This document shows, piece by piece, positions 1-64,000 of a stretch of 64,000 bases of DNA (position 1 is its first letter; every line of letters begins with the position of its first letter). The notes under the pieces were generated by a model. It saw only the letters and a list, made by a program, of their open reading frames with translations. It had not been told where the DNA came from and did not search any database. Source of the DNA: an uncultured Clostridia bacterium (lineage in GTDB: Bacteria; Bacillota; Clostridia; Christensenellales; Borkfalkiaceae); NCBI GenBank assembly GCA_944336975.1, contig CALVLH010000004.1, positions 50,846-114,845 of the forward strand, read 5' to 3'. The position numbers and the translations under genes were made by a program.

Positions 1-1
1 A

Positions 2-373
2 TTTGCCATCCTGCTCTCGGTGGTCGTACTGTACAATCTCTCGTTGCTCAACGTCAAGGAGCGCACGCGAGACATGGCGACGCTCAAAGTGCTCGGGTTC
101 GACAATTTCCGCATCGCGCTGGCGCTCATCGTGGAGATCCTGACGCTGACGCTCATCGGCACGGCGATCGGATGTCTGTTCGGGTATCCGCTCATGTATC
201 TCGTCATGAAGCTCAACGAAGTCGCGGCGATGGCGTTCATCTATTCGATCACGGCGGCTTCCTATTTCAAGGCGATCGCGGTGTCGCTCGGCACGAGCGC
301 GTTCATCAACATCCTGTTCGGATTCCTCATTTCCAAGATCAGTATGACGGAATCGCTCAAGAGCGTGGAATAA
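2..373 (+). CDS. FtsX-like ABC transporter permease, C-terminal part (5' truncated by window)
   Basis: The frame is already open at base 2 and ends at a TAA at 371-373, giving about 123 residues of a longer protein. Visible are a cytoplasmic stretch with the family-typical R-x-R-D-x-A-T-L-K-V-L-G-F segment, then about three hydrophobic helices, and the ending S-M-T-E-S-L-K-S-V-E. Both marks are typical of the last FtsX domain of MacB/FtsX-type permeases, which move lipids, peptides or drugs, or transmit mechanical signals, with a partner ATPase. The partner must lie upstream, outside the window. A hairpin follows 18 bases after the stop. Confidence 0.85.
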   Translation, partial: FAILLSVVVLYNLSLLNVKERTRDMATLKVLGFDNFRIALALIVEILTLTLIGTAIGCLFGYPLMYLVMKLNEVAAMAFIYSITAASYFKAIAVSLGTSAFINILFGFLISKISMTESLKSVE

Positions 374-390
374 AATTTGGGTTTTGCCCG

Positions 391-418
391 AACGCCCCGT
401 CCGCACGGACGGGGCGTT
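391..418 (+). terminator. Hairpin terminator after the permease gene
   Basis: A 13-base GC-rich inverted repeat (391-403 with 406-418, effective loop about 4) sits between the permease stop and the methyltransferase start. The T-tract is very short, so termination may be partial and the next gene could be co-transcribed. Confidence 0.6.
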
Positions 419-439
419 CAGCAAAAGCAGAGAGAATTT

Positions 440-1594
440 ATGAAGGAAATATTCGAAGATCTGACGAAAAAGCGGGATACGCTCGTCAAAGCGACCTTCT
501 CTTCCCCCCGAGAAGGGGCGGAGTTTTCGCGCACGGTGCTTCGTCCCGTACAATTGAAAAGCGGCGCTCGCTGGCAGGCGGAACGCTTTGCGGGGACGAA
601 GGTGTTTCATCTCAATCTGACGGATGAAGCGCTCGGCGGCTGGCTGGACGGCGAGGGGAGCGCATACCGACAGATCGCGCTTTTTTCGGCGGGGAAGACG
701 GTCACCTATCTTCGCCGCGGGGCGGGATGGAAGAGAAGCGAGGCGGGGAACGCTCTTTCCGCGCCCGCAGTACGCGGGAACAACCGCGAGAAGGAGTACC
801 TGCTCAAGGAGGGGGAGGCGATCCCCGCGTTCGTCGATCTGGGCGTGTTTACCGCCGATTATAGGATCAAGGCGGACAAATACGACAAGTATAAACAGAT
901 CAATCGCTTTTTGGAGATCGTGGACGACGCGCTCAGGGGGGTGAACAAAAAATCGTTCACCCTGCTCGATTTCGGGTGCGGAAAATCCTACCTCACCTTT
1001 TTCCTCTATCACTACCTCGTGAAGATGCGCGGAATGAACGCGAAGATCGTAGGGTACGATCTGAAAGCGGACGTCGTCGCGCAGTGCAACGAGATCGCGG
1101 AAAAATACGGCTATGACGGACTGCGCTTTTACGTCAACGACGTGACCAAGGGCGGGCTGTACGAAGGGGAGATCGACGCAGTCGTCACCTTGCACGCCTG
1201 CGACGTCGCGACCGATTACGCGCTCGCGTTCGCCGTGGAGCGCGGCGCGGAGTATATCTTCTCCGTTCCCTGCTGTCAGCACGAGGTGAACGGGAGCATC
1301 CGTGCGGGCGGGGATTTCGATCTGCTCCTTCGGCACGGACTGTTCAAGGAGCGCTTTTCTGCGCTCCTCACCGACGCCGTGCGAGCCGAACTCCTGCGCG
1401 CGACGGGATATTCCGTGGACGTGCTCGAATTCGTCGATTTTTCGCATTCGCCCAAGAACGTCATGCTCCGCGCCCGCAGGACTCGTTCCGTGCCGCTAGC
1501 TTCCCGCGATTTTTCCCGCGTGGAAGGGATCATGGAGAAATACGGATTCCGACAGTCGCTGTATCGGCTGCTGTCGGGAAGGGAGGGCGTATGA
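440..1594 (+). CDS. Class I SAM-dependent methyltransferase, Methyltransf_32-like
   Basis: This 384-residue soluble protein has a Rossmann motif I (L-L-D-F-G-C-G-K-S-Y-L) near residue 175 and a S-V-P-C-C-Q-H-E motif further on. The P-C-C-x-H signature is characteristic of the Methyltransf_32 (METTL25-like) family, whose bacterial substrates are mostly unknown, RNA being the usual guess. The frame stays open 21 codons upstream, but ATG 440 was chosen because the upstream bases form the preceding terminator and a purine-rich AGAGAA lies before 440. The stop overlaps the next gene's ATG by four bases, so the two are translationally coupled. The substrate cannot be told from sequence. Confidence 0.75.
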   Translation: MKEIFEDLTKKRDTLVKATFSSPREGAEFSRTVLRPVQLKSGARWQAERFAGTKVFHLNLTDEALGGWLDGEGSAYRQIALFSAGKTVTYLRRGAGWKRSEAGNALSAPAVRGNNREKEYLLKEGEAIPAFVDLGVFTADYRIKADKYDKYKQINRFLEIVDDALRGVNKKSFTLLDFGCGKSYLTFFLYHYLVKMRGMNAKIVGYDLKADVVAQCNEIAEKYGYDGLRFYVNDVTKGGLYEGEIDAVVTLHACDVATDYALAFAVERGAEYIFSVPCCQHEVNGSIRAGGDFDLLLRHGLFKERFSALLTDAVRAELLRATGYSVDVLEFVDFSHSPKNVMLRARRTRSVPLASRDFSRVEGIMEKYGFRQSLYRLLSGREGV

Positions 1595-2316
1595 ACAGAT
1601 TGCGTCGTTTTTCGGCGTTTGCTTTTTCGGTTGTCGTTCTATTCGGCTTTCTCGTCGCGGCGGCGTCTTGCGCGAAGTCCGATTATTCGGGCGTCTATTG
1701 TCTCACGCGCCTGCAATACGTCGAGGACGGCGAACTCGTCACCGTCAATACGGGCGATCTGCTGGACGGGAAAGTGCTCGAAGAGGATTTCGTCGTTCTG
1801 GAACTCAGACAGGACGGGACCGCCGTTCTCACCGTGACCGATCTCGTCGAGGATGTCTCCGCCGGGACATGGAAGGCGCTTTCGGGCAACAGTGCGCTGA
1901 TCTCGGTCGGGACCATGGAACAGACGGTGGAAATGAAGTGGGACGGATTCGTCTTTCAGATGGGCGAATGGACGGTCACCTTCACCTTGCGCGGAAGCTA
2001 TAACGGCGTGTATAAACTCGTCCGCCTGCAATATGCGTTCGGCGGGGCGGTGATCACCGTCAACGCGGGCGAGAGTTTTCAAGGCAGGACGCTCGAAGAG
2101 GATTTCATGGTCGTCGAACTCTTCGAGGACGGAACGCTGAAACTCACCATTACCGATCTCGTTACCGACACGACGTACGGAACCTGGCGCGCGGACGGGG
2201 AGTCGGACGATCTCGTGCGGCTGTATTTTGCGGGCTCGGAGCAGATCGTGAAGATGGAGCGCGACGCCTTCGTGCTGAGCGTGGACGAGTGGACGATCAC
2301 CTTCCATAAGCAATGA
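1591..2316 (+). CDS. Putative lipoprotein made of two tandem copies of an ~85-residue domain
   Basis: The 241-residue product starts with a basic N-terminus, a hydrophobic core and a lipobox-like A-A-S-C, so it is probably lipid-anchored outside the membrane. The rest is an internal duplication. Copy 1 runs from about residue 31 and copy 2 from about residue 134; both share Y-x-G-V-Y, R-L-Q-Y, V-N-x-G, L-E-E-D-F and L-V-x-D near the end. The repeats look like small beta-barrel or lipocalin-like sheets, which is inference. ATG overlaps the methyltransferase stop (ATGA). No known family was recognised. Confidence 0.7.
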   Translation: MNRLRRFSAFAFSVVVLFGFLVAAASCAKSDYSGVYCLTRLQYVEDGELVTVNTGDLLDGKVLEEDFVVLELRQDGTAVLTVTDLVEDVSAGTWKALSGNSALISVGTMEQTVEMKWDGFVFQMGEWTVTFTLRGSYNGVYKLVRLQYAFGGAVITVNAGESFQGRTLEEDFMVVELFEDGTLKLTITDLVTDTTYGTWRADGESDDLVRLYFAGSEQIVKMERDAFVLSVDEWTITFHKQ

Positions 2317-2350
2317 TCTCTGCGGGCGGGGAAACCCGATTGCGGAACAA

Positions 2351-2388
2351 AGCGGCGCCGCCGACGTGAAAACGTCGGCGGCGCCGCT
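2351..2388. terminator. Strong intrinsic hairpin between convergent genes
   Basis: A perfect 17-bp stem (2351-2367 with 2372-2388) closes a GAAA tetraloop. It lies 35 bases after the lipoprotein stop. T follows on the plus side only briefly, but the stem is very stable. It terminates the plus-strand unit and could also stop minus-strand read-through. Confidence 0.8.
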
Positions 2389-2438
2389 TTCCGATGTTTG
2401 CGGACGCTTGTCTTTTTCTTGCCTATCTTCCGCATAGG

Positions 2439-2542
2439 GCATGTCCGAAGAACATACCGTTTACCCGCCACGTGTCTGCGGGAAAGGGCAAACGCGTAGG
2501 CATGTCCGAAGCGTGCACCGTTTTTCCGTACCGTGTCTGCGG
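2439..2542. repeat. Two imperfect direct repeats, ~43 bp each
   Basis: The blocks GCATGTCCGAAG, ACCGTTT and CGTGTCTGCGG occur in this order at 2439-2481 and again at 2500-2542, offset by about 61 bases, in the non-coding gap between convergent genes. No gene or known element explains them. Confidence 0.6.
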
Positions 2543-2580
2543 CTTTGCCGCGGGATTCCTTTGCTGCGGCAGGGACGGCG

Positions 2581-3486
2581 TCAGCCGTCTGTCTTGGTGA
2601 GGTAGGCGAGGATCCTGCCGAGCGCCTCCTTTCCTTCGGACAGCCAATATTGGCATTCGGGGAAGGAATGCCACAGCTCGGGATAAACGGCGAGCGTCGC
2701 CTTCACGCCCGCCTTTTTCATGCGCTTGAAGAGAATGACGCTGTCTTCGAGCAGGCATTCTTCGCTCCCGCAGACGATATAAGAGGGAGGGAATCCTCTG
2801 AAATCCCCGTCCGCGGCGGCGATGTATTTGTCGTCCGCCGTGCCGCTGCGGATGCTCTCGTAGCAGAAAGTATCGTCGAACAGGTGCAGGATGATGTCGT
2901 AATCGTGCAGGCAGTCATAGCAGTCTTTGCCGCCCGGCGCGAGGTAGGTGACGGGGGAAAAGAGTCCGAGCCCTTTGGGCATGGGCAGGCCTTCGTCCTT
3001 CGCTTTGAGCAGGGTGGCGAGCGCGAGATGCCCGCCCGCGGAACTGCCGAACACGAGCAGGTTGCCTTCCGTTTCTTCCATGGCGGCGCGGTATGCCGCG
3101 AGGCAGTCGGCGAGCTGTGCGTCGAACTTATGCTCGGGCGCGAGTCGGTATTCGGGCAGATACGCCTTCATGCCGTGCTCTTCGGAGAAGAACGCGCCCA
3201 CTTCCCGTGCGCGGAGTGCGCTCCCTGTCGTCCAGCCGCCGCCGTGGATATAAAAGGCGGAAAGGGGAGAGGAGGGAGCCGCGGGGTACATCACGTCCAT
3301 ATTCGCCTTTTCCGAACGCCGCTCTTCTACGCGGGAGGTCGGGTAGACGAACGCGCGGGCGCGGAATTCCGCTTCTTCGGCGGCGCGGATGTCGCCGAGG
3401 GAGGGGAAAGGCGAGGCTTCCTCCTGTGCGCGGCGATAATTTTCTTTCATGTCGCGGATAAACTGTCTTGCCTGTTCGCTGAGCAT
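2581..3486 (-). CDS. Alpha/beta hydrolase of the HSL-type esterase family
   Basis: The 301-residue cytoplasmic protein has the oxyanion motif H-G-G-G-W near residue 75, a nucleophile elbow G-S-S-A-G-G-H near residue 148, an acidic residue in the E-E-C-L-L-E-D-S region and a C-terminal histidine in L-W-H-S-F-P. This is the full Ser/Asp/His set of hormone-sensitive-lipase-like carboxylesterases (Pfam Abhydrolase_3). Such enzymes cleave short acyl or acetyl esters. The start has a good Shine-Dalgarno (AAAGGAG) 7 bases upstream. It lies 51 bases after the EF-G-like gene on the same strand and may be co-transcribed with it. Confidence 0.88.
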   Translation of the reverse strand: MLSEQARQFIRDMKENYRRAQEEASPFPSLGDIRAAEEAEFRARAFVYPTSRVEERRSEKANMDVMYPAAPSSPLSAFYIHGGGWTTGSALRAREVGAFFSEEHGMKAYLPEYRLAPEHKFDAQLADCLAAYRAAMEETEGNLLVFGSSAGGHLALATLLKAKDEGLPMPKGLGLFSPVTYLAPGGKDCYDCLHDYDIILHLFDDTFCYESIRSGTADDKYIAAADGDFRGFPPSYIVCGSEECLLEDSVILFKRMKKAGVKATLAVYPELWHSFPECQYWLSEGKEALGRILAYLTKTDG

Positions 3487-3540
3487 CTGATTTCTCCTTT
3501 TCGAAAAATCCCCCTTCCCGTGAGGAAAGGGGGAAGGCGT

Positions 3541-5589
3541 TTACTGTTGCGCCTTGATGGATTGCAGGACGGAGTCGGGCGCCTGTTCGTACTGCGCGAA
3601 CGTCTCCGAGAACTTTCCGCGGCCCTGCGTCATGGAGCGGAGCGCCGTCGCATAGGTCAGCAGTTCCGCATGGGGCGCTTCCGCGGTGACGACCTGCAGA
3701 TCGTCCTGCGTGTCCATGCCGATGATCCTGCCGCGCCGCTTGTTGAGATCGCCCAGAACGTCGCCGAGGTACTGATCGGGAACGGCGATCTTGAGCTTGG
3801 AATAGGGTTCGAGCAGGACGGGGTTGGCGTTCTTCATGCCCTCGCGGAAGGCGAGCTCCGCCGCCGCCTTGAACGCCGCTTCCGAAGAGTCGACGTCGTG
3901 ATAGCTTCCGTCGTAGAGAACCGCTTTCATGCGGATGACGGGGTATCCCGCCAGCACCCCGTGCGGCAGGCATTCGATGATGCCCTTTTCGACCGCGGGG
4001 ATATACTGCTTGGGAACGGCGCCGCCGACCACTTCTTCCGCGAACTCGAAGTCCGCTTCGCACGGCTCGAAGCGCATCTTGCAGTGACCGTACTGCCCGT
4101 GTCCGCCCGTCTGTTTCTTGTATTTTCCTTCCGCCGTGGAAGTGCCGAGGATGGTCTCCTTATAGGCGACGGCGGGGGTACGCAGGTCGGCTTCCGCGCC
4201 GAACTTGGATTTGAGCTTTTTGCAGATGACGTCGAGATGGATCTCGCCCTGTCCGCCGATGAGCATTTCTCCCGTTTCCGCGTTCTTGACGACGGTGAAG
4301 CTCTTGTCCTCTTCCGCGAGACGGGAAAGCCCCGAGAAGATCTTGTCTTCCGTGCCGCGCGTGCGGGCATAGACTGCCATAAAGAGCACGGGCTTGGGGA
4401 AGAGGATGGGATCGAATTTAACGGGCGCGGACTCATCGCAAAGGGTGTCGCCCGTATTGGTGTCCGTAAGTTTGGAGACGGCGCCGATGTCGCCCGCGTT
4501 GAGTTCGGTCACGGCTTCCTGCTTTTTCCCGCGCACGAGATAGATCGCGTTGATGCGCTCCTGCACGCCCGTGTTGGGGTTGAGTACGGTCATGCCCGCT
4601 TTCAGGGTGCCGCGGCAGACGCGGAGATAGTTCATCTTTCCGACGAACGGATCGACCGCCGTCTTGAAGACCTGCGCCGCAAACGGCTTGTCCTCTTCGC
4701 ACGCGATGCCGATGACTTCGTCTTTGGCGAGATCGGTCGCGAGGATCTCCTTGCGTTCCGCCGCCTGGGGCATGTATTTGACGATCTCGTTCATGAGATT
4801 GATGACGCCGCGGTTCTGCAACGCGCTGCCCGCCATGACGGGGATGGTGTTCATGGAGGAGATTCCCTTGCGGATGCCGTGGATCGCCTCTTCGCGGGTA
4901 AGGTATCCCGTTTCGAAGTATTTTTCGAGAAGCACGTCGTCGTTTTCCGCCGCCGTCTCCATGAGGGAGAACTGCATCGCTTCCAGCTCTTCCTTGCGGT
5001 CTTCGGGGATGGGGATCTCCTGAGGGCCCTGATTGGTGAAATGATACGCCTTGTCGGTCAGGGCGTTGATCATGCCCGTCATCTTGTTCCCTTCCATGAT
5101 GGGGAGCTGGATGGGCGCGATCTTGCCGTGATATTTTTCCTGCAACGCCGTCACGGTGCCGTGATAATCGGCGTTTTCCTTATCCATGCCGTTGATGAAG
5201 ATGACGAGCGGCTTTTTCGCCCTGAGGCATTGCGCGATCGCCTTTTCCGCACCGACCGTCACCGTTCCGTTCGCTCCCATGACGACGAGCGCCGCGCCGC
5301 ACGCGCGCATCGCTTCGTTGAATTCGCCCTCGAAATCGTAAAACCCGGGAACGTCCAGAAGGTTGAGTTTGGTCTCCTTCCAGATCGTGTAGGAAACGGA
5401 GAGGGAGACGGACATCTTTCTCGCGATCTCCTGTTCGTCGAAGTCGCTGACGGTCGTGCCCGCGTCCACCTTTCCCATGCGCTCGACGGAGCCGCCGTTG
5501 AAGAGGATGGCTTCGCAAAGCGTGGTCTTTCCTTCGCCGCTGTGTCCGACGATGGCAATGTTGCGGATGTCTTCTGCAGATATACTCAT
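3541..5589 (-). CDS. Elongation factor G-like translational GTPase (EF-G paralogue)
   Basis: This 682-residue protein has EF-G architecture: an N-terminal GTPase, a beta-barrel domain II (around residues 300-390), a domain III segment, domain IV, and a C-terminal ending S-M-T-Q-G-R-G-K-F. The P-loop reads G-H-S-G-E-G-K-T-T (residues 15-23) in place of the canonical A-H-I-D-A-G-K-T-T. G3 is D-V-P-G-F-Y-D-F and G4 N-G-M-D-K. These changes place it in the second EF-G subgroup (FusA2-like), whose role is less certain than that of main EF-G; tRNA translocation under special conditions or ribosome recycling have been suggested. Start ATG 5589 was chosen for its AAGGGGAA ribosome site. Confidence 0.85.
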   Translation of the reverse strand: MSISAEDIRNIAIVGHSGEGKTTLCEAILFNGGSVERMGKVDAGTTVSDFDEQEIARKMSVSLSVSYTIWKETKLNLLDVPGFYDFEGEFNEAMRACGAALVVMGANGTVTVGAEKAIAQCLRAKKPLVIFINGMDKENADYHGTVTALQEKYHGKIAPIQLPIMEGNKMTGMINALTDKAYHFTNQGPQEIPIPEDRKEELEAMQFSLMETAAENDDVLLEKYFETGYLTREEAIHGIRKGISSMNTIPVMAGSALQNRGVINLMNEIVKYMPQAAERKEILATDLAKDEVIGIACEEDKPFAAQVFKTAVDPFVGKMNYLRVCRGTLKAGMTVLNPNTGVQERINAIYLVRGKKQEAVTELNAGDIGAVSKLTDTNTGDTLCDESAPVKFDPILFPKPVLFMAVYARTRGTEDKIFSGLSRLAEEDKSFTVVKNAETGEMLIGGQGEIHLDVICKKLKSKFGAEADLRTPAVAYKETILGTSTAEGKYKKQTGGHGQYGHCKMRFEPCEADFEFAEEVVGGAVPKQYIPAVEKGIIECLPHGVLAGYPVIRMKAVLYDGSYHDVDSSEAAFKAAAELAFREGMKNANPVLLEPYSKLKIAVPDQYLGDVLGDLNKRRGRIIGMDTQDDLQVVTAEAPHAELLTYATALRSMTQGRGKFSETFAQYEQAPDSVLQSIKAQQ

Positions 5590-5619
5590 ATCGTAATTCC
5601 CCTTATCGTGATATGTTCC

Positions 5620-5647
5620 ATTATACCGCATTCAGGGAAAAAATCAA
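5620..5647 (-). promoter_or_regulatory. SigA-type promoter for the EF-G-like gene
   Basis: Read on the minus strand: TTGATT (-35), 16-base spacer, TATAAT (-10), about 30 bases before the chosen ATG. The flanking 5650-5765 is AT-rich with no gene. Confidence 0.75.
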
Positions 5648-5765
5648 GAGCAATCGGAAAAATACTTTCTTATTTTGTTTGTTTTTTTCCGAAAAAGTCA
5701 CAAAAAAGTTTTGTTTGCAACAAATTTTGCTTTTATGCGCGGGGAAAAGAGAGAGAAAAGTGCGC

Positions 5766-5793
5766 AAAAAAACTCCCGCCGTTGCGGCGGGAG
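5766..5793 (-). terminator. Intrinsic terminator after the GNAT gene
   Basis: On the minus strand a stem CTCCCGCCG/CGGCGGGAG is followed directly by a T-run (5766-5772). It lies 22 bases after the acetyltransferase stop and separates it from the EF-G promoter. Confidence 0.9.
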
Positions 5794-5814
5794 ACGGGAA
5801 AATTCACTTTTTGT

Positions 5815-6309
5815 TCAGAAACGGTATTCCATGACAAAATCGTCCATGTAAAAGCCGCCGCCGATGTCCGTCTTTTCTTCGCGGACGGTCGAAAAGCCGA
5901 AGCGCTTATAAGCGAGGACGGCGCGGTCGTTGCCCTTGTTGACGGTAAGCGTCACGCGGTCGCAGCCCGCTTCTTTTGCGAGCGCGGCGACGGCGGCGAG
6001 TCCCGCCTGTCCGTATCCTTTGCCCTGCGCCGAAGGGTCGAGATACAGTTTGGAGAGGAAAAATTCCCCGCCTTCGCGCGGGCAGACGCCCGTATAGCCG
6101 AGGATCTCCCCGCCGTCCGTGACGTAATAGTAGCGGTATCCGCCCGCGATCTGTTCGCGGAACGCTTTTTCGTTCTGAAATCTGTCCAGCATATAGGCGA
6201 TCTGCTCCTCGCCGAGCAGTTGCCCGTAAGCGGTGCGCCAGAGCCTTGCCGACAAAACGGCAAGCTCCCCGAGTTCGTTTTCCTGTACCTGCCGTAAAGT
6301 GAGAGACAT
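5815..6309 (-). CDS. GNAT-family N-acetyltransferase (internal start of the fused frame)
   Basis: The 164-residue Gcn5-related acetyltransferase has the acetyl-CoA pyrophosphate loop Q-G-K-G-Y-G near residue 95 and the beta-4 strand F-F-L-S-K-L-Y-L-D-P before it. The C-terminal half R-V-T-L-T-V-N-K-G-N is typical of the RimI/YjgM-like subgroup. ATG 6309 has an excellent Shine-Dalgarno (GCAGGAGG) and a perfect-consensus promoter at 6361-6389, so it is almost certainly made as a separate protein. The same frame is open upstream through the whole EamA gene (see the next CDS). The substrate (amine, peptide or drug) is unknown. Confidence 0.85.
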   Translation of the reverse strand: MSLTLRQVQENELGELAVLSARLWRTAYGQLLGEEQIAYMLDRFQNEKAFREQIAGGYRYYYVTDGGEILGYTGVCPREGGEFFLSKLYLDPSAQGKGYGQAGLAAVAALAKEAGCDRVTLTVNKGNDRAVLAYKRFGFSTVREEKTDIGGGFYMDDFVMEYRF

Positions 6310-7311
6310 ATCCTTATCCTCCTGCGGCGGAAATGCGTTCGTGCATTCCGCATATCCTTTATTATAATCGATTTCGGCGCGATTGTCAATCGCGTGTTCC
6401 GCGCCGTCGGAAACAGGCGCTCTTTTTTTGCGGAAAAGCGGTTTGTCGTCTGCGCACAGCCACGCGCCGACCGCCATCAGCGCGAACGCCGCGAAGTAGG
6501 TATAGGGCGGCATTTCGCGGAAGACGGCGAGGGAGAGCAGGGTGCCGAGAAAGGGCGCGACGGCGTAGTAGGCGCTCGTGCGCGCCGCGCCCAGCAGGCG
6601 TTGAGCATAGACGTAAAAGAAGATGCTCAGCCCGTAAGCGACCAGCCCGACGGCGAGCACGGCGAGCACGCTCCACCACACTTCCGCGCGCTCCCCCGCG
6701 CACAGCCCGATGACGACGGAGCCGCTTCCCGAAAAAATGCCTTTCAGCAGGACGATCTCCATCGGATCTTTGGAAGAGATCTTGCGCGTGCAGTTGTTTT
6801 CCAGCCCCCAGCATACGCAGGCGAGCAGGATGAGCAGGGAACCGTAGGAAAATTGCAGGGACGAGAGGTCCTCAAAGGAGAGGAGCAGGCAGGCGAGCGT
6901 GACGAAGGCGATACCCGTCCAGAGCCGCGGACTGATCGCTTCGCGGAACGCCGCAAAGGCGATCACCGCCGTCGCGACGATCTCGAAATTGTTGAGGAGG
7001 GACGCGTTCGCCGCCGTGGTGGAGCGCAGTCCGAATAAGAGGCAGACGGGCGCGGCGATGTCGAGCACGATCATGGCGATGGTGTAAGGCAGTTCCGCTT
7101 TCGTCAGCCGCGCTTCTGTGCGCGGCTTGCCGTTGAGTTTGCGAATGAGCGCGATAAACGCCATGCCGAGCCCCGCGCCGAGGTATAAAAAGCCCGCCGT
7201 GAGCGTAGGGGGCAGATAATCGAGCAGGAGCTTGGAGCAGGGCGCGTTGATCGCATACAGCGCCGCGGCGAGCACGGCGAGAAAGATCCCTGTGCGGACG
7301 GGATTTTTCAT
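5815..7311 (-). CDS. EamA/DMT-family transporter whose frame runs on into GNAT
   Basis: Residues 1 to about 290 are a ten-helix drug/metabolite transporter (two EamA repeats; the second begins near Y-G-S-L-L-I-L-L-A). Such transporters usually export small metabolites, amino acids or drugs. No stop codon exists between this domain and the acetyltransferase at residue 335; the linker (about 291-334) contains the GNAT promoter and ribosome site. The product may therefore be a 498-residue fusion, or an EamA protein with a lost stop. ATG 7311 overlaps the CsoR-type gene's stop (ATGA), so the two are coupled and likely share metal or electrophile control. Confidence 0.75.
   Translation of the reverse strand: MKNPVRTGIFLAVLAAALYAINAPCSKLLLDYLPPTLTAGFLYLGAGLGMAFIALIRKLNGKPRTEARLTKAELPYTIAMIVLDIAAPVCLLFGLRSTTAANASLLNNFEIVATAVIAFAAFREAISPRLWTGIAFVTLACLLLSFEDLSSLQFSYGSLLILLACVCWGLENNCTRKISSKDPMEIVLLKGIFSGSGSVVIGLCAGERAEVWWSVLAVLAVGLVAYGLSIFFYVYAQRLLGAARTSAYYAVAPFLGTLLSLAVFREMPPYTYFAAFALMAVGAWLCADDKPLFRKKRAPVSDGAEHAIDNRAEIDYNKGYAECTNAFPPQEDKDMSLTLRQVQENELGELAVLSARLWRTAYGQLLGEEQIAYMLDRFQNEKAFREQIAGGYRYYYVTDGGEILGYTGVCPREGGEFFLSKLYLDPSAQGKGYGQAGLAAVAALAKEAGCDRVTLTVNKGNDRAVLAYKRFGFSTVREEKTDIGGGFYMDDFVMEYRF
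6361..6389 (-). promoter_or_regulatory. Perfect-consensus promoter inside the EamA-GNAT frame
   Basis: Minus strand: TTGACA, exactly 17 bases, TATAAT, about 50 bases before the GNAT ATG. It sits inside the open frame joining EamA to GNAT, where its bases would encode I-D-N-R...D-Y-N, so this stretch is evidently regulatory DNA rather than evolved coding sequence. Confidence 0.85.
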
Positions 7312-7571
7312 AACAGCCGATCGACGGCGGACAGCAGCCGCTCCACCGCGCCGTCGTCGCCCTCCCGCACCGCGTCCGCGACGCAGTGCGACAGATGATC
7401 TTTCAGGATCACTTTGCTCACGCCCGCGAGCTCCCCGCGTACCGCGGAAAGCTGAACGAGAACTTCGCTGCAATCTCTGCCGTCCTGTATCATGCCTTTG
7501 ACGGCGTTCAGATGCCCGATCGCGCGGGAGAGCCGATCGATCGCGGCTTTGGTATGTTCATGACGTTGCAT
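7308..7571 (-). CDS. csoR: CsoR/RcnR-family metal-sensing repressor
   Basis: This 87-residue all-helical protein belongs to the DUF156 family of tetrameric repressors. The CsoR-type ligand set is visible: Cys34, His59 and Cys63 (with His62), matching the C-H-C trigonal Cu(I) site. Relatives sense copper, nickel, persulfide or formaldehyde with small changes, so the exact signal is uncertain. It is the first gene of a unit with the EamA transporter, overlapping it by four bases. A perfect palindrome lies directly upstream between promoter and start, which suggests autoregulation. The symbol is family-based. Confidence 0.85.
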   Translation of the reverse strand: MQRHEHTKAAIDRLSRAIGHLNAVKGMIQDGRDCSEVLVQLSAVRGELAGVSKVILKDHLSHCVADAVREGDDGAVERLLSAVDRLL

Positions 7572-7585
7572 TGTGTCTTTCTCCG

Positions 7586-7604
7586 TATCCCCCCTGGGGG
7601 GATA
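7586..7604. promoter_or_regulatory. CsoR-type operator, perfect 19-bp palindrome
   Basis: TATCCCCCC-T-GGGGGGATA is a perfect 9-1-9 inverted repeat with the central G/C run typical of CsoR/RcnR operators. It lies just downstream of the -10 box at 7610-7615 and 15 bases before the repressor ATG. Confidence 0.85.
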
Positions 7605-7609
7605 TTTCC

Positions 7610-7638
7610 ATTGTAGGACGTCGGGGCGGAAAAGTCAA
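7610..7638 (-). promoter_or_regulatory. Promoter of the csoR-EamA unit
   Basis: Minus strand: TTGACT (7633-7638), 17-base spacer, TACAAT (7610-7615). The transcription start would fall at the edge of or within the palindromic operator, so bound repressor would block initiation. Confidence 0.8.
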
Positions 7639-7732
7639 GCGGAAAACGGCGGGCGGAAGGGAAAGTTCCGCCGTTTTCGGGGACGGGCGAGGAATGCGGA
7701 AAAAAGTTTTTTCGGAAATGTTTTGCAAACGG

Positions 7733-7761
7733 TTGAATTGAGTTGCCGCAGATGCTATAAT
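7733..7761 (+). promoter_or_regulatory. Promoter for the 7872 membrane-protein gene
   Basis: TTGAAT (7733-7738), 17-base spacer, TATAAT (7756-7761). It is followed by a roughly 105-base untranslated leader before ATG 7872, in which no recognised riboswitch was seen. Confidence 0.75.
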
Positions 7762-7871
7762 GATATCGGTGAGACGAACTGAAAGGCCGTCGGAGCGATA
7801 CGGCGCGGGAGACAGGGTGCCGGGGAAGGAAGCTCCGAGGTTTTTTCATAACTGCGTGAGGAAATGCAACG

Positions 7872-8429
7872 ATGAAAAAAGAGAAAAAAAAGCTGTATCA
7901 CATTGTCTGCGGGATATTGATGCTCGTCTATGGCGCTTTGTTGTTTTTCGCGCCGTTATTCTTCTTTGACGTCAAGGTCGGCGCAAAGGATTTCGACTAT
8001 ATGGTGAGCTATATACAGGCCATTTTCACGCCCGTAAAAACGATCGTATCTTATCGCTTTATCGTGGATCTGTCGCTATGGTCCATATTGGGCGTGGCGC
8101 TGACGGTGCTCTCTCTTTGGCTGATCGCCTATCGTCGGGAAGGCGGAAGGCTATTTCTCATCATAGGGTGCATCATCTTTTTTGTCACGGTATTTATGGC
8201 GAGAGGCTCCGTCAAGGCGGCAGGATGGAGTCGGCTCGAGGCGGATGCGTTTTACAGCTTCGGCATCTGGCTGTTTGCCGCATTCTATGTTCTGGTATTC
8301 GTATATACGTTTGTCATTGCCGCCGTTGAGAAAAAGATTGCCGCCCGCCGTTGGTATCTGGAACACATCGATCAGATGTATCAGACCGACAGCGCCGCAA
8401 CTTCGCCCACAGAGGAGAAAGGGCAGTAA
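7872..8429 (+). CDS. Unknown four-helix membrane protein
   Basis: The 185-residue protein has a basic N-terminus (M-K-K-E-K-K-K) and about four hydrophobic segments (roughly residues 10-33, 62-86, 93-112 and 127-153), with a loop between the first two containing K-D-F-D-Y-M. The polar tail ends in a T/E/K-rich stretch. Base composition is slightly more AT-rich than neighbours. No family was recognised. Together with the 8531 gene it forms a two-gene unit between the promoter at 7733 and the terminator at 8899. Confidence 0.65.
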   Translation: MKKEKKKLYHIVCGILMLVYGALLFFAPLFFFDVKVGAKDFDYMVSYIQAIFTPVKTIVSYRFIVDLSLWSILGVALTVLSLWLIAYRREGGRLFLIIGCIIFFVTVFMARGSVKAAGWSRLEADAFYSFGIWLFAAFYVLVFVYTFVIAAVEKKIAARRWYLEHIDQMYQTDSAATSPTEEKGQ

Positions 8430-8530
8430 AATTCGCCCTGCGCCTCGGGGAAGCCGCTCAGGCGCGGGATGACAAAACGAAGGCGTTTTTGCGGAAAGAT
8501 CAGAAAAAGCAGCAACGGAAAGGGGATTTC

Positions 8531-8869
8531 ATGAAAACTCAAAGAAAGCATAAAATCATTGCGCTGGTCGTGTCTCTGATTCTGGTTGCCGTTCTCGTGT
8601 TGCTGTTCTTTTTGGATACATCGTCGGCATGGGATGCTTATAAAATTTTTTCCTGCGTCGTATGCAGTATCTGGACTGTCTTTCTGCCGCCCGCCGTTTT
8701 ATATTTCGCTTATAAAATGAAAAATTCCGCTCCGGAATACAGCGTAAGGCTGGGGGTCTGTATCGGTGCAGGCTGTTTTATCGGGCTCCTGATCGCGCCC
8801 TATTACGGCGTGAAATCGTATTTGTCAGACCTGAACGCAGTGCGGTATCAGGGCGAAATCATCTGGTAG
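8531..8869 (+). CDS. Unknown small membrane protein, three helices
   Basis: The 112-residue product starts with M-K-T-Q-R-K-H-K and has three predicted helices (about residues 9-28, 37-59 and 74-92). ATG 8531 is preceded by GGAAAGGGG. The frame is open further upstream, but that part lies in the gap after gene 7872 and lacks a better start. No family was recognised. It is likely co-transcribed with the 7872 membrane protein, with a 100-base spacer. Confidence 0.6.
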   Translation: MKTQRKHKIIALVVSLILVAVLVLLFFLDTSSAWDAYKIFSCVVCSIWTVFLPPAVLYFAYKMKNSAPEYSVRLGVCIGAGCFIGLLIAPYYGVKSYLSDLNAVRYQGEIIW

Positions 8870-8898
8870 AAAGATCTGTAAACCGCAGATCGGGCGAT

Positions 8899-8934
8899 AA
8901 AAAGAGCGAAGACGTTAAAATCTTCGCTCTTTTT
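8899..8934 (+). terminator. Intrinsic terminator
   Basis: A 14-bp stem (8899-8912 with 8921-8934) ends in a T-rich tract and lies 30 bases after the 8531 gene's stop. Confidence 0.9.
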
Positions 8935-8944
8935 GTTTTTTCTT

Positions 8945-8965
8945 TGGTGCACCCGGCGGAAATCG
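8945..8965 (-). pseudogene. Detached 3' end of tRNA-Arg
   Basis: The 3' 15 bases of the tRNA-Arg gene including CCA (minus strand) recur here, together with the preceding T-run: 8941-8959 matches 9272-9290 on the plus strand, and AATCG follows after one extra or missing G. Both copies abut a terminator hairpin. The 310 bases between the copies hold no gene. Confidence 0.75.
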
Positions 8966-9242
8966 CCCCCGTGGCGGTGCGCTCCGGCGAACAGTCCGCA
9001 GGACTGTTCGGACTTCGGAAAACACAAACGCGAAAACAAACTTTTACGTCCTTCGTCCGTTTGCTCCCGCAAACGCCTCCGCGTCGCGGCAGGGCAAAAA
9101 AGGCGGGCGTGCGGAGAACGCGCCCGCCGCGCCGCCTGTGCCCGCCGCTCCTTTTCCCGAAAAAATCCGTGTCGGCTTTTTTCGGGAGAGAGATGAATGT
9201 CTTAAAAAACTTCCCTCCGACGTTCGGGAAATCGACCAAAGA
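8966..9242. other. Gene-free interval between the two tRNA 3' copies
   Basis: No convincing gene is present. The only clear structure is a perfect 10-bp inverted repeat at 8988-8997 and 9001-9010 with a three-base loop and no T-tract. The rest is GC-rich with A/T islands near 9010-9045 and 9165-9240. Confidence 0.55.
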
Positions 9243-9272
9243 AAAAAAGGCAGCCGTAAAACTGCCTTTTTT
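9243..9272 (-). terminator. Terminator of the tRNA-Arg gene
   Basis: An 11-bp stem (9243-9253 with 9262-9272) lies three bases beyond the tRNA CCA end on the minus strand, with a run of T on that strand. Confidence 0.85.
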
Positions 9273-9275
9273 CTT

Positions 9276-9352
9276 TGGTGCACCCGGCGGGAATCGAACC
9301 CACAACCTTCGCCGTCGGAGGGCGACACTCTATCCAATTGCGCTACGGATGC
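9276..9352 (-). tRNA. tRNA-Arg (anticodon CCG)
   Basis: The minus strand folds into a full cloverleaf. The acceptor GCATCCG pairs with CGGGTGC, the anticodon stem is TCGCC/GGCGA around the loop CTCCGAC, and the T-arm contains GTGGG-TTCGATT-CCCGC. CCA is encoded. The loop gives anticodon CCG, reading CGG codons. An extended -10 box (TGG then TATAAT at 9369-9374) lies about 17 bases upstream. Confidence 0.95.
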
Positions 9353-9395
9353 GTCCGTTACAACGCTTATTATACCACAACCCGCGCAAAAATGC

Positions 9396-9424
9396 TTTAT
9401 ATTTTTATGCGAATATGGTATAAT
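9396..9424 (+). promoter_or_regulatory. Promoter for mnmA, divergent from the tRNA
   Basis: TTTATA, 17-base spacer, TATAAT (9419-9424) with an extended TG motif; the ATG is 30 bases further on. Confidence 0.65.
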
Positions 9425-9453
9425 TTTAGAAAATTTTTCAAAAGGAATGCGTT

Positions 9454-10551
9454 ATGCCGCAAAAAACCGTCGTCGTGGGCATGAGCGGGGGAGTGGACAG
9501 CTCCGTCGCCGCCCTTCTATTGAAACAACAGGGATACCGCGTCGTCGGGCTGTTCATGGTCAACTGGGAGGAATCGGACGAGAACGGCTGCTGTACCGCC
9601 GAAGAGGATTTCGAGGACGTCCGCCGCGTATGCGGACTTCTGGACATTCCTTATTTTACCGTCAATTTCGCCAAAGAATATATGGACCGCGTCTTTTCCT
9701 ATTTTCTCTCCGAATACCGCGCGGGCAGAACGCCCAATCCCGATGTTTTATGCAACCGCGAGATCAAGTTCGGCCCCTTCAAGCAGTATGCGAAGGAGCT
9801 GGGCGCGGATTATATCGCGACGGGGCATTATTGCGGCATTTCTCACGAAAACGGCGTTCATCGCCTCCTCAAAGCGCGCGATCGGGGAAAAGATCAGACG
9901 TATTTTCTCAATCAACTCTCACAAGAACAGCTTTCCGACGTGCTCTTTCCGCTCGCCGACCTTGAAAAGCCGCAGGTGCGGGCAATCGCGGACGAATACT
10001 CGCTCGCGACGGCGCGGAAAAAGGATTCGACGGGCATCTGCTTCATCGGCGAGCGCAATTTCCGCAAATTTTTGCAGACCTATCTCCCCGCGCGGCCGGG
10101 GAAGATCCTCACTCTGGACGGGGAAGAGGTGGGGGAACATCTCGGGCTCATGTATTATACGCTCGGTCAGCGCCGCGGGCTTGATCTCGGCGGGAAAAAG
10201 GGCGAGGACGGCAGGTGGTTTGTCGTGAAAAAGGACTTGTCCTCGAACACGCTCTTTGTCTCGCACGGGGACGAATCGCCCCTCTATTCGGACGGCTGTG
10301 ACGTGGAAGGCATGAATTTCATTCCCTTCCCGCCCGAAGAAAAGGAGTTTTCCTGCAAGGCGAAATTCCGCTACCGTCAGGGCGAACAGGGCGTAACGGT
10401 GATAAGGACGGGGAAGGATACCCTGCGCATCTTTTTCGACGAACCGCAGCGCGCCGTGACGGAAGGGCAGTACGCCGTATTGTACGACGAGCGGCAGTGC
10501 CTGGGCGGCGGCGTGATCGTCTCTTCCTTCCGCAAGGGCGAGTTGCTCTGA
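9454..10551 (+). CDS. mnmA: tRNA-specific 2-thiouridylase MnmA
   Basis: This 365-residue enzyme thiolates U34 of tRNA-Lys, -Glu and -Gln using sulfur relayed from a cysteine desulfurase, with ATP activation. The PP-loop S-G-G-V-D-S-S is at residues 11-17. The catalytic cysteines are Cys100 (in V-L-C-N-R-E-I-K-F) and Cys196 (in G-I-C-F-I-G-E-R). Length and domain order (N-type ATP pyrophosphatase, central domain, C-terminal beta-barrel) match the family. An unusual C-C-T-A-E-E-D segment near residue 50 matches the nucleotide-binding region of other MnmA proteins. Confidence 0.95.
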   Translation: MPQKTVVVGMSGGVDSSVAALLLKQQGYRVVGLFMVNWEESDENGCCTAEEDFEDVRRVCGLLDIPYFTVNFAKEYMDRVFSYFLSEYRAGRTPNPDVLCNREIKFGPFKQYAKELGADYIATGHYCGISHENGVHRLLKARDRGKDQTYFLNQLSQEQLSDVLFPLADLEKPQVRAIADEYSLATARKKDSTGICFIGERNFRKFLQTYLPARPGKILTLDGEEVGEHLGLMYYTLGQRRGLDLGGKKGEDGRWFVVKKDLSSNTLFVSHGDESPLYSDGCDVEGMNFIPFPPEEKEFSCKAKFRYRQGEQGVTVIRTGKDTLRIFFDEPQRAVTEGQYAVLYDERQCLGGGVIVSSFRKGELL

Positions 10552-10606
10552 TCGTTTCGCGCCGCGACGGCGCGGGATAAGTATAAATATTTTATAATGC
10601 GTCAAT

Positions 10607-10634
10607 AACCCTTCGCGAAGAAAAGCGGAGGGTT
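10607..10634 (+). promoter_or_regulatory. Leader hairpin covering the spoIIR ribosome-binding site
   Basis: AACCCTTCGC (10607-10616) pairs with GCGGAGGGTT (10625-10634) with one G-U pair and an 8-base loop. The 3' strand contains the Shine-Dalgarno GGAGGG for ATG 10641. It could hide the site or act as a weak terminator after mnmA; a -10-like TATAAT lies just upstream at about 10592. Confidence 0.6.
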
Positions 10635-10640
10635 AATTTT

Positions 10641-11168
10641 ATGAAAAAAATAGCGGTATGCGCCCTGCTAGCAGTCGCATTGATCGCGGCGGTGTTTGCA
10701 TTCGGGACGGCGGAAACAGGCGCGGTCGGGCAGGGGGAGTATCTGCGTATCCACATCCGCGCCAATTCCAACGGCAAAGAGGATCAGGCGGTCAAATATC
10801 TCGTGCGGGACGCGGTGGTGGAATATCTCACGCCCGTCGTCGCGGAATGCGGGACGAAGGAAGCGGCGATGGCGGCGCTGAACGGCGCGCTGGACGGCGC
10901 GGCGCTCGCGGCGGAGCGGGTGCTGGAAGCGAACGGATTTTCGTACGGCGCGCGGGCGAGCGTGCGGCGGGAGGAATTCCCGACGCGCGTCTACGACGGC
11001 GTGACCTTGTCGGCGGGCGTCTACGACGCGCTCATCGTGGAACTGGGTACGGGCGAGGGGGATAACTGGTGGTGCGTGGTGTATCCGCCCCTGTGCTTTA
11101 CGAGCGGCGGCGGGAACGTCGTCTATCGCTCCAAGATCGCCGAGATCATAAGAAACTTTTTCGCATAG
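10641..11168 (+). CDS. spoIIR: Stage II sporulation protein R
   Basis: The 175-residue secreted signalling protein of the forespore triggers SpoIIGA to process pro-sigma-E in the mother cell. A signal peptide or anchor (residues 1-25) is followed by the family core: L-R-I-H-I-R-A-N-S-N, K-Y-L-V-R-D, E-F-P-T-R-V-Y and the diagnostic N-W-W-C-V-V-Y-P-P-L-C-F. The match is strong over the full length. It is the first of three sporulation or germination genes here (spoIIR, sleB, ypeB). Confidence 0.95.
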   Translation: MKKIAVCALLAVALIAAVFAFGTAETGAVGQGEYLRIHIRANSNGKEDQAVKYLVRDAVVEYLTPVVAECGTKEAAMAALNGALDGAALAAERVLEANGFSYGARASVRREEFPTRVYDGVTLSAGVYDALIVELGTGEGDNWWCVVYPPLCFTSGGGNVVYRSKIAEIIRNFFA

Positions 11169-11208
11169 TCCGCAAAAAACTGCAAACAATACGGACAGGA
11201 GGAAAAGT

Positions 11209-11940
11209 ATGAGAAAAATCATGGCAATCGGCGTGCTTTCGCTCGTCCTCGCGGCGTCCGCCGCGGCGGCAACGGTCGGCATCGCGCATTCCGCACCCGT
11301 CGCGGAGACGGCGCAGACGGCGATCGTCGAGGCGGCCGTGCTCCGTCAGGGAAGTACGGGCGGAGAAGTGAAAGAGGTACAGCGCAGGCTGAAACAGTGG
11401 GGATATTATTCGGGAGCGGTCGACGGCATTTTCGGCTCGGGAACGCGTGCGGCGGTCGTATCCTTTCAGAAGAAAAACGGACTGACCGCGGACGGAGTCG
11501 TCGGGAAGGCGACTTACGCCGCGCTCGGCATGAACGATTCGTATAACGCGCTCAATCAGGGCGGCTCTTCGGGGACGGCGGGGTATTCCTCGTCCGATCT
11601 TTACCTCATGGCAAAGGCGATCTATGCCGAAGGCAGGGGGGAGAGTTATACAGGGCAGGTCGCCATCGGCGCGGTCATCATGAACCGCGTCAAAAGTCCT
11701 TCCTTTCCCAATACCATCGCGGGCGTCATCTATCAGAAGGGCGCGTTCACCGCGGTGGACGACGGGCAGATCAATCTCGAACCCAACGAGACGGCGTACA
11801 GCGCGGCGCGCGACGCCATGAACGGATGGGATCCGACGTACGGATGCCTATATTACTACAATCCCGCCGTGGCGACGAGTTCGTGGATCTTCACGCGGGA
11901 AACGGTGACGGTGATCGGCAAGCACGTCTTTGCCATTTAA
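11209..11940 (+). CDS. sleB: Spore cortex-lytic enzyme SleB (peptidoglycan-binding plus Hydrolase_2)
   Basis: SleB degrades cortex peptidoglycan during germination as a lytic transglycosylase. The 243-residue protein has a signal peptide (about 1-27), a PG_binding_1 repeat (about 44-106; L-R-Q-G-S-x-G...V-V-G-K-A-T-Y-A-A-L-G) and the SleB/CwlJ catalytic domain (about 128-243), with the conserved acid in Y-A-E-G-R-G-E and the end W-I-F-T-R-E-T-V-T-V-I-G-K-H-V-F. The ribosome site AGGAGG is strong. It is directly followed by ypeB, the usual partner, 9 bases after its stop. Confidence 0.93.
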   Translation: MRKIMAIGVLSLVLAASAAAATVGIAHSAPVAETAQTAIVEAAVLRQGSTGGEVKEVQRRLKQWGYYSGAVDGIFGSGTRAAVVSFQKKNGLTADGVVGKATYAALGMNDSYNALNQGGSSGTAGYSSSDLYLMAKAIYAEGRGESYTGQVAIGAVIMNRVKSPSFPNTIAGVIYQKGAFTAVDDGQINLEPNETAYSAARDAMNGWDPTYGCLYYYNPAVATSSWIFTRETVTVIGKHVFAI

Positions 11941-11949
11941 GGAGGGGAT

Positions 11950-13689
11950 ATGGAAGAGAAAAACATCGGCAAGAACACATCGAGCGGCGCGGAAAAGGTG
12001 GAAGCGATCGCCCGCGGAGCGAATGAAGCGGAGAAGAAGATCGCGCGGACGGAAAAACAGGCCGTTCGCGCTTCGAAGAAGGCGGAAAAGAAAGCCGCGG
12101 AAGCGAAAAAGCGCGCGGAAAAAGCGGCAAAAAAGGCGGAAAAACAGGCGGAGAAGATCGTCCGCAGCGAGATGACCGCCGCGGACGCTGCAGGAGAAGA
12201 GCGCCGCATCGCGGAGCGCGAGAAGCGGGAAAAACTCGCCCTCAAAGCACAGCGCCGCGAAGCGGAGGAAAAGGCACGGGAAGAAAAGATGAAACAGCGC
12301 GAGGAAGACCGCAAACAGCGGGAAAAGGAACGCGAAAAAAAGCAGCGGGAAAAGCGGCGCGAACACGCGCCCGGGTTCGGCGGCTGGCTGGCGGCGACGA
12401 TCGCGCTCGGAACGGCGTGTCTCGCCCTGACCACGGTCGTGACGGTCGGCTCCATGCGCATGAACGATATGCTGGCGGGAGAGACGGACGATTACCGTTC
12501 CGCACTCTATGAAATGGCGTCCGTTTCCGAACAGATGGAGGACAATCTGGAAAAACTGAGCGTATCCGACGGCGCGGACGAACAGCGCCGTCTGCTGACC
12601 GAGGTATTGGTGGACAGTGCGCTCATGGAGGGCATCCTCGAGCGCTTCCCCGTCGATCAGGCGACGGCGACGGACATCTCCGCCTTTCTGAACAGGACGA
12701 ACTCTTACGCCCGCACCCTGCTCAACCGCCTTGCGGGCGGCGGGGCGCTCGCGTCGTCCGAACGCGCGGCGCTCCAATACCTGCATACCGTCAACAGCGG
12801 GCTTTACCGCGAGCTTTCTCAGCTCTCGTCGCAGATGACGGATGCCGAGCTCCGCGCTTTCCTCGACGGCGAAGAGGGGACGGTGAGCGACTCTTTCGGC
12901 AAGATGGGCAAGGGGACGCAGGTCAAGCCCGCCGACGGCTCGGACGCGCCCTTCGCGCAGGAGGGTAACGTGGGCAAAAACCGCCTCACCGACCTGGAAG
13001 AGATCTCCTCTTCCCGCGCGGAGGAATTGCTCGGAGAGTACTTCTCTTCTTCCCGCGTGCGCGACGTGAAATACACGGGCGACGCGGTGAACGGGGAAGC
13101 GGCGTGCTACAATTTCACCTTCGTGCAACAGGACGGCGCGGAGGCGTTCGCGCAGATCACGAAAAGGGGCGGAAAACTCGTCTTCTTCCGCTCGTATGCG
13201 CCTTGTGCCGATAAGAATTTCGACCTTGCCGCCTGCGACGCGCTGGCGCGGGAATTCCTCGGCAAGCTGGGCATGGACGGCATGGAAGCGGTCTGGACGA
13301 GCGAAGCGGGAAACGCCGCGGAGATCGCCTACGTCTGCCTGCACGACGGCGCGCGCGTATATTCGGACATGGTACGCGTCTCCGTCTGCGAGGGCAAGGG
13401 CTGCGTCACGGGCATGGACGCCTCGTCCTATCTGATGAATCACACCGCGGCGCGCATATTTGAGGCGGGTATGTCCGAGGCGGCGGCACGGGAGAAACTT
13501 TCTTCCGAACTGGAAGTCATCTCCTGTCACCGCGCGATCGTGCCCCTGAACGGGGCGGAAGTGTCCGCGTACGAATTTGAATGCAGGAGCGGAGAGGGGA
13601 AATATATCGTCTATCTCGACGCCCTCACGGGCGCGGAAGTACAGGTCTACTGCGTGCGCGAAGGGGAGCAGGGGCGCTTCCTTCGCTGA
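11950..13689 (+). CDS. ypeB: YpeB-like germination protein with long charged N-terminal extension
   Basis: YpeB is needed for SleB stability and localisation in the spore. The family normally has a short N-terminus, one membrane anchor and about 400 exported residues. This 579-residue version carries about 140 extra residues rich in K, E, R and A (blocks such as K-K-A-E-K-K-A-A-E and R-E-K-E-R-E-K-K-Q) before the anchor at about 146-170. The extension should be a long single or coiled helix on the cytoplasmic (forespore) side. The exported part keeps the YpeB pattern, including PepSY-like blocks near the C-terminus. It is in an operon with sleB (AAGGAGGGG site). Confidence 0.87.
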   Translation: MEEKNIGKNTSSGAEKVEAIARGANEAEKKIARTEKQAVRASKKAEKKAAEAKKRAEKAAKKAEKQAEKIVRSEMTAADAAGEERRIAEREKREKLALKAQRREAEEKAREEKMKQREEDRKQREKEREKKQREKRREHAPGFGGWLAATIALGTACLALTTVVTVGSMRMNDMLAGETDDYRSALYEMASVSEQMEDNLEKLSVSDGADEQRRLLTEVLVDSALMEGILERFPVDQATATDISAFLNRTNSYARTLLNRLAGGGALASSERAALQYLHTVNSGLYRELSQLSSQMTDAELRAFLDGEEGTVSDSFGKMGKGTQVKPADGSDAPFAQEGNVGKNRLTDLEEISSSRAEELLGEYFSSSRVRDVKYTGDAVNGEAACYNFTFVQQDGAEAFAQITKRGGKLVFFRSYAPCADKNFDLAACDALAREFLGKLGMDGMEAVWTSEAGNAAEIAYVCLHDGARVYSDMVRVSVCEGKGCVTGMDASSYLMNHTAARIFEAGMSEAAAREKLSSELEVISCHRAIVPLNGAEVSAYEFECRSGEGKYIVYLDALTGAEVQVYCVREGEQGRFLR

Positions 13690-13736
13690 GACGCCCGGAC
13701 GCCGAACGGCGCGGGAGACCTTGCGCGCGGACAGCT

Positions 13737-13770
13737 AAAAAGCCGAACGTCGTCTGACGTTCGGCTTTTT
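13737..13770 (+). terminator. Terminator of the spoIIR-sleB-ypeB region
   Basis: A 15-bp stem (13737-13751 with 13756-13770) with a 4-base loop ends in five T. It is symmetric enough to work in both directions. Confidence 0.9.
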
Positions 13771-13926
13771 AAAATGAGAAAAAATATGGGTAGTGTAAAC
13801 GTGTTCGGGCAGACGGCGCGCACGCCGTCGATGCTGTCTTATTATATCCGTTTTCCCTTCCGATGTCAAGCGTTTGCAAGAGGGGCGGAGGGCGAAGGTG
13901 AAATTTTTGCGGCGCGGAGAATTTCC

Positions 13927-13955
13927 TTGCCAAATGTCGGAATTTGTAATAAAAT
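13927..13955 (+). promoter_or_regulatory. Promoter for trmL
   Basis: TTGCCA, 17-base spacer, TAAAAT (13950-13955), 31 bases before ATG 13986. Confidence 0.7.
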
Positions 13956-13985
13956 GGAGAAAACGGAAAAGACGGAGAAGGAAAG

Positions 13986-14477
13986 ATGTTTCACGTGGTA
14001 CTTGTTGAGCCGGAGATCCCGCAGAACGCGGGCAACATCGCCCGCACCTGCGCGGCGACGGGGTGCGTTCTGCATCTCGTGCGCCCGCTCGGGTTCGAGG
14101 TGACGGACAAATATCTCAAACGCGCGGGTCTGGATTACTGGCATCTCGTGGACGTGCGTTATCACGACAGTTTCGCGGAACTGGAAAGAGAGAATCCTGC
14201 GGCGGATTTCTATTTCTTTACCACCAAGGCGCATAAGGTCTATTCGGAAGCGCGCTTCAATGAAGGGGATTTTCTCGTGTTCGGGAAGGAGACGCGCGGG
14301 CTGGACGAAGATCTGCTCGTCGCGCACGCGGAGAACTGTCTGCGCATCCCGATGATCGAAGAGAGCCGCTCGCTCAATCTGAGCAATTCTGTTGCGATTG
14401 CGGTGTATGAGGGGCTGAGACAGAACGGCTTCGGTGCGCTCGTCACCAAAGGCGAACTGCACCGCCTCAAATGGTAA
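13986..14477 (+). CDS. trmL: tRNA (cytidine(34)-2'-O)-methyltransferase TrmL
   Basis: The 163-residue SPOUT enzyme methylates the 2'-OH of wobble C34/cmnm5U34 in tRNA-Leu species. Diagnostic blocks are E-P-E-I-P-Q-N-A-G-N-I-A-R-T at the start, L-V-F-G-K-E-T-R-G-L in the middle, and the knot motif R-S-L-N-L-S-N-S-V-A near the end. Length is normal. The next gene's ATG overlaps its last codons, so the two are translationally coupled. Confidence 0.93.
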   Translation: MFHVVLVEPEIPQNAGNIARTCAATGCVLHLVRPLGFEVTDKYLKRAGLDYWHLVDVRYHDSFAELERENPAADFYFFTTKAHKVYSEARFNEGDFLVFGKETRGLDEDLLVAHAENCLRIPMIEESRSLNLSNSVAIAVYEGLRQNGFGALVTKGELHRLKW

Positions 14478-15583
14478 AAAGGAGGCGCGGTCGGCGCGCC
14501 GCCGCGGTCCTTCTGGCGGCAGTCACGGCCGCCGTCCTCGTCCTGTGTTCGATGTTTCCGCTGTTGCGTGCCGCTCCCGACGTGCTTGCGGGTACGGCGA
14601 GCGATCTGATCGTCTGTGCGTGGTCGGACGGCACGCGCACCCGCGAGACATATTCCGAGGCATACGCTGCCCTGACGGGGATCTCCTCCGACGGGACGTC
14701 GCTTGAATTTTCCCGCGGCGCTCTGCGCGGAAAAGCGGCGACGGGGGACGCGTTCCGCGAAGCCTATCGCGTGCTGACGCAGGGCACGCTCGCAGAATTG
14801 CTCGCGTTGCGTATTTCGGGCGAAAGCCGCCTCGAACTTGCCGCTCTTTTCCGCGAGTATTCCGAGACGGTATGGTATTCGGGCGAATATTTCCGCTGGC
14901 AAGGGTGGAGCGTGAGCGTTGCGAAAGATCGCAGCGCGCGAGAACTCGTGATGCTTTCGGGGGAGGTCGGTTCTGCGCTTAGGGAAACGGGCGCGTCCGT
15001 TCTCGTTCTTCGCGAGGGGAGCCGTGCGGATGCGGCGGCGTTTTGCCGAAGCCGCGTGACCGAGGTCGTTGCCGAAGGGGATTATCTGTTTGAGGATGGC
15101 GCATTATACGAGCATACCGCCGCGGGGCTTGCGCTGGTTGCGGCGCTTCCCGACGTCGTGAGTCTGACCGTGCGGGAGGACGCGATGTTTCTGCGGGAAG
15201 GGGCGCTTTCGCCCTGCCGCGCGTTGGAAGAACTGGTTTTGCCCTTTCTCGGTACGGCGCGGGTGCCGTACGAAGGGGACAGCGGCGATCTCGGCGCGTT
15301 GTTCGCGCGTACGGACGGAGGATACGACGTTCCCGCCTCGCTGGGAAGGGTAATGATCCTGAGCGGACAGATACGGGATTGTGCTTTCGCGGGATGTTCG
15401 TCTCTGATCTCGATTGACCTGTGCGGAATCCCTGCCGAAGCGGTCAACCGCCAGGCGTTTCCGGGGTGCGATTCGTTGTCTTTTCTGCACACGGAGCAAG
15501 CCGATCCCGATCTTCCCGAGGGATTTTCCCGACGGGAGGAAAAATGCGGGTGTTTCGTCTTTTTTCGCGCGGACGAGGTATGA
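14471..15583 (+). CDS. Unknown exported protein with BspA-like leucine-rich end
   Basis: The 370-residue protein starts M-V-K-R-R-R-G-R-R followed by a hydrophobic segment (about 11-32), so it is membrane-anchored or secreted. The middle contains short hydrophobic strand repeats (L-V-M-L-S, V-L-V-L, V-V-S-L-T-V, L-E-E-L-V-L). The last 80 residues contain I-R-D-C-A-F-A-G-C-S-S-L and A-F-P-G-C-D-S-L, the unit of LRR_5 (BspA) repeats, suggesting a degenerate leucine-rich repeat fold. It overlaps trmL by 7 bases. Function unknown. Confidence 0.65.
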   Translation: MVKRRRGRRAAAVLLAAVTAAVLVLCSMFPLLRAAPDVLAGTASDLIVCAWSDGTRTRETYSEAYAALTGISSDGTSLEFSRGALRGKAATGDAFREAYRVLTQGTLAELLALRISGESRLELAALFREYSETVWYSGEYFRWQGWSVSVAKDRSARELVMLSGEVGSALRETGASVLVLREGSRADAAAFCRSRVTEVVAEGDYLFEDGALYEHTAAGLALVAALPDVVSLTVREDAMFLREGALSPCRALEELVLPFLGTARVPYEGDSGDLGALFARTDGGYDVPASLGRVMILSGQIRDCAFAGCSSLISIDLCGIPAEAVNRQAFPGCDSLSFLHTEQADPDLPEGFSRREEKCGCFVFFRADEV

Positions 15584-15600
15584 CGGTCGGGCGAGGCTGT

Positions 15601-15629
15601 TTGACAAACGGTCGCATTTGTGATAGCAT
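15601..15629 (+). promoter_or_regulatory. Promoter for cardiolipin synthase
   Basis: TTGACA (15601-15606), 17-base spacer, TAGCAT (15624-15629), 34 bases before the GTG start. Confidence 0.7.
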
Positions 15630-15662
15630 ATTGGCGTAAAATCATACGGGACGGACAGATCT

Positions 15663-17243
15663 GTGAAAAAATATCTCAAATTGCTGTTCAGTCGCCTGAC
15701 GCTGGTCGGGCTGACGATCGTCATCCTATTCATTGTCGATTTCGCGGTCGCGTTCGGCGCGATCTATTTTCTCAATTTCATTTTATCTTATCTGTTTCCT
15801 TCGGCGGCGGAGTGGATCAATGCGAGCGTGATGGCGATCTCCTGGTTGATCGTCGTGGCGACCGTCCTGCACATCGTCAACCGCGACATGGTCCCCGAAG
15901 CGAAGATCCCGTGGCTGCTGTGCGTGATCGCCCTGCAGATGTTCGGCGTCGCCATTTATGCTGTGTTTTCTTATAACCGTCCTACCAAAAAACAGCGCAA
16001 GACCTTCCGTCGGCTGTACGAGCGTTCCCGCGAGGTGCAGGAACGCACGGTGAGCAGGGAGGAACTGGAAAGCGCGATGGGGCGTTGGGCAGGGCCGGGC
16101 GAAGCCCTTTGCCGTTGCAGTTCCGCCGCCGTCCCGCACGCGGGCACAAAGACGGATTATTTCCCGAACGGCGAAGCTTTCCTGGAGAGTCTGCTCGAAG
16201 ATCTCGAACGCGCGGAAAAATATATCTTCATGGAGTATTTCATCATCGACCGCGGCAAGATGTGGTATTCCGTCCTCGACGTTCTGCGCCGCAAGGTGAA
16301 AGAAGGCGTGGAGGTCAGGGTGATGTACGACGACATCGGCAGCATGGGCAAGATCCGCACGGGATATGCCCGCCTTTTGCGCAAAGAGGGGATACAGTGC
16401 CGCAAGTTCAACGCGTTCGTACCCGTCATTTCCAACATCCACAACAATCGCGACCACCGTAAGATCACCGTGGTAGACGGCAGGATCGGCTATGTGGGCG
16501 GGATCAACCTCGCCGACGAATACATCAACGAAACGCATCCGTTCGGGCATTGGAAAGATACCGCCGTGCGCATGGAAGGGGCGGGCGTGCGCAACCTTGT
16601 CCTCATGTTTCTGCAATTGTATAATCTGCATTCGGACGACGCGGAGGACTTCGCGCCCTATATCCCCGAACGGTACGAGCCGTTTGCGGACGAGGGGTAT
16701 GTGCAGGCGTTCGGCGACGGGCCGCGCCCGCTCTATTCCCGCTCGGTGGGGGAGGACGTCTATCTCAACATCATCAACGAGGCGAAGCGGTACGTCTGGA
16801 TCACCACGCCCTATCTCATCATCGATTACCGCCTGCGGGAAGCGTTGCTCCGCGCGGCGGCGCGGGGGACGGACGTGCGCATCTTAACGCCGCATATCCC
16901 CGACAAAAAGGTCGTGTTCGCGCTCACGCGCTCCAATTACGCCGCGCTCATCAAGGGCGGGGTGAAGATCTATGAATATACGCCCGGATTCGTCCATGCG
17001 AAGAGTTTTCTCGCGGACGACGAAGTGGGGGTGGTCGGGACGATCAACCTCGACTACCGTTCCCTTCTGCACCATTTCGAATGCGCCGTGCTGATGTATC
17101 GCACGTCCGCGCTCGTTTCGCTCAAACGCGATCTGGAAGAGACGTTCGCCGTTTCCGCGTTGCAGACGGAAGCGGACGCGAAGAAGAACGTCGTCGCGCG
17201 CGGGCTGTGCGAGGTTGCAAAGGTGTTCGCCCCGCTGTTTTGA
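15663..17243 (+). CDS. cls: Cardiolipin synthase
   Basis: The 526-residue membrane enzyme joins two phosphatidylglycerols to cardiolipin and glycerol. The N-terminal third holds three hydrophobic segments (about 10-33, 39-60 and 73-94). Two phospholipase-D motifs follow: H-R-K-I-T-V-V-D near residue 265 and H-A-K-S-F-L-A-D-D near residue 445, the second trailed by G-T-I-N-L-D-Y-R-S. Start GTG 15663 is the first plausible codon after the promoter; the ribosome site is weak. Confidence 0.93.
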   Translation: MKKYLKLLFSRLTLVGLTIVILFIVDFAVAFGAIYFLNFILSYLFPSAAEWINASVMAISWLIVVATVLHIVNRDMVPEAKIPWLLCVIALQMFGVAIYAVFSYNRPTKKQRKTFRRLYERSREVQERTVSREELESAMGRWAGPGEALCRCSSAAVPHAGTKTDYFPNGEAFLESLLEDLERAEKYIFMEYFIIDRGKMWYSVLDVLRRKVKEGVEVRVMYDDIGSMGKIRTGYARLLRKEGIQCRKFNAFVPVISNIHNNRDHRKITVVDGRIGYVGGINLADEYINETHPFGHWKDTAVRMEGAGVRNLVLMFLQLYNLHSDDAEDFAPYIPERYEPFADEGYVQAFGDGPRPLYSRSVGEDVYLNIINEAKRYVWITTPYLIIDYRLREALLRAAARGTDVRILTPHIPDKKVVFALTRSNYAALIKGGVKIYEYTPGFVHAKSFLADDEVGVVGTINLDYRSLLHHFECAVLMYRTSALVSLKRDLEETFAVSALQTEADAKKNVVARGLCEVAKVFAPLF

Positions 17244-17324
17244 AGGACGAAGCATGTCGTTCCTCTCCGATGCGTGAGAGTCGGTTGATAAAAAGGGAGC
17301 GCCTTCAACGGGCGCCGGAATATT

Positions 17325-18512
17325 ATGGTTTCGTTGCTGTTGGCAGTCATCTATCTCATCTTTATCAGTTTAGGGCTACCCGACTCCCTTTTGGGCGCGG
17401 GCTGGCCGACCATGGGGGCGCAACTGGACGTGCCCCTTTCCTATGCGGGCATCGTATCCATGATCATCGCGGGCGGGACCATCTGTTCCAGCCTGCTTTC
17501 CGAACGCCTCACGCGGAAGGTGGGCACGTTCGCGGTGACGGCGGTGAGCATCCTGCTCACGGCGGCGGCGCTGTTCGGGTTTTCCACCGCGACGCGCTTT
17601 TGGATGCTCTGTCTGTGGGCGGTGCCTTACGGATTGGGCGCGGGGGCGATCGATTCGGCGATCAATAATTACGTCGCCCTGCACTATTCCTCCCGTCACA
17701 TGAGCTGGCTGCACTGCTTCTGGGGCGTGGGGACGATCATCAGTCCGTATATCATGAGCTATGCGCTCTCCGTCTCCTGTTGGAACGACGGGTATCGGTG
17801 GGTATCCTATCTGCAATTCGGCATCCTCGCGGCCGTGCTCTGCTCCCTTCCGCTGTGGAGAAAGATGGAGGCGAAAGATCCCGTCGCGGACAGCGCGCGC
17901 GTGCTCGGCATCCGCGGCGCGCTGAAGATCAGGGGCGCACCCTTTCTTCTCATCGGATTTTTCGCCTATTGCGCGGCGGAAGCGACCGCCATGTTATGGT
18001 CGAGCAGTTTCCTTGTGGGGACGCGCGGCATTTCGGAAGAACAGGCGGCGGCGTTCGCCTCGCTGTTCTTTATCGGCATCACCGCGGGGCGGTTCGTCTC
18101 GGGGTTCGTTTCGGAAAAACTCGGCGATCAGACGATGATCCGCATCGGCACGGGCGTCGCGCTGGCGGCGGTCGTGCTTATCAGCCTTCCCGTACAGACC
18201 GACGTCTGTGCGCTGGCGGGGCTTGTCGCGTTCGGCGCGGGCTGTGCGCCCGTCTATCCGAGCGTCATCCATTCCACGCCCAAAAATTTCGGAGCGGAAA
18301 ACTCCCGCGCGCTCATCGGCATCCAGATGGCGAGCGCCTATGTCGGCTCTACCTTCATGCCGCCGCTGTTCGGGCTCATCGCCAATCACGTCAGCCTGCA
18401 AATCTTTCCGCTCTGGTTGCTCCTGTTCATGGCGCTCATGATCGCCATGCTGGAGATCACCCGCAAAAAGGTGAAGGGGAGAGAGGAGCCTGCCGCGCCG
18501 TCGGAGAAATAA
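17325..18512 (+). CDS. Major facilitator superfamily transporter, FucP/sugar-like
   Basis: The 395-residue protein has twelve hydrophobic segments. The segment G-A-I-D-S-A-I-N-N-Y-V-A and the nearby M-S-W-L-H-C-F-W-G-V-G recur in MFS proteins annotated as sugar or FucP-like permeases of Clostridia. It lacks an extra domain or signal peptide. ATG 17325 follows a GCGCCGG-rich leader with no clear Shine-Dalgarno. It stands 81 bases after cls on the same strand, possibly in one transcript. Substrate unknown. Confidence 0.85.
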   Translation: MVSLLLAVIYLIFISLGLPDSLLGAGWPTMGAQLDVPLSYAGIVSMIIAGGTICSSLLSERLTRKVGTFAVTAVSILLTAAALFGFSTATRFWMLCLWAVPYGLGAGAIDSAINNYVALHYSSRHMSWLHCFWGVGTIISPYIMSYALSVSCWNDGYRWVSYLQFGILAAVLCSLPLWRKMEAKDPVADSARVLGIRGALKIRGAPFLLIGFFAYCAAEATAMLWSSSFLVGTRGISEEQAAAFASLFFIGITAGRFVSGFVSEKLGDQTMIRIGTGVALAAVVLISLPVQTDVCALAGLVAFGAGCAPVYPSVIHSTPKNFGAENSRALIGIQMASAYVGSTFMPPLFGLIANHVSLQIFPLWLLLFMALMIAMLEITRKKVKGREEPAAPSEK

Positions 18513-18608
18513 ACGAAATATATGCAGAAAGCGCGCCTGAAACGGGAAAGCGGAAAGTGGTTCGACAGAAAGAACAGACGGAAAGAGAAAACAGTTGCAA
18601 TATGAGAA

Positions 18609-18645
18609 GCGCCCGCCGCCGAACATAGTGTTCGGCGGCGGGCGC
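18609..18645. terminator. Large hairpin between convergent genes
   Basis: A perfect 17-bp GC-rich stem (18609-18625 with 18629-18645) with a 3-base loop lies between the MFS gene and the convergent methyltransferase gene. The T-tract is short (GCTTT). Confidence 0.75.
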
Positions 18646-18725
18646 GCTTTATCGATCATTGTGCCGATCCGACTGCGCTCGGCGGCGGATACGTCAGCCG
18701 ATGGGGACGGTGGTTTCTTTTGGCG

Positions 18726-19889
18726 TCATTCGACGTGGAGCACGAAGAATTTGAGATATTGCGTTTCCTCTTCGCTCAAAAGAGCGGGGTGGTCGGGCGC
18801 CTGCGAGCGCAGTTCCGCCGTGCGCACTCTGCGCCCCGAATCGCGAGCCGCCTCTTTGAGCATCTTTTCGAAGAGAGGGAAGGTCATATAGTGCGAGCAG
18901 GAGCAGGTGACGAGAAAACTGCCTCGCTTCACGAGCTTCATGCCCAGCACGTTGAGGTCTTTATAGCCGCGGTATGCGTCGGGGACTTCGCTCGCGCTCT
19001 TGCAGAAGGCGGGCGGATCGAGGATGACGCAGTCGAACGCGCGCCCCGCCTTTTTATATTCGCGCAGTTTCTCGAACACGTCCCCGCATTCCGTCGTCAC
19101 GTTGGAAAAGCCGTTGAGTTCCGCGTTTCTGCGCACGTTTCCGAGCGCGAATTCGGAGATGTCGAGCGCGGTCACTTTGTCGGCGACCGTCGCCGCGTTG
19201 AGGGAGAACCCGCCGCTGTTGCAGAAGCAGTCGAGCACTTCGCCGCGCGCATAGCGGCGCACCGCGAAGCGGTTTTCCTTCTGATCGAGGAAATATCCCG
19301 TCTTTTGCCCGCGGGGGATGCTGACGAGCATTTTAATGCCGTTTTCCGTGATCTCCGCCCATTCGGGAACTTCGCCGTAAATGACTCCCGTGGTTTCGGG
19401 CAGGCCCTCCTTTTTGCGGACGGCGACGTCCGAACGTTCGTAGATGCCCTTGGGGGCAAACTCCTTCACGAGCGCGTTCACGATCATGCCTTTGCGCTGA
19501 TCCATGCCCAGCGAGAGGAACTGCACGGAGAGATAATCGCCGTATTTATCCACGATGAGCGCGGGCAGGTCGTCCGCTTCCGCAAAGACGGCGCGGTAGC
19601 AGTTGTCGTATCCGAGCGCGCGGCGGTATCCGTTCGCGCGGTGTATGCGTTCAAAGAAAAGCTCTTCGCCGTCCTCCTCGTTCCCGCGGAGGAAGATGCG
19701 CACCAGGATCTTGGAGGCATGGTTGATGTATCCCTTGCCGATGAACCGACCGTCAAAGGCGCGGACGGTCGCAAGGGCGCCGTTTTTGTCCTTGCCCTCG
19801 ATGCGAGCGACTTCGTTGGCATACACCCAGCTATGCCCTGCGATCACACGCTTTTCTTCGCCTTTTTTCAGAAAAATTTCGTAAGCCAT
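18726..19889 (-). CDS. RlmI-like class I SAM-dependent rRNA methyltransferase
   Basis: The 387-residue protein has an N-terminal PUA-type RNA-binding domain (residues 1 to about 75; L-K-K-G-E-E-K-R...G-H-S-W-V-Y-A-N-E-V) and a C-terminal Rossmann methyltransferase with V-L-D-C-F-C-N-S-G-G-F-S, L-D-I-S and the catalytic D-P-P-A-F. This is the RlmI/YwbD group, which makes m5C in 23S rRNA; the target here is inferred. ATG 19889 has no Shine-Dalgarno and lies only 6 bases after a TATAAT box, so the mRNA is probably leaderless. The frame stays open upstream, but only through promoter DNA. Confidence 0.88.
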   Translation of the reverse strand: MAYEIFLKKGEEKRVIAGHSWVYANEVARIEGKDKNGALATVRAFDGRFIGKGYINHASKILVRIFLRGNEEDGEELFFERIHRANGYRRALGYDNCYRAVFAEADDLPALIVDKYGDYLSVQFLSLGMDQRKGMIVNALVKEFAPKGIYERSDVAVRKKEGLPETTGVIYGEVPEWAEITENGIKMLVSIPRGQKTGYFLDQKENRFAVRRYARGEVLDCFCNSGGFSLNAATVADKVTALDISEFALGNVRRNAELNGFSNVTTECGDVFEKLREYKKAGRAFDCVILDPPAFCKSASEVPDAYRGYKDLNVLGMKLVKRGSFLVTCSCSHYMTFPLFEKMLKEAARDSGRRVRTAELRSQAPDHPALLSEEETQYLKFFVLHVE

Positions 19890-19895
19890 ACATAT

Positions 19896-19924
19896 ATTAT
19901 AATGGAAACCGTTGACAATGTAAA
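19896..19924 (-). promoter_or_regulatory. Promoter giving a leaderless transcript
   Basis: Minus strand: TTTACA (19919-19924), 17-base spacer, TATAAT (19896-19901). Six bases separate the -10 box from the ATG, so transcription should begin at the start codon. It overlaps the divergent promoter at 19912-19941. Confidence 0.75.
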
Positions 19925-19941
19925 GCGGAAAATGATACAAT
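19912..19941 (+). promoter_or_regulatory. Promoter of the mntP riboswitch transcript
   Basis: TTGACA (19912-19917), 18-base spacer, TACAAT (19936-19941). It lies back-to-back with the minus-strand methyltransferase promoter, the two sharing bases 19912-19924. Confidence 0.8.
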
Positions 19942-19944
19942 GAA

Positions 19945-20075
19945 TACCGTCATAGGGGAGTAGGCGGCTTTTTTCGGAAAGCGGTAAGATCCACAGATTG
20001 AGGGGATGCCCTCGGGTTTTACCTGAAACGGCGAGACTTATGTACGGTCTTTTTTCCGTACATAAGTCTTTTTTT
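19945..20075 (+). ncRNA. yybP-ykoY manganese riboswitch with terminator
   Basis: The leader has the yybP-ykoY hallmarks: P1 5' strand CATAGG (19951-19956) running into GGGGAGTAG, a variable middle with ATGCCCTCGGG, and GGCGAGACTTATG closing P1. The 3' P1 strand also starts a terminator stem (20036-20047 with 20056-20067), followed by seven T (20069-20075). P1 and terminator are mutually exclusive, so Mn2+ binding should allow read-through. The family is known to bind Mn2+ and to sit before mntP. Confidence 0.92.
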
Positions 20076-20123
20076 ATTTTCGCTTCGCGCCGCAAACGGG
20101 AGGGCTCCCTTCGGAGAATTGCT

Positions 20124-20693
20124 ATGTCGGTATGGGAAATCGTTTTGCTCGGGATCGCGCTTTCGATGGACGCGGTCGCCGTGGGTATGACCAACGGAAT
20201 GGTCGAGCCGCAGATGAGGGTGCGAAAGGCGCTCCTGGTCGCCCTGTTCTACGGATTTTTTCAGTTTCTGATGCCCGTTCTGGGGTATTACTGCGGCGCG
20301 GCGTTCGCCTCGGCGGTGGAGAAGATCGCGCCGTGGCTGTCGTTCGGATTGCTCGCCTTCATCGGCGGGAAGATGATCTTCGACTGTTTCAAAAAGGAAG
20401 AGACGTGCGCGGAGCCCGTCGGCGTAAAAAAACTGTTTGTGCAGGCGCTCGCGACGAGCATCGACGCGCTCGCGGTGGGGGTATCCCTCCTCGCGGCGTC
20501 CACGTCGGCGGGACTTCCCTTTTCGGTATGGCTGTGCGCGCTGACCATCGGGGCGATCACGTTTTCTCTTTCCGCGGGAGCGGTCTTCCTGGGCAAAAAG
20601 ATCGGCAACCGGCTCGCGGATAAGGCGGAGCTTGTCGGGGGGCTTATCCTCATCGCGATCGGGCTGAAGATCCTGATCGAAAGCTTCCTCTGA
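20124..20693 (+). CDS. mntP: Manganese efflux pump MntP
   Basis: The 189-residue six-helix exporter lowers cytoplasmic Mn2+. Two internal repeats are visible: A-L-S-M-D-A-V-A-V-G near residue 12 and A-T-S-I-D-A-L-A-V-G near residue 112; the aspartates form the ion path. ATG 20124 has GGAG upstream and lies 48 bases after the riboswitch terminator. The family, length and riboswitch context agree. Confidence 0.95.
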   Translation: MSVWEIVLLGIALSMDAVAVGMTNGMVEPQMRVRKALLVALFYGFFQFLMPVLGYYCGAAFASAVEKIAPWLSFGLLAFIGGKMIFDCFKKEETCAEPVGVKKLFVQALATSIDALAVGVSLLAASTSAGLPFSVWLCALTIGAITFSLSAGAVFLGKKIGNRLADKAELVGGLILIAIGLKILIESFL

Positions 20694-20734
20694 CCGTGCG
20701 GCGGACTGTTTTTTCAGGAAATTCCGCTTCGCTC

Positions 20735-20763
20735 TTGACATTGTTTCCGCCGTTTGCTATAAT
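20735..20763 (+). promoter_or_regulatory. Perfect-consensus promoter for the acyltransferase gene
   Basis: TTGACA (20735-20740), 17 bases, TATAAT (20758-20763), followed by a 50-base leader. Confidence 0.85.
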
Positions 20764-20813
20764 GTTAACGTCCGAAAACATGAAATCATTTAACAAAAGA
20801 GGGGATGGAGAGT

Positions 20814-22118
20814 ATGAAGAGTGTGAAGAGGTACGATTTCTCGCGCAGGCCGCCTCGGGCAAGCAAATTCTGGATGTGGATCGCGCGTAATTTTGCGATC
20901 AAGCCTCGGCTCAAAGGAAGGAAACTGACCGTGCGTCGCCACAATATGGACGGGATCAAGCCGCCCTATCTGTTGCTTGCCACGCACGCGAGCATGATGG
21001 ACTTTCCCGTCATGTACACGGCGGTGCATCCCTATAACGCGAACAACGTCGTCGCGATCGACGCGATCCGCGACGTGGGCGACTGGCTCATGCGCCGCCT
21101 CGGCTGCATCGCCAAGCGCAAATTCATCAAGGATTATTATCTCATCCGCAACATGAAGTATGCGGCGGACAATTACGGCGACATCGTCTGCGTCTATCCC
21201 GAAGCGCGTTATTCTCTGGACGGGTGCGAGTCCTTCCTGCCCGACTCTCTGGGCAAGATGTGCCGACTGATGAAGGTACCCGTGGTCGTGCTGAGGATGT
21301 ACGGCAACTTCGTGATGTCCCCGCAGTGGAACAAGGACGAACAGTATCTGCCCCTCGAATGCGATCTCGAACTCATCGCGACGGCGGAAGAGGCGCAGAC
21401 GCTCCCCGTCGAAGAACTGAACGCGCGTATCCGCAAGGCGTTCGAGCGCGACGATTATGCCTATCAGAAGGAGCGCGGGATCGTCAACGCCAATCCCAAG
21501 CGCGCGAACGGACTGCACAACATCCTCTATCAGTGCCCGCATTGCGGCAAGGAATTCAAGATGTATTCGGAAGGCACCCGTCTTTGGTGCGCCGCCTGCG
21601 GCAAGGGTTGGCAGATGACCGAGCTGGGCGAGCTGGAAGCGGAAACGGGCGAGACGGAATTTTCGCACATCCCCGACTGGTTCAAGTGGGAACGCGCCAA
21701 CGTGCGCAAGGAAGTGCGCGAGGGGACGTATCGCTTCGAGGACGAAGTCACCGTACATACGCTGCCCAACGCCAAGCGGTTCTACGATCAGGGGAAGGGC
21801 AGGTTCGTGCAGACGTGCGAGGGGACGTATCTCGAATGCAACGCGTACGGCGAGCCCGTCACGCTCGAATGGGCGGGGACGGAGCTGGAGAGTATCCACG
21901 TCGAATACGATTACCCGTACCGCAAGGACAAATATAAGAAGAATATCTTCGGCGACTGCCTGGACATCTCCACGCATGACGACAGCTATTGGCTGCATCC
22001 CGTGACGAAGCGCGACCAGCTCACCAAGATCTCGTTCGCGACGGAGGAGATCTATGCGCTCGCGCAGGAGAAGGTAAAAGAGGAACGCGCGGCGAAAGCG
22101 GCAAAAAAGAAGGATTGA
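20814..22118 (+). CDS. PlsC-like lysophospholipid acyltransferase with zinc ribbon and extra C-terminal domain
   Basis: This 434-residue protein has an acyltransferase domain in the first 220 residues with the H-x4-D motif (T-H-A-S-M-M-D) and an F-P-E-G-like Y-P-E-A-R-Y-S. A zinc ribbon follows near residue 245 (C-P-H-C-G...C-A-A-C-G), then about 180 residues of beta-rich sequence. The normal PlsC is about 200-250 residues, so the ribbon and tail are additions. It presumably acylates a glycerophospholipid or glycolipid at the membrane. ATG 20814 was preferred to 20805 because GAGGGG is 9 bases before it. Confidence 0.78.
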   Translation: MKSVKRYDFSRRPPRASKFWMWIARNFAIKPRLKGRKLTVRRHNMDGIKPPYLLLATHASMMDFPVMYTAVHPYNANNVVAIDAIRDVGDWLMRRLGCIAKRKFIKDYYLIRNMKYAADNYGDIVCVYPEARYSLDGCESFLPDSLGKMCRLMKVPVVVLRMYGNFVMSPQWNKDEQYLPLECDLELIATAEEAQTLPVEELNARIRKAFERDDYAYQKERGIVNANPKRANGLHNILYQCPHCGKEFKMYSEGTRLWCAACGKGWQMTELGELEAETGETEFSHIPDWFKWERANVRKEVREGTYRFEDEVTVHTLPNAKRFYDQGKGRFVQTCEGTYLECNAYGEPVTLEWAGTELESIHVEYDYPYRKDKYKKNIFGDCLDISTHDDSYWLHPVTKRDQLTKISFATEEIYALAQEKVKEERAAKAAKKKD

Positions 22119-22132
22119 GCGCGCAAACGCGC

Positions 22133-22161
22133 TTGACATTTTCATGCGGAAATGGTACGCT
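22133..22161 (+). promoter_or_regulatory. Promoter of the CaCA riboswitch transcript
   Basis: TTGACA (22133-22138), 17-base spacer, TACGCT (22156-22161, a weak -10). It lies just before the second riboswitch. Confidence 0.6.
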
Positions 22162-22167
22162 TTTCCT

Positions 22168-22292
22168 TGTTGAAAGGGAGTAGTCCGTTTCTGCGTCGCG
22201 GCAACATACCCCGGGAGCATCCCGTGTTGCGACGGTTCGTTTCCGAACGACAAGACTTTCGGCAAAGCAATTTGTCCGCAAGTCTTTTTTTT
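22168..22292 (+). ncRNA. Second yybP-ykoY-type manganese riboswitch
   Basis: The same hallmarks recur: GAAAG (P1) running into GGGAGTAG at 22173-22182, a GC-rich stem around GCAACA...TGTTGC (22201-22230), then ACAAGACTTTC (22250-22260) closing P1. AAGACTT (22252-22258) can instead pair with AAGTCTT (22280-22286) to make a terminator with a T8 tract. Calling it yybP-ykoY rests on the conserved GGGAGTAG and CAAGAC elements and the P1/terminator exclusion. Confidence 0.82.
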
Positions 22293-22307
22293 GCGGAAGG
22301 AGCGGGT

Positions 22308-23312
22308 ATGTTATATTTTCAGATCTTTTTGCTCGTTTTGGGGCTTGCTCTGCTCGTGAAGGGAGCGGATTGGCTGGTGGACGGGAGCGCGGGCGTCGCG
22401 CGCAAGTGCAAAGTCTCGCCGCTCGTCATCGGACTGACCATCGTCGCGTTCGGCACGAGCGCGCCCGAGCTTGCCGTTTCCGTCGCTTCGGCGATCGGCG
22501 GCTCGACGGACATCGCCATCGGCAACGTCGTGGGCAGCAACATCGCCAACATCCTGCTCATCCTGGGGCTTTCGGCGCTCTTCCACGATCTTCCCGTGCA
22601 AAAGAGCTCTTTAAGGCTCGACCTTCCCGTCCTGCTGATCGCGAGCGGACTGCTCGTGGGACTGGGGGCTTGGCAGAACTCCCTGCAATGGTGGGACGGG
22701 CTCATGCTTCTCGCCGTATTTTCGGCGTATATGGCGGTGCTTCTCACGCAGGCGCGGAAAGAACAAAAACTTCTGCCGCAATCCGGCGCGGAAGAGCCGC
22801 GCACGGAGGAAGCGGAACCGGCGCCCAAGGGAAAGGTCGGGCAGTGGCTTGCTCATATGAAGGAAAAGACGTGGTTTCTCGTCGCGCTCGTCGTCGTGGG
22901 ACTTGCCATGGTGGTGGGCGGCGGCACGGTGCTCGTCGACGCCGCCAAATATATCGCTTCCTATTTCGGCGTGAGCGAACGCATCATCGGTCTGACCGTG
23001 GTCGCGATCGGCACGTCTCTGCCCGAACTCGTGACTTCCGTCGTCGCCGCCGTCAAGGGGGAAACGGACATCGCGGTGGGCAACGTCATCGGGAGCAATA
23101 TCTTCAACATCTTCTTCGTGGCGGGCATTTCTTCTCTCTTCGCTCCGCTTGCGTTTTCCGCGTCGAATCTCGTCGATTCGCTCGTCGCGCTCGGCGCGGC
23201 GGCGCTGCTCTTCGCGCTGTCCCTGTTCCGCGGGCATCGCCTGGGCAAAGCCGCAGGGGCGGTCATGCTCGTTTGCTTCGTCGGATATTACGTCTATCTC
23301 TTCCTCGCATAG
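22308..23312 (+). CDS. CaCA-family cation antiporter (YrbG-like)
   Basis: The 334-residue membrane protein has two inverted five-helix repeats, each with the alpha motif: G-L-T-I-V-A-F-G-T-S-A-P-E and G-N-V-V-G-S-N-I-A-N in the first, G-L-T-V-V-A-I-G-T-S-L-P-E and G-N-V-I-G-S-N-I-F-N in the second. A charged loop (about 143-180) joins them. Relatives exchange Na+ or H+ for Ca2+. The manganese riboswitch upstream suggests that this one exports Mn2+ or responds to its stress (inference). ATG 22308 has GGAAGGAG upstream. Confidence 0.92.
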   Translation: MLYFQIFLLVLGLALLVKGADWLVDGSAGVARKCKVSPLVIGLTIVAFGTSAPELAVSVASAIGGSTDIAIGNVVGSNIANILLILGLSALFHDLPVQKSSLRLDLPVLLIASGLLVGLGAWQNSLQWWDGLMLLAVFSAYMAVLLTQARKEQKLLPQSGAEEPRTEEAEPAPKGKVGQWLAHMKEKTWFLVALVVVGLAMVVGGGTVLVDAAKYIASYFGVSERIIGLTVVAIGTSLPELVTSVVAAVKGETDIAVGNVIGSNIFNIFFVAGISSLFAPLAFSASNLVDSLVALGAAALLFALSLFRGHRLGKAAGAVMLVCFVGYYVYLFLA

Positions 23313-23340
23313 GGAAAGGAGGAAGAAAAAGGAGCCGAAA

Positions 23341-25068
23341 TTGAAACATCTGTTTTCCTGTTTGAAGCCGTATCGGAAAGAGGCGATCCTCGCGCCGCTG
23401 TTCAAACTGCTGGAAGCGAGCCTCGAACTCATCGTCCCGCTGGTCGTCGCGGCGATCGTGGATGTGGGCATCGCGCAGGGAGACACGGGCTATATCGTGA
23501 AGATGGGGCTTCTTCTGGTGGCGTTCGGGATCGTGGGGTTGGCGTTTTCGCTGACCGCGCAGTTCTTCGCCGCCCGCGCCGCCGTCGGCGCGTCCGCCCG
23601 CCTGCGCGATCTCGTATTCGGAAAATTGCAGTCGCTCTCCTTCTCGCAGATCGACTCCCTCGGGACGTCTACGATGATCACGCGCATGACGAGCGACGTC
23701 AATCAGGTGCAGACGGGCGTCAACATGACGCTCCGTCTGTTTTTGCGCTCGCCGTTCATCGTGTTCGGCGCCATGGTCATGGCGTTCGTCGTCGATGTGC
23801 AGGCGGCGCTCGTCTTTCTCGCGGTCATCCCGCTGCTCGCGGTCGTCGTCTTTGCGGTGATGGCGGCGTGCATGCCCCTCTATCGGAAAGTGCAGGAGAG
23901 GTTGGATAAGGTCTATCTCTCCACCCGCGAAAATCTGGCGGGCGTGCGCGTCATCCGCGCATTCTGCAAGGAAGAGAGCGAAGGGAAGCAGTTCGAAGAG
24001 CGCAACGGCGATCTGTGCCGTTCGCAGAAGAAGGTGGGCAGGATCGCCGCGCTCACCAATCCGCTCACTTATGTGCTCATCAACGCGGCGGTCATCGTAC
24101 TCGTCTACGTCGGGGCGCTCCGCGTGGACGGCGGCGCATTGCAACAGGGCGACGTCATCGCCCTCTACGGCTATCTCTCGCAGATCCTCATCGAGTTGAT
24201 CAAACTCGCCAACCTCATCGTGACCATGACGAAGGCGGTGTCTTGCGAAAAGCGGTTGGAAAAGGTGCTGGAAATGGAAGGGGAACCCTCCGTCCTCCTC
24301 GAAGAAGAGGCGGCGCCCGAAGGCGCCGATCCCGAAGAGGAGATCCGCTTCGAACACGTCGGGCTCACCTATGAAGGCGCGGGCGCGCCCTCGCTCACGG
24401 ACATCGATTTTACCGTCCGCAAAGGGGAAACGATCGGCGTCATCGGCGGCACAGGCTCGGGTAAGACCTCGCTCGTGCACCTCATCCCCCGCTTTTACGC
24501 GGCGACGGAGGGGAGCGTGCGCTTCCGCGGCAGGGACGTGCGCGGTATCCCCGCGGAAGAACTGCGAGAAAAGGTTGCCGTCGTCCTGCAAAAGGCGGTG
24601 CTGTTCAAAGGAAGCATCCGCTCCAATCTGCTCTGGGGCAATCCCGGGGCGACGGACGAGGAACTGCTCGCGGCGGCGGAAACGGCGCAGGCTTCGGACG
24701 TGCTCGCGGTCAAAGGCGGGCTGGACGGCGAAGTGGCGCAGGAGGGCAAGAATCTCTCGGGCGGACAGCGTCAGCGGCTGACCATCGCCCGCGCGCTCGT
24801 GCGGAAGCCGGAGATCCTCATCCTCGACGATTCCGCGTCCGCGCTCGATTACGCGACGGACGCGCGTCTGCGCAAGGCATTGAAACATACGGGGAGCACG
24901 GTGTTCATCGTGTCCCAGCGCACGGCGTCCATCCTGCACGCGGACAAGATCGTCGTGCTCGACGACGGGCGCGCCGTCGGGATCGGCACGCACGAAGAAC
25001 TTTTAAAGTCCTGCGAGGTCTACCGCGAGATCTACCGTTCGCAGTTCAAAGAGGAGGATCGGGCATGA
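23341..25068 (+). CDS. ABC exporter half-transporter 1 (membrane domain plus degenerate-site ATPase)
   Basis: This 575-residue type IV ABC exporter subunit has six helices (residues 1 to about 310) and an ATPase domain: Walker A G-G-T-G-S-G-K-T-S, signature L-S-G-G-Q-R-Q-R-L, Walker B I-L-I-L-D-D. The residue after Walker B is Asp rather than the catalytic Glu, as in the non-hydrolytic site of heterodimeric exporters such as TM287/288 and BmrCD. The start is TTG 23341, with AAGGAG 6 bases upstream and the expected L-K-H-L-F-S start; no ATG fits. It overlaps the next gene by four bases. Confidence 0.9.
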   Translation: MKHLFSCLKPYRKEAILAPLFKLLEASLELIVPLVVAAIVDVGIAQGDTGYIVKMGLLLVAFGIVGLAFSLTAQFFAARAAVGASARLRDLVFGKLQSLSFSQIDSLGTSTMITRMTSDVNQVQTGVNMTLRLFLRSPFIVFGAMVMAFVVDVQAALVFLAVIPLLAVVVFAVMAACMPLYRKVQERLDKVYLSTRENLAGVRVIRAFCKEESEGKQFEERNGDLCRSQKKVGRIAALTNPLTYVLINAAVIVLVYVGALRVDGGALQQGDVIALYGYLSQILIELIKLANLIVTMTKAVSCEKRLEKVLEMEGEPSVLLEEEAAPEGADPEEEIRFEHVGLTYEGAGAPSLTDIDFTVRKGETIGVIGGTGSGKTSLVHLIPRFYAATEGSVRFRGRDVRGIPAEELREKVAVVLQKAVLFKGSIRSNLLWGNPGATDEELLAAAETAQASDVLAVKGGLDGEVAQEGKNLSGGQRQRLTIARALVRKPEILILDDSASALDYATDARLRKALKHTGSTVFIVSQRTASILHADKIVVLDDGRAVGIGTHEELLKSCEVYREIYRSQFKEEDRA

Positions 25069-26810
25069 AAAAGACGCAAAAAGGCACGTTCCGCCGCATT
25101 CTTCGCTATCTGAAACCCTATTCGGGTTATCTCGTCCTGACCATATTCCTCGCGATCGTCACGGTCGCGCTCACCCTCGCCGTGCCCTATTTCGTGGGGC
25201 TTGCCATCGACTGTATCGTCGGGGCGGGCGAAGTGGATTACGCGCGGCTGGGCGATCTGTTCCTGCTCATCGGCGGGAGCGTGGCGGCGACCGCGCTCGC
25301 GCAGTGGCTGATGAGCCTTTGCAACAACAAGATCGCCTATCACGTCCTCGCGGACGTGCGGCGGGACGCCTTCCGCAAGATCCGCACCCTGCCCCTGCGC
25401 TATCTCGATTCCCGCGCCTACGGGGAGCTTGCGAGCGTGGTCATCACGGACGCGGAGCAGTTCTCGGACGGGCTCCTGCTCGGCTTCACGCAACTCTTTA
25501 CGGGCGTCATGACCATCGTCGGCACGCTCGGGATCATGCTCGTCATGCGCTGGCAGATCGCGCTCGTGGTATTCTGCATCACGCCGCTCTCGCTGTTCGC
25601 GGCGAAGTTCATCGCCTCGCGCACCTATTCCATGTTCCGCAAACAGTCTCAGACGCGCGCCGAACAGACGGCGTTCATCGACGAGATGGTGGGGAACCTC
25701 AAAGTCGTCAAGGCGTATACGCACGAGGACGAGAACGAGGAGCAATTTTCCGAGATCAACGAGCGCCTGCGCAAGTGCTCGCTCCGAGCCATCTTCTTTT
25801 CGTCCACGACCAATCCCGTCACGCGGTTCGTCAACTCCGTCGTATACGCGGCGGTCGCGCTGGTCGGCGCGTTCACCGTCATCGCCACGGGCGGGGTGTT
25901 TTCGGTGGGAAATCTTACCACCTTCCTTTCTTACGCCAACCAATACACCAAGCCGTTCAACGAGATCACCGAAGTGATCACAGAATTCCAGAACGCGCTT
26001 GCCTGTGCGGCGCGCATCTTCGCTCTCATCGAAGAGGAAGATCAGGTCTCCGACGCGGGCAACGCCGAGCTGGGCAGGGCGGAAGGGAACGTTTCTCTCC
26101 GCAACGTGGCGTTTTCCTATTCGCCCGACCGTCCGCTCATCGAAAACCTCAACGCGGAAGCGTGCGCGGGCAAGAGGATCGCGATCGTCGGCCCCACGGG
26201 ATGCGGCAAGACGACGGTCATCAATCTCCTGATGCGCTTTTACGACGTGGACGGGGGGAGCATCTGCGTGGACGGCAAGGACATCCGCACGCTCACCCGC
26301 CATTCTCTGCGCGAAAACTACGGCATGGTATTGCAGGAAACGTGGCTGAAAAAGGCGACCGTGCGCGAAAACCTGTGCATGGGCATGCCGGACGCGACGG
26401 AAGAGGAAATGATCGCCGCGGCGAAGGCGGCGCACGCGCATTCCTTCATCAAGCGTCTGCCGCAGGGATACGATACCGTCATCGGCGACGAGGGTTCTCT
26501 CTCGCAGGGACAGAAGCAGCTTTTGTGCATCGCGCGTATCATGCTCTGCCATCCGCCCATGCTGATATTGGACGAAGCGACCAGTTCCATAGACACCCGT
26601 ACGGAAGTCAAGGTGCAGGACGCCTTTGCGAAGCTCATGCAGGGCAGGACGTGTTTCATCGTCGCGCACCGCCTGTCCACCATTCGCACCGCCGATCTCA
26701 TCCTCGTCATGAATGCGGGAAAGATCGTGGAACAGGGCACGCATGAAGAACTGCTCGCCAAAGGCGGATTTTATGCGCAGCTCTACCATGCGCAATTCGA
26801 AGCGGTGTAA
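25065..26810 (+). CDS. ABC exporter half-transporter 2 (consensus ATPase)
   Basis: The 581-residue partner of the preceding gene has six helices and an ATPase with Walker A G-P-T-G-C-G-K-T-T, signature L-S-Q-G-Q-K-Q-L-L, Walker B M-L-I-L-D-E-A-T-S-S-I-D and an H-loop A-H-R-L-S-T. The catalytic Glu is intact. Together the two form an asymmetric heterodimer, typical of multidrug or lipid exporters. ATG overlaps the previous stop (ATGA). Substrate unknown. Confidence 0.92.
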   Translation: MKKTQKGTFRRILRYLKPYSGYLVLTIFLAIVTVALTLAVPYFVGLAIDCIVGAGEVDYARLGDLFLLIGGSVAATALAQWLMSLCNNKIAYHVLADVRRDAFRKIRTLPLRYLDSRAYGELASVVITDAEQFSDGLLLGFTQLFTGVMTIVGTLGIMLVMRWQIALVVFCITPLSLFAAKFIASRTYSMFRKQSQTRAEQTAFIDEMVGNLKVVKAYTHEDENEEQFSEINERLRKCSLRAIFFSSTTNPVTRFVNSVVYAAVALVGAFTVIATGGVFSVGNLTTFLSYANQYTKPFNEITEVITEFQNALACAARIFALIEEEDQVSDAGNAELGRAEGNVSLRNVAFSYSPDRPLIENLNAEACAGKRIAIVGPTGCGKTTVINLLMRFYDVDGGSICVDGKDIRTLTRHSLRENYGMVLQETWLKKATVRENLCMGMPDATEEEMIAAAKAAHAHSFIKRLPQGYDTVIGDEGSLSQGQKQLLCIARIMLCHPPMLILDEATSSIDTRTEVKVQDAFAKLMQGRTCFIVAHRLSTIRTADLILVMNAGKIVEQGTHEELLAKGGFYAQLYHAQFEAV

Positions 26811-26840
26811 TCGGGCGGCGAAGGGTTGCGGAGACAAGAT

Positions 26841-28514
26841 ATGAGAAACAAAATAGGTAAAATCAAAGACAAGGCGTATCATTACGGCGTACAGCTCGTC
26901 GCCGTGGGAGCGCTCACGGGGCTGTTTGCGGGGATCGCGGTCACGCTGTACAACGTGCTCGCTAACATCGGAGAGGGATTTTCGAGGGACATCTACGAGA
27001 TCGTGCGTGAAACACCCGCCTTCATCCCGCTTCTTTTTCTCGCGCTGTTTTTAGGCGCGATCGTCATCGGCGGCGTGGTAAAATTCATTCCCATGATCCG
27101 CGGGAGCGGCATTCCGCAGACGGAGGGAGCGACGCGCGGTTTGCTGCATTTCCGCTGGTATCAGGTGCTGACGGGGATGTTCGCGGCGAGCCTTGCGACC
27201 ATCTTTCTGGGGCTTTCCGCGGGCAGCGAAGGCCCGAGCATCCAGATCGGCGGCGCGTGCGGGTACGGGACCGCCGACCTTCTCAAACGCAAGGAGACGG
27301 TACGCCGCTATCAGATCACGGGCGGCGCCTGCACGGGACTTGCGGTCGCCTTCAACGCGCCCGTAACGGGCATGGCGTTCGCCTTCGAGGAAGCGCATAA
27401 GCGTTTCACGCCCGAAGTGTTCGTGTGTGCGTTCTCGTCTGTCATCGTCGGCGTGATCACGCGCAATCTCCTGCGCCCGCTCCTCGGCTTTCCCGTGGAA
27501 TCCACCTTCACGACCTTTTCCTTCACGGCGCCCGACATGTTTTCTTATCTGTATATCCTGCTTGCCGCGCTCGTGTGCGCGTTTGCGGGCGTCGCGTTCT
27601 ATTTCCTCGTCTTCCGCGCCAAAAAACTGTTCGCGAAGATCACCTTCTGGAAGGGGATGGGGAAAATGCTCATCCCGTTCATGCTCGCGGGGATCTTCGG
27701 TCTCATCACCGTCTATGCGATGGGCGGCGGACACGAACTCATCCAGGCGCTGGGCAGTAAGAGCGAAGGCATGGAACTCATCTTTTCTTCCCCGCTTTGG
27801 GCGACGCTGCTCATCGTGTTCGCGTTCAAGTTTATCGTTTCCGTCGTCAATATGGGCGCGGGCGTGCCCTGCGGCGTGTTCATCCCCATGCTCGCCGTAG
27901 GCGCCTGCCTGGGCGCGCTGTTGAGCCTTCTGTGCGTACAGATGGGCATGGATCCCGCTTATTCGGACGTGATGATCATGATCTGCATGGCGACATTCTT
28001 CACCACGATCGTCAAAGCGCCCGTGACGGGCATCGTCATGGTCGTGGAGCTGACCTGGTCGTTCACTTTTCTCCTGCCCGTGGTCATGGGCGTTGCGGTG
28101 GGGTATCTCGTCGGCGACGTCTTCCACACACAGCCCATCTACGATAAACTGCTCGAAGGGATCGTCGAAGAGCAGAAGGTGCGCGAAGGCGCGAAGAAAG
28201 AGACGGTACGTCTGCGCGTGGTAAAGGGCAGTACGGCGGATGGCCGCGCCGTCCGCGACATCCTCTGGCCGTCCGACGCGCTGGTCATCGCGCTCAGCCG
28301 CGGCGGTACAGCCATCGTCCCCGACGGCGAAACGGTGCTCGAGGCGGGCGACGAGATCACGATCGTCGGCGAGACGTCCGATTACAAGTCGTTCGCGGAA
28401 GACCTTGCGGTCACGGTGGGCGAGATCATCCCGCCCTCGGATGCAACGTCCGCCGAAGCTCTGTCCGCGGCGGAGGAGCAAGGGGAAGCCGAAAAAAATA
28501 ATACGAAAGCGTAA
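26841..28514 (+). CDS. ClC-family chloride channel/H+ antiporter with TrkA_C domain
   Basis: This 557-residue protein has three ClC selectivity motifs: G-S-G-I-P near residue 91, G-S-E-G-P near residue 130 (usual form G-R-E-G-P, so Arg is Ser here while the gating Glu is kept) and G-V-F-I-P near residue 353. The internal proton-glutamate region F-E-E-A is present, which fits Cl-/H+ exchange. A soluble TrkA_C/RCK-C-type domain follows the last helix (about 455-535). ATG 26841 has GGAGACAAG before it. It sits 30 bases after the ABC genes and may share their transcript. Confidence 0.9.
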   Translation: MRNKIGKIKDKAYHYGVQLVAVGALTGLFAGIAVTLYNVLANIGEGFSRDIYEIVRETPAFIPLLFLALFLGAIVIGGVVKFIPMIRGSGIPQTEGATRGLLHFRWYQVLTGMFAASLATIFLGLSAGSEGPSIQIGGACGYGTADLLKRKETVRRYQITGGACTGLAVAFNAPVTGMAFAFEEAHKRFTPEVFVCAFSSVIVGVITRNLLRPLLGFPVESTFTTFSFTAPDMFSYLYILLAALVCAFAGVAFYFLVFRAKKLFAKITFWKGMGKMLIPFMLAGIFGLITVYAMGGGHELIQALGSKSEGMELIFSSPLWATLLIVFAFKFIVSVVNMGAGVPCGVFIPMLAVGACLGALLSLLCVQMGMDPAYSDVMIMICMATFFTTIVKAPVTGIVMVVELTWSFTFLLPVVMGVAVGYLVGDVFHTQPIYDKLLEGIVEEQKVREGAKKETVRLRVVKGSTADGRAVRDILWPSDALVIALSRGGTAIVPDGETVLEAGDEITIVGETSDYKSFAEDLAVTVGEIIPPSDATSAEALSAAEEQGEAEKNNTKA

Positions 28515-28543
28515 GTTTTTTGACAATGGAAGATCTTTCCTCG

Positions 28544-28570
28544 CGCGGCGGAGTATATCCGCCGCGTTTT
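28544..28570 (+). terminator. Terminator after the ClC gene
   Basis: A 9-bp stem (28544-28552 with 28558-28566) followed by TTTT lies 30 bases after the ClC stop. Confidence 0.75.
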
Positions 28571-28767
28571 GCGTACAAAATGAATAGCGAAAGGGAGATG
28601 CGTTTCTTCCGTTGCGTTAGAGGCGAAACGCGCGGACGGGACGGCGGACGGAGCGGAAAGGCGCAATCGCGCACGGAGACGCTTTGTCCGTTGTCGTTAT
28701 CGTCGCGCCGACCGCCTGCCGCGGCACGGAACGGGACAAGCAGAGCTTCCTTTCGGAAGGAGAAATC

Positions 28768-28887
28768 ATGAAAAAGACGCAGAACAAGATGCAGAACAAG
28801 AGCGGCGAAGCGCAGAACAACCGCAACGGCGCGGAAAACTGCGGCAAGGCGAAGAAATCGAACGGAAACGTCGAGAACTGCCGCTGA
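28768..28887 (+). CDS. Tiny Asn/Lys/Gln-rich protein (39 residues)
   Basis: ATG 28768 has a very strong ribosome site (GGAAGGAG). The peptide is composed almost entirely of K, N, Q, G, E, A and S, with two M/A-Q-N-K/N-type repeats and two Cys (N-C-G-K, E-N-C-R). It resembles small Asn/Gln/Lys-rich clostridial proteins that I have seen near sporulation genes, but I cannot name a family. Its TGA shares a base with the ATG of the next small gene, implying coupling. Confidence 0.6.
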   Translation: MKKTQNKMQNKSGEAQNNRNGAENCGKAKKSNGNVENCR

Positions 28888-29018
28888 TGCAGAAGAAGAA
28901 AAGCCGCCTTGCAAAGGGCGCAAAGATGCGTTCGGAAGAGGACGCGCTCGGGAGTTATACGGGAGTCGTCTCGGACGATTGCCACGAGAAACCCGTTCAG
29001 GACGCGGACGATCTGTAA
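28887..29018 (+). CDS. Tiny acidic-tailed protein ending P-V-Q-D-A-D-D-L (43 residues)
   Basis: It starts one base inside the previous stop (TGATG). A basic head (M-Q-K-K-K-S-R-L-A-K) is followed by S-Y-T-G-V and the end E-K-P-V-Q-D-A-D-D-L. I associate that ending with small conserved clostridial proteins of unknown role, from memory and unverified. No membrane segment or signal. A terminator follows at 29065. Confidence 0.6.
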   Translation: MQKKKSRLAKGAKMRSEEDALGSYTGVVSDDCHEKPVQDADDL

Positions 29019-29064
29019 CGCGAAAGAAAAAGCCGTCCGCTGCGGACGGATCACGCGAAAAGGG

Positions 29065-29094
29065 GGACGCGGCTTTGTGCCGCGTCCTTTCTTT
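29065..29094 (+). terminator. Terminator after the tiny gene pair
   Basis: A 9-bp stem (29065-29073 with 29079-29087) with a 5-base loop is followed by TTTCTTT. Confidence 0.85.
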
Positions 29095-29285
29095 GCACCC
29101 GCTCGTCCCCGTTGCCTTGCCGCATTTTGTGCCGCCCGCCGCCGCTTTTTCTTTGCTTTTCGGGCAAGAAAGAAGCGGTTTGATTTTTTCAAAAAATTCC
29201 TATCAAAATGATATGAAAAACAGTCGATGAAACGCGGCGGGTATGATATAATGGCGCCTCGGAAAAAGAAAAGGAGAATACTTCA

Positions 29286-31026
29286 TTGAAACATAAGATT
29301 ACAGCGTTATTGCTTGCCGCCGTACTCGCTTTCGTTGCGGCGGCGGGTTCATCCTGTTCGATCTTTCTCGGCGGGGAAGATCCCGACCAGGGTGTGACCG
29401 AGCCGGGCGGAGAGGACGGAACGGAAGAAGGGGGAGAAGCCCCCGCGTGGAAAAGCAGGCGTATCTCGACGAGCTCGGATATGATTACGCTTCCGTCGGA
29501 TACGGTTCGCTTTCCGTCAATCGCGATGCGGACGGGGATCCCCTGTCGCTTTATGCGGACGGAGAGGAGAAGGAATACGAACACGGATTTTTTGCGCATG
29601 CCTATTCTGTTCTGGTGTTCGAGGGACTTCAGACGCGAGGATTCACGCGGTTCACGGCGACCGTCGGCATCCATAAGACGGCGCGTGTGAACAATACGCA
29701 GGCGAGCGTCGTGTTCAAAGTGCTCGTCGACAATCGGGAGGAATATGTTTCCGAACTGTTCGGCGCATATACCGAAGAGGACAGCGTGGAGGTGAACGTG
29801 GAGGGCGCGGATCGCATTGCCCTCATCGCCGACTCGGTCGGCGGGAACGGCAACGATCATGCCGTCTGGGCGGACTGCAAGCTCACCTATTATAATGCGA
29901 TCAAACCTGATTTGCAGGCTTACGACGCAGAATTTCCTTCGCCCTATCAGGTGACGTCTGACAATATCCTTTCCCTCGCGCGGGCGACGGCGGCGGACGG
30001 GAGCGACCTGACCGACCGCATCAGCTATACCACCGATTATCGGGAGGGGCAGACGGGCGAGTTTTCTCTCACCTATCGCGTGAGCGACGGCGTCGCGACG
30101 GCGGAAAAAACGGTGAAGATGACCGTCCTTTCCCCGCAGCGCTTCGTGGTCGGCGCGTCGGAGGAATATCTCACCGCGCCGTTTGCCGATTTCGTCTATT
30201 ACGGGCGCAGTCAGCTGAGCGCACAGTCGCGCCTTGCGTACGATCTGCTCATGGAAAAACTGCTCAAAGTAGACCTGTCCGATTCGACTGTCAGCTCGCT
30301 CACTGTCGATCTGCAGGCGGAGGGCATCTACGTTTTCCCGAGCGAAGCGGCGAAGATCAAGAGTTATCTGATCTACGACGAGGCGCGCCTTTATTTTCTC
30401 TATTACTGGCGGGCGGGGGAAGGCGCGGGCGTAACGTATACGACGGAGAACGGATTTATCCGCACGATTACCATGCCGCTCAATAACGGCGTGAACGGAT
30501 ATTATCGCGGTCAGGACAACATCGCCGCCTATCGCAAGGCGGAAGAGGAGGTCTCCGCGTGGTTCGAAGGGCTTTCCTTCGACATGACGGACGCGCAGCT
30601 TCTCTATCCCGTTCAGAACGCCTATCGCGTGAGCATCACTTACGACAACGTCTATGCCTTCCGCACCGTGTCACTGTACGCAGGCGGCGCGGAGCGGGAG
30701 TTTTCCGACGGGCTTTACACCAAGGCGAACGGCACGTTCTCGCTCGCGTTCGACATCTCGGGCATGGGTTACACGCATTTCTCCGCGAATGTGGGAGTGG
30801 ATAAGGTCATCCGCGACAACGTGCCGTGGGGTTCTTATGCCAACGCGACGGCGCGCGTCTATGCGGACGGAGAACTGCTCTACGAGCAAAAAACATCGGC
30901 TGGAAGGCGGACTATTCCTCCTTTGCCGTACGGCTTCCCGACGGCGCGCGCACGCTTACGTTGGAGATCGCCGATACTTCGGGGCAGGGCGGCGTCGGCT
31001 GGGGCGACTGTCTGCTCTATCGCTGA
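29286..31026 (+). pseudogene. NPCBM-domain lipoprotein gene with two frameshifts
   Basis: Frame 1 from ATG 29286 gives a signal peptide with lipobox G-S-S-C and an acidic G/E/D-rich linker. The homologous reading then continues in the -1 frame near the G5 and C5 runs at 29430-29444, giving an NPCBM domain (about 29495-29900), an Ig-like segment, a middle domain and the start of a second NPCBM domain. A second -1 shift at an A6 run (30888-30893) restores the domain's end (G-W-K-A-D-Y...V-G-W-G-D-C-L-L-Y-R), stopping at 31026. It could be a decaying gene, slippage-dependent expression or assembly errors. NPCBM domains bind carbohydrates at the cell surface. Confidence 0.8.
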
Positions 31027-31032
31027 GAGAGG

Positions 31033-31077
31033 GCGGGCGCGCTTTCCTGCGGGAAAGCGCGCCCGCTTCTTTTTTTC
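31033..31077 (+). terminator. Strong terminator after the NPCBM gene
   Basis: A 15-bp stem (31033-31047 with 31052-31066) with a 4-base loop is followed by TTCTTTTTTT. Its placement right after the stop at 31026 supports that reading frame as the true end. Confidence 0.92.
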
Positions 31078-31087
31078 GGCGTTCGTG

Positions 31088-31116
31088 TTGTAAAACGCGC
31101 GCGGGTGTGGTATAAT
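31088..31116 (+). promoter_or_regulatory. Promoter for the HtrA-like gene
   Basis: TTGTAA, 17-base spacer, TATAAT (31111-31116). The leader to ATG 31241 is about 120 bases and contains a second -10-like TATAAT near 31200. Confidence 0.65.
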
Positions 31117-31240
31117 AGAGGGGAAAAATTATGGGCGGAATGAGCGCATAAATTTACCTATTTTTCACACAACAATGGAAAAATAAGCATACTCCGCTGA
31201 TATAATTTGGAAAAATTTGCAAACATGAGGTCATATCGGT

Positions 31241-32599
31241 ATGAAAAAGAGAAGGATCGCGGCGCTTTCCTGCGCGGCGCTCTCGGGCGCGGCGCTGTTC
31301 ACGTTCAGCGCGTGTTTTGATTTCGGATCGACTTCGCTCGATTCAAAGTATCCCTATGAGATCGCTTCCGAACTCGGTTACGACGGCTCGGAAGCGAGTT
31401 GGCTGGCGTCTCTTTCGGGAAACGACGGCGGCGCCGAGATCCGCGCGATCTACGACGAAGCGGTCGCAGAGGGATTCGAGGGAAGTTTTCTCGAATTTCT
31501 GCAGGAATATCTCACCGTCTCCGCGGACGATTCCGCCGCGGTCAACCGCGCCCTGATGTCCACGGTCAGCGTGTGGTGTACCTTTTCCGAGCAGGTCGTC
31601 TCCGGCGGCATCTGGCGTCCGGGGGTAACCACTCAGCAGACGACCAGCGCGGGCTCGGGCGTCATCTATTCGCTGGACAAATCGGCGGGCGACGCATACG
31701 TCATCACCAATTATCACGTCGTATATAATAAGGACAGTGCGGGGACGGAAACGGTCTCGCACATCAGCGACGACATCACGCTTTACCTGTACGGCGGTGA
31801 GTTCGACGGCGGCGCCATCGAGGCGACGTACGTCGGTGGCGCGATGGATTACGACATCGCCGTTCTCCGCGTGGAGGACAGCGAGGTACTCAAAGCGAGT
31901 TCCGCGCGCGAGGCGGTCGCCGCCAATTCGGACGCGGTGACCGTGGGCGAGACGGTATATGCGGTCGGCAATCCCGAGGGGAGCGGCATTTCCGCTTCTT
32001 CGGGCATCGTCTCCGTCGATTCGGAGTATATCTCCATCGCTTCGTCCGACGAAACGACCACGCTCTCTTTGCGCGAGATCCGCACGGACGCGGCGGTCAA
32101 TCACGGCAATTCTGGCGGCGGGCTGTACAACGCGGACGGAAAGCTCATCGGCATCGTCAACGCTAAGACGGAAGAAGACGGCGTGGAGGGGATGGGATAT
32201 GCGATCCCCGCCAACCTCGCCCTTTCGGTGGCGCAGAACATCATCGACAACAGCGCATATCGCGGCGCGCTCCGCGCGACGCTTGGAATCACGTTGGAGG
32301 TGACGGACAGCAAAGCCGTTTATGACGATCTGACGGGGAAGGCGTACATCGAGGAGAGCGTGTCGGTCTCTGCCGTGACCTCGGCGCCCGCGAGCGGAGC
32401 GCTCAAAACGGGCGACGTCCTTTACAGCATTTCGCTCAACGGGCGGGAACAGGTCATCACGCGGATGTATATGGCGACCGATCTCATGTTCGGCGTGAGA
32501 AAAGGGGATACGGTGACGTTTAAGGTGTATCGCGACGGCCAGCTCGTTTCCGCGGACATCACCTTCGACCGCGATTCATATTTCACGCTTTACGATTAA
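31241..32599 (+). CDS. HtrA/DegP-like serine protease lipoprotein with PDZ domain
   Basis: The 452-residue protein has a signal peptide with lipobox F-S-A-C (Cys27) and two helical motifs of the Y-E-I-A-x-E-L-G-Y-D-G-S-E-A-S-W type (about 38-90). A trypsin-like domain follows with His159 (T-N-Y-H-V-V), Asp205 (M-D-Y-D-I-A-V) and Ser291 (N-H-G-N-S-G-G-G, where Pro is usual instead of His). A PDZ domain occupies about 350-445. It is a surface protease for protein quality control or processing. Terminator at 32615. Confidence 0.9.
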   Translation: MKKRRIAALSCAALSGAALFTFSACFDFGSTSLDSKYPYEIASELGYDGSEASWLASLSGNDGGAEIRAIYDEAVAEGFEGSFLEFLQEYLTVSADDSAAVNRALMSTVSVWCTFSEQVVSGGIWRPGVTTQQTTSAGSGVIYSLDKSAGDAYVITNYHVVYNKDSAGTETVSHISDDITLYLYGGEFDGGAIEATYVGGAMDYDIAVLRVEDSEVLKASSAREAVAANSDAVTVGETVYAVGNPEGSGISASSGIVSVDSEYISIASSDETTTLSLREIRTDAAVNHGNSGGGLYNADGKLIGIVNAKTEEDGVEGMGYAIPANLALSVAQNIIDNSAYRGALRATLGITLEVTDSKAVYDDLTGKAYIEESVSVSAVTSAPASGALKTGDVLYSISLNGREQVITRMYMATDLMFGVRKGDTVTFKVYRDGQLVSADITFDRDSYFTLYD

Positions 32600-32614
32600 G
32601 AAGAAAAGGAAAAT

Positions 32615-32652
32615 AAAAGCGGCGGCGCGTTGCAAAACGCGCCGCCGCTTTT
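32615..32652. terminator. Bidirectional terminator between htrA-like gene and glf
   Basis: A 17-bp stem (32615-32631 with 32636-32652) has AAAA on one side and TTTT on the other, so it works for both convergent genes. Confidence 0.92.
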
Positions 32653-32665
32653 TGGCGTCAAACGT

Positions 32666-33772
32666 TTAATTGAGTTCGCTGTCCGCCAGGGCAAGCGCCG
32701 CGGCGATCACTTTGTCCATGTCGTAATAGCGGTAACTGCCCAGCCGCCCGCCGAAGATGACGCCTTTTTCGCGTTCGGCGAGGGCGCGGTAGCGCGCATA
32801 CAGCGCGTCGTTCGTCTTGTCGTTGACGGGATAGTACGGTTCGAGCGAGGCGTTCCACTCTTCGGGATATTCGCGCGAGATGACCGTCTTTTCCTGCTTC
32901 CCGAACTCGAAGTGTTTGTGTTCGATGATCCGGGTATAGGGGACGGATCGTTCGGTGTAATTGACGACCGCGTTGCCCTGATAGTTGTCGGTGTCCAGGA
33001 CTTCCGTCTCGAAACGCACCGTCCGGTATTGCAGGTGTCCGAGCGAGAAGCGGAAATATTCGTCGATCATGCCCGTGAACAGCGTCTTGTCCGCGACGTC
33101 GGGGTATTTTTCACGGAACGCGAAATAATCGGTATCGGTGAGCACGTCGCTGCCTTCGAGCAGTTTTTCCGTGAGGGGATTGTAGCCGCCGATCGGGATG
33201 CCCTGCCAGCGGTCGTTGAAATAATTGTTGTCGAACGTGAAGCGGAAGGGCAGACGGCGGATGATGAAAGCGGGCAGTTCGGTACAGGAACGTCCCCACT
33301 GCTTTTCGGTATATCCCTTGATCAGCTTTTCATAGACGTCCCGCCCCGCGAGGCTGAGGGCCTGCTCTTCGAGGTTTTTCGGCTCTCCGACGGCTTCCGC
33401 GGCGCGTTGACTTTCGATCTTTGCCTTCGCCTGAGCGGGGGTAAAAACGTCGTTCCAAAGCTCATGGAAGGTGTTCATGTTGAAGGGGAGATTGTACAGT
33501 TCGTCCTTGTAACGCGCGACGGGGCTGTTGACATAGTTGTTGAACTCGACAAAGCGGTTGACGTATTCCCACACCCTGCGGTCGCTCGTGTGGAAGATGT
33601 GCGCCCCGTATTTATGGACGTTGATCCCCGCGATCTGCTCACAGTAGATGTTCCCGCCCGTGTGCGGACGGCGATCGATGACGAGACAGCGTTTCCCGCG
33701 CGCCGTCGCTTCGTGCGCGAACACGCTGCCGAACAGTCCCGCGCCGACGATGAGATAATCGTAGTGTTTCAT
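32666..33772 (-). CDS. glf: UDP-galactopyranose mutase
   Basis: The 368-residue flavoenzyme converts UDP-galactopyranose to UDP-galactofuranose for surface glycans. The N-terminal FAD-binding G-A-G-L-F-G is at residues 10-15, then D-R-R-P-H-T-G-G-N. The GLF signature includes Y-G-A-H-I-F-H-T near residue 56, and the C-terminal end has G-R-L-G-S-Y-R-Y-Y-D-M. Length is normal. The SD AAGGAGAA lies 12 bases beyond the stop of the small upstream gene, with which it forms an operon. Confidence 0.95.
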   Translation of the reverse strand: MKHYDYLIVGAGLFGSVFAHEATARGKRCLVIDRRPHTGGNIYCEQIAGINVHKYGAHIFHTSDRRVWEYVNRFVEFNNYVNSPVARYKDELYNLPFNMNTFHELWNDVFTPAQAKAKIESQRAAEAVGEPKNLEEQALSLAGRDVYEKLIKGYTEKQWGRSCTELPAFIIRRLPFRFTFDNNYFNDRWQGIPIGGYNPLTEKLLEGSDVLTDTDYFAFREKYPDVADKTLFTGMIDEYFRFSLGHLQYRTVRFETEVLDTDNYQGNAVVNYTERSVPYTRIIEHKHFEFGKQEKTVISREYPEEWNASLEPYYPVNDKTNDALYARYRALAEREKGVIFGGRLGSYRYYDMDKVIAAALALADSELN

Positions 33773-33784
33773 GCGTTCTCCTTA

Positions 33785-33958
33785 TCAGATATTGTATTTT
33801 TTTGTCGCCGTGATCACGCCTTCGTCGTCGCCGCGGATGGGGAGGCGGCGCGCCGAAAGCGCGGCGCCCACCTGTACGGGAATCAGAAGCGGTTTGTCCG
33901 GCACCACGCTTTCTTTATGGCAGGATATCACGATCTTGATATCGGGGTTGTTTCCCAT
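33785..33958 (-). CDS. Truncated DUF4422-like glycosyltransferase N-terminus (57 residues)
   Basis: The peptide I-K-I-V-I-S-C-H-K-E-S-V-V-P...I-P-V-Q-V-G-A-A-L matches the start of DUF4422 (capsular polysaccharide glycosyltransferases, normally about 250 residues). It then reads G-D-D-E-G but stops 9 residues later, before the family's N-I-S...C-E-L-T region. It has a good ribosome site (AAGGAAG) and is directly upstream of glf. It is probably a remnant of a larger gene that kept its 5' end, though a short functional protein cannot be excluded. Confidence 0.65.
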   Translation of the reverse strand: MGNNPDIKIVISCHKESVVPDKPLLIPVQVGAALSARRLPIRGDDEGVITATKKYNI

Positions 33959-34004
33959 GGCTCTTCCTTAATTTTGCGCGGCATTTTTTCCGCGCTTCCC
34001 GCAC

Positions 34005-34010
34005 ATTATA
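34005..34010 (-). promoter_or_regulatory. Extended -10 box for the glf unit
   Basis: Minus strand TGC-TATAAT lies 47 bases before the DUF4422-like ATG. No good -35 hexamer was seen. Confidence 0.5.
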
Positions 34011-34096
34011 GCACACTCTGCCCCGTTTGAAAAGTACTTGCGGGAAATTTCCCGTTGCGTTCCGTCCGCATAAGGGGGAGGAACGCAACGAAAGGG

Positions 34097-34126
34097 AAAA
34101 GCGCTCCGACGGAGCGGAGCACTTTT
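34097..34126 (-). terminator. Terminator after fba
   Basis: Minus strand stem AAAAGTGCTCCG/CGGAGCGCTTTT (one G-U pair) with a 6-base loop and T-run, 12 bases after the fba stop. Confidence 0.85.
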
Positions 34127-34138
34127 GGGATGTTTGAG

Positions 34139-35074
34139 TTACGCCTTGTTTGCGGAGCCGAGCACATCGATGATCTTGTGCTTGACCATTTCCTTCATGT
34201 TGACTCTCGCGTCGCCGAGGTACTGGCGAGGGTCGAAGTGGGAAGGATTTTCCGCAAGGTGCTTTCTGATCGCCGCGGTGAACGCGACGCGCAGGTCGGA
34301 GTCGATGTTGATCTTGCAGACGGCGAGCTTCGCCGCCTTTCTCAGTTCGGATTCGGGAATGCCGATCGCGTTGGGCATGGAGCCGCCGAACTGGTTGACG
34401 ACCGCGACCTGCTCCTGGGGAACGGAGGAAGCGCCGTGCAGGACGATGGGGAAGCCGGGCAGTCTTCTGCCGATCTCTTCGAGGATGTCGATGCGCAGTT
34501 TGGGATCCTGACCGGGTTTGAATTTATACGCGCCGTGCGAGGTGCCGATCGCGATCGCGAGGGAATCGATGCCCGTGCGGGAAGTGAACTCTTCCACTTC
34601 GTCGGGAGAGGTGAACATCGCGTCGTGATCCGCGACGTGCACGTCGTCCTCGATGCCCGCGAGCTTACCCAGCTCCGCTTCGACGACCACGCCGTGGTCG
34701 TGCGCATATTCCACGACTTTCTTGGTGATCGCGATGTTTTCTTCCCAAGGCTTGGAGGAAGCGTCGATCATGACGGAGGTGAATCCGCCGTCGATGGAAG
34801 ATTTGCAGATCTCGAAATCTGCGCCGTGGTCGAGGTGCATCGCGATGGGGATGTCCGTCGTCTCGACCGCCGCCTGCACGAGGTGACGCAGATACACGGG
34901 GTTCGCGTACTTTCTCGCGCCTGCGGATACCTGCAGGATGACGGGCGACTTGCATTCGTTCGCCGCCTCGACGATCGCCTGGATCATCTCCATATTGTTC
35001 ACGTTGAACGCGCCGACCGCATAACCGCCGTCATACGCCTTTTTGAACATTTCCTTGGTTGTTACTAAGGGCAT
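34139..35074 (-). CDS. fba: Class II fructose-bisphosphate aldolase
   Basis: The 311-residue zinc enzyme of glycolysis and gluconeogenesis cleaves fructose-1,6-bisphosphate. Seen: the substrate and metal block H-L-D-H-G-A-D near residue 80, V-E-A-E-L-G near residue 131, T-S-H-G-A-Y-K near residue 177 and H-G-A-S-S-V-P near residue 209. These match the class IIB (FbaA/GatY-like) family. SD GGAGG 7 bases before ATG. Glycolytic gap lies 1.4 kb away on the other strand under its own promoter. Confidence 0.97.
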   Translation of the reverse strand: MPLVTTKEMFKKAYDGGYAVGAFNVNNMEMIQAIVEAANECKSPVILQVSAGARKYANPVYLRHLVQAAVETTDIPIAMHLDHGADFEICKSSIDGGFTSVMIDASSKPWEENIAITKKVVEYAHDHGVVVEAELGKLAGIEDDVHVADHDAMFTSPDEVEEFTSRTGIDSLAIAIGTSHGAYKFKPGQDPKLRIDILEEIGRRLPGFPIVLHGASSVPQEQVAVVNQFGGSMPNAIGIPESELRKAAKLAVCKINIDSDLRVAFTAAIRKHLAENPSHFDPRQYLGDARVNMKEMVKHKIIDVLGSANKA

Positions 35075-35100
35075 AATAATTCCTCCGAACGTTTTTTCTC

Positions 35101-35129
35101 ATTATAAATCTTTTTTCCGAAAATTGCAA
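35101..35129 (-). promoter_or_regulatory. Promoter for fba
   Basis: Minus strand TTGCAA, 17-base spacer, TATAAT (35101-35106), 27 bases before the start. Confidence 0.75.
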
Positions 35130-35189
35130 GGGATGGACGGGAAAAGGTGTAAAATTTTGCAAAAAAGACTTTTTCCGCAAAAAAACATT

Positions 35190-35218
35190 TTGACTTGCCG
35201 CCTGAAGGGGGATATAAT
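35190..35218 (+). promoter_or_regulatory. Promoter for the aminopeptidase gene
   Basis: TTGACT (35190-35195), 17-base spacer, TATAAT (35213-35218). It is divergent from the fba promoter. Confidence 0.8.
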
Positions 35219-35268
35219 AGGGGAGAAAAAACAGATCCCGCCGCGTGCGGGGAAGGAGAAACAAGATC

Positions 35269-36384
35269 ATGAGAGATCCGAGAATCGATCGCCTTGCCGA
35301 CGTGCTGGTCAATTATTCGGTCAAGTGCAAAAAGGGCGAAAAGATCTTCATCGACCTCTACGATACGGACGCAGAGATCGGCTGCGCGCTCGTGGAAAAG
35401 GCGGAGGCGGCGGGCGGGCTGCCTTACGTCAAGATCAATTCGACGAAGGTCCGCCGCGCCATGCTGATGGGGACGAACGAAGAACATCTGAACGCGCTCG
35501 CAAAATACGAGGCGTTCATCATGAACGATATGGACTGCTATATCGCCGTGCGCGGGGCGGAGAACTCCTTCGAATATTCGGACGTGCCCGAGGAGAACAT
35601 GGCGGCGGAAGCACGGCTGTTTTCCTATCCCGTCCACCACGAGATCCGCGTCAAAAAGACCAGATGGGTGGTGCTCCGCTATCCGCTTCCTTCCATGGCG
35701 CAGGCGGCGGGGATGTCCACGGCGGCGTTCGAGAAATTCTTTTTCGATGTCTGCACGCTCGACTACGCGAAGATGGACCGCGCGATGGACGCGCTCAAAG
35801 CGCGCATGGAGCGCACGGACAAGGTGCGCCTCGTCGCAAAGGGGACCGATCTCACCTTCTCGATCAAGGGGATCCCCGCGATCAAATGCGCGGGCGAGCT
35901 GAACATCCCCGACGGGGAAGTGTACACCGCGCCCGTCCGCGAGAGCGTCAACGGCGTGATCACCTATAACGCGCCCTCCCTCAAAAACGGCATAAAGCAC
36001 GAGAACATCCGTTTCGTATTCAAAGACGGCAAGATCGTCGAAGCGACCTCGTCGGATACCGCCGCTCTGAATGCGATCCTCGATACGGACGCGGGCGCGC
36101 GTTATGTGGGAGAATTTGCGATCGGCGTCAATCCCTTCATCAACGAGCCCATGCTGGATACGCTGTTCGACGAAAAGATCGCGGGGAGCATCCACTTTAC
36201 CCCGGGGTGCTGTTACGACGACGCGTATAACGGCAATCAGTCGGGCGTGCATTGGGATCTCGTGCTCATCATGACGGAAAAGTACGGCGGCGGGGAGATC
36301 TATTTCGACGGCGAACTCATCCGCAAAGACGGGCGCTTCGTGACGGACGATCTGCTTTGTCTCAATCCCGAAGCACTCAAATGA
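35269..36384 (+). CDS. M29-family metallo-aminopeptidase
   Basis: The 371-residue cytosolic peptidase belongs to the AmpS/PepS/AmpT (M29) family, which uses two metal ions to release N-terminal residues from peptides. Ligand-bearing blocks seen: A-G-E-L-N-I-P-D-G-E-V (near 215), G-E-F-A-I-G-V-N (near 287), S-I-H-F-T-P-G (near 318) and H-W-D-L-V (near 341). Start ATG 35269 has GGAGAAACA upstream; the upstream codons at 35245 fall in the leader. Confidence 0.9.
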   Translation: MRDPRIDRLADVLVNYSVKCKKGEKIFIDLYDTDAEIGCALVEKAEAAGGLPYVKINSTKVRRAMLMGTNEEHLNALAKYEAFIMNDMDCYIAVRGAENSFEYSDVPEENMAAEARLFSYPVHHEIRVKKTRWVVLRYPLPSMAQAAGMSTAAFEKFFFDVCTLDYAKMDRAMDALKARMERTDKVRLVAKGTDLTFSIKGIPAIKCAGELNIPDGEVYTAPVRESVNGVITYNAPSLKNGIKHENIRFVFKDGKIVEATSSDTAALNAILDTDAGARYVGEFAIGVNPFINEPMLDTLFDEKIAGSIHFTPGCCYDDAYNGNQSGVHWDLVLIMTEKYGGGEIYFDGELIRKDGRFVTDDLLCLNPEALK

Positions 36385-36403
36385 GTAAAATTGCAAAAAA
36401 ACG

Positions 36404-36432
36404 TTGACGAGCGGAAAAAATTGTGATAAAAT
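36404..36432 (+). promoter_or_regulatory. Promoter for gap
   Basis: TTGACG, 17-base spacer, TAAAAT (36427-36432). The 54-base leader ends in a GGAGG ribosome site. Confidence 0.8.
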
Positions 36433-36486
36433 AGGAATGCTGATAAAGCGTTACAAACGCAACAATAAAAACGGAGGATTTTTATC

Positions 36487-37506
36487 ATGGCAAATGTAAG
36501 AGTAGCAATCAACGGATTCGGTCGTATCGGCCGTCTTGCGTTCAGACAGATGTTCGGCGCAGCAGGGTATGAGATCGTCGCGATCAACGATCTGACCAGC
36601 CCCAAGATGCTCGCTCATCTTCTCAAGTACGATTCCGCACAGGGAAGATACGAACACGCCGACACCGTGTCCGCGAACGACGAAGAGGGTACGATCACCG
36701 TCTGCGGCAAGACCATCAAGATCTATGCGGAAAAAGACGCTGCGAATCTCCCTTGGGGACAGATCGGCGTAGACGTCGTCCTTGAATGCACGGGCTTCTA
36801 TACCTCCAAGGCGAAAGCTGCGGCGCACATCACGGCAGGCGCGAAGAAAGTCGTCATTTCCGCTCCCGCGGGCAACGACCTTCCCACCATCGTGTTCAGC
36901 GTCAACGAGAAGACGCTGAAGAAGGAAGACACCATCATTTCCGCGGCTTCCTGCACGACCAACTGCCTTGCTCCCATGGCGAACACGCTCAACAAGCTCG
37001 CGAAGATCAAGAAGGGCTACATGACCACGATCCACGCATATACGGGCGACCAGATGGTGCTCGACGGACCTCACCGCAAGGGCGACCTTCGCCGTGCGCG
37101 CGCGGCGGCGGTCAACGTCGTTCCCAACTCCACGGGTGCTGCGAAGGCGATCGGCCTCGTGATCCCCGAACTCAACGGCGTTCTCGACGGATGCGCTCAG
37201 CGCGTTCCCGTTCCCACCGGCTCCCTGACGCAGCTCGTCGCTGTCTGCGAAGGCGAAGTGGATAAGGACGCGGTCAACAAGGCGATGAAGGACGCGGCTT
37301 CCGCTTCCTTCGGATACACCGAAGAAGAGCTCGTCTCCTCCGACATCATCGGCATCACCTACGGCTCGCTGTTCGACGCAACGCAGACCAAGTGCATGCC
37401 CATGGGCGACGGCACGACGCTCGTCAAGGTCGTTTCCTGGTACGACAACGAAAACTCCTACACCAGCCAGATGGTAAGAACCATCAAATATTTCGCAGAA
37501 CTTTGA
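36487..37506 (+). CDS. gap: Glyceraldehyde-3-phosphate dehydrogenase, type I
   Basis: The 339-residue NAD-dependent enzyme of glycolysis has the N-terminal Rossmann motif N-G-F-G-R-I-G-R, active-site Cys156 in A-S-C-T-T-N-C, and the ending W-Y-D-N-E-N-S-Y. Codon use here is visibly more biased (many TCC, CTC, GTC, ATC), as expected for a highly expressed gene. It forms its own unit between promoter and terminator. Confidence 0.97.
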
Positions 37507-37519
37507 TCGGATCAGTTCG

Positions 37520-37554
37520 CGCCCCGCGGGGATCTCCCCGCGGGGCGTTTTTTT
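37520..37554 (+). terminator. Terminator of gap
   Basis: A 12-bp stem (37520-37531 with 37536-37547) with a 4-base loop is followed by seven T. The remaining gap to 37800 is GC-rich and shows no gene or other clear signal. Confidence 0.92.
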
Positions 37555-37810
37555 ATGCGGCTTTTGCGGAGACCGAATGTGTTTTTCCCGCGCGGGGGCG
37601 ATCGCGCGTCTTTTTCGGGCGCGCGGGGCTTCCTGCGCGTCGGCTTTTTCCCGCGGACATGAGAGGATTTGTTCGTACGGGGAGGGAGTTTTTCCGCGCC
37701 TTCGTTTGCGGCGGCGCAAAAAGGGGAAGCATCACGGCGAGGCGCCGCGCGAAAGGCGTGCCGAGCGTGCGCGCAAAGAGGCGCCCGGGTTGTAAAACGC
37801 GCGCGGGCTG

Positions 37811-37818
37811 CATACAAT
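37811..37818 (+). promoter_or_regulatory. Candidate sigma-E -10 box before yqfC
   Basis: CATACAAT matches the mother-cell sigma-E -10 consensus (CATACANT). A GTAAAA lies about 14 bases upstream. The Bacillus yqfC operon is known to be sigma-E dependent. Confidence 0.6.
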
Positions 37819-37826
37819 ATAAGAGA

Positions 37827-38093
37827 ATGAGACTGTTTGCGGAAATGCTGAAACAACTGGGCGCGGAAGAGGACGTGTGTACTTCCCGTGTGCAATATGC
37901 CGTCATCGACGGCAGGGGCGGATATTTTCAGAACGTGAAGGAGATCCGCGAGTTTTCCGATACCGCCGTCGTGTTCCGCGGCGGCAAAGGCGGCGTGCGC
38001 GTAGAGGGGGAACATCTCGCGCTGGGCAAATATTTCGGCGGCGACGCGACGGTCCTGGGGGATATTTCCCGCGTGGAGCGGTGCGAATGCTGA
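37827..38093 (+). CDS. yqfC: Sporulation protein YqfC
   Basis: This 88-residue beta-rich protein is of the YabP/YqfC family. The family is expressed in the mother cell and contributes to forespore engulfment or coat-related steps. Blocks V-C-T-S-R-V-Q-Y-A, F-R-G-G-K-G-G-V-R-V-E-G and L-G-K-Y-F-G-G-D match. It is the first gene of the conserved yqfC-yqfD-phoH-HD-ybeY-era cluster and overlaps yqfD by seven bases. Confidence 0.85.
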   Translation: MRLFAEMLKQLGAEEDVCTSRVQYAVIDGRGGYFQNVKEIREFSDTAVVFRGGKGGVRVEGEHLALGKYFGGDATVLGDISRVERCEC

Positions 38094-38947
38094 AAAGAAC
38101 GCAGATCATTGTGGAAGGATTAAGCGCGTACCGCGCGGTGGATAAGCTCGCGAAGGCGGACGTCTGCATATTCGGCGCACACAAAACGCAAAAAAACGGC
38201 GTGATCGTCGAGGTTGGTTCCAAAGACGTGAAAAAAGTTTTTGCAATTTTGCGCGGTTCGTGTTATAATGTGAAAAAGGTGCGTTATCGCGGCGCCGCCC
38301 GCTGGGGGCGCGCCGCGGTGCGCCGCGCGGGACTGCTCGCGGGAGCCGCATTGTTTTTCGCCGCCGTCGCGGGCGCGCAGTCGCGCGTTCTTCGCATCGA
38401 CGTGGTCGGCAGCGGCGCGTATTACCGCGACGAGGTCGTCGCCATCCTCTCCGAAAACGGGGTGGGGACGTTTACCCCGCCGCCCGACGGGGAGATCGTA
38501 TGCGCACAGATCTTATCGCTCCCGCGCGTGAGTTTTTGCTCCTTCCGCCATTCGGGCGGGATCCTCACCGTAGAAGTGCAGGTGAGCGACGAAACGGCGC
38601 CGCTTTCGGGCGAGGCGCTTCTCGCGCCCGTGTCGGGCGTGCTGGAAGAGCTGGTCGTCGTGCGCGGCACCGCGCGGGCGGAGGAAGGCGCAGAGGTGGA
38701 AGAAGGTCAGGTCCTCGCCGACGGCGAAGCCGTGCGCGGGGAGGAGACGGTTACGGTGCTGGTCATCGCGTGCGCGCGCATTTCCCGCCCGTTTTCCGCT
38801 CAATATGCGGCGGAGAGCGAGGCGGCGGCGCTGGCGCAGGCGATGCTGGAAACGCAGGAACTGCGCGGGGTACATATCGAAAAGACGCAGGAAGGTTGGC
38901 GCGTCGAGGGGACGGAATACGTCACCGCTTCGGTCAACTTCGGATAG
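38087..38947 (+). CDS. yqfD: Sporulation protein YqfD
   Basis: The 286-residue sporulation membrane protein has a cytoplasmic N-terminal domain (residues 1 to about 75), one membrane segment (about 82-103) and an exported part with P-V-S-G-V-L-E-E-L-V-V-V-R-G-T-A, typical of YqfD. Usual length is about 390 residues, so this version is short in the exported half. It follows yqfC as in Bacillus and is immediately followed by phoH. Confidence 0.82.
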   Translation: MLKRTQIIVEGLSAYRAVDKLAKADVCIFGAHKTQKNGVIVEVGSKDVKKVFAILRGSCYNVKKVRYRGAARWGRAAVRRAGLLAGAALFFAAVAGAQSRVLRIDVVGSGAYYRDEVVAILSENGVGTFTPPPDGEIVCAQILSLPRVSFCSFRHSGGILTVEVQVSDETAPLSGEALLAPVSGVLEELVVVRGTARAEEGAEVEEGQVLADGEAVRGEETVTVLVIACARISRPFSAQYAAESEAAALAQAMLETQELRGVHIEKTQEGWRVEGTEYVTASVNFG

Positions 38948-38961
38948 AGGAGGGGATTTTT

Positions 38962-39942
38962 ACGGCAAGGACGACGGTCACGGTCGAAACGGGCGGGTTG
39001 GACAGGCTTCAGCGCGTGCTCGGCATTTTCGACGAAAATCTGGAAACCATCGCGCGGGAACTGGAGCTTTACACGCGCGTGGAAGATACGAGGATCCTGC
39101 TCGAAGGGGAGGATCCCAACGCGCTTATCGGCGCGGAAGTGGTCAAGAGCCTGCTTTCCATCATCGAGGCGGGGGAGAATATCGACAAGAGTACCCTTCT
39201 GTACTGCATCAACCTGGCGCGGGAAGGGCACGCTTCGGACATCGAAGGCGTGATGCGCGGCGTGGTCGCAGTGACGTCCCGCGGAAAGCCCGTCAAGTGC
39301 AAGACGGTGGGGCAGAAAAATTACGTCGACGCGGTCAAGAAAAACACGGTGACGTTCGGCGTGGGGCCCGCAGGAACGGGCAAGACCTATCTCGCGGTAT
39401 GCCTGGCGGTCGCGGCGTATAAGGGCAAGCAGGTGGAGAAGATCATCCTCACCCGTCCCGCCGTGGAGGCGGGAGAAAAACTCGGGTTCCTGCCCGGGGA
39501 TCTTCAGACCAAGGTGGATCCCTATCTGCGCCCGCTCTACGACGCCTTGCAGGAGCTTTTCGGGCTGGAAACGTACGGAAAACTCATGGAAAAGGGCGTG
39601 ATCGAAGTCGCGCCGCTCGCGTATATGCGCGGCAGAACGCTGAGCAACGCGTTTGTCATCTTGGACGAGGCGCAGAACGCGACGAGAGAACAGATGAAGA
39701 TGTTCCTCACCCGCCTGGGCGAGGGCAGCAAGATGGTGGTGACGGGCGACATGACGCAGACCGACCTGCCCGAAGGCAAGTCGAGCGGACTAAAACACGC
39801 CGTGACCATCTTAAAAAACGTCGAGGACGTCGCCGTCTGCATGCTGACGGACGCGGACGTCGTGCGCCATCCTCTGGTGACGCGCATCGTGCGCGCCTAT
39901 GAACGGGAAGAGGCGCGGCGCAACAAAGGAGAAAGAAAATGA
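38962..39942 (+). CDS. phoH: PhoH-family ATPase, probable non-canonical ACG start
   Basis: The 326-residue P-loop ATPase of the PhoH/YbeZ family acts with YbeY in ribosome or RNA maturation. Walker A G-P-A-G-T-G-K-T-Y, the signature I-I-L-T-R-P-A-V-E-A-G-E and Walker B F-V-I-L-D-E-A-Q-N are present. The conserved N-terminal strand (T-T-V-T-V-E) begins just after ACG 38962, which lies 8 bases beyond a strong GAGGAGG (38947-38953). No ATG, GTG or TTG fits there; the next, TTG 38998, would cut the conserved strand. The start is therefore uncertain. Confidence 0.88.
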   Translation, partial: TARTTVTVETGGLDRLQRVLGIFDENLETIARELELYTRVEDTRILLEGEDPNALIGAEVVKSLLSIIEAGENIDKSTLLYCINLAREGHASDIEGVMRGVVAVTSRGKPVKCKTVGQKNYVDAVKKNTVTFGVGPAGTGKTYLAVCLAVAAYKGKQVEKIILTRPAVEAGEKLGFLPGDLQTKVDPYLRPLYDALQELFGLETYGKLMEKGVIEVAPLAYMRGRTLSNAFVILDEAQNATREQMKMFLTRLGEGSKMVVTGDMTQTDLPEGKSSGLKHAVTILKNVEDVAVCMLTDADVVRHPLVTRIVRAYEREEARRNKGERK

Positions 39943-41423
39943 CGGTGATTCCCAAAGTAAAACGGGTGCGGGGAACGCAGCTTCTGAAGAGCGTCTGCGT
40001 ATTCACGCTGTTTTTCCTGTCCATGCTCCTCATCATCTTCGCGATGATCGTCATCAACGATCCGGACGGCTGGACGCAGTTCATGCACGACAATTCTTCG
40101 CGCATGATCTCTTTGCTCGTCTGCACCTTTCTGCTCTATTGCATCGTATATTTCTACTATTATTATGAGGACGCGCAGTTTCTGGCGCGCCCCGCCAACA
40201 TCGCGCTCATTTTTCTCATTTTCGACGTGGCGGTCATCCTCTCGTTCGTATTCGGGAAGTACATCAGCATTTATGCGCGCCCGTCCGCGATGCTGGCGCT
40301 GCTGTGCCTGTTCCTGTTCAACCGCAGGCAGGCGATCATGTTCAACTTCGTCTATTCCCTGCTGATGTTCGTCATCGATACCTATACGAACAACTTCGTG
40401 GAGAGCGGGTGGCTGAACGCGATGTATTTCTCGCTCATGCTCAGCTTCGTGTGCGGCACGTTCTCGGTGTTCGTCGGCGGCGCGGTCAAAACGCGCGGCG
40501 GGCTTCTCCTCACGGGTACGTTCATCTCCATCCCCACGGTCGCGATCGTGCTCATGCTCGAACTGTCCGACCTCGCGCAACTCGGCTGGATCCAGGTAGT
40601 CGCTTCGGCGGGCTTCGGCATCCTCGGCTGTATGTGTTCGGCGATCCTCACGCTCGCGCTGTTGCCCGTATTCGAGGTCATGTTCAACCGTCTGACCGTC
40701 TTCCGTCTGCGCGAACTCACGCGCACGGACGCGAAGCTGCTGTTGCAGCTCAAGACGGAAGCGCCCGGCACCTTCAACCATTCGCTCATTGTGGCGCAGC
40801 TCGCGGAGGCGTGCGCGCTCGCGCTCGGGGAAAATTCCGAGCTTGCCCGTGCGGCGGCATATTACCACGACGTCGGAAAGCTCAAACAGCCCGACTGTTT
40901 CACGGAAAATCAGAGCGGTTACAACATCCATGACGAGCTCACCCCCGAGCTGTCCGCCGACATCATCCGTTCGCACACCAAAGACGGATATGATCTGCTC
41001 GTCGCCAATCATCTGCCCGAGCTGTTCGCGGATGTCGCGCGGGAACATCACGGCACGCTGCCCATCAAGTATTTCTACGCAAAGGCGCTGAAACTCACGG
41101 GCGGGGACGCGGACGTCAAAGATTATTCCTATCTCGGTCCCACGCCGAGGAGCAAGATCGCGGCGATCATCATGATCGCGGACGCGTCCGAAGCGGCGGT
41201 GCGTTCCTCTCCCGACCGCTCGGCGGAGAACGTGGAAAAGATCGTGCGCGGCATCATCGAGGAGAGGATGGATCTCGATCAGTTCGAGAATTGCGACATC
41301 ACCATGCGCGAGCTGACGATCATCAAACAAGTCATCGTCGCCGCGCTTTCGGGCGTTCATCATCACAGGGTGGAATATCCCGCGATCCGTTTCCACCGCG
41401 GAGGTTCGGTCGATGAAGAGTGA
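39939..41423 (+). CDS. Membrane HD-domain phosphohydrolase (PgpH-like, lacks extracellular domain)
   Basis: This 494-residue protein has about seven membrane helices (residues 15-260) and a C-terminal HD domain with F-N-H-S-L, Y-Y-H-D-V-G-K and a late H. It matches 7TM-HD proteins (PgpH), known c-di-AMP phosphodiesterases, but the family is usually about 700 residues, with a large extracellular 7TMR-HDED domain after the first helix. Here only about 20 residues stand in that place. It overlaps phoH by four bases (ATGA) and ybeY by eleven. Confidence 0.87.
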   Translation: MTVIPKVKRVRGTQLLKSVCVFTLFFLSMLLIIFAMIVINDPDGWTQFMHDNSSRMISLLVCTFLLYCIVYFYYYYEDAQFLARPANIALIFLIFDVAVILSFVFGKYISIYARPSAMLALLCLFLFNRRQAIMFNFVYSLLMFVIDTYTNNFVESGWLNAMYFSLMLSFVCGTFSVFVGGAVKTRGGLLLTGTFISIPTVAIVLMLELSDLAQLGWIQVVASAGFGILGCMCSAILTLALLPVFEVMFNRLTVFRLRELTRTDAKLLLQLKTEAPGTFNHSLIVAQLAEACALALGENSELARAAAYYHDVGKLKQPDCFTENQSGYNIHDELTPELSADIIRSHTKDGYDLLVANHLPELFADVAREHHGTLPIKYFYAKALKLTGGDADVKDYSYLGPTPRSKIAAIIMIADASEAAVRSSPDRSAENVEKIVRGIIEERMDLDQFENCDITMRELTIIKQVIVAALSGVHHHRVEYPAIRFHRGGSVDEE

Positions 41424-41892
41424 ATTTTACATCGATTCGGAGGATCTTTCCGAAGAGGAGCGGCAGAAACTTTCCGATGCGCTCCGCGGGAGCGCGGAAG
41501 GGGACGTGCCGCTCGCGCTGGAAGTGCTCATCGCGGACGAAGAGGAGATCCGCCGCCTCAACCGCGAACAGCGGGGCATCGACAAGGTGACGGACGTGCT
41601 GAGTTTTCCCTCCATGGAGGACATCCGCGGCGAAGAACTTCTGTGCGAAGAGCACGGGGACGAGCTGGACGAAGAGGGCAGGCTGTTTGTGGGCAGCGTG
41701 GTCATCTGCGAAAAGCGGGCGCGGGAGCAGGCGGAAGAATACGGGCATCCGTATGAACGGGAGCTCTACTATCTCGCCGTACACGGGGCGATGCACTGCC
41801 TCGGATACGATCACATGACGGACGGCGACAAGGCGCAGATGCGGAAAAAGGAAGAAGCCGCGCTGCGGAACATCAATCTGGAGAGAAAGTGA
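41413..41892 (+). CDS. ybeY: Endoribonuclease YbeY
   Basis: The 159-residue zinc RNase processes 16S rRNA and takes part in ribosome quality control. The metal motif H-G-A-M-H-C-L-G-Y-D-H (H-x3-H-x5-H) is near residue 116, and the upstream T-D-V-L-S-F-P block is near residue 60. It overlaps the HD gene and precedes era by one base, as in other Bacillota. Confidence 0.95.
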   Translation: MKSEFYIDSEDLSEEERQKLSDALRGSAEGDVPLALEVLIADEEEIRRLNREQRGIDKVTDVLSFPSMEDIRGEELLCEEHGDELDEEGRLFVGSVVICEKRAREQAEEYGHPYERELYYLAVHGAMHCLGYDHMTDGDKAQMRKKEEAALRNINLERK

Positions 41893-41893
41893 C

Positions 41894-42781
41894 ATGAGAA
41901 GCGGATATGTGGCGGTCATCGGAAAGGCGAACGCGGGGAAGAGCACCCTCATCAACGTGCTGGTGGGCGAAAAGGTCGCCATCGTTTCCCCCAAACCGCA
42001 GACGACGCGCGACCGCATCCTCGGCGTGCTCACGCGCGAGGACAGGCAGATCGTGTTCGTGGATACGCCCGGCATCTACCGCGCCCGCAACGCGCTCACC
42101 GACCTGATGATGCGCACGACGGAAAATTCCGCCAAGGACGTGGACGTCATTTTGTATGTCCACGACGGGCACAACGGCATCGCGCCCGACGACGCGGAAC
42201 TCATGAAAAAATACCGCGCGCTCGGGCTGCCCATGCTCGTGGCGTATACGAAGATCGACATCATGCCCGCGGAGAAGATCCCCGACGACATGAAGATCCT
42301 CTATGAAGCGGGCGTGGACGCGGACGTGTACCCCGTGTCTGCGCGCAAGGGTAAGAACCTGCGCCGCCTTGAAGACGCGCTCTGCGCACTCCTTCCCGAG
42401 GGAGAGAAGGTATTCGAACAGGAGATCGTCTCCGACCGCAGCGAGAAGTTCATGATCGCGGAGATCATGCGCGAGAAGATCCTGCTCAAATACGACAAGG
42501 AGATTCCGCACGGGGTGGCGATCGTCGTCAATACCTTCCGCCGCCGCGACGACGGCGTATACGAGGTCAATCTCGACATCGTATGCGAGAAGAAGAACCA
42601 TAAGGCGATCCTCATCGGCAAGCAGGGGCAGGCGCTCAAAGAGACGGCGTCCTTCGCCCGTCAGGATATGGAAAAATTCCTCGGGGCGAAAGTGTTCCTG
42701 ACGACTTACGTCAAAGTACGCGAGGATTGGCGCGATCGGGAAGGGCTGATGCGCGAGTTCGGCTACCGCGACGAGGAATAA
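41894..42781 (+). CDS. era: GTPase Era
   Basis: The 295-residue GTPase assists 30S assembly by binding the 3' end of 16S rRNA. G1 G-K-A-N-A-G-K-S-T (residues 9-17), G3 D-T-P-G-I, G4 T-K-I-D, then a KH domain (about 200-280) with I-G-K-Q-G-Q-A-L-K. G1 has A-N-A-G-K where N-V-G-K is more common. Length is normal. Confidence 0.96.
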   Translation: MRSGYVAVIGKANAGKSTLINVLVGEKVAIVSPKPQTTRDRILGVLTREDRQIVFVDTPGIYRARNALTDLMMRTTENSAKDVDVILYVHDGHNGIAPDDAELMKKYRALGLPMLVAYTKIDIMPAEKIPDDMKILYEAGVDADVYPVSARKGKNLRRLEDALCALLPEGEKVFEQEIVSDRSEKFMIAEIMREKILLKYDKEIPHGVAIVVNTFRRRDDGVYEVNLDIVCEKKNHKAILIGKQGQALKETASFARQDMEKFLGAKVFLTTYVKVREDWRDREGLMREFGYRDEE

Positions 42782-42818
42782 GCCGCGCGCTTCCGCACAT
42801 ACTGCCTGCGGAGGGGGT

Positions 42819-42911
42819 ATGGAGAAAGGAGCGAAGGAACTTGCCTGGGAAATGTTCGAAAAGACGGGCAAGTTCAGCTATTATATGTTATACAAACAGT
42901 TAAAGGACTGA
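42819..42911 (+). CDS. YqzL-like small protein
   Basis: This 30-residue peptide contains W-E-M-F-E-K-T-G and Y-Y-M-L-Y-K-Q-L-K, matching the YqzL family (W-x-x-F-x-x-T-G-x...Y-L-x-Y-K), which sits between era and recO in many Bacillota. SD GGAGGGGG directly precedes the ATG. The function is unknown. Confidence 0.8.
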   Translation: MEKGAKELAWEMFEKTGKFSYYMLYKQLKD

Positions 42912-42914
42912 GAA

Positions 42915-43631
42915 ATGGAGATCAAGACGGACGCGCTCCTGTTGCGGGCGGTAAATTACGGAGAAAACGACAAGATGGTCACCCTGTTTACCGCCGACCG
43001 CGGCAAGATCGGTGCCGCCGTGAAGGGCGTGAGAAAGGCGACCGCGAAACTGCGCTTCGCCGCTCAGCCCTTTTGTTTTGCGGAGTATGTCCTCGCGGAG
43101 CGGAGCGGGCGCTATACGGTCACGTCTGCGGCCCTCTACGACGGGTTCTATCCCCTGCGCGAGGACATCGGCGCATATTACGCGGCGACCGCCGTGTGCG
43201 AGGCGTGCGACGCGCTCATGTACGAGGGCATGGTCAACGGGGGACTGTTCGTTTCCGCCGTCACCGCGCTCAAAGAAATGTGCGGAGGGGAGACGTCCGC
43301 CGCGCTCATCCGCTTCCTCGTGCGCGCCCTGTCGCTCGCGGGTTATCCCGTCAGCGCGGAAGAGACGTGTCCCGCCTGCGGGGCGCCGCTCGGCGGAAGG
43401 ATGCGCTTCGATTTTTCCAGCGGTTCCTTTTTCTGCGACGGATGCGGCGTGGGCGAGCCCGCGAGCGAGAGTACCTATCAGACCGTCCGTTTCGCGCTCG
43501 GCGCGGAATGCAAGGGGAGTTTTCTGGGCGCGGACGGCGAGAAACGCGCCCTGCGCCTTTTGGGTGCCTACTATTCGGTCAAGACGGAAAACTCCCTGCC
43601 CGCCCTCGGCGAATATATCCGCATGATTTGA
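42915..43631 (+). CDS. recO: DNA repair protein RecO
   Basis: The 238-residue mediator loads RecA onto SSB-coated ssDNA with RecR. An N-terminal OB-fold (L-L-L-R-A-V-N-Y-G-E-N-D-K) is followed by helices and a zinc finger C-P-A-C-G...C-D-G-C-G near residues 155-178. It follows yqzL by three bases. A terminator follows at 43670. Confidence 0.93.
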   Translation: MEIKTDALLLRAVNYGENDKMVTLFTADRGKIGAAVKGVRKATAKLRFAAQPFCFAEYVLAERSGRYTVTSAALYDGFYPLREDIGAYYAATAVCEACDALMYEGMVNGGLFVSAVTALKEMCGGETSAALIRFLVRALSLAGYPVSAEETCPACGAPLGGRMRFDFSSGSFFCDGCGVGEPASESTYQTVRFALGAECKGSFLGADGEKRALRLLGAYYSVKTENSLPALGEYIRMI

Positions 43632-43669
43632 CGGCGCAAGGAAATGATACAAATTATCAACAATTTTTC

Positions 43670-43695
43670 TTACCGCTCAGGCGGTAATTTTTTTT
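43670..43695 (+). terminator. Terminator of the yqfC-recO cluster
   Basis: The stem TTACCGC/GCGGTAA (43670-43676 with 43681-43687) with a 4-base loop is followed by eight T. It lies 39 bases after the recO stop. Confidence 0.9.
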
Positions 43696-43701
43696 GTGTT
43701 T

Positions 43702-43743
43702 CTTTACAAATGTCTTGACAGATGTAAAGTATTTCTGTATACT
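43702..43743 (+). promoter_or_regulatory. NiaR-type operator overlapping the nad operon promoter
   Basis: The dyad CTTTACA-N2-TGTC-N2-GACA-N2-TGTAAAG spans 43702-43729 and contains the -35 TTGACA (43715-43720). A 17-base spacer leads to TATACT (43738-43743). A repressor bound here would block RNA polymerase. The downstream operon encodes the nicotinate-sensing NiaR, the likely binder. Confidence 0.85.
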
Positions 43744-43773
43744 TTTTTCACAAAAGAAAAGAAGGGATACGGA

Positions 43774-44679
43774 ATGCAATCCATTCAGGCGGAAAAACTC
43801 AAAAAAGAGGCGGACGCGCTGATCTTGGCGCATTATTATGTGCCGGGCGAAGTGCAGGACATGGCGGATTACGTCGGCGACAGTTACGCGCTCGCCGTGA
43901 AAGCGGCGCACAGCGACAAGAAGGTCATCGTGTTCTGCGGCGTGTCCTTTATGGGGGAGAGCGCGAAGATCCTCAGCCCCGACAAGACGGTCTATCTCCC
44001 CGAGCGGAACGCGCATTGCGCGATGGCGGAGATGGCGGACGTGCGCGAAGCGGAGCGCATGAAGCGGGAGATCCCCGACCTCGCCGTGGTGACGTACATC
44101 AATTCGGGCGCGGCGCTCAAAGCGGTCTCGGACGTCATCGTCACCAGTTCCAACGCGTTGAAGATCGTGTCCGCTCTGCCGCAGAAGAACGTCTATTTCA
44201 TTCCCGACCGCAACCTCGGCAGATACGTCGCCGAGCACGATGCGTCGGGCAAGAAGTTTTATTTCTGCGAAGGGCATTGTCCCATCCACGCCCGCACGAC
44301 GAAGGAGGACGTGCTCGCGGCGAAGGAGACGCATCCCGAAGCGCTCTTTCTGGTGCATCCCGAGTGCCCCGCGGAAGTGTGCGCGCTTGCCGACTGCGTC
44401 GGCTCGACGGCGGAGATCATCGCCTTTGCGCGGAGATCGCAGAAAAAGCAGTTTATTATCGGCACGGAAGAGGGGGTGCTGCACGCCCTGAAAAAGAGCT
44501 GTCCCGATAAACAATTTTATCCCCTGCGCGAGGGCATGATCTGCGAGGATATGAAGAAGATCACGCCCGAAAAGGTGCTGGCGGCGTTGCGCGGCGAGGT
44601 CGCGCCCGTGGAAGTGGACGAGCGGACGCGCGAAGGCGCGGAACGGGCGTTGAAAAAAATGCTGGAGCTTGCGAAATGA
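43774..44679 (+). CDS. nadA: Quinolinate synthase NadA
   Basis: The 301-residue 4Fe-4S enzyme condenses iminoaspartate with dihydroxyacetone phosphate to quinolinate in NAD biosynthesis. The three cluster cysteines lie in V-F-C-G-V, H-P-E-C-P-A-E-V and G-M-I-C-E-D-M. The start block A-H-Y-Y-V-P-G-E-V-Q is clear. ATG 43774 has GAAGGGA upstream; the frame upstream runs through the promoter. It overlaps nadB by four bases. Confidence 0.96.
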   Translation: MQSIQAEKLKKEADALILAHYYVPGEVQDMADYVGDSYALAVKAAHSDKKVIVFCGVSFMGESAKILSPDKTVYLPERNAHCAMAEMADVREAERMKREIPDLAVVTYINSGAALKAVSDVIVTSSNALKIVSALPQKNVYFIPDRNLGRYVAEHDASGKKFYFCEGHCPIHARTTKEDVLAAKETHPEALFLVHPECPAEVCALADCVGSTAEIIAFARRSQKKQFIIGTEEGVLHALKKSCPDKQFYPLREGMICEDMKKITPEKVLAALRGEVAPVEVDERTREGAERALKKMLELAK

Positions 44680-45983
44680 TGAATACGGAACGATACGATG
44701 TCCTCGTGATCGGCGCGGGGGTGGCGGGACTTAACTGCGCGCTCAACCTGCCGCGCGGCAAGCGCGTGCTCGTCGTGTGCAAGGGGGGGATCCGCGAGAG
44801 CGATTCCTTCCTCGCGCAGGGCGGGATCTGCGTGTTGCGCGACGAGAACGATTTTGACGGATATTTCGAAGATACCATGCGCGCTGGGCATTACGAGAAC
44901 AACCCCGACACGGTGCGCTGCATGATCGAAAATTCGCGCGACACCATCTCCGATCTCGTGGGCATGGGCGTGCGGTTCGCGCGGGAGAACGGCGAGTTCG
45001 TCTACACGCGCGAAGGGGCGCATTCCCGCCCGCGCATCCTCTTCCACGAGGACTGCACGGGGCGCGAGATCACCTCTCACGTTCTCAAAGAGGCGAGAAC
45101 GCGCGAGAATATCGAGATCAGGACGCATACGTCGATGATCGATCTCATCTGCGACGAGGGGAATACCCGCTGTTTCGGTGCGGTCATGCGCGAGGGCGGC
45201 ACGGGCAGGGTCTATGCGGTCACGGCGGACGCGACCGTGCTCGCCACGGGCGGCGTGGGCGGACTGTTCCGCCACAGCACCAACTTCCCGCTCCTCACGG
45301 GCGACGGGCTGGCGGTGTGCCTGAAACACGGCGTCGCGCTCGAACATCCCGACTATGTGCAGATCCATCCCACCACGCTGTATACGGGCAAACCGGGACG
45401 CAAATTCCTCATTTCCGAATCGGTGCGCGGCGAGGGGGCGAAACTGCTCAACGCGAAGGGCGAGCGGTTCGTGGATGAATTGCAGCCGCGCGACGTGGTC
45501 GCGCAGGCGATCTTTGCCGAGATGAAGAAAGAGGGAAGCAAGTGCGTGCGTCTGGATATGCGCACGGTGGACGGCGGCGCGGATACGCTGCGCCGTCACT
45601 TCCCCGGGATCGTGAAAAAGTGCGCGGAAGAGGGATTCGACGTGTTCTCGCGTCCCATCCCCGTCGTGCCCGCGCAACATTATTTTATGGGCGGGATCAA
45701 GAGCGATCTTTTGGGCAGGACGACGATGAAAGATCTTTACGCGGTGGGCGAAACGTGCTGCAACGGCGTGCATGGGAAGAACCGCCTCGCGTCTAATTCC
45801 CTGCTCGAAGCGCTCATCTTCGCCAAGCGCGCCGCGGGCGACATCGCGGAACACGCGGAACGCGCGGACGAAGCGCAGACGCGCGCCGCGCTGAACGCGC
45901 TGAACGAAAACGATTACCGCAAACCCCGCGCGCTCGCGCGCAAATATAAAAAGGCGGTCAGAAGGGAGGTCAGACATGAATAA
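44676..45983 (+). CDS. nadB: L-aspartate oxidase NadB (short form)
   Basis: The 435-residue flavoprotein oxidises aspartate to iminoaspartate, the substrate of NadA. Seen: FAD motif G-A-G-V-A-G-L, S-D-S-F-L-A-Q-G-G-I, H-P-T-T-L-Y near residue 230, and E-S-V-R-G-E-G. The common form is about 530 residues with a C-terminal helical domain; this one lacks most of it, as is usual in Clostridia. It overlaps nadC by eight bases. Confidence 0.94.
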   Translation: MMNTERYDVLVIGAGVAGLNCALNLPRGKRVLVVCKGGIRESDSFLAQGGICVLRDENDFDGYFEDTMRAGHYENNPDTVRCMIENSRDTISDLVGMGVRFARENGEFVYTREGAHSRPRILFHEDCTGREITSHVLKEARTRENIEIRTHTSMIDLICDEGNTRCFGAVMREGGTGRVYAVTADATVLATGGVGGLFRHSTNFPLLTGDGLAVCLKHGVALEHPDYVQIHPTTLYTGKPGRKFLISESVRGEGAKLLNAKGERFVDELQPRDVVAQAIFAEMKKEGSKCVRLDMRTVDGGADTLRRHFPGIVKKCAEEGFDVFSRPIPVVPAQHYFMGGIKSDLLGRTTMKDLYAVGETCCNGVHGKNRLASNSLLEALIFAKRAAGDIAEHAERADEAQTRAALNALNENDYRKPRALARKYKKAVRREVRHE

Positions 45984-46833
45984 TCCGATCACGCAGAAAC
46001 TTCACTGGGACGAGGCGATCTTATCCGCTCTGCGGGAAGACATCAGCTGGGAGGACGTCTCCACCAACGCGGTGATGCCCGTCGCGAAGCGCGGCAGGGC
46101 AGAACTTCTGTGCAAACAGGACGGCGTGATCGCGGGACTTCCCGTCTTTGCGCGCGTCTTTGAACTGCTCGACGAAAGCGCGGAGATCGTCTTTCATACC
46201 GAGGAAGGCGCGGAGGTGAAGAACGGACAGCTCCTCGCGGAGGTGTACGGGGACATCCGCGCGCTCCTCTCGGGTGAGCGCACCGCCCTCAACTACTTGC
46301 AGCGGATGAGCGGCATCGCGACGTATACCCGCGCGACGGCGAAACTTCTGGAAGGAAGCCGGACGAAACTGCTCGACACGCGCAAGACGACGCCCAATAT
46401 GCGCATTTTCGAAAAATATGCGGTGAAAGTGGGCGGCGGAAACAACCACAGGTACAATCTCTCGGACGGAGTGCTGCTCAAAGACAACCACATCGGCGCG
46501 GCGGGCGGCGTGCGGCAGGCGATCGAGGCGGCGCGGGCGTATGCGCCCTTCGTGCGCAAGATCGAAGTGGAAGTGGAGACGCTCGATCAGCTCCGCGAGG
46601 CTCTGGACGCGGGCGCGGACATCGTCATGCTGGACAACATGAAGGGAGAAACGCTGGCGCAGGCGGTCGCCATGGCGAAAGGGCGCGCGGAGACGGAAGT
46701 CTCGGGCAACGTGACCAAAGAGAACATCGCGCGGCTCGTGTCGCTCGGCGTGGACTATATCTCTTCGGGGGCGCTCACGCACAGCGCGCCCATCCTGGAC
46801 GTATCCTTGAAAAATCTTCGGCCTTTGGAGTGA
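45976..46833 (+). CDS. nadC: Nicotinate-nucleotide pyrophosphorylase NadC
   Basis: The 285-residue enzyme converts quinolinate and PRPP to nicotinate mononucleotide. Seen: the N-L-x-Q-R-M-S-G-I-A-T segment, substrate loop D-T-R-K-T-T-P, G-G-G-N-N-H-R and D-N-M-K near residue 215. Length is normal. It stands three bases before niaR. Confidence 0.96.
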   Translation: MNNPITQKLHWDEAILSALREDISWEDVSTNAVMPVAKRGRAELLCKQDGVIAGLPVFARVFELLDESAEIVFHTEEGAEVKNGQLLAEVYGDIRALLSGERTALNYLQRMSGIATYTRATAKLLEGSRTKLLDTRKTTPNMRIFEKYAVKVGGGNNHRYNLSDGVLLKDNHIGAAGGVRQAIEAARAYAPFVRKIEVEVETLDQLREALDAGADIVMLDNMKGETLAQAVAMAKGRAETEVSGNVTKENIARLVSLGVDYISSGALTHSAPILDVSLKNLRPLE

Positions 46834-46836
46834 GAC

Positions 46837-47346
46837 ATGAACGGGAAGCAGAGAAGAGAAGCGCTTTCGGAGCAGATCAGGACGGCGCGGGCGGCGGTCA
46901 CGGCGGCGGAACTTGCGGAAAAGTTCGGCGTATCCCGTCAGGTGATCGTGCAGGACATCGCGCTCCTGCGCGCGGCGGGCTGTCCCCTCGTTTCCACCAA
47001 CCGCGGCTATCTGTGGGCGGTGGAGCGGCGCACGGAGCGGGTGTTCAAGGTCCTGCATACGGACGAGGAGACGGAGGACGAACTCAATCTCATCGTAGAC
47101 GCGGGCGGGCGCGTGGAAGACGTGTTCGTCAATCATCGGATCTACGGCACGCTGTCCGCTCCGCTCGGGATCGAGAACAGGGTGCAGGTGAAGGAATATA
47201 TGCGTTCCATCACGGGCGGCAAGAGCAAGCCGCTCAAGAGCGTAACGGAAGGGTATCACTATCACACGGTGAGCGCACCGAGCGAGGCGGTTCTCGACGA
47301 GATCGGCGAAGGGTTGCGTGCGCGGGGATACCTCATCGAAAAATAA
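46837..47346 (+). CDS. niaR: Nicotinate-responsive repressor NiaR
   Basis: This 169-residue protein has an N-terminal HTH_11 domain (L-A-E-K-F-G-V-S-R-Q-V-I-V-Q-D) and a C-terminal 3H domain with its conserved histidines (V-L-H-T-D-E-E-T; N-H-R-I-Y-G; H-Y-H). NiaR (YrxA) represses NAD genes when bound to nicotinic acid. Lying last in the nadABC operon, it should close a feedback loop through the dyad at 43702. Confidence 0.92.
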   Translation: MNGKQRREALSEQIRTARAAVTAAELAEKFGVSRQVIVQDIALLRAAGCPLVSTNRGYLWAVERRTERVFKVLHTDEETEDELNLIVDAGGRVEDVFVNHRIYGTLSAPLGIENRVQVKEYMRSITGGKSKPLKSVTEGYHYHTVSAPSEAVLDEIGEGLRARGYLIEK

Positions 47347-47534
47347 GCGGAAAGGCATGGCGGCGGAAGATCGCCGAAAAAAGGGCGTATTTTGCCGAAA
47401 CAGTGCAAAAAAGCGCCTTTTTTTCGCAACCGAAGGCGCATAAAATACTTCGCGCCGCGCAAAATAATCATAGAAAAACGGCAATGTTTTATTGACGAAA
47501 GCGTGAAAAGGTTGATTTTTTTCTTCAAAAGCCC

Positions 47535-47563
47535 TTGACACTTTCGTCATTTTGTTGTAAGAT
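47535..47563 (+). promoter_or_regulatory. Promoter for the giant lipoprotein
   Basis: TTGACA (47535-47540), 17-base spacer, TAAGAT (47558-47563). The preceding gap 47350-47530 has A/T-rich blocks with loosely pairing GGGCG/GCGCC repeats but no clean terminator. Confidence 0.75.
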
Positions 47564-47616
47564 TAAAATAGCCATAAAAAGTGGTAGATATTATCATCAT
47601 AGGGGGATCAAAAGAC

Positions 47617-50600
47617 ATGAAGAAGCTTAGAATAGCTTTAACTGTGCTGTTCGCGCTTTGCTGCTCCTTGTTTTTGTTCGCCTGCGGAGGAGGCAATACG
47701 AGCGGTGTCCGCCGCGTCGGCGTAAGCGGCGCGCAGACGTCGTTCAAGGAAGGGGAAGATTTCTCCTCCGAAGGCCTCGTCGTAGAAGTGACGTACAAAG
47801 ACGGAGAAGTCAAAGAGCTTACGGCGGAAGAGTATGAGGTCGACAGTTCCGCTTACAAAAAAGACGTTGCGGGAACTTATACGATCATCGTCACTCCCAA
47901 CGGGCAGACGGATGTCGCGACGCCTGTTACGGGAACGTACGAAGTCACGGTCGACCACGCGTTCGCAAATCAGGACGGCAAGGAAATCTGCTCGGTCTGC
48001 GGCGCAGAGCGCGAGGTCTATACGTTTAACGATACGATCGTCACCACGGCATGGGACGAATTGGCTGCGCTCACGAAGGGCGAGAACAGCGAGTCTCCTG
48101 CGACGGTCGCGGCGGGCGAAGACTATGTCAGCTATGGTCAGCTCTCTATCGGTCAGTCGGCGACGCTCGTCGGCGAGATCACGGCTGTGGATACCGCGGC
48201 ATCGTGGAACACGCCTTTGATCGGTATCAGATCGGGCAGCCAGGGTTATATCACCCGTGAAGACAACTGGATCATCGGCACCTCTCCCAACGGTACGTTC
48301 AAGTGGGATTTCGCGGACGGAGCCGCGAAGAGCGGCGCTCGTCCCGCGGATTCGGCAGACTGGGATGTTTACAACGTCAGCAGCCTGACCTGGACCGCTT
48401 CTCAGATCGCTCCTGCGGCAGGTTCCACGACGGCGTTCACCGTTGTGTTCAACTACCGCGAAGACGGCGTCATGGAAATCCGCCATATCACGCCCGTCGG
48501 TTCCATCATCTATGAAACGAAGGTGCCCGCTTCCACCTATGATCTCGTCGTGTACGGCGAAAAGGTGACGATGCACTTCACCGAGCTCACCATCATCAGA
48601 AATCTGGTCATGGAGAAGTTCGAAATCACGAGTCAGCCGGACAAGGTCGCTTATGCAGAACATAATATGTTCGACCTTACGGGGCTTGAGACCAAGGCTA
48701 CCTATAACAGAAACGTCACGACGCCCATCACGACCTACTCCATCCTTGCGGACATCACCACCAAGGACAAGGAAGGCAAGGACGTCACGACGAGCTACGA
48801 TCTTCGCAAGACGCCTCTGTCCGCGGAGATGAAGAACTTCCGCGTCGAATTCGGCGGAGTCAGCATTGTCCTCAACGGCATCACCGTCACCGAATCGCTG
48901 TTCGATAAGGCTAACGGGGATTACGACTTCACGTTCGGCGGCGCAACGTTCTTCGGCGACGACGCCGTTTACTCCTACGACGTCAATGCGGACAAGGAGA
49001 TCACGATCTCCGTTACGGGCAAGGCAAACGCTCTGACCGCAGAACAGAAGACGGCGCTTGGTACGACCAAGGCTTACTACATCGCATTCAAACTTGAAAA
49101 TGCGAAGGATACGGCGATCGCGACGGCGGTTAGCAGCCTTGCTGACGCGAAAGTTACGGTCGACGGAAAAGACGTCAACGTCATCGTTCCCGTCGACGAC
49201 AAGACCGCAGACTTCACGGTCACGGCAAAGGACGCGGCGGATAAAGCTCTTGCGGAAGTCAACATCGACGTTTCGGGGCTTGCAATTCCCGAAGTGGCGT
49301 CCGTCCAGAGCGGCGAAGCATTCGTCGACGAGGGTGGCACGTTCACCATTACCTTCACGGGCGCGATCCCTGCGAAGGACGTCGCGAGAATCCGTGTCGG
49401 TACGATGGGCTACAAGATCAGTGACATCGAAGAAGGAATTACGGACGGAAAATACAAGGGGACCGGTCTTGTCGAGATCACCGGACTTACCTATGGCGAA
49501 GACGAAGTCGTCGTTACGCTCACGATGTCCGCGCCCGACCTTACCAAGACGAGCAACAACTATATCGGCGAATACAACATCCAGCTTGACAACGACGGAA
49601 CGATCGTCGCGGAAGAGACGGTCAGAATGACCTTCGAGATGGCGGATGCGGCGGCGAACGGCTACATCGCAGTTCCCGGCACGAACGCTTATATCAAGGT
49701 CAACGGAACGCAGTTCATCGTTGTATCCCTTGCGAAGACGAGCGATCTGCAGACGAGCAACATCGTTACCGATCTGTTCGTTAACTTCCAGAACGACACC
49801 GCGGCGACGACGGAAGTCGGTTTCGGCGCAGTGCTCAGCGGCACGCAGTATGTCGCAGGCAAGACTGCGTTCAATGCGCTCATGAACTCCAACACCACGA
49901 GATACACGATCGTCACGATCGGCACGTTTAACGACGCGACCGACCGCGACCATGGCGTTCTCACGGCAGTCAAGGCAGACCTCACGGCGCTCGGACTCAG
50001 AGCGACCGAAGCGACCGAAACGCAGGCGTTCGGGTTCGAAGTTGTTTCGGGTAAAGTCAACGGAACGGCAGTCGCGGCTCAGGACGAAGGCAAGAGCTTG
50101 TTCTTCGTCGTCGGCGCGGACGACGCGATCGAGATGAAGCAGGTCAATAATTCCGATTATACGCAGACCACGCTTCAGCCTCTCAGCTGCGTCACGGACG
50201 AAGTCAAGGCGTATAAGTACACCATCGCACAGGGCAACGACTTCTACTTCGGTCGTACTATCAAGGAAGCGACCGGTTCGCATACTTGGGTTGCTGGCGA
50301 AAAGGGCGATACCTGTTCCGAATGCGGCTCCTTCAAGTCCACCGGAAAGGCAAACAACACGCAGGTTGCGGCGATCGAAGGCGTTGCAGATACCGGTCTT
50401 ACGGTGTTCTTCAATGTCAGCGGTGCGACGGGCGACTGGGCTTCCCCTGTCATCAATAACAGCGGACTCCTGATCACGCTTCCCAACCTCGATCCTTACA
50501 ACAATACGACCAACGGGCTCTTCCCGACGGGCGGCAACAAGTTCCCCGCAGCGGAGAACCTGTTCAACGGCGGTACATGGGATTCGTTCCTCAACAGAGA

Positions 50601-51444
50601 TTGCGCGGTGGCTATCGTAATTTCGCCTAGCGCAGGCATTACCTATTACAGAGACGGTATCAAAGTGGTCGGGTATGCGGCGGGCGATGCGGTCGGCGAC
50701 AGAACGGTTGCGGATTTCGCGAATGCGCTTCTCGGTTTGATCGAAGAGAGCGGCTTCATGTTCGGCGACGGTTCCGGCGTAGGTACGGTAAGCGAACTCG
50801 CTTATATCACGACGGCGCTCAACGAAGAGCAGGTTGCGGTCAATGCATTCAACCTCGGCTATACCTCTTCGGTCCGCCTGGGTGAAGCGGATAACTCCAC
50901 CGCTTATACGGGCACCGCTCCTCTTTGGACGGGCAGCATCGAAAAGGGACAGAAAGTGACGATCACCGGTACGGCAACTTCTAACGGTTCCGGCGTTTGG
51001 AATTCGCCTCTCGCTTATCTGTGGACCGGCGATACGGCTTCCCTGAATTTCCGCGCGGATAACTGGATCAACCCTCCCGACGGCGGCGATCAGGACAAGG
51101 CTCCCGTGTTCGATTTCGTGTTCACGAAGGTCTGGAAAGGTTTTGATCCCGAAAGCGCTAACGGCGACGATTGGGTCGCAGCGTTGGTAAATCAGTATAA
51201 AGCAGGCGAATTTGCTACCACGATCACCTGGGATTGGACGGATGCGAGCAAGATTGCCGTAAGCTATGCGTTCACTTGGGGCGCAGGCGAAGAGGCTGTT
51301 ACCTTCAACCAGACTTACGAAGTGAAGGCGGCGGAAAGCAAGACTCTGCTCGATACCTATTCGATCGGCGTAGGCGTTGACGGCGCAAGCATTGTCATGA
51401 ATCAGATCACGGTTACGACGGCTCCCGCTACTCCTGCGGAATAA
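47617..51444 (+). CDS. Very large lipoprotein (1275 residues) with repeated sheet domains and two CxxC knuckles
   Basis: It has a signal peptide with lipobox L-F-A-C (Cys23), an N-terminal bacterial Ig-like domain (about 32-115; G-E-D-F...L-V-V-E-V-T-Y-K-D-G-E), and a first LamG-like domain (about 150-345, with S-W-N-T-P-L near 196 and D-N-W-I). Several Ig-like units follow (about 345-880). A related LamG-like domain ends the protein (about 1085-1275, with V-W-N-S-P-L near 1127 and D-N-W-I). Two knuckles C-x2-C-G occur at 125-128 and 900-903, each after an acidic linker. Codon use is highly biased, implying strong expression. It is a surface protein, possibly glycan-binding. Confidence 0.75.
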   Translation: MKKLRIALTVLFALCCSLFLFACGGGNTSGVRRVGVSGAQTSFKEGEDFSSEGLVVEVTYKDGEVKELTAEEYEVDSSAYKKDVAGTYTIIVTPNGQTDVATPVTGTYEVTVDHAFANQDGKEICSVCGAEREVYTFNDTIVTTAWDELAALTKGENSESPATVAAGEDYVSYGQLSIGQSATLVGEITAVDTAASWNTPLIGIRSGSQGYITREDNWIIGTSPNGTFKWDFADGAAKSGARPADSADWDVYNVSSLTWTASQIAPAAGSTTAFTVVFNYREDGVMEIRHITPVGSIIYETKVPASTYDLVVYGEKVTMHFTELTIIRNLVMEKFEITSQPDKVAYAEHNMFDLTGLETKATYNRNVTTPITTYSILADITTKDKEGKDVTTSYDLRKTPLSAEMKNFRVEFGGVSIVLNGITVTESLFDKANGDYDFTFGGATFFGDDAVYSYDVNADKEITISVTGKANALTAEQKTALGTTKAYYIAFKLENAKDTAIATAVSSLADAKVTVDGKDVNVIVPVDDKTADFTVTAKDAADKALAEVNIDVSGLAIPEVASVQSGEAFVDEGGTFTITFTGAIPAKDVARIRVGTMGYKISDIEEGITDGKYKGTGLVEITGLTYGEDEVVVTLTMSAPDLTKTSNNYIGEYNIQLDNDGTIVAEETVRMTFEMADAAANGYIAVPGTNAYIKVNGTQFIVVSLAKTSDLQTSNIVTDLFVNFQNDTAATTEVGFGAVLSGTQYVAGKTAFNALMNSNTTRYTIVTIGTFNDATDRDHGVLTAVKADLTALGLRATEATETQAFGFEVVSGKVNGTAVAAQDEGKSLFFVVGADDAIEMKQVNNSDYTQTTLQPLSCVTDEVKAYKYTIAQGNDFYFGRTIKEATGSHTWVAGEKGDTCSECGSFKSTGKANNTQVAAIEGVADTGLTVFFNVSGATGDWASPVINNSGLLITLPNLDPYNNTTNGLFPTGGNKFPAAENLFNGGTWDSFLNRDCAVAIVISPSAGITYYRDGIKVVGYAAGDAVGDRTVADFANALLGLIEESGFMFGDGSGVGTVSELAYITTALNEEQVAVNAFNLGYTSSVRLGEADNSTAYTGTAPLWTGSIEKGQKVTITGTATSNGSGVWNSPLAYLWTGDTASLNFRADNWINPPDGGDQDKAPVFDFVFTKVWKGFDPESANGDDWVAALVNQYKAGEFATTITWDWTDASKIAVSYAFTWGAGEEAVTFNQTYEVKAAESKTLLDTYSIGVGVDGASIVMNQITVTTAPATPAE

Positions 51445-51490
51445 GGGCAACAATTTCCAGCATCATTTCACGGTAACGTGAACGGAACAA

Positions 51491-51527
51491 AGTTCCCCGA
51501 AGAGTTTTCTTCGGGGAACTTTTTTAT
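51491..51527 (+). terminator. Terminator of the giant lipoprotein gene
   Basis: A 14-bp stem (51491-51504 with 51509-51522) is followed by further T, 46 bases after the stop. Confidence 0.92.
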
Positions 51528-51539
51528 GCCATAAAAAAT

Positions 51540-52059
51540 GAAGGTTCACGAAAAACGCCGCCGTTCACGGGCCGCACGCAAATGATTGTGACGGTCGGGC
51601 GCACAGCGGAGAATGGCAGTCTTCGAAGGAGAGATCGGCATAGTGCTTAAGAACGAGAGATCGGCATAGTGCGTAAAGTGAAGAGGGAGCGGAAGCACGG
51701 CGGAACGTGCGGCAAGAGGCGGCAAAGAAAGACGGGTGCGATCAATCACGCCGTGAGACGGGGCGAGCGAAAGAGGAACGGCAAGAGGGCGGAAACGGGA
51801 AAGAGATGCGCGGGAAGGGGCGCGACGAGGGAATGCGGCAGGGAAGAGAACGGCGGACCGCGCACAGGACAAAAAACGGCGGGACGGGGCGCGGCAAACG
51901 GGAGCAAACAAAAGTACGCAGAGAAAGGAACAGGCGGCGCGGGCAAATCGATAACGGAAAGGGGGCGAAAAAAACGTCGGAGACGGTGCGGAACGGTTGA
52001 CGGGGAGGGCAAAAAACGCAAAAATATTCGGAAAAAATCATAAGAAAACGCAAAATCGA
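51540..52059. other. Gene-free, purine-rich 520-bp interval with short direct repeat
   Basis: The plus strand from about 51620 to 52020 is dominated by G and A. Open frames exist on both strands but read as K/R/G- or S/P/R-rich peptides without a ribosome site or family, so they were not called. GAGAGATCGGCATAGTGC occurs at 51629-51646 and again at 51655-51672. The end is AT-rich and leads into the rpmG promoter. Confidence 0.7.
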
Positions 52060-52088
52060 TTGACAAGCCCTTGAAAGTGTGGTAAACT
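52060..52088 (+). promoter_or_regulatory. Promoter for rpmG-secE-nusG
   Basis: TTGACA (52060-52065), 17-base spacer, TAAACT (52083-52088), 55 bases before the rpmG start. Confidence 0.8.
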
Positions 52089-52142
52089 TCATTTACGCAC
52101 CTGGAAGAGGGGTGTAATTTTTTTGTATGGAGTTTTCGACAA

Positions 52143-52307
52143 ATGGCAACGAAATCGACGAGAATGAAAATTACATTCGAGTGCACGGAATGCAAAAACA
52201 GAAATTACGACAGCTTCAAGAACAAGAGGAACGATCCCGATCGTCTTGAAATGAAGAAGTATTGCCCCGTTTGCAAAAAGCACACCGTTCACAGGGAATC
52301 CAAGTAA
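52143..52307 (+). CDS. rpmG: Ribosomal protein bL33
   Basis: This 54-residue large-subunit protein is the zinc-binding (C+) form: C-T-E-C near residue 14 and C-P-V-C near residue 41. The remainder is basic as expected. GGAG lies 13 bases upstream. It is the first gene before secE-nusG, a standard Bacillota arrangement. Confidence 0.95.
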
Positions 52308-52351
52308 TTTTCCGCGCGGTGCGCGCCGCGCGATCTGATGAGAGGTAAATC

Positions 52352-52618
52352 ATGGCACAGTCCAACGAGAAACAACCCGTGGAGAAGAAAACAAAGAAGA
52401 CGGATAAGGACGCAAAGCCGAATATCTTCGTTCGTTTCGGCAGAGGCGTAAAGGGCGTCTTTTCCGAGCTGAAGAGGATCACGTGGCCGACGTTCGGAAA
52501 GACGGTCAAGGCGACGGGCGTCGTTTTGGTGATCGTTCTCATCCTTACCATCGTCACGACGGGCGTTAACCAGGGATTCGGGAAACTTCTGGAACTGATC
52601 ACGACGTGGGGGGCGTAA
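52352..52618 (+). CDS. secE: Preprotein translocase subunit SecE
   Basis: The 88-residue single-helix subunit of the SecYEG channel has an amphipathic block E-L-K-R-I-T-W-P-T-F near residue 48 and a membrane segment at about 60-82. SD GAGAGGTAA precedes the ATG. nusG begins three bases after its stop. Confidence 0.93.
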   Translation: MAQSNEKQPVEKKTKKTDKDAKPNIFVRFGRGVKGVFSELKRITWPTFGKTVKATGVVLVIVLILTIVTTGVNQGFGKLLELITTWGA

Positions 52619-52621
52619 ACG

Positions 52622-53188
52622 ATGGCTACGACGGACAGCGAACCCAAGTGGTATATCCTTCACACCTATTCCGGCTATGAGGCCATGGTAAAGGACAGCC
52701 TTGAGAGGTTGATTGAAAACAACAATCTGAGCGACAGCATCGTAGACGTCAAAATACCCACCGAGCAGACGATCGAAGAAAAGGCGAACGGCAAGAAAAA
52801 GGTCGTGGAGCGCAAACTTCTTCCCTGCTATGTCTTTATCAAAATGGTCTATTCCAACCAGCTTTGGTATCTCGTGACCAATACGAGGGGCGTGACGGGT
52901 TTTGTCGGCCCTCAGGGCAGGCCCATTCCCATGAAAGAGGAAGAGATCCGCAAAATGCGGCTGGAAGACTATGTCGCGGACGCGGATTTCCGCGTGGGGG
53001 ATCGCGTTTCCATCGACAACGGCCCTCTCGAAGGATTTATCGGGACGATCAAAGAGGTCAACGAGCAGACGCAGCGCGCGAAGGTCAACATCACCATGTT
53101 CGGCAGAAGCCAGGACGTCGAAGTGGAATACGTGCAGATGCAGAAGATTTCCGAGGACGCGGTAGAGATACCCGCCGAGGAAGAGTAA
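52622..53188 (+). CDS. nusG: Transcription termination/antitermination factor NusG
   Basis: The 188-residue factor binds RNA polymerase and links it to Rho or ribosomes. The NGN domain begins W-Y-I-L-H-T-Y-S-G-Y-E and contains C-Y-V-F-I-K-M; the KOW domain (about 130-165) has V-S-I-D-N-G-P-L-E-G-F. Length is typical. It continues into the rplK operon after a structured gap. Confidence 0.96.
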   Translation: MATTDSEPKWYILHTYSGYEAMVKDSLERLIENNNLSDSIVDVKIPTEQTIEEKANGKKKVVERKLLPCYVFIKMVYSNQLWYLVTNTRGVTGFVGPQGRPIPMKEEEIRKMRLEDYVADADFRVGDRVSIDNGPLEGFIGTIKEVNEQTQRAKVNITMFGRSQDVEVEYVQMQKISEDAVEIPAEEE

Positions 53189-53222
53189 TTGCCGAAACAG
53201 CAGGTTTGCTTTTTCGATAGAA

Positions 53223-53268
53223 GTGGGAGAGGCGTCAAATTTATAGCGGGACGCCTTGCTAACACCAC
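53223..53268 (+). promoter_or_regulatory. Candidate L1-binding leader structure before rplK
   Basis: GTGGGAGAG (53223-53231) opens a structure in which GGCGTC (53231-53236) pairs with GACGCC (53250-53255), and GTGG pairs with CCAC (53265-53268). The same GTGGGAGAG...CCAC frame is repeated before rplA. Ribosomal protein L1 represses this operon by binding such mRNA mimics in bacteria. Confidence 0.5.
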
Positions 53269-53285
53269 AAAAATGGAGGATTATT

Positions 53286-53711
53286 ATGGCAAAGAAAATT
53301 ACCGCGGTAGTCAAATTGCAGTTGCCCGCAGGTAAAGCCACCCCGGGCCCTCCCGTCGGTTCTACCTTGGGCCCTCACGGAATCAACATTCCCGGCTTTA
53401 CGAAAGAATTTAACGCGAAGACGGCTCACGAAGCGGGACTCATCATTCCCGTCGTGATCACCATTTATCAGGACCGTTCCTTTACGTTCGTCCTGAAAAC
53501 GCCTCCCGCACCCGTCCTCATCAAAAAGGCGTGCGGTATCGAAACGGCGAGCGCGGCGCCCAACAAGAACAAGGTCGCAAAGCTCACCAAGGCGCAGGTG
53601 GAAGAGATCGCGAAGACGAAGATGCCCGATCTGAACTGCACGTCGCTCGAGAGCGCGATGAGCATGATCGCGGGTACGGCGCGCAGTATGGGAATTACTG
53701 TCGAGGACTAA
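53286..53711 (+). CDS. rplK: Ribosomal protein uL11
   Basis: The 141-residue stalk-base protein of the 50S GTPase centre starts [10 protein letters not shown], with P-G-P-P-V-G and G-P-H-G-I-N-I at residues 20-35. ATG 53286 is preceded by GGAGG. Length is normal. Confidence 0.97.
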
Positions 53712-53725
53712 TTTATATAAGGAAT

Positions 53726-53759
53726 GTGGGAGAGAGGGAACCCCTCTCGCGAAGACCAC
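53726..53759 (+). promoter_or_regulatory. Candidate L1-binding structure between rplK and rplA
   Basis: GTGGGAGAG (53726-53734) recurs. A GAGAGGG/CCCTCTC stem with a 3-base loop sits inside GTGG/CCAC (53756-53759), just before the GGAGG of rplA. Confidence 0.5.
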
Positions 53760-53773
53760 AAGGAGGTTAAATC

Positions 53774-54463
53774 ATGAAATACGGTAAGAAATATGCCGAT
53801 AGCGTCAAGGCTTACGACCGCACCAAGCAGTACGAGCTCGGCGAGGCGGTAGGGCTTGTCATCGAACACGCAAAGGCAAAATTCGACGAGACGATCGAAC
53901 TTCACGTCCGTCTCGGCATCGATCCCCGTCAGGCAGACCAGCAGGTCCGCGGCGTGCTCGTCCTTCCTCACGGAACGGGTAAAAACAAGAAGGTCCTCGT
54001 CATCGCGAAGGGCGCGAGAGCGGACGCGGCGAAGGAAGCAGGCGCGGATTACGTCGGCGCGGAAGAGATGATCCAGAAGATCCAGACGGAGAACTGGTTC
54101 GATTTCGACGTCATGATCACGACTCCCGACATGATGGGCGTCGTCGGACGGATCGGTCGTATCCTCGGCCCCAAAGGACTCATGCCCAACCCCAAGTCGG
54201 GTACGGTCACGATGGACGTTGCGAAAGCGGTCGCCGAAGTCAAGGCAGGTAAGGTCGAATATCGTCTGGACAAGACGGCGATCATCCATTGCCCGATCGG
54301 CAAGAAGAGCTTCGGCGCAGAGAAGATCACGGAGAACTTTACGGCGCTGATGGACGCGATCGTCAAGGCAAAACCCGCGGCGGCGAAGGGACAGTACATC
54401 AAGAGCGTGGCGATCACGAGCACGATGGGTCCCGGCGTAAAAGTAAACTATAACAGAGGCTGA
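53774..54463 (+). CDS. rplA: Ribosomal protein uL1
   Basis: The 229-residue protein of the L1 stalk represses its own operon. Conserved block [15 protein letters not shown] near residue 128. Length is normal; SD AAGGAGG before ATG. Confidence 0.97.
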
Positions 54464-54476
54464 GCCTCAAAAACGC

Positions 54477-54505
54477 TTGACAACCGTTGAGCGGTCTGTT
54501 ATAAT
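54477..54505 (+). promoter_or_regulatory. Perfect-consensus promoter of rplJ-rplL
   Basis: TTGACA, exactly 17 bases, TATAAT (54500-54505), 14 bases after the rplA stop. Confidence 0.9.
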
Positions 54506-54517
54506 CAACAGGTAAAA

Positions 54518-54638
54518 TTTCATTACCGCAGAAGGCAGGCGCCGCAAGGCTTAATCATCGCCCGCTCAGGTAAGAGGAAGTTTTCGTTCGTCAACGAGAC
54601 CATAGCTCTGTACCCGTCTGCGGTATGGAGCTTTTTTA
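54518..54638 (+). ncRNA. L10 leader with attenuator before rplJ
   Basis: TACCGCAG (54524-54531) can pair with CTGCGGTA (54618-54625) to close the leader. Alternatively AGCTCTGTACC (54604-54614) pairs with GGTATGGAGCT (54622-54632), followed by T6, forming a terminator. The two foldings exclude each other. L10(L12)4 binding to such leaders is the known feedback control of rplJ-rplL. Confidence 0.85.
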
Positions 54639-54671
54639 TTCGGGTGCGGAAGCGCCCAGAGGAGGTTATGA

Positions 54672-55166
54672 ATGTCGGCTAATCTGGAAGCAAAAAAGGC
54701 GATTGTGGAAGAGATCAAGGCGAAGATCTCTGCGAGCAAATCCGTCGTTTTGGCAAACTACAACAAGCTGACCGTGAGTGAAGTGACCGAGCTTCGCAAC
54801 CGTTTCAAGGCGGCTTCGAGCGAGTACAAGGTGTACAAAAACACCCTCGTGAGAAAGGCGTTCGACGAACTGGGCGTGAAGGATTTCGACGCAGACCTCA
54901 ACGGGACGACGGCGATCGTGTTCTGCCCTGACGAAACGACCGCTTGCTCGATTTTTGCAAAAGCCGTTAAGGAGAACCCCGCGCTGGAGGAGAAGATCGT
55001 TCCCAAGAGCGCATACGTCAGCGGCGCTTATGTCGACGCGGCGGGGATCAAGAAGCTCGCGGCAATTCCTTCGAGAGAGGTATTGATCGCAAAAATGTTG
55101 GGTTGCCTGCAGGCTCCCATCGCAAATCTCGCGTATGTATTGAACAGCATCGCGCAGAGCAAGTAA
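54672..55166 (+). CDS. rplJ: Ribosomal protein uL10
   Basis: This 164-residue stalk protein anchors bL12 dimers. N-terminal [13 protein letters not shown] and [12 protein letters not shown] are diagnostic, and the C-terminal helix binds L12. SD GAGG before ATG. Confidence 0.96.
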
Positions 55167-55197
55167 TCATTTCAAATTTTTTCGGAGGAATAAAAAA

Positions 55198-55569
55198 ATG
55201 GATGTTCAGAAGTTGATTGAAGAAGTAAAAGCAATGACCGTCGTCGAACTGAACGACCTCGTCAAGGCTCTCGAAGCAGAATTCGGCGTAAGCGCGGCGG
55301 CTCCCGTCGCAGCGGCAGGTGCGGTTGCAGGCGCAGAAGCGGCTCCCGCAGAAGAGGAAAAGACGGAATTCAACATCGTTCTCAAGGAGATCGGTGCGAA
55401 CAAGATCGCCGTCATCAAGGCAGTCCGCGAGTTCACGGGTCTCGGCCTTGCAGAGGCGAAGAAAGCCGTCGAGACGATGGGCGTCCTCAAAGAAGCTGTT
55501 CCCAAGGCAGACGCGGAAGCGGCTCTTGCAAAGCTCAAGGATGCAGGCGCAACGGCTGTTCTCGAGTAA
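55198..55569 (+). CDS. rplL: Ribosomal protein bL12
   Basis: The 123-residue stalk protein recruits translation GTPases. It has an N-terminal dimerisation domain, an Ala-rich hinge (about 36-52) and a C-terminal domain with E-K-T-E-F, K-I-A-V-I-K and [16 protein letters not shown] terminator follows. Confidence 0.97.
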
Positions 55570-55582
55570 TCGGAATAACAAT

Positions 55583-55612
55583 AAAAGCTCCGCCCGAACG
55601 CGGAGCTTTTTT
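55583..55612 (+). terminator. Terminator of rplJ-rplL
   Basis: An 11-bp stem (55583-55593 with 55600-55610) with a 6-base loop ends in T6. Confidence 0.92.
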
Positions 55613-55879
55613 CATGTGCCGAAATCGTCGGGCGCAAGGTCGCGCAATTGCCGCGGAGAATGCCGCGAATGGCGCAGAAGCGCCCGCCGAAGGGAAGGCG
55701 CGGATCGGTCGGAGACCGCGTACGGAGGCGCACGCATGGCGCTGAGGGGCAGAAGAACGCCCGCCTAAGGGACATCGTTAAGAGGTCGGTGAGACGGGCG
55801 CAGGAGCAGGCGCAAGGGGGGGGGAAGGGTGAAAATCGCGTGAGAAATCAACAATTTTCTCGCGATCGCGCAAAAGCAC
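55613..55879. other. Gene-free GC/purine-rich interval
   Basis: No gene was accepted; the open frames are basic, R-rich and lack ribosome sites. A G9 run lies at 55816-55824 and an imperfect hairpin spans about 55838-55868. Composition resembles the gap at 51620-52020. Confidence 0.6.
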
Positions 55880-55908
55880 TTGACTCAATCAGAAAATACG
55901 GGTAAAAT
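55880..55908 (+). promoter_or_regulatory. Promoter for the cyclophilin-like lipoprotein
   Basis: TTGACT, 17-base spacer, TAAAAT (55903-55908), 27 bases before the start. Confidence 0.8.
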
Positions 55909-55935
55909 AAGGTGTAACATAACGGAGGTTATCAA

Positions 55936-56805
55936 GTGAACTCGAAAAAACTCATTCGCCGCGCGGTTTGTCTTGCGTCGGCGGCGGTGCTTTCCGTCAG
56001 CGCGATCGCAATGTTTGCCGGCTGCACGACCGATCGTCCCGAAATCACCATCACTTATACGTTCAACGGGAAAGATTACGCGGTGGATTATACGCTTTCG
56101 CGCAAATCCGCGCCGCAGACTGTCCAGCATTTCATCGAACTTGCGGACGCCGGATATTATAACGGGCTGTGCATCCACAATTATTCGTCCGCATATCTCT
56201 ATTCGGGCGGATATACCTATGAGAACGGCGAACTCGTCGAAAAACAATATTTCTCCTCCGTGGCGGATCTCGATCTTACGCAATCGGTCTTCAACGTGAG
56301 CGATGAAGACAATCCCGTTCCGCTGAACACCGTTTACGGCGAGTTCAAGGCGAACGGCGTCACCGTGTCGGGAAGCCGTTATACGCATACCGCGGGCGCG
56401 CTCGTCATGTATTATGCGGATAAGGGCAACGACGGAACGCGCGTCGCGACCATCCGCAGCAGCGACGGCGAAATGCAGTACAACTGCGAATATAAGTATA
56501 ACAGCGCGACGTCTCTGTTCTATACCTTCACGGGCACGCAGAACACCGACCGCGATGCCACCTATTGCGTCTTCGGCATGGCTTCCGATTACGAGAATCA
56601 GATGACGGGCGACGACGGGCTTCTGACCGCGATCGAGGATTATACCTCGGGGCTGGGCGAAGATCAGTCGTTCACCGAAGAAGTGACCATGCGCATCAAT
56701 ACGGACGATCCCTTCGATTCCGTCCGCAACGCGAAGCTCAGCGAGACGTTCGAAGTCCCCGTGGAGCCGATCGTCATCAAATCGGTGGTCGTAAACAAAT
56801 ATTAA
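55936..56805 (+). CDS. Cyclophilin-type peptidyl-prolyl isomerase lipoprotein
   Basis: The 289-residue protein has a signal peptide with lipobox F-A-G-C (Cys31) and a cyclophilin-like domain beginning P-Q-T-V-Q-H-F-I-E-L-A-D-A-G-Y-Y, with Y-V/C-V-F-G-M near residue 215. The usual catalytic F-H-R segment reads I-H-N-Y here and several active-site residues are not obvious, so activity is uncertain. GTG 55936 has GGAGGTT upstream. It probably acts on extracytoplasmic proteins. Confidence 0.8.
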   Translation: MNSKKLIRRAVCLASAAVLSVSAIAMFAGCTTDRPEITITYTFNGKDYAVDYTLSRKSAPQTVQHFIELADAGYYNGLCIHNYSSAYLYSGGYTYENGELVEKQYFSSVADLDLTQSVFNVSDEDNPVPLNTVYGEFKANGVTVSGSRYTHTAGALVMYYADKGNDGTRVATIRSSDGEMQYNCEYKYNSATSLFYTFTGTQNTDRDATYCVFGMASDYENQMTGDDGLLTAIEDYTSGLGEDQSFTEEVTMRINTDDPFDSVRNAKLSETFEVPVEPIVIKSVVVNKY

Positions 56806-56810
56806 AAAAT

Positions 56811-56838
56811 ACGGGTACCCGAAGGGTATCCGTTTTTT
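56811..56838 (+). terminator. Terminator after the cyclophilin-like gene
   Basis: A 10-bp stem (56811-56820 with 56824-56833; one G-U) with a 3-base loop and T6. Confidence 0.88.
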
Positions 56839-56921
56839 ATCGGATGCGCCTGTGCGTTCGCCGTTTTGGCAACGCGGGCGCGTTTTTTGCGGGAGAAACG
56901 CCGCGGGCGGCGCCTCTTCCG

Positions 56922-57803
56922 CTATGCGGGCAGGATATTGCTGACGAGACCTTCTTCCGTTTCCACGCGGAAGCGGCGCACGGAAAACACGCGTTCGCGC
57001 ACGGGAAAGACGAGCCCGACCTCGTCCGTCTTGTCGGTGAGGACGACGGAGAGGAAGTTCCCCAAAAAGCCGCGCAGATCGCCCTCCTTTTCCTTCAGAG
57101 AGGGGTGCAGGAAGGGGGTACAGTCCGCGCCGATGAGCGCGCTTTCGAAGAGGGCGAGCGCCATCGTCGCCGCCGTCGGCTGTCGCGCCGAACGCACGGA
57201 GCAGGCGGCAAGACGGAAGGGAAGCTCCCATTCGCAGACGGCGGTATGCCCCATGCAATCGTGAAAGGGGATCTCCGCTTTGAGCGTCTCTTCCGCCTCA
57301 AGCACGCGCCCTTCCGAGGAAAGGAGCAGCGTGCCGTCGCGGTCGACGAGCGCGAACGCGCAATCCGATTGCAGGAGCAGGCACCCGTGAAAGCCCTTTA
57401 CCGAGCTTTGTTCCAACGCGTCGGGAAGGTCGGTAATGTGGTATCCCCGTTCGTTTTCCGTATTCAGCTGCAATTTTCCTTGCAGACAGAGGGTGTAGAG
57501 CGTATCCTCCTGCCGTCCCTGCGAGAGGACGCGGAGCGAGCAGTCGCTTCGGCAGAACCCGCCGACGCGCACCACGAGCTTGTCGCGGTCAAAGTAAAGG
57601 CGCACCTGTTCGGGCGGACGGAGCAGGAAATCTTCGTCGAAGCAGAAGCGGACGGGCAGAAAACCGCCCGCGGGACAGACTTCCGCCCAAATGCGGTCGG
57701 CGGGTTCCATCTCCGTCGCCCGCTCGAAGAGGTCGATCATGCCCAGATATATGCCGTTGAGAAAGAGCGCGGAGGTCTTTTCCGCCAAAAAATATACCCG
57801 CAT
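56922..57803 (-). CDS. Unknown protein of 293 residues
   Basis: It starts M-R-V-Y-F-L-A-E-K-T-S-A-L-F-L-N-G and continues with alternating strands (F-L-P-V-R-F, V-R-L-Y-F, G-K-L-Q-L-N). No membrane helix or signal peptide, so it is probably cytoplasmic. The C-terminal half has helical blocks (A-T-M-A-L-A-L-F-E) and ends F-R-V-E-T-E-E-G-L-V-S-N-I. No family was recognised. A TTG 27 bases upstream could also start it; neither has a clear ribosome site. It diverges from the gene at 57863. Confidence 0.65.
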   Translation of the reverse strand: MRVYFLAEKTSALFLNGIYLGMIDLFERATEMEPADRIWAEVCPAGGFLPVRFCFDEDFLLRPPEQVRLYFDRDKLVVRVGGFCRSDCSLRVLSQGRQEDTLYTLCLQGKLQLNTENERGYHITDLPDALEQSSVKGFHGCLLLQSDCAFALVDRDGTLLLSSEGRVLEAEETLKAEIPFHDCMGHTAVCEWELPFRLAACSVRSARQPTAATMALALFESALIGADCTPFLHPSLKEKEGDLRGFLGNFLSVVLTDKTDEVGLVFPVRERVFSVRRFRVETEEGLVSNILPA

Positions 57804-57862
57804 AGTATTATTGGATGAATAAAGGGACAAAATTATGTCAACAATCTGTGCGAGGTGATAGA

Positions 57863-58435
57863 ATGAATAAGATCAACGGCTATACGGAAGAAGAGGCAAC
57901 GGGGCTCATCGAGTATATCTACACGGGCAAAAACGCGGGGAAGACGCTTTCCTATCTCTTTGAAACGTACGGCCGCGAACACGGCAGGGCAAAGGGAAGC
58001 GTGCGCAATTATTATTACACGCTTTTGAAGAGCACGGATGACGAGCGCGTCAGCCGTCTGCTCGACGGCAAAAACCTGAGCGCGGGATGCATCCGTCCGT
58101 TCACCGAAGAGGAGACGGACGAGGCGTTGCGCGCCATTCTCGCGGAAAAGAGCAAGGGGATGTCTGTGCGCAAGGCGATCATGAAAGTCGCCGCGGGCGA
58201 CGAAAAGCTCATGCTCAGATTGCAGAACAAGTATCGCAATCTTTTGAAAAAGCAACCCGAACGGGTAGCGAAGGCGGCACGGGAAGCGGGGATCCCCGAA
58301 GAGAAGACCTTCTTGCAGCGCAAGCTGGAGCGGGAGATCGACGCGCTCTATTCCCGACTCGCGGCGGACCTGCGCAAGGAAAACGCGCGCCTGCGGGCAG
58401 AATTGGAAAAATTGCGCAACGGAAACGGGGAATAA
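57863..58435 (+). CDS. Unknown putative DNA-binding protein with C-terminal coiled coil
   Basis: The 190-residue protein's N-terminal half has two helical repeats: Y-T-E-E-E-A-T-G-L-I-E-Y-I-Y-T-G-K...S-V-R-N-Y-Y-Y-T-L-L-K (residues 5-57), and F-T-E-E-E-T-D-E-A-L-R-A-I-L-A-E-K-S-K-G...K-Y-R-N-L-L-K (about 80-130). Each looks like a Myb/SANT- or HTH-type module. The last 30 residues form a heptad-like helix. It resembles RsfA-type sporulation regulators in outline only. SD GAGGTGA before ATG 57863. Confidence 0.6.
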   Translation: MNKINGYTEEEATGLIEYIYTGKNAGKTLSYLFETYGREHGRAKGSVRNYYYTLLKSTDDERVSRLLDGKNLSAGCIRPFTEEETDEALRAILAEKSKGMSVRKAIMKVAAGDEKLMLRLQNKYRNLLKKQPERVAKAAREAGIPEEKTFLQRKLEREIDALYSRLAADLRKENARLRAELEKLRNGNGE

Positions 58436-58489
58436 CGCGCAGCGGTTTTCTCATACTGTCATAGGACGGTTCTCCGTCCGGAGGATACT

Positions 58490-58666
58490 ATGGAAAAGAT
58501 TTTTTGTCTCGGACTCATGTTCGGTGCCATCGGCGGCGCACTGCTCGTGGCGAACAGCTACAAGGCGCGTTCCCTGGTCAAAAAGAGCCAGGAAGAAGTC
58601 ATGAAGAAGATGGACGACATGATGGACGAACGCCTCAAGGCGATGGGGCAGAAACAGAAGGACTGA
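58490..58666 (+). CDS. Small membrane protein (58 residues)
   Basis: An N-terminal membrane helix (about 4-22; C-L-G-L-M-F-G-A-I-G-G-A) is followed by a charged Met-rich helix (M-K-K-M-D-D-M-M-D-E-R). SD GGAGG lies 6 bases before the ATG. A small GGACGG/CCGTCC hairpin (58464-58479) is just upstream of the SD. No family was recognised. Confidence 0.65.
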   Translation: MEKIFCLGLMFGAIGGALLVANSYKARSLVKKSQEEVMKKMDDMMDERLKAMGQKQKD

Positions 58667-58671
58667 AGAGG

Positions 58672-58700
58672 ACGCGGCTGCGCGAGCGGCCGCGTTCTTT
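58672..58700 (+). terminator. Probable terminator
   Basis: The stem ACGCGGC/GCCGCGT (58672-58678 with 58689-58695) with a 10-base loop is followed by TCTTTT. Confidence 0.6.
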
Positions 58701-58727
58701 TCCGCTCGCGGTGCGCACTTCAATCGG

Positions 58728-58756
58728 TAGACAACGCCGCAAAACTGTGGTACAAT
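58728..58756 (+). promoter_or_regulatory. Promoter giving a leaderless ruvX transcript
   Basis: TAGACA, 17-base spacer, TACAAT (58751-58756). The ATG at 58763 is 6 bases further, so transcription should begin at or next to the start codon. No Shine-Dalgarno is present. Confidence 0.7.
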
Positions 58757-58762
58757 AGGCGC

Positions 58763-59545
58763 ATGGAAAAACGAATTGCCGCTTTCGACATCGGGGACAA
58801 ACGCATCGGAGTCGCGTTCAGCGATCCTTTCAACGAGTACGCCATGCCCGGCGATACCTATTGGCGCACGGGGAAATTTACGGAGGACGTGAAGGCGATC
58901 GCGCGCATCGCGGAAGAGCGGGGCGCGGGAACGATCGTCTGCGGACTTCCCGTCAATTTCGACGGCTCGGAAAGCGTTCAGACGGAGAAAACGCGCCGCT
59001 TCATCGAGGCGCTCCGCGCGGAAACGCGCATTCCGGTCGTCACGGAAGACGAGCGTTTTACCACCATGCAGGCGACGCAGACGCTCATCGAGGGCGGCGT
59101 CAGAAGGAAAAAGAGAAAAAACAGCGTGGATTCCATCGCGGCGGCTTGCATCCTCGACGGATACCTCGCAAAAAGAAAGAAGGAGAAAGAAAAAATGAGC
59201 CTGAAAGAAGAATCTTACGATTACGACGACGAGAACAATTTCGTCGAACTGGTGGACGAGAACGGTGAAAGCCACCGCTACGAGCACGTCGGGACGATCG
59301 AGTACCGCGGCGAATGGTATTGCTTCTTTACCAACCCGGAAGAGGCGGAAGAAGCGTATGAGGACGAAGAGGATGCGGGCGAGGAGATCGTCGTGTTCCG
59401 CCTCGTCGGAGACGAAGACGACGAGAGCCTGGAAATGGTGACGGACGATAAATTGCTCGACGAGGTTTTTGCCGAATTTTGCAATCAGTACGGGGACAGC
59501 GAGGACGCCGACGAGGCCGCCGCGCTCGAACCGGACGAAGAATAA
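58763..59545 (+). CDS. ruvX: RuvX/YqgF nuclease fused in frame to DUF1292
   Basis: Residues 1 to about 140 are the YqgF/RuvX RNase H-like enzyme (D-I-G-D-K-R-I-G-V-A near residue 9, C-G-L-P-V-N, E-D-E-R-F-T-T, D-S-I-A-A-A near residue 127), which finishes 16S rRNA 5' ends. Residues 145-260 are a DUF1292 (YrzB-like) acidic domain (F-V-E-L-V-D-E-N-G-E). Elsewhere these are two neighbouring genes. Here no stop separates them, but ATG 59195 (residue 145) has AAGGAG 9 bases before it, so DUF1292 can also be made alone. Confidence 0.85.
   Translation: MEKRIAAFDIGDKRIGVAFSDPFNEYAMPGDTYWRTGKFTEDVKAIARIAEERGAGTIVCGLPVNFDGSESVQTEKTRRFIEALRAETRIPVVTEDERFTTMQATQTLIEGGVRRKKRKNSVDSIAAACILDGYLAKRKKEKEKMSLKEESYDYDDENNFVELVDENGESHRYEHVGTIEYRGEWYCFFTNPEEAEEAYEDEEDAGEEIVVFRLVGDEDDESLEMVTDDKLLDEVFAEFCNQYGDSEDADEAAALEPDEE
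59195..59545 (+). CDS. DUF1292 (YrzB-like) protein, internal start
   Basis: This 116-residue acidic protein is encoded by the 3' part of the ruvX frame. The core F-V-E-L-V-D-E-N-G-E-S...Y-E-H-V-G-T-I-E-Y and F-R-L-V-G-D-E-D-D-E-S-L match DUF1292, a small protein of unknown role usually found right after ruvX. A clear ribosome site (AAGGAG) supports independent initiation. Confidence 0.7.
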   Translation: MSLKEESYDYDDENNFVELVDENGESHRYEHVGTIEYRGEWYCFFTNPEEAEEAYEDEEDAGEEIVVFRLVGDEDDESLEMVTDDKLLDEVFAEFCNQYGDSEDADEAAALEPDEE

Positions 59546-59578
59546 TCGCGCCCGCAGGAATTTTTTGCCGAAAAACCG

Positions 59579-59631
59579 TTGACAGCGCGCCGAAATTATG
59601 CTATTATCTTATTAAGAATAAATCTCAATAA
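59579..59631 (+). promoter_or_regulatory. Promoter and Fur/PerR-like box of the perR-rbr operon
   Basis: TTGACA (59579-59584), 17-base spacer, TATTAT (59602-59607). Just downstream, TATTAAGA-N5-TCTCAATA (about 59609-59629) forms an imperfect dyad like a PerR/Fur box, placed to block initiation. Confidence 0.7.
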
Positions 59632-59641
59632 AGAGCAAATG

Positions 59642-60043
59642 ATGGCAGAAACAAGCGCAAGGAACACAAAACAGAAACAGGCGATTTACGAAGCGCTGTG
59701 CGCGCTCGACCATCCGTCTGCGTCGGAGGTCTACGATCGGGTACATACGGAGCATCCCACCATCAGCCGAGGGACGGTCTTCCGCGTTTTGGGCGGCTTT
59801 GCGGAGAGCGGAAGGGTGCGCAAATTGCAACTTTCCGACAGCGACGATCGCTACGATCCCACGCTTGCGCCCCACTATCACGCGCGTTGCGCTCTTTGCG
59901 GGCGGGTGGAGGACGTATTCCTTCCCGAAGCGGACGGAGTACTCGGCGGCGTGCGGACGGCGGGGAGCATCGACATCAACGGTTATGACGTCGAATTCTT
60001 CGGCGTATGTAAAGATTGCAGAAAAAAAGGAGAGCAAACATGA
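59642..60043 (+). CDS. perR: Fur-family peroxide regulator PerR
   Basis: The 133-residue repressor has a winged-helix domain (Q-A-I-Y-E-A-L...S-A-S-E-V-Y-D-R-V...[10 protein letters not shown]), and the metal site region P-H-Y-H-A-R. A four-cysteine structural zinc site lies in C-A-L-C and C-K-D-C. PerR rather than Fur is inferred from the rubrerythrin gene directly downstream. An ATG three bases earlier is an alternative start. Confidence 0.88.
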
Positions 60044-60576
60044 AAGAACTCAAAGGATCCAAGACGGAACAAAATCTCATCGCGGCATATTCGGGCGAGA
60101 GCCGCGCGACCAACAAATACGCTTACTATGCGTCCCGTGCGAGAAAGGACGGGTATCAGCAGATCGCGGACATCTTCGAGGAGACTTCCCGCAACGAGCG
60201 CGAGCACGCGAAGATGTGGTTCAAGCTGTTCGCGGGTATTCATTCCACGGAAGAGAATCTGCGCGATGCGGCGGCAGGCGAGAACGACGAATGGACGGAT
60301 ATGTATCCCGAATTTGCCCGCGTAGCGCGCGAAGAGGGCTTCGAAGAGATCGCAAAGATGTTCGAAGCCGTCGCGGGTGTAGAAAAAGAACATGAAGATC
60401 GCTATCGCAAGCTCATCGCCAACATGGAAGAGGGCAGAGTGTTTGTGCGCGACGGCGAAGTGTACTGGCAGTGTCTCAACTGCGGCGCGATCGTCAAGGC
60501 GAGCGAAGCTCCCGAGATCTGCCCTGTGTGCTCGCATCCGAGAGCGTATTTCCAGCTCAAAGCGGAAAATTATTGA
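60040..60576 (+). CDS. rbr: Rubrerythrin
   Basis: This 178-residue peroxidase of anaerobes has a ferritin-like di-iron domain (E-S-R-A-T-N-K-Y near residue 19; E-x2-H in E-R-E-H-A-K and V-E-K-E-H-E) and a C-terminal rubredoxin domain (C-L-N-C-G...C-P-V-C near residues 146-164). It reduces H2O2 with electrons from rubredoxin/NADH. ATG overlaps the perR stop by four bases. Confidence 0.96.
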
Positions 60577-60633
60577 TCCCGTGCGTCGAAGCGGATTTTG
60601 CCCGCCGCAGCGGTTATGACAATCGATATGACA

Positions 60634-60676
60634 AGTGCCTCCCGCACGCATGACGTGCGGGTGGCACTTTCTTTTT
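60634..60676 (+). terminator. Terminator of perR-rbr
   Basis: A 15-bp stem with one mismatch (60634-60648 with 60654-60668) and a 5-base loop, followed by TTCTTTTTT. Confidence 0.9.
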
Positions 60677-60774
60677 TGTTTCCATATCTTGTGGTTTTGC
60701 CGTTTTTCAAACACAATTCTCTGAAAAATTTCGGACTTTTCTCGGAAAAAATGTCATAATAAAGCATTACACAT

Positions 60775-60803
60775 TTGACTTTCCGTCATAGATATACTAT
60801 ACT
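60775..60803 (+). promoter_or_regulatory. Promoter for the repeat lipoprotein
   Basis: TTGACT, 17-base spacer, TATACT (60798-60803), 48 bases before the start. The region before it is AT-rich. Confidence 0.75.
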
Positions 60804-60851
60804 ATTCCATGACAAAATAAAATAATGTCATGTTTCCGGTGAAAGAAGATC

Positions 60852-63800
60852 ATGAGAAAAAGATATAAAATCGCAATCCTGGCACTGACAGCCGCCGTCG
60901 CAACGACGTCGGTGGTTTCTGTTGTCTCCTGCGGCAAAAAATCCAATCCGCTCGATACCGATTGGGCGGGAAAGACGGTTTGCTACGAACTTCCGACGGA
61001 CGGAAGCACGCCCGATCAGCACACGGGGATCGAGAACATCGGCTACATGGTCTACCGCCTGCAAAACCAGCCGAGTTACTATTCGGAAATGCACGGATCC
61101 GTCAGCACGATGATCGAGCAGACGGTGGAGACGTATAAGCAGTATAACGACGGGGTGATGATCGCGTCGGATATTTCCATCAGCTCCATGGTCAAGACGG
61201 CGCAGCAGACCTGCTTTGTCGGCGACTATGTGCTTTGGCGCGGCGCGGCGACGGGCGCGGCGGATTGGGACGGCCTGAACACGAAGTGGGAAACGAACGA
61301 TCCGACCAAGATCACCGTCGAGGACTATAAGGCGAATTACGGGCTTCCCGGCACCGATTTTTCCGTTTACATCCTCAACGAAGATACCGTCCTTTCCGCT
61401 TCCGATGTCACGGTGAATGCGGACGGGACGTATACGCAGACGTTCGAGCTCAACCCCGAGACGGACGCGGCGCCTTACTATTACCGCCAGAAGATGCTCA
61501 CGACGGGGGGACTGGACGAGTGGCCTGTCTTTTCGTCCATCCGCGTGACCTATACGTTCGATTCCACCTGGCAGATCCTCTCCTCCGTCATCGACGAGAG
61601 TTACAGCGCGAAGATGATCGTCTCCGTCGGCTGTACGGCGCATTACGTCACGACGTACGAATACGAGACGCCCAAGGCGGAGAGCTCGGACTACGAGGAC
61701 TATTACAGCAACTATGCGGATAAACCCGTGAGCGAACTTCCTTCGGGCGGCGAGATCACCGCCGCGGGATGCCTGACGCAGGCATTCGGCGAAGTACTCA
61801 CCGGTCCTGCCGTTTTCAACGTCTCTCTCACCCTGAACGGCACGCCTGTCGACGGCGTCGTCTATGTGGACATCAACAACATGGACATCCGCGCCGCGTT
61901 CGGCAATCTCCGCGTCTGGTATGCGGGCGAAGAAGTCTATCTTGCGCTCGGCGACCTTAAAGCCAAGGTCTCCGTGGAGGAATTTGCCTCTCTTCTCGGC
62001 GAGATGATGCCCGAAGGGAGCTCGGATTTTTCCGAGGCGATCGACGTCAACGCGCTGCTCGAACAGTTGGGCGGCGGCGAGTTCGTCGTCGGGGAAACGC
62101 AGGCGACGCTCGATACCACGCTCAGTCTGTTCGGCATGGATCTTCCCGTCTGCTTCACCTTCAACCTCGGCGAAAGCATCACGCTCGGATCGGTCAAGAC
62201 CGCGCTTTCGTTCGGCGATTTCGATCTTTCCGTCAGTCTCACCGGCGGGACGGACGCTCCCGCGGCGCTCCCCGAAGCGGAAAAAGGCTCCTTCATTGAG
62301 CTGATGCCCTATGTGAACACGCTGGTCGATCTGTTCACGGGCGACGCGATCCGCGCCGATCTTTCCTATGCCTCCGGCGATCTCTCCGTTTCGGGACAGA
62401 TCTCGGTCGGTTTGAAGGATCTCACGGCGGCAGGCGCCGTCTCCGTCGTCTACGGAACGGTTTCCAAGCAGATCGCTTTCTCTTTTGACGGGGAAACGGT
62501 CTACCTCAATCTCGACGGCATCAAACTTCGCGCGAACGCAGAAGAGGCGATCGCGCTGATCGGAAAATATATCGACCTGCCCGACGTGCAGGGTGCGGCG
62601 GATCTTGACGCCGTCATCGCCGCCGTTCTTTCTCTCGATACGGATTCCCTCGTGCAGATGAGCGAAACGGGTAACACGTTGCAGATCGCGATCAAGGGCA
62701 CGGAACTTTTGAAAGCGTTCGGCGTGGAGTTCGAATTGGGCGACGTCATGCTGAACGTGACGGAGAGCGGACTCACCGCTTCCGCTTACGGTGCTACCAT
62801 TGCGGTCACGGCGGGCGAAGCGTTCACCGCGGACACGGAAGGGTATACGGACATCGTCAGATATGCGGGATACCTCATCGATCTGTTCTCCAACGAGAAC
62901 CTCAAAGCAGATCTTTCGTTTGCAAGCGGCGACCTTGCGCTCGATGGCACGGTGGCGCTCAACCTCAAAGACCTGCTTGTGAAAGGCGAATTCGTCGTCT
63001 CGTATAAAGGCATCGAGAAGGACGTCAAGATCGTCTACGGCGAGAACGTCCTGTATCTCGAACTGGAAGGGCTGAAAGTCAAGGCGAACATAGAAGAAGC
63101 GCTCGGGCTGGTGAAGGAGTTCGTCGCGATCCCCGAGACGGACGGCAACGCGGAGGAGCTCATCCTCAAAGTGTTGTCCCTTAACTTCGGCGAAGTGATC
63201 TCTGTTTCCGAAGACGGCACCGCTCTTTCGGTGGTGCTGAAAGGCACGGAACTTTTGAAGGCGCTCGGTGTGGATTTCGCGCTCGGCGACGTCGTGCTCA
63301 ATGTGACGGAAAGCGGGCTCACCGCTTCCGCTCTGGGTGCGGAGATCTCCGTCACGGCAGGCGAGGCGTTTGCCGCGGATACGGAAGGGTACACGGACAT
63401 CGTCAAATACGCGGGTTATCTCATCGACCTGTTCTCCAACGAGAACCTCAAAGCAGATCTTTCGTTTGCGAGCGGCGACCTCGCGTTGAGCGGCAATATC
63501 GATCTCAATCTCAAAGATCTGTTCGTCAAAGGCGAGTTCGTCGTCTCGTACAAAGGCATTGAAAAGGACGTCAAAATTATCTACGGCGAGAACGTCCTGT
63601 ATCTGGAGCTGGAAGGGCTTAAGATCAAGGCGAGCGTGGAAGAGGCGCTCGGACTGGTGAAGGAGTTCGTCGCGATCCCCGAGACGGACGGCAACGCGGA
63701 GGAGCTCATCCTCAAAGTGCTGTCCCTGAACTTCGGCGAAGTCATTGACATTTCCGAGGACGGCACGTCGCTGTCGGTGGTGCTGAAAGGCACGGAACTC

Positions 63801-64000
63801 CTGAAAGCGTTCGGCGTGGAGTTCGAGCTGGGCGACGTCACGCTGAACGTAACGGAGAGCGGACTCACCGCTTCCGCTTACGGTGCTACCGTTGCGGTCA
63901 CGGCGGGCGAAGCGTTCGCCGCGGATACGGAAGGGTACACGGACATCGTCAAATACGCGGGTTATCTCATCGACCTGTTCTCCAACGAGAACCTCAAAGC
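60852..64000 (+). CDS. Large repeat lipoprotein (3' end outside the window)
   Basis: The frame from ATG 60852 stays open to the last base (over 1049 residues). A signal peptide ends with lipobox V-V-S-C (Cys27). Residues 28 to about 290 are unique. From about residue 330 a repeating beta-rich, LppX/lipid-binding-like region begins; the last copies are exact 182-residue units (546 bp) with Y-T-D-I-V-K-Y-A-G-Y-L-I-D-L-F and L-E-L-E-G-L-K. The repeats resemble lipoproteins with long amphipathic sheets, but no family was recognised. It probably sits on the outer face of the membrane. Confidence 0.8.
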   Translation, partial: MRKRYKIAILALTAAVATTSVVSVVSCGKKSNPLDTDWAGKTVCYELPTDGSTPDQHTGIENIGYMVYRLQNQPSYYSEMHGSVSTMIEQTVETYKQYNDGVMIASDISISSMVKTAQQTCFVGDYVLWRGAATGAADWDGLNTKWETNDPTKITVEDYKANYGLPGTDFSVYILNEDTVLSASDVTVNADGTYTQTFELNPETDAAPYYYRQKMLTTGGLDEWPVFSSIRVTYTFDSTWQILSSVIDESYSAKMIVSVGCTAHYVTTYEYETPKAESSDYEDYYSNYADKPVSELPSGGEITAAGCLTQAFGEVLTGPAVFNVSLTLNGTPVDGVVYVDINNMDIRAAFGNLRVWYAGEEVYLALGDLKAKVSVEEFASLLGEMMPEGSSDFSEAIDVNALLEQLGGGEFVVGETQATLDTTLSLFGMDLPVCFTFNLGESITLGSVKTALSFGDFDLSVSLTGGTDAPAALPEAEKGSFIELMPYVNTLVDLFTGDAIRADLSYASGDLSVSGQISVGLKDLTAAGAVSVVYGTVSKQIAFSFDGETVYLNLDGIKLRANAEEAIALIGKYIDLPDVQGAADLDAVIAAVLSLDTDSLVQMSETGNTLQIAIKGTELLKAFGVEFELGDVMLNVTESGLTASAYGATIAVTAGEAFTADTEGYTDIVRYAGYLIDLFSNENLKADLSFASGDLALDGTVALNLKDLLVKGEFVVSYKGIEKDVKIVYGENVLYLELEGLKVKANIEEALGLVKEFVAIPETDGNAEELILKVLSLNFGEVISVSEDGTALSVVLKGTELLKALGVDFALGDVVLNVTESGLTASALGAEISVTAGEAFAADTEGYTDIVKYAGYLIDLFSNENLKADLSFASGDLALSGNIDLNLKDLFVKGEFVVSYKGIEKDVKIIYGENVLYLELEGLKIKASVEEALGLVKEFVAIPETDGNAEELILKVLSLNFGEVIDISEDGTSLSVVLKGTELLKAFGVEFELGDVTLNVTESGLTASAYGATVAVTAGEAFAADTEGYTDIVKYAGYLIDLFSNENLK
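62296..64000 (+). repeat. Tandem 546-bp coding repeats (182 residues each)
   Basis: The marker G-Y-T-D-I-V starts at 62841, 63387 and 63933, exactly 546 bases apart. An older diverged unit begins near 62296 (L-M-P-Y-V-N-T-L-V-D-L-F). Units 2 and 3 are nearly identical in DNA over long stretches, a sign of recent duplication or gene conversion. Confidence 0.93.

Follow-up and report, generated by a model that had tools for sequence, protein, structure and literature searches.

A predicted yybP-ykoY-type leader with a metal-site loop complementary to the start of its own antiporter gene in uncultured Clostridia

Two transporter genes and their leaders

The window, by which we mean the whole 64 kb stretch of DNA analysed, comes from a gut bacterium of the uncultured Clostridia and carries two transporter genes with their leaders, all on the + strand. 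The first gene is mntP (20124-20693), coding for a Mn2+ efflux pump of 189 aa (PF02659, E 3.3e-48), which bears out an earlier note on this DNA that had placed mntP behind the first leader. Upstream lies a promoter-like site (TTGACA, 18, TACAAT; 19912-19941; 11/12 in a consensus scan), followed by a yybP-ykoY aptamer with P2 (19943-20049), in which GGGAGTAG occupies positions 19956-19963 and the closing GAGAC positions 20033-20037. An intrinsic terminator with a 15-pair stem and a T run (20033-20070) reuses the P1 3' strand. The best fold obtained for the full mntP leader includes this terminator, and none of 200 shuffles was equally stable. The mntP aptamer alone was less striking than the antiporter aptamer, 17 of 200 shuffles being as good, versus 1 of 200 for the latter (22164-22266, -38.8 kcal/mol).

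The second gene (22308-23312) codes for a YrbG-like CaCA antiporter of 334 aa. PF01699 (E 1.6e-67) matches it in two stretches and TIGR00367 scores 279.8 bits against a cut-off of 179.65 bits, so that both agree with the earlier naming of this protein and place it in the CaCA/YrbG family. Its nearest solved sequence is NCX_Mj. When the ion sites of riboswitch-led and other antiporters were compared by eye, the E54 position of the first repeat was found to be kept, while the second repeat keeps GTSLPE and has N at the D240 position. In 15 of the 19 antiporter-bearing genomes of the genus, the gene lies at most 1.7 kb from mntP. For Bordetella pertussis, a Mn-responsive yybP-ykoY riboswitch has been reported upstream of the gene for the CaCA protein BP3410, and cells lacking a working copy contained about five times more Mn (PMC8546581). 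Given this precedent and the nearness to mntP, there are sound grounds to think that the antiporter exports Mn2+.

The leader of the antiporter gene may be transcribed from a possible promoter with a weak -10 (TTGACA, 17, TACGCT; 22133-22161), which was read from the sequence and is absent from the scan list. It contains a yybP-ykoY-type aptamer lacking P2 (22163-22268), with the predicted helices P1 (22167-22176/22256-22265), P3 (22194-22203 and 22212-22216 with 22220-22234) and P4 (22235-22239/22244-22248), the L1 core GGGAGTAG (22176-22183) and the closing CAAGAC (22251-22256). The metal-site loop L3, ACAUACCC (22204-22211), is unpaired in the predicted aptamer. A possible terminator (22253-22292), made of an AGACUU...AAGUCU stem (22253-22285) and T8 (22285-22292), would compete with P1 and L1; it appears in the centroid fold of the leader and not in the minimum-energy fold, and was not listed by a simple terminator scan. 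The same hairpin recurs in the leader tail of the nearest relative, L158. A likely Shine-Dalgarno sequence, GGAAGGAG (22295-22302), is followed by GGGUAUGUU (22304-22312), which overlaps the start codon (ATG, 22308-22310) and whose 9 bases are complementary to 22203-22211.

Class assignment of the two leaders

By sequence and predicted fold, both leaders belong to the yybP-ykoY (Mn2+) class of riboswitches: each has GGGAGUAG in L1 and the closing GAGAC or CAAGAC. This confirms the pattern that had been described for both, including a terminator that possibly reuses P1. The Rfam model RF00080 gave a different picture. It matched the mntP leader (19943-20074, within the 19940-20080 region proposed for the search in the earlier note) at 33.7 bits, below its cut-off of 45 bits. 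No match to the antiporter leader was obtained at 22168-22292, even at E<=10, an outcome that the same note had held to speak against the second leader. Nor did RF00080 match any of eight antiporter leaders from the genus on which it was tried, and a score of at least 45 bits was reached nowhere, whether in the window, in the leader region, at nine antiporter loci or at eleven others. We do not regard RF00080 as a valid test here, and the absence of a match was not counted against the antiporter leader, since only 2 of 14 control genomes gave a score above the cut-off, a terminator-bearing leader before a CaCA gene (L102) received 22.9 bits, and in L020 the mntP leader went undetected at E<=5. 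The tested mntP leaders that it did score below the cut-off reached 33.7 and 25 bits.

A covariance model, R1, was made from mntP leaders of the order (21 sequences), the antiporter leaders being excluded, and it found the antiporter leader of the window (22163-22268; 19.4 bits, E 0.0048); within the 64 kb its only matches at E<=10 were this leader and that of mntP, which scores 94.4 bits and is itself among the 21 rows of the model. In a search of 24 CaCA loci, R1 recovered all eight antiporter leaders of the genus that had been found by motif, the window included (E 3.7e-5 to 0.013), and a leader from another family (L021) was found with E 2.1e-9; similar leaders occur on CaCA genes in other genera. 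Over 92 loci, R1 further produced weak hits in L111, L114, L133 and L150 that lie far from the antiporter start (E 0.012 to 0.68), and the leaders of L064, L067 and L068 were not listed at E<=1. A joint alignment, A3, took in all leader types; its structure was poor and it was not used for model building. GGGAGTA and AGAC are invariant in its 24 rows, most of which were picked by that motif. The two leaders of the window have little in common outside the core, as had been noted, each model giving 94 or 104 bits to the leader that is one of its own rows and 19 or 15 bits to the other leader, and this supports the view that they are not a recent copy.

L3 and the start codon across the genus

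In the 38 antiporter leaders of the genus, each of which holds GGGAGTAG as the anchor used by our script, covariation backs the predicted fold: 98.6% of cells are paired, and both partners vary in 13 of the 24 pairs. When compared with 500 shuffles, four of five measures were reached by none and the fifth (pair types) by 21. P2, and with it the four-way junction, is missing in most of these leaders. The spacing from GGGAGTAG to CAACAT is 14 to 22 bases in 36 of the 38, a stretch that also holds the P3 5' strand, and a clear extra hairpin is seen only in L183 and L186. CAACAT itself is kept in all 38. In the window, ACAU lies at 22204-22207, within L3; in X. oryzae this motif carries the Mn2+-contacting A48 (PMC6754395), and in the register proposed here the Mn2+-contacting adenosine of the antiporter leader would lie in its ACAU.

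L3 (22204-22211) is exactly complementary to GGGUAUGU (22304-22311), start codon included. The motif GGGTATG stands at the start of 29 of 38 leader-bearing antiporter genes, with starts set by hand for L179 and L173, versus 0 of 39 leaderless orthologs (41, minus L228, which had no tblastn hit, and G741, whose start is absent from the contig); if inner ATG codons are counted, the leaderless figure is 1 of 39, due to a second in-frame ATG in L199. The model that chose the leaders, R2, stops before the start region. Information amounts to 0.96 to 1.70 bits at positions -4 to -1 and to only 0.10 to 0.24 bits at -9 to -5, values that predate the two start corrections. The mean energy of the L3-to-start duplex is -12.2 kcal/mol, versus -5.9 at leaderless starts, and where L3 deviates from CAUACCC the start motif is present in 1 of 6 genes versus 28 of 32 otherwise (p 0.0014). 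Complementarity between the beginning of the gene and the loop expected to bind manganese suggests that translation is blocked until Mn2+ arrives. The pairing would be a pseudoknot, which lies beyond what the folding tools used here can score. A replacement on both sides of the L3-start pair was not seen among the 38 leaders. Well-supported branches provide only 4 independent pairs, in which motif and leader go together in 3.6 on average and are opposed in 0 (p 0.125), and in 18 of the 38 leaders the start region pairs equally well or better with some other 12-mer from that aptamer than with L3.

GGGTATG is absent from 9 of the 38 genes. A less likely alternative is that the leaders use only the classical platform known from other yybP-ykoY switches, with the P1 3' strand as terminator strand or as partner of the Shine-Dalgarno sequence and with GGGTATG as a by-product or kept for another reason. 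Terminator-like hairpins such as those of the window and L158 would fit this, as would the long hairpins followed by five T in L060 and L168; T runs were flagged in L056, L156 and L158 in one scan and in four leaders in another, with a stem before the run in L056 and L158. Moreover, in 14 of the 38 leaders the stretch from -13 to -6 contains one or more bases whose probability of pairing with the P1 strand is at least 0.8, and such pairing is commoner in genes without GGGTATG (6 of 9 versus 8 of 29, p 0.052). However, in 21 of the 29 GGGTATG genes the Shine-Dalgarno region has no strong partner in the P1 strand, and the classical platform does not account for the conservation of GGGT at -4 to -1, between little-conserved flanks, in leader-bearing genes only.

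A model for Mn2+ control and its relation to known systems

Very probably, both leaders sense Mn2+ and, at high Mn2+, switch on two Mn2+ exporters, MntP and the YrbG-like CaCA antiporter. Binding of Mn2+ to the antiporter leader would dock L3 onto L1 and stabilise P1. Without Mn2+, the P1 3' strand and L1 would form the terminator, and the free L3 would pair with the start region, start codon included, so that initiation would be blocked; with Mn2+, both the terminator and the start block would be lifted. This whole explanation, the Mn2+ core together with switching of the antiporter leader by terminator and start block, we hold with middling confidence. It rests on sequence, fold, covariation, homology and the complementarity with its link to the leader, and from these we infer the ligand, the docking, both switching steps and Mn2+ export. 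The narrower proposal, that the ligand-binding loop acts as the repressor by pairing with its own gene's start codon, and that this evolved in one genus of uncultured Clostridia on a mostly P2-less yybP-ykoY aptamer, could equally go either way. The putative Mn2+-contacting adenosine (22206) would then pair with the U of the AUG (22309), which would make ligand binding and blocking of the start codon mutually exclusive and a switching strand unnecessary.

That the antiporter leader is a yybP variant for another divalent ion, for example Ca2+, which the antiporter would then export, seems improbable. The protein is annotated Ca2+/Na+, P2 has been lost in most leaders, variants of this class for other ions are expected by Sherlock and Breaker (PMC7266159), and the S. 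pneumoniae mgtA switch is reported, at second hand in PMC9495176, to bind Ca2+ too. The ACAU with the Mn2+-contacting adenosine in all 38 leaders, the proximity to mntP in most antiporter-bearing genomes and the reported Mn2+ export by the tested Bordetella homologue (PMC8546581) argue against it. Despite the missing RF00080 match, a chance look-alike is refuted as far as sequence allows by the independent model R1, the covariation across 38 leaders and the occurrence of similar leaders before CaCA genes in other genera.

The reading of Mn2+ control retains from the earlier note the two separate Mn2+-class leaders, one before mntP and one before the antiporter gene; P2 loss and the L3-start match had been missed, and the target is not new, since a CaCA Mn2+ exporter under a Mn2+ riboswitch has been published for B. 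pertussis (PMC8546581). The platform may be new. If the L3-start pairing is real, one set of eight nucleotides is sensor loop and repressor at once, which would couple ligand binding to translation very simply, unlike the P1 switch helix described for the class, and a riboswitch platform can change while its ligand site stays fixed. In addition, RF00080 misses a conserved subgroup of the yybP-ykoY class, and the window adds a CaCA antiporter, annotated Ca2+/Na+, that is probably a Mn2+ exporter.

Among known systems, the yybP-ykoY class (RF00080) shares with the antiporter leader P1, GGGAGTAG in L1, the closing GAGAC or CAAGAC, L3 with ACAU, a terminator competing with P1 and a metal exporter gene downstream. 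The antiporter leader differs in being unmatched by RF00080, in lacking P2 as most of its congeners do, and in an L3 that runs on as CCC, complementary to the start region. The BP3410 system (Capek 2021, PMC8546581) is alike in its CaCA (YRBG) protein, its Mn2+-responsive yybP-ykoY riboswitch and the lowering of cell Mn by the working protein; its leader, however, scores well with Rfam (E 8.5e-15), and the part of that report drawn on here describes an early end of transcription without Mn and does not mention L3-start pairing. The yrbG gene of Vibrio vulnificus is likewise listed under yybP-ykoY control, there as a RegPrecise prediction (PMC13274385). Finally, the S. pneumoniae mgtA riboswitch (Martin 2019, second-hand via PMC9495176) is a yybP-ykoY member with a three-way junction on a Ca2+/Mn2+ transporter, which in that case is a P-type ATPase.

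Two leaders of the yybP-ykoY class

An Infernal search with RF00080, the Rfam model of the yybP-ykoY family, had been expected to recognise the leader of the CaCA antiporter (leader 2), but it gave no match there at E<=10. At E<=5, it found nothing on eight tested antiporter leaders of the genus (window included) nor on the CaCA leader of another family (L021), its only score being 25 bits on the mntP leader of locus L015. Since RF00080 was silent on antiporter leaders, a covariance model (R1) was built solely on mntP leaders, 21 in number and all from the order. Its only matches in the window are 19943-20049 and 22163-22268. The earlier note was right in seeing two Mn2+-class leaders 2.2 kb apart, one on mntP and one on the antiporter, from which it concluded that the antiporter handles Mn2+. 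Over 24 CaCA loci, R1 gave 19 matches at E<=10, nine of them to leaders directly 5' of a CaCA gene and 10 to mntP leaders, all 10 being rows of R1 itself. All eight motif-found antiporter leaders of the genus were recovered (E 3.7e-5 to 0.013), as was that of L021 (E 2.1e-9). The reverse model R2, made from the eight antiporter leaders, recognised, in another family, an mntP leader that lacks P2 (L047; E 7.7e-12) and picked up most mntP leaders weakly.

The leader of mntP (20124-20693; PF02659, E 3.3e-48) scored 33.7 bits with RF00080 at 19943-20074, below the cut-off of 45. It folds in full into a 15-pair terminator, a stability equalled by none of 200 shuffles, and its aptamer by itself is unremarkable (17/200 shuffles as good). 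It reads as an ordinary antitermination switch controlling mntP. Rfam SSRC10 (Streptococcus sRNA 10) also matches it at 19959-20075 (34.2 bits, below the cut-off of 56) and matches the L015 leader with 30.8 bits; the family may represent yybP-ykoY leaders entered under another name. At three congener loci (L031, L034 and L038), about 470 to 530 bases separate the aptamer from mntP, and the switch may no longer act there. The mntP leader of congener G001 (L044:2131-2290, minus strand) has, by reading, one GGGAGTAG, one GAGAC and two tandem P3/L3 arms, and is half-way to a tandem Mn2+ riboswitch, an arrangement whose absence is termed surprising in a review passage (PMC9481103).

The antiporter gene (22308-23312; PF01699, E 1.6e-67; TIGR00367 above its cut-off) is separated from mntP by an acyltransferase-like gene (20805-22118; PF01553) with its own promoter-like site (20735-20763), and is followed by a pair of genes for ABC exporters and one of the ClC type. 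Its closest solved sequence is NCX_Mj, and its best public matches (L074-L082, 66 to 80% identity) come from uncultured Clostridia or Firmicutes, eight of the nine bearing the name Lapin. Among 19 antiporter genomes, the distance to mntP is below 300 bases in 11 and 1.3 to 1.7 kb in four; mntP lies on another contig in three and has no match in one. The window genome comprises 1.7 Mb in 29 contigs, and the window also carries a ribosomal protein L10 leader (RF00557) at 54508-54646 (47 bits, cut-off 44).

Fold and spread of the antiporter leaders

Of 910 cells in the alignment of the 38 antiporter leaders, that of the window among them, 98.6% are paired, and 13 of 24 pairs show changes on both sides. 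The covariation score was 0.362, with shuffles giving 0.191 and sliding no more than 0.116. Because the alignment had been adjusted to the model, it is biased towards the fold, and eight of its rows had served to make that model. Four of five covariation measures were reached by none of 500 shuffles and the fifth by 21. The stretch from GGGAGTAG to CAACAT spans 14 to 22 bases in 36/38 leaders and leaves little room for P2, because it also carries the 5' strand of P3; an extra hairpin is retained in L183 and L186. In the 12 mntP leaders looked at, 22 to 31 bases with a hairpin run up to CCACA. In this predicted fold, the metal core is thus preserved and the four-way junction reduced.

With R2 at E<=0.01 and strict filters, leaders were found in 16/297 genomes of the order and 5/391 of the class, three genomes being common to both counts. 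At the 17 resulting loci (L057-L073), a CaCA gene lies 3' of the leader in nine (L057-L060, L064, L066-L068 and L072) and mntP in four (L061-L063 and L069), and three were left without class (L070, L071 and L073). At L065 (G254, 1501-1614), the leader precedes a frame resembling, by reading, a P-type cation ATPase. From named genomes, 80 of 232 CaCA loci were retained; motif and R2 found a leader within 450 bases at eight, six of this genus' kind plus Clostridiaceae bacterium 14S0207 (L102) and an uncultured Clostridia bacterium (L124), and none at 72. Within the genus, the antiporter is present in 79/103 genomes (E<=1e-30) and R2 matches 39/103 (E<=0.001), with 38 antiporter leaders and one on mntP (G259).

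Complementarity of L3 and the start codon

The unpaired part of L3 in the predicted aptamer is exactly 22204-22211, ACAUACCC, and its reverse complement, GGGUAUGU, lies at 22304-22311 with the start codon inside; adding A22203 gives nine pairs. On the plus strand of the 64 kb window, CATACCC occurs once and GGGTATG eight times. GGGTATG stands at the start of 29/38 leader-bearing antiporter genes, a count resting on two starts assigned by hand (28/38 before), versus 0/39 leaderless orthologs, or 1/39 with the second in-frame ATG of L199 included (Fisher p 1.2e-13 or 3.1e-12, respectively, kinship ignored). Locus choice did not favour the motif, because R2 ends 5' of the start region. The antiporter gene of L199 (G723) has no leader and lies immediately 3' of an mntP-like gene end; its motif may be left over from a leader since lost. 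Complementarity extends to 10 to 12 bases in 9/38. Positions -4 to -1 hold 1.27, 0.96, 1.04 and 1.70 bits where a leader is present, versus 0.06 to 0.32 in the leaderless group, and positions -9 to -5 hold 0.10 to 0.24. Sixty-nine long window frames, many surely not genes, have 101 ATGs within their first 30 codons, and GGGT precedes none of these. The motif accompanies L3 of the CAUACCC type in 28/32 and other L3 in 1/6 (p 0.0014). On an antiporter tree of 37 leader-bearing and 21 leaderless rows, with bootstrap not settled, the leader would have been gained or lost at least 11 times, four of them forced by well-supported branches; of four independent pairs, an average of 3.6 show the motif tracking the leader and none the reverse (p 0.125).

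Other observations count against L3-start pairing. Another aptamer 12-mer matches or beats L3 in pairing with the start region in 18/38 leaders, and no compensating double change of L3 and start was seen in the 38 genes. GGGTATG is missing in nine (L060, L161, L164, L165, L166, L168, L169, L173 and L183), six of which have a strong hairpin between P1 strand and Shine-Dalgarno region (probability >=0.9), versus 8/29 at probability >=0.8 among leaders with the motif (p 0.052). In L060 and L168 this hairpin is followed by five T and is perhaps a terminator. There is thus a hint that hairpin and L3-start motif substitute for each other as platforms. Leaders of a sister genus (L064, L066-L068) show terminator-like hairpins by reading and have no GGGTATG-type start.

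Proposed mechanism and known systems

By homology and the conserved ACAU, Mn2+ would bind at the L1-L3 site and, as elsewhere in the class, would stabilise P1 and prevent terminator 2; when Mn2+ is absent, L3 would pair with the start codon, as complementarity and conservation suggest. Against this scheme, the minimum-energy fold of the whole leader 2 lacks terminator 2, which the centroid alone shows. The scheme, L3-start step included, is the best explanation for the leaders, and we regard it as about as likely as not to be right. Among the papers listed by literature searches, none on L3-start pairing was found.

The class, its P1 switch helix and its Mn2+ site are already known (PMC6754395, PMC11087558), and in X. 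oryzae ACAU contains A48 of that site (PMC6754395). Many riboswitches act by masking the ribosome site or the start codon (PMC7266159), and control of E. coli mntP is translational, with the ribosome site hidden (PMC11647493). Strains without working BP3410, a CaCA protein of Bordetella pertussis, contain about 5-fold more Mn (PMC8546581); from this protein, the riboswitch and the closeness to mntP, we infer that the antiporter would export Mn2+. A CaCA target of this riboswitch class has been described (PMC8546581) and listed in a review (PMC9936198), and V. vulnificus yrbG is a predicted one (PMC13274385). The antiporter is therefore a target already known in kind, while the platform of its leader is likely a new variant.
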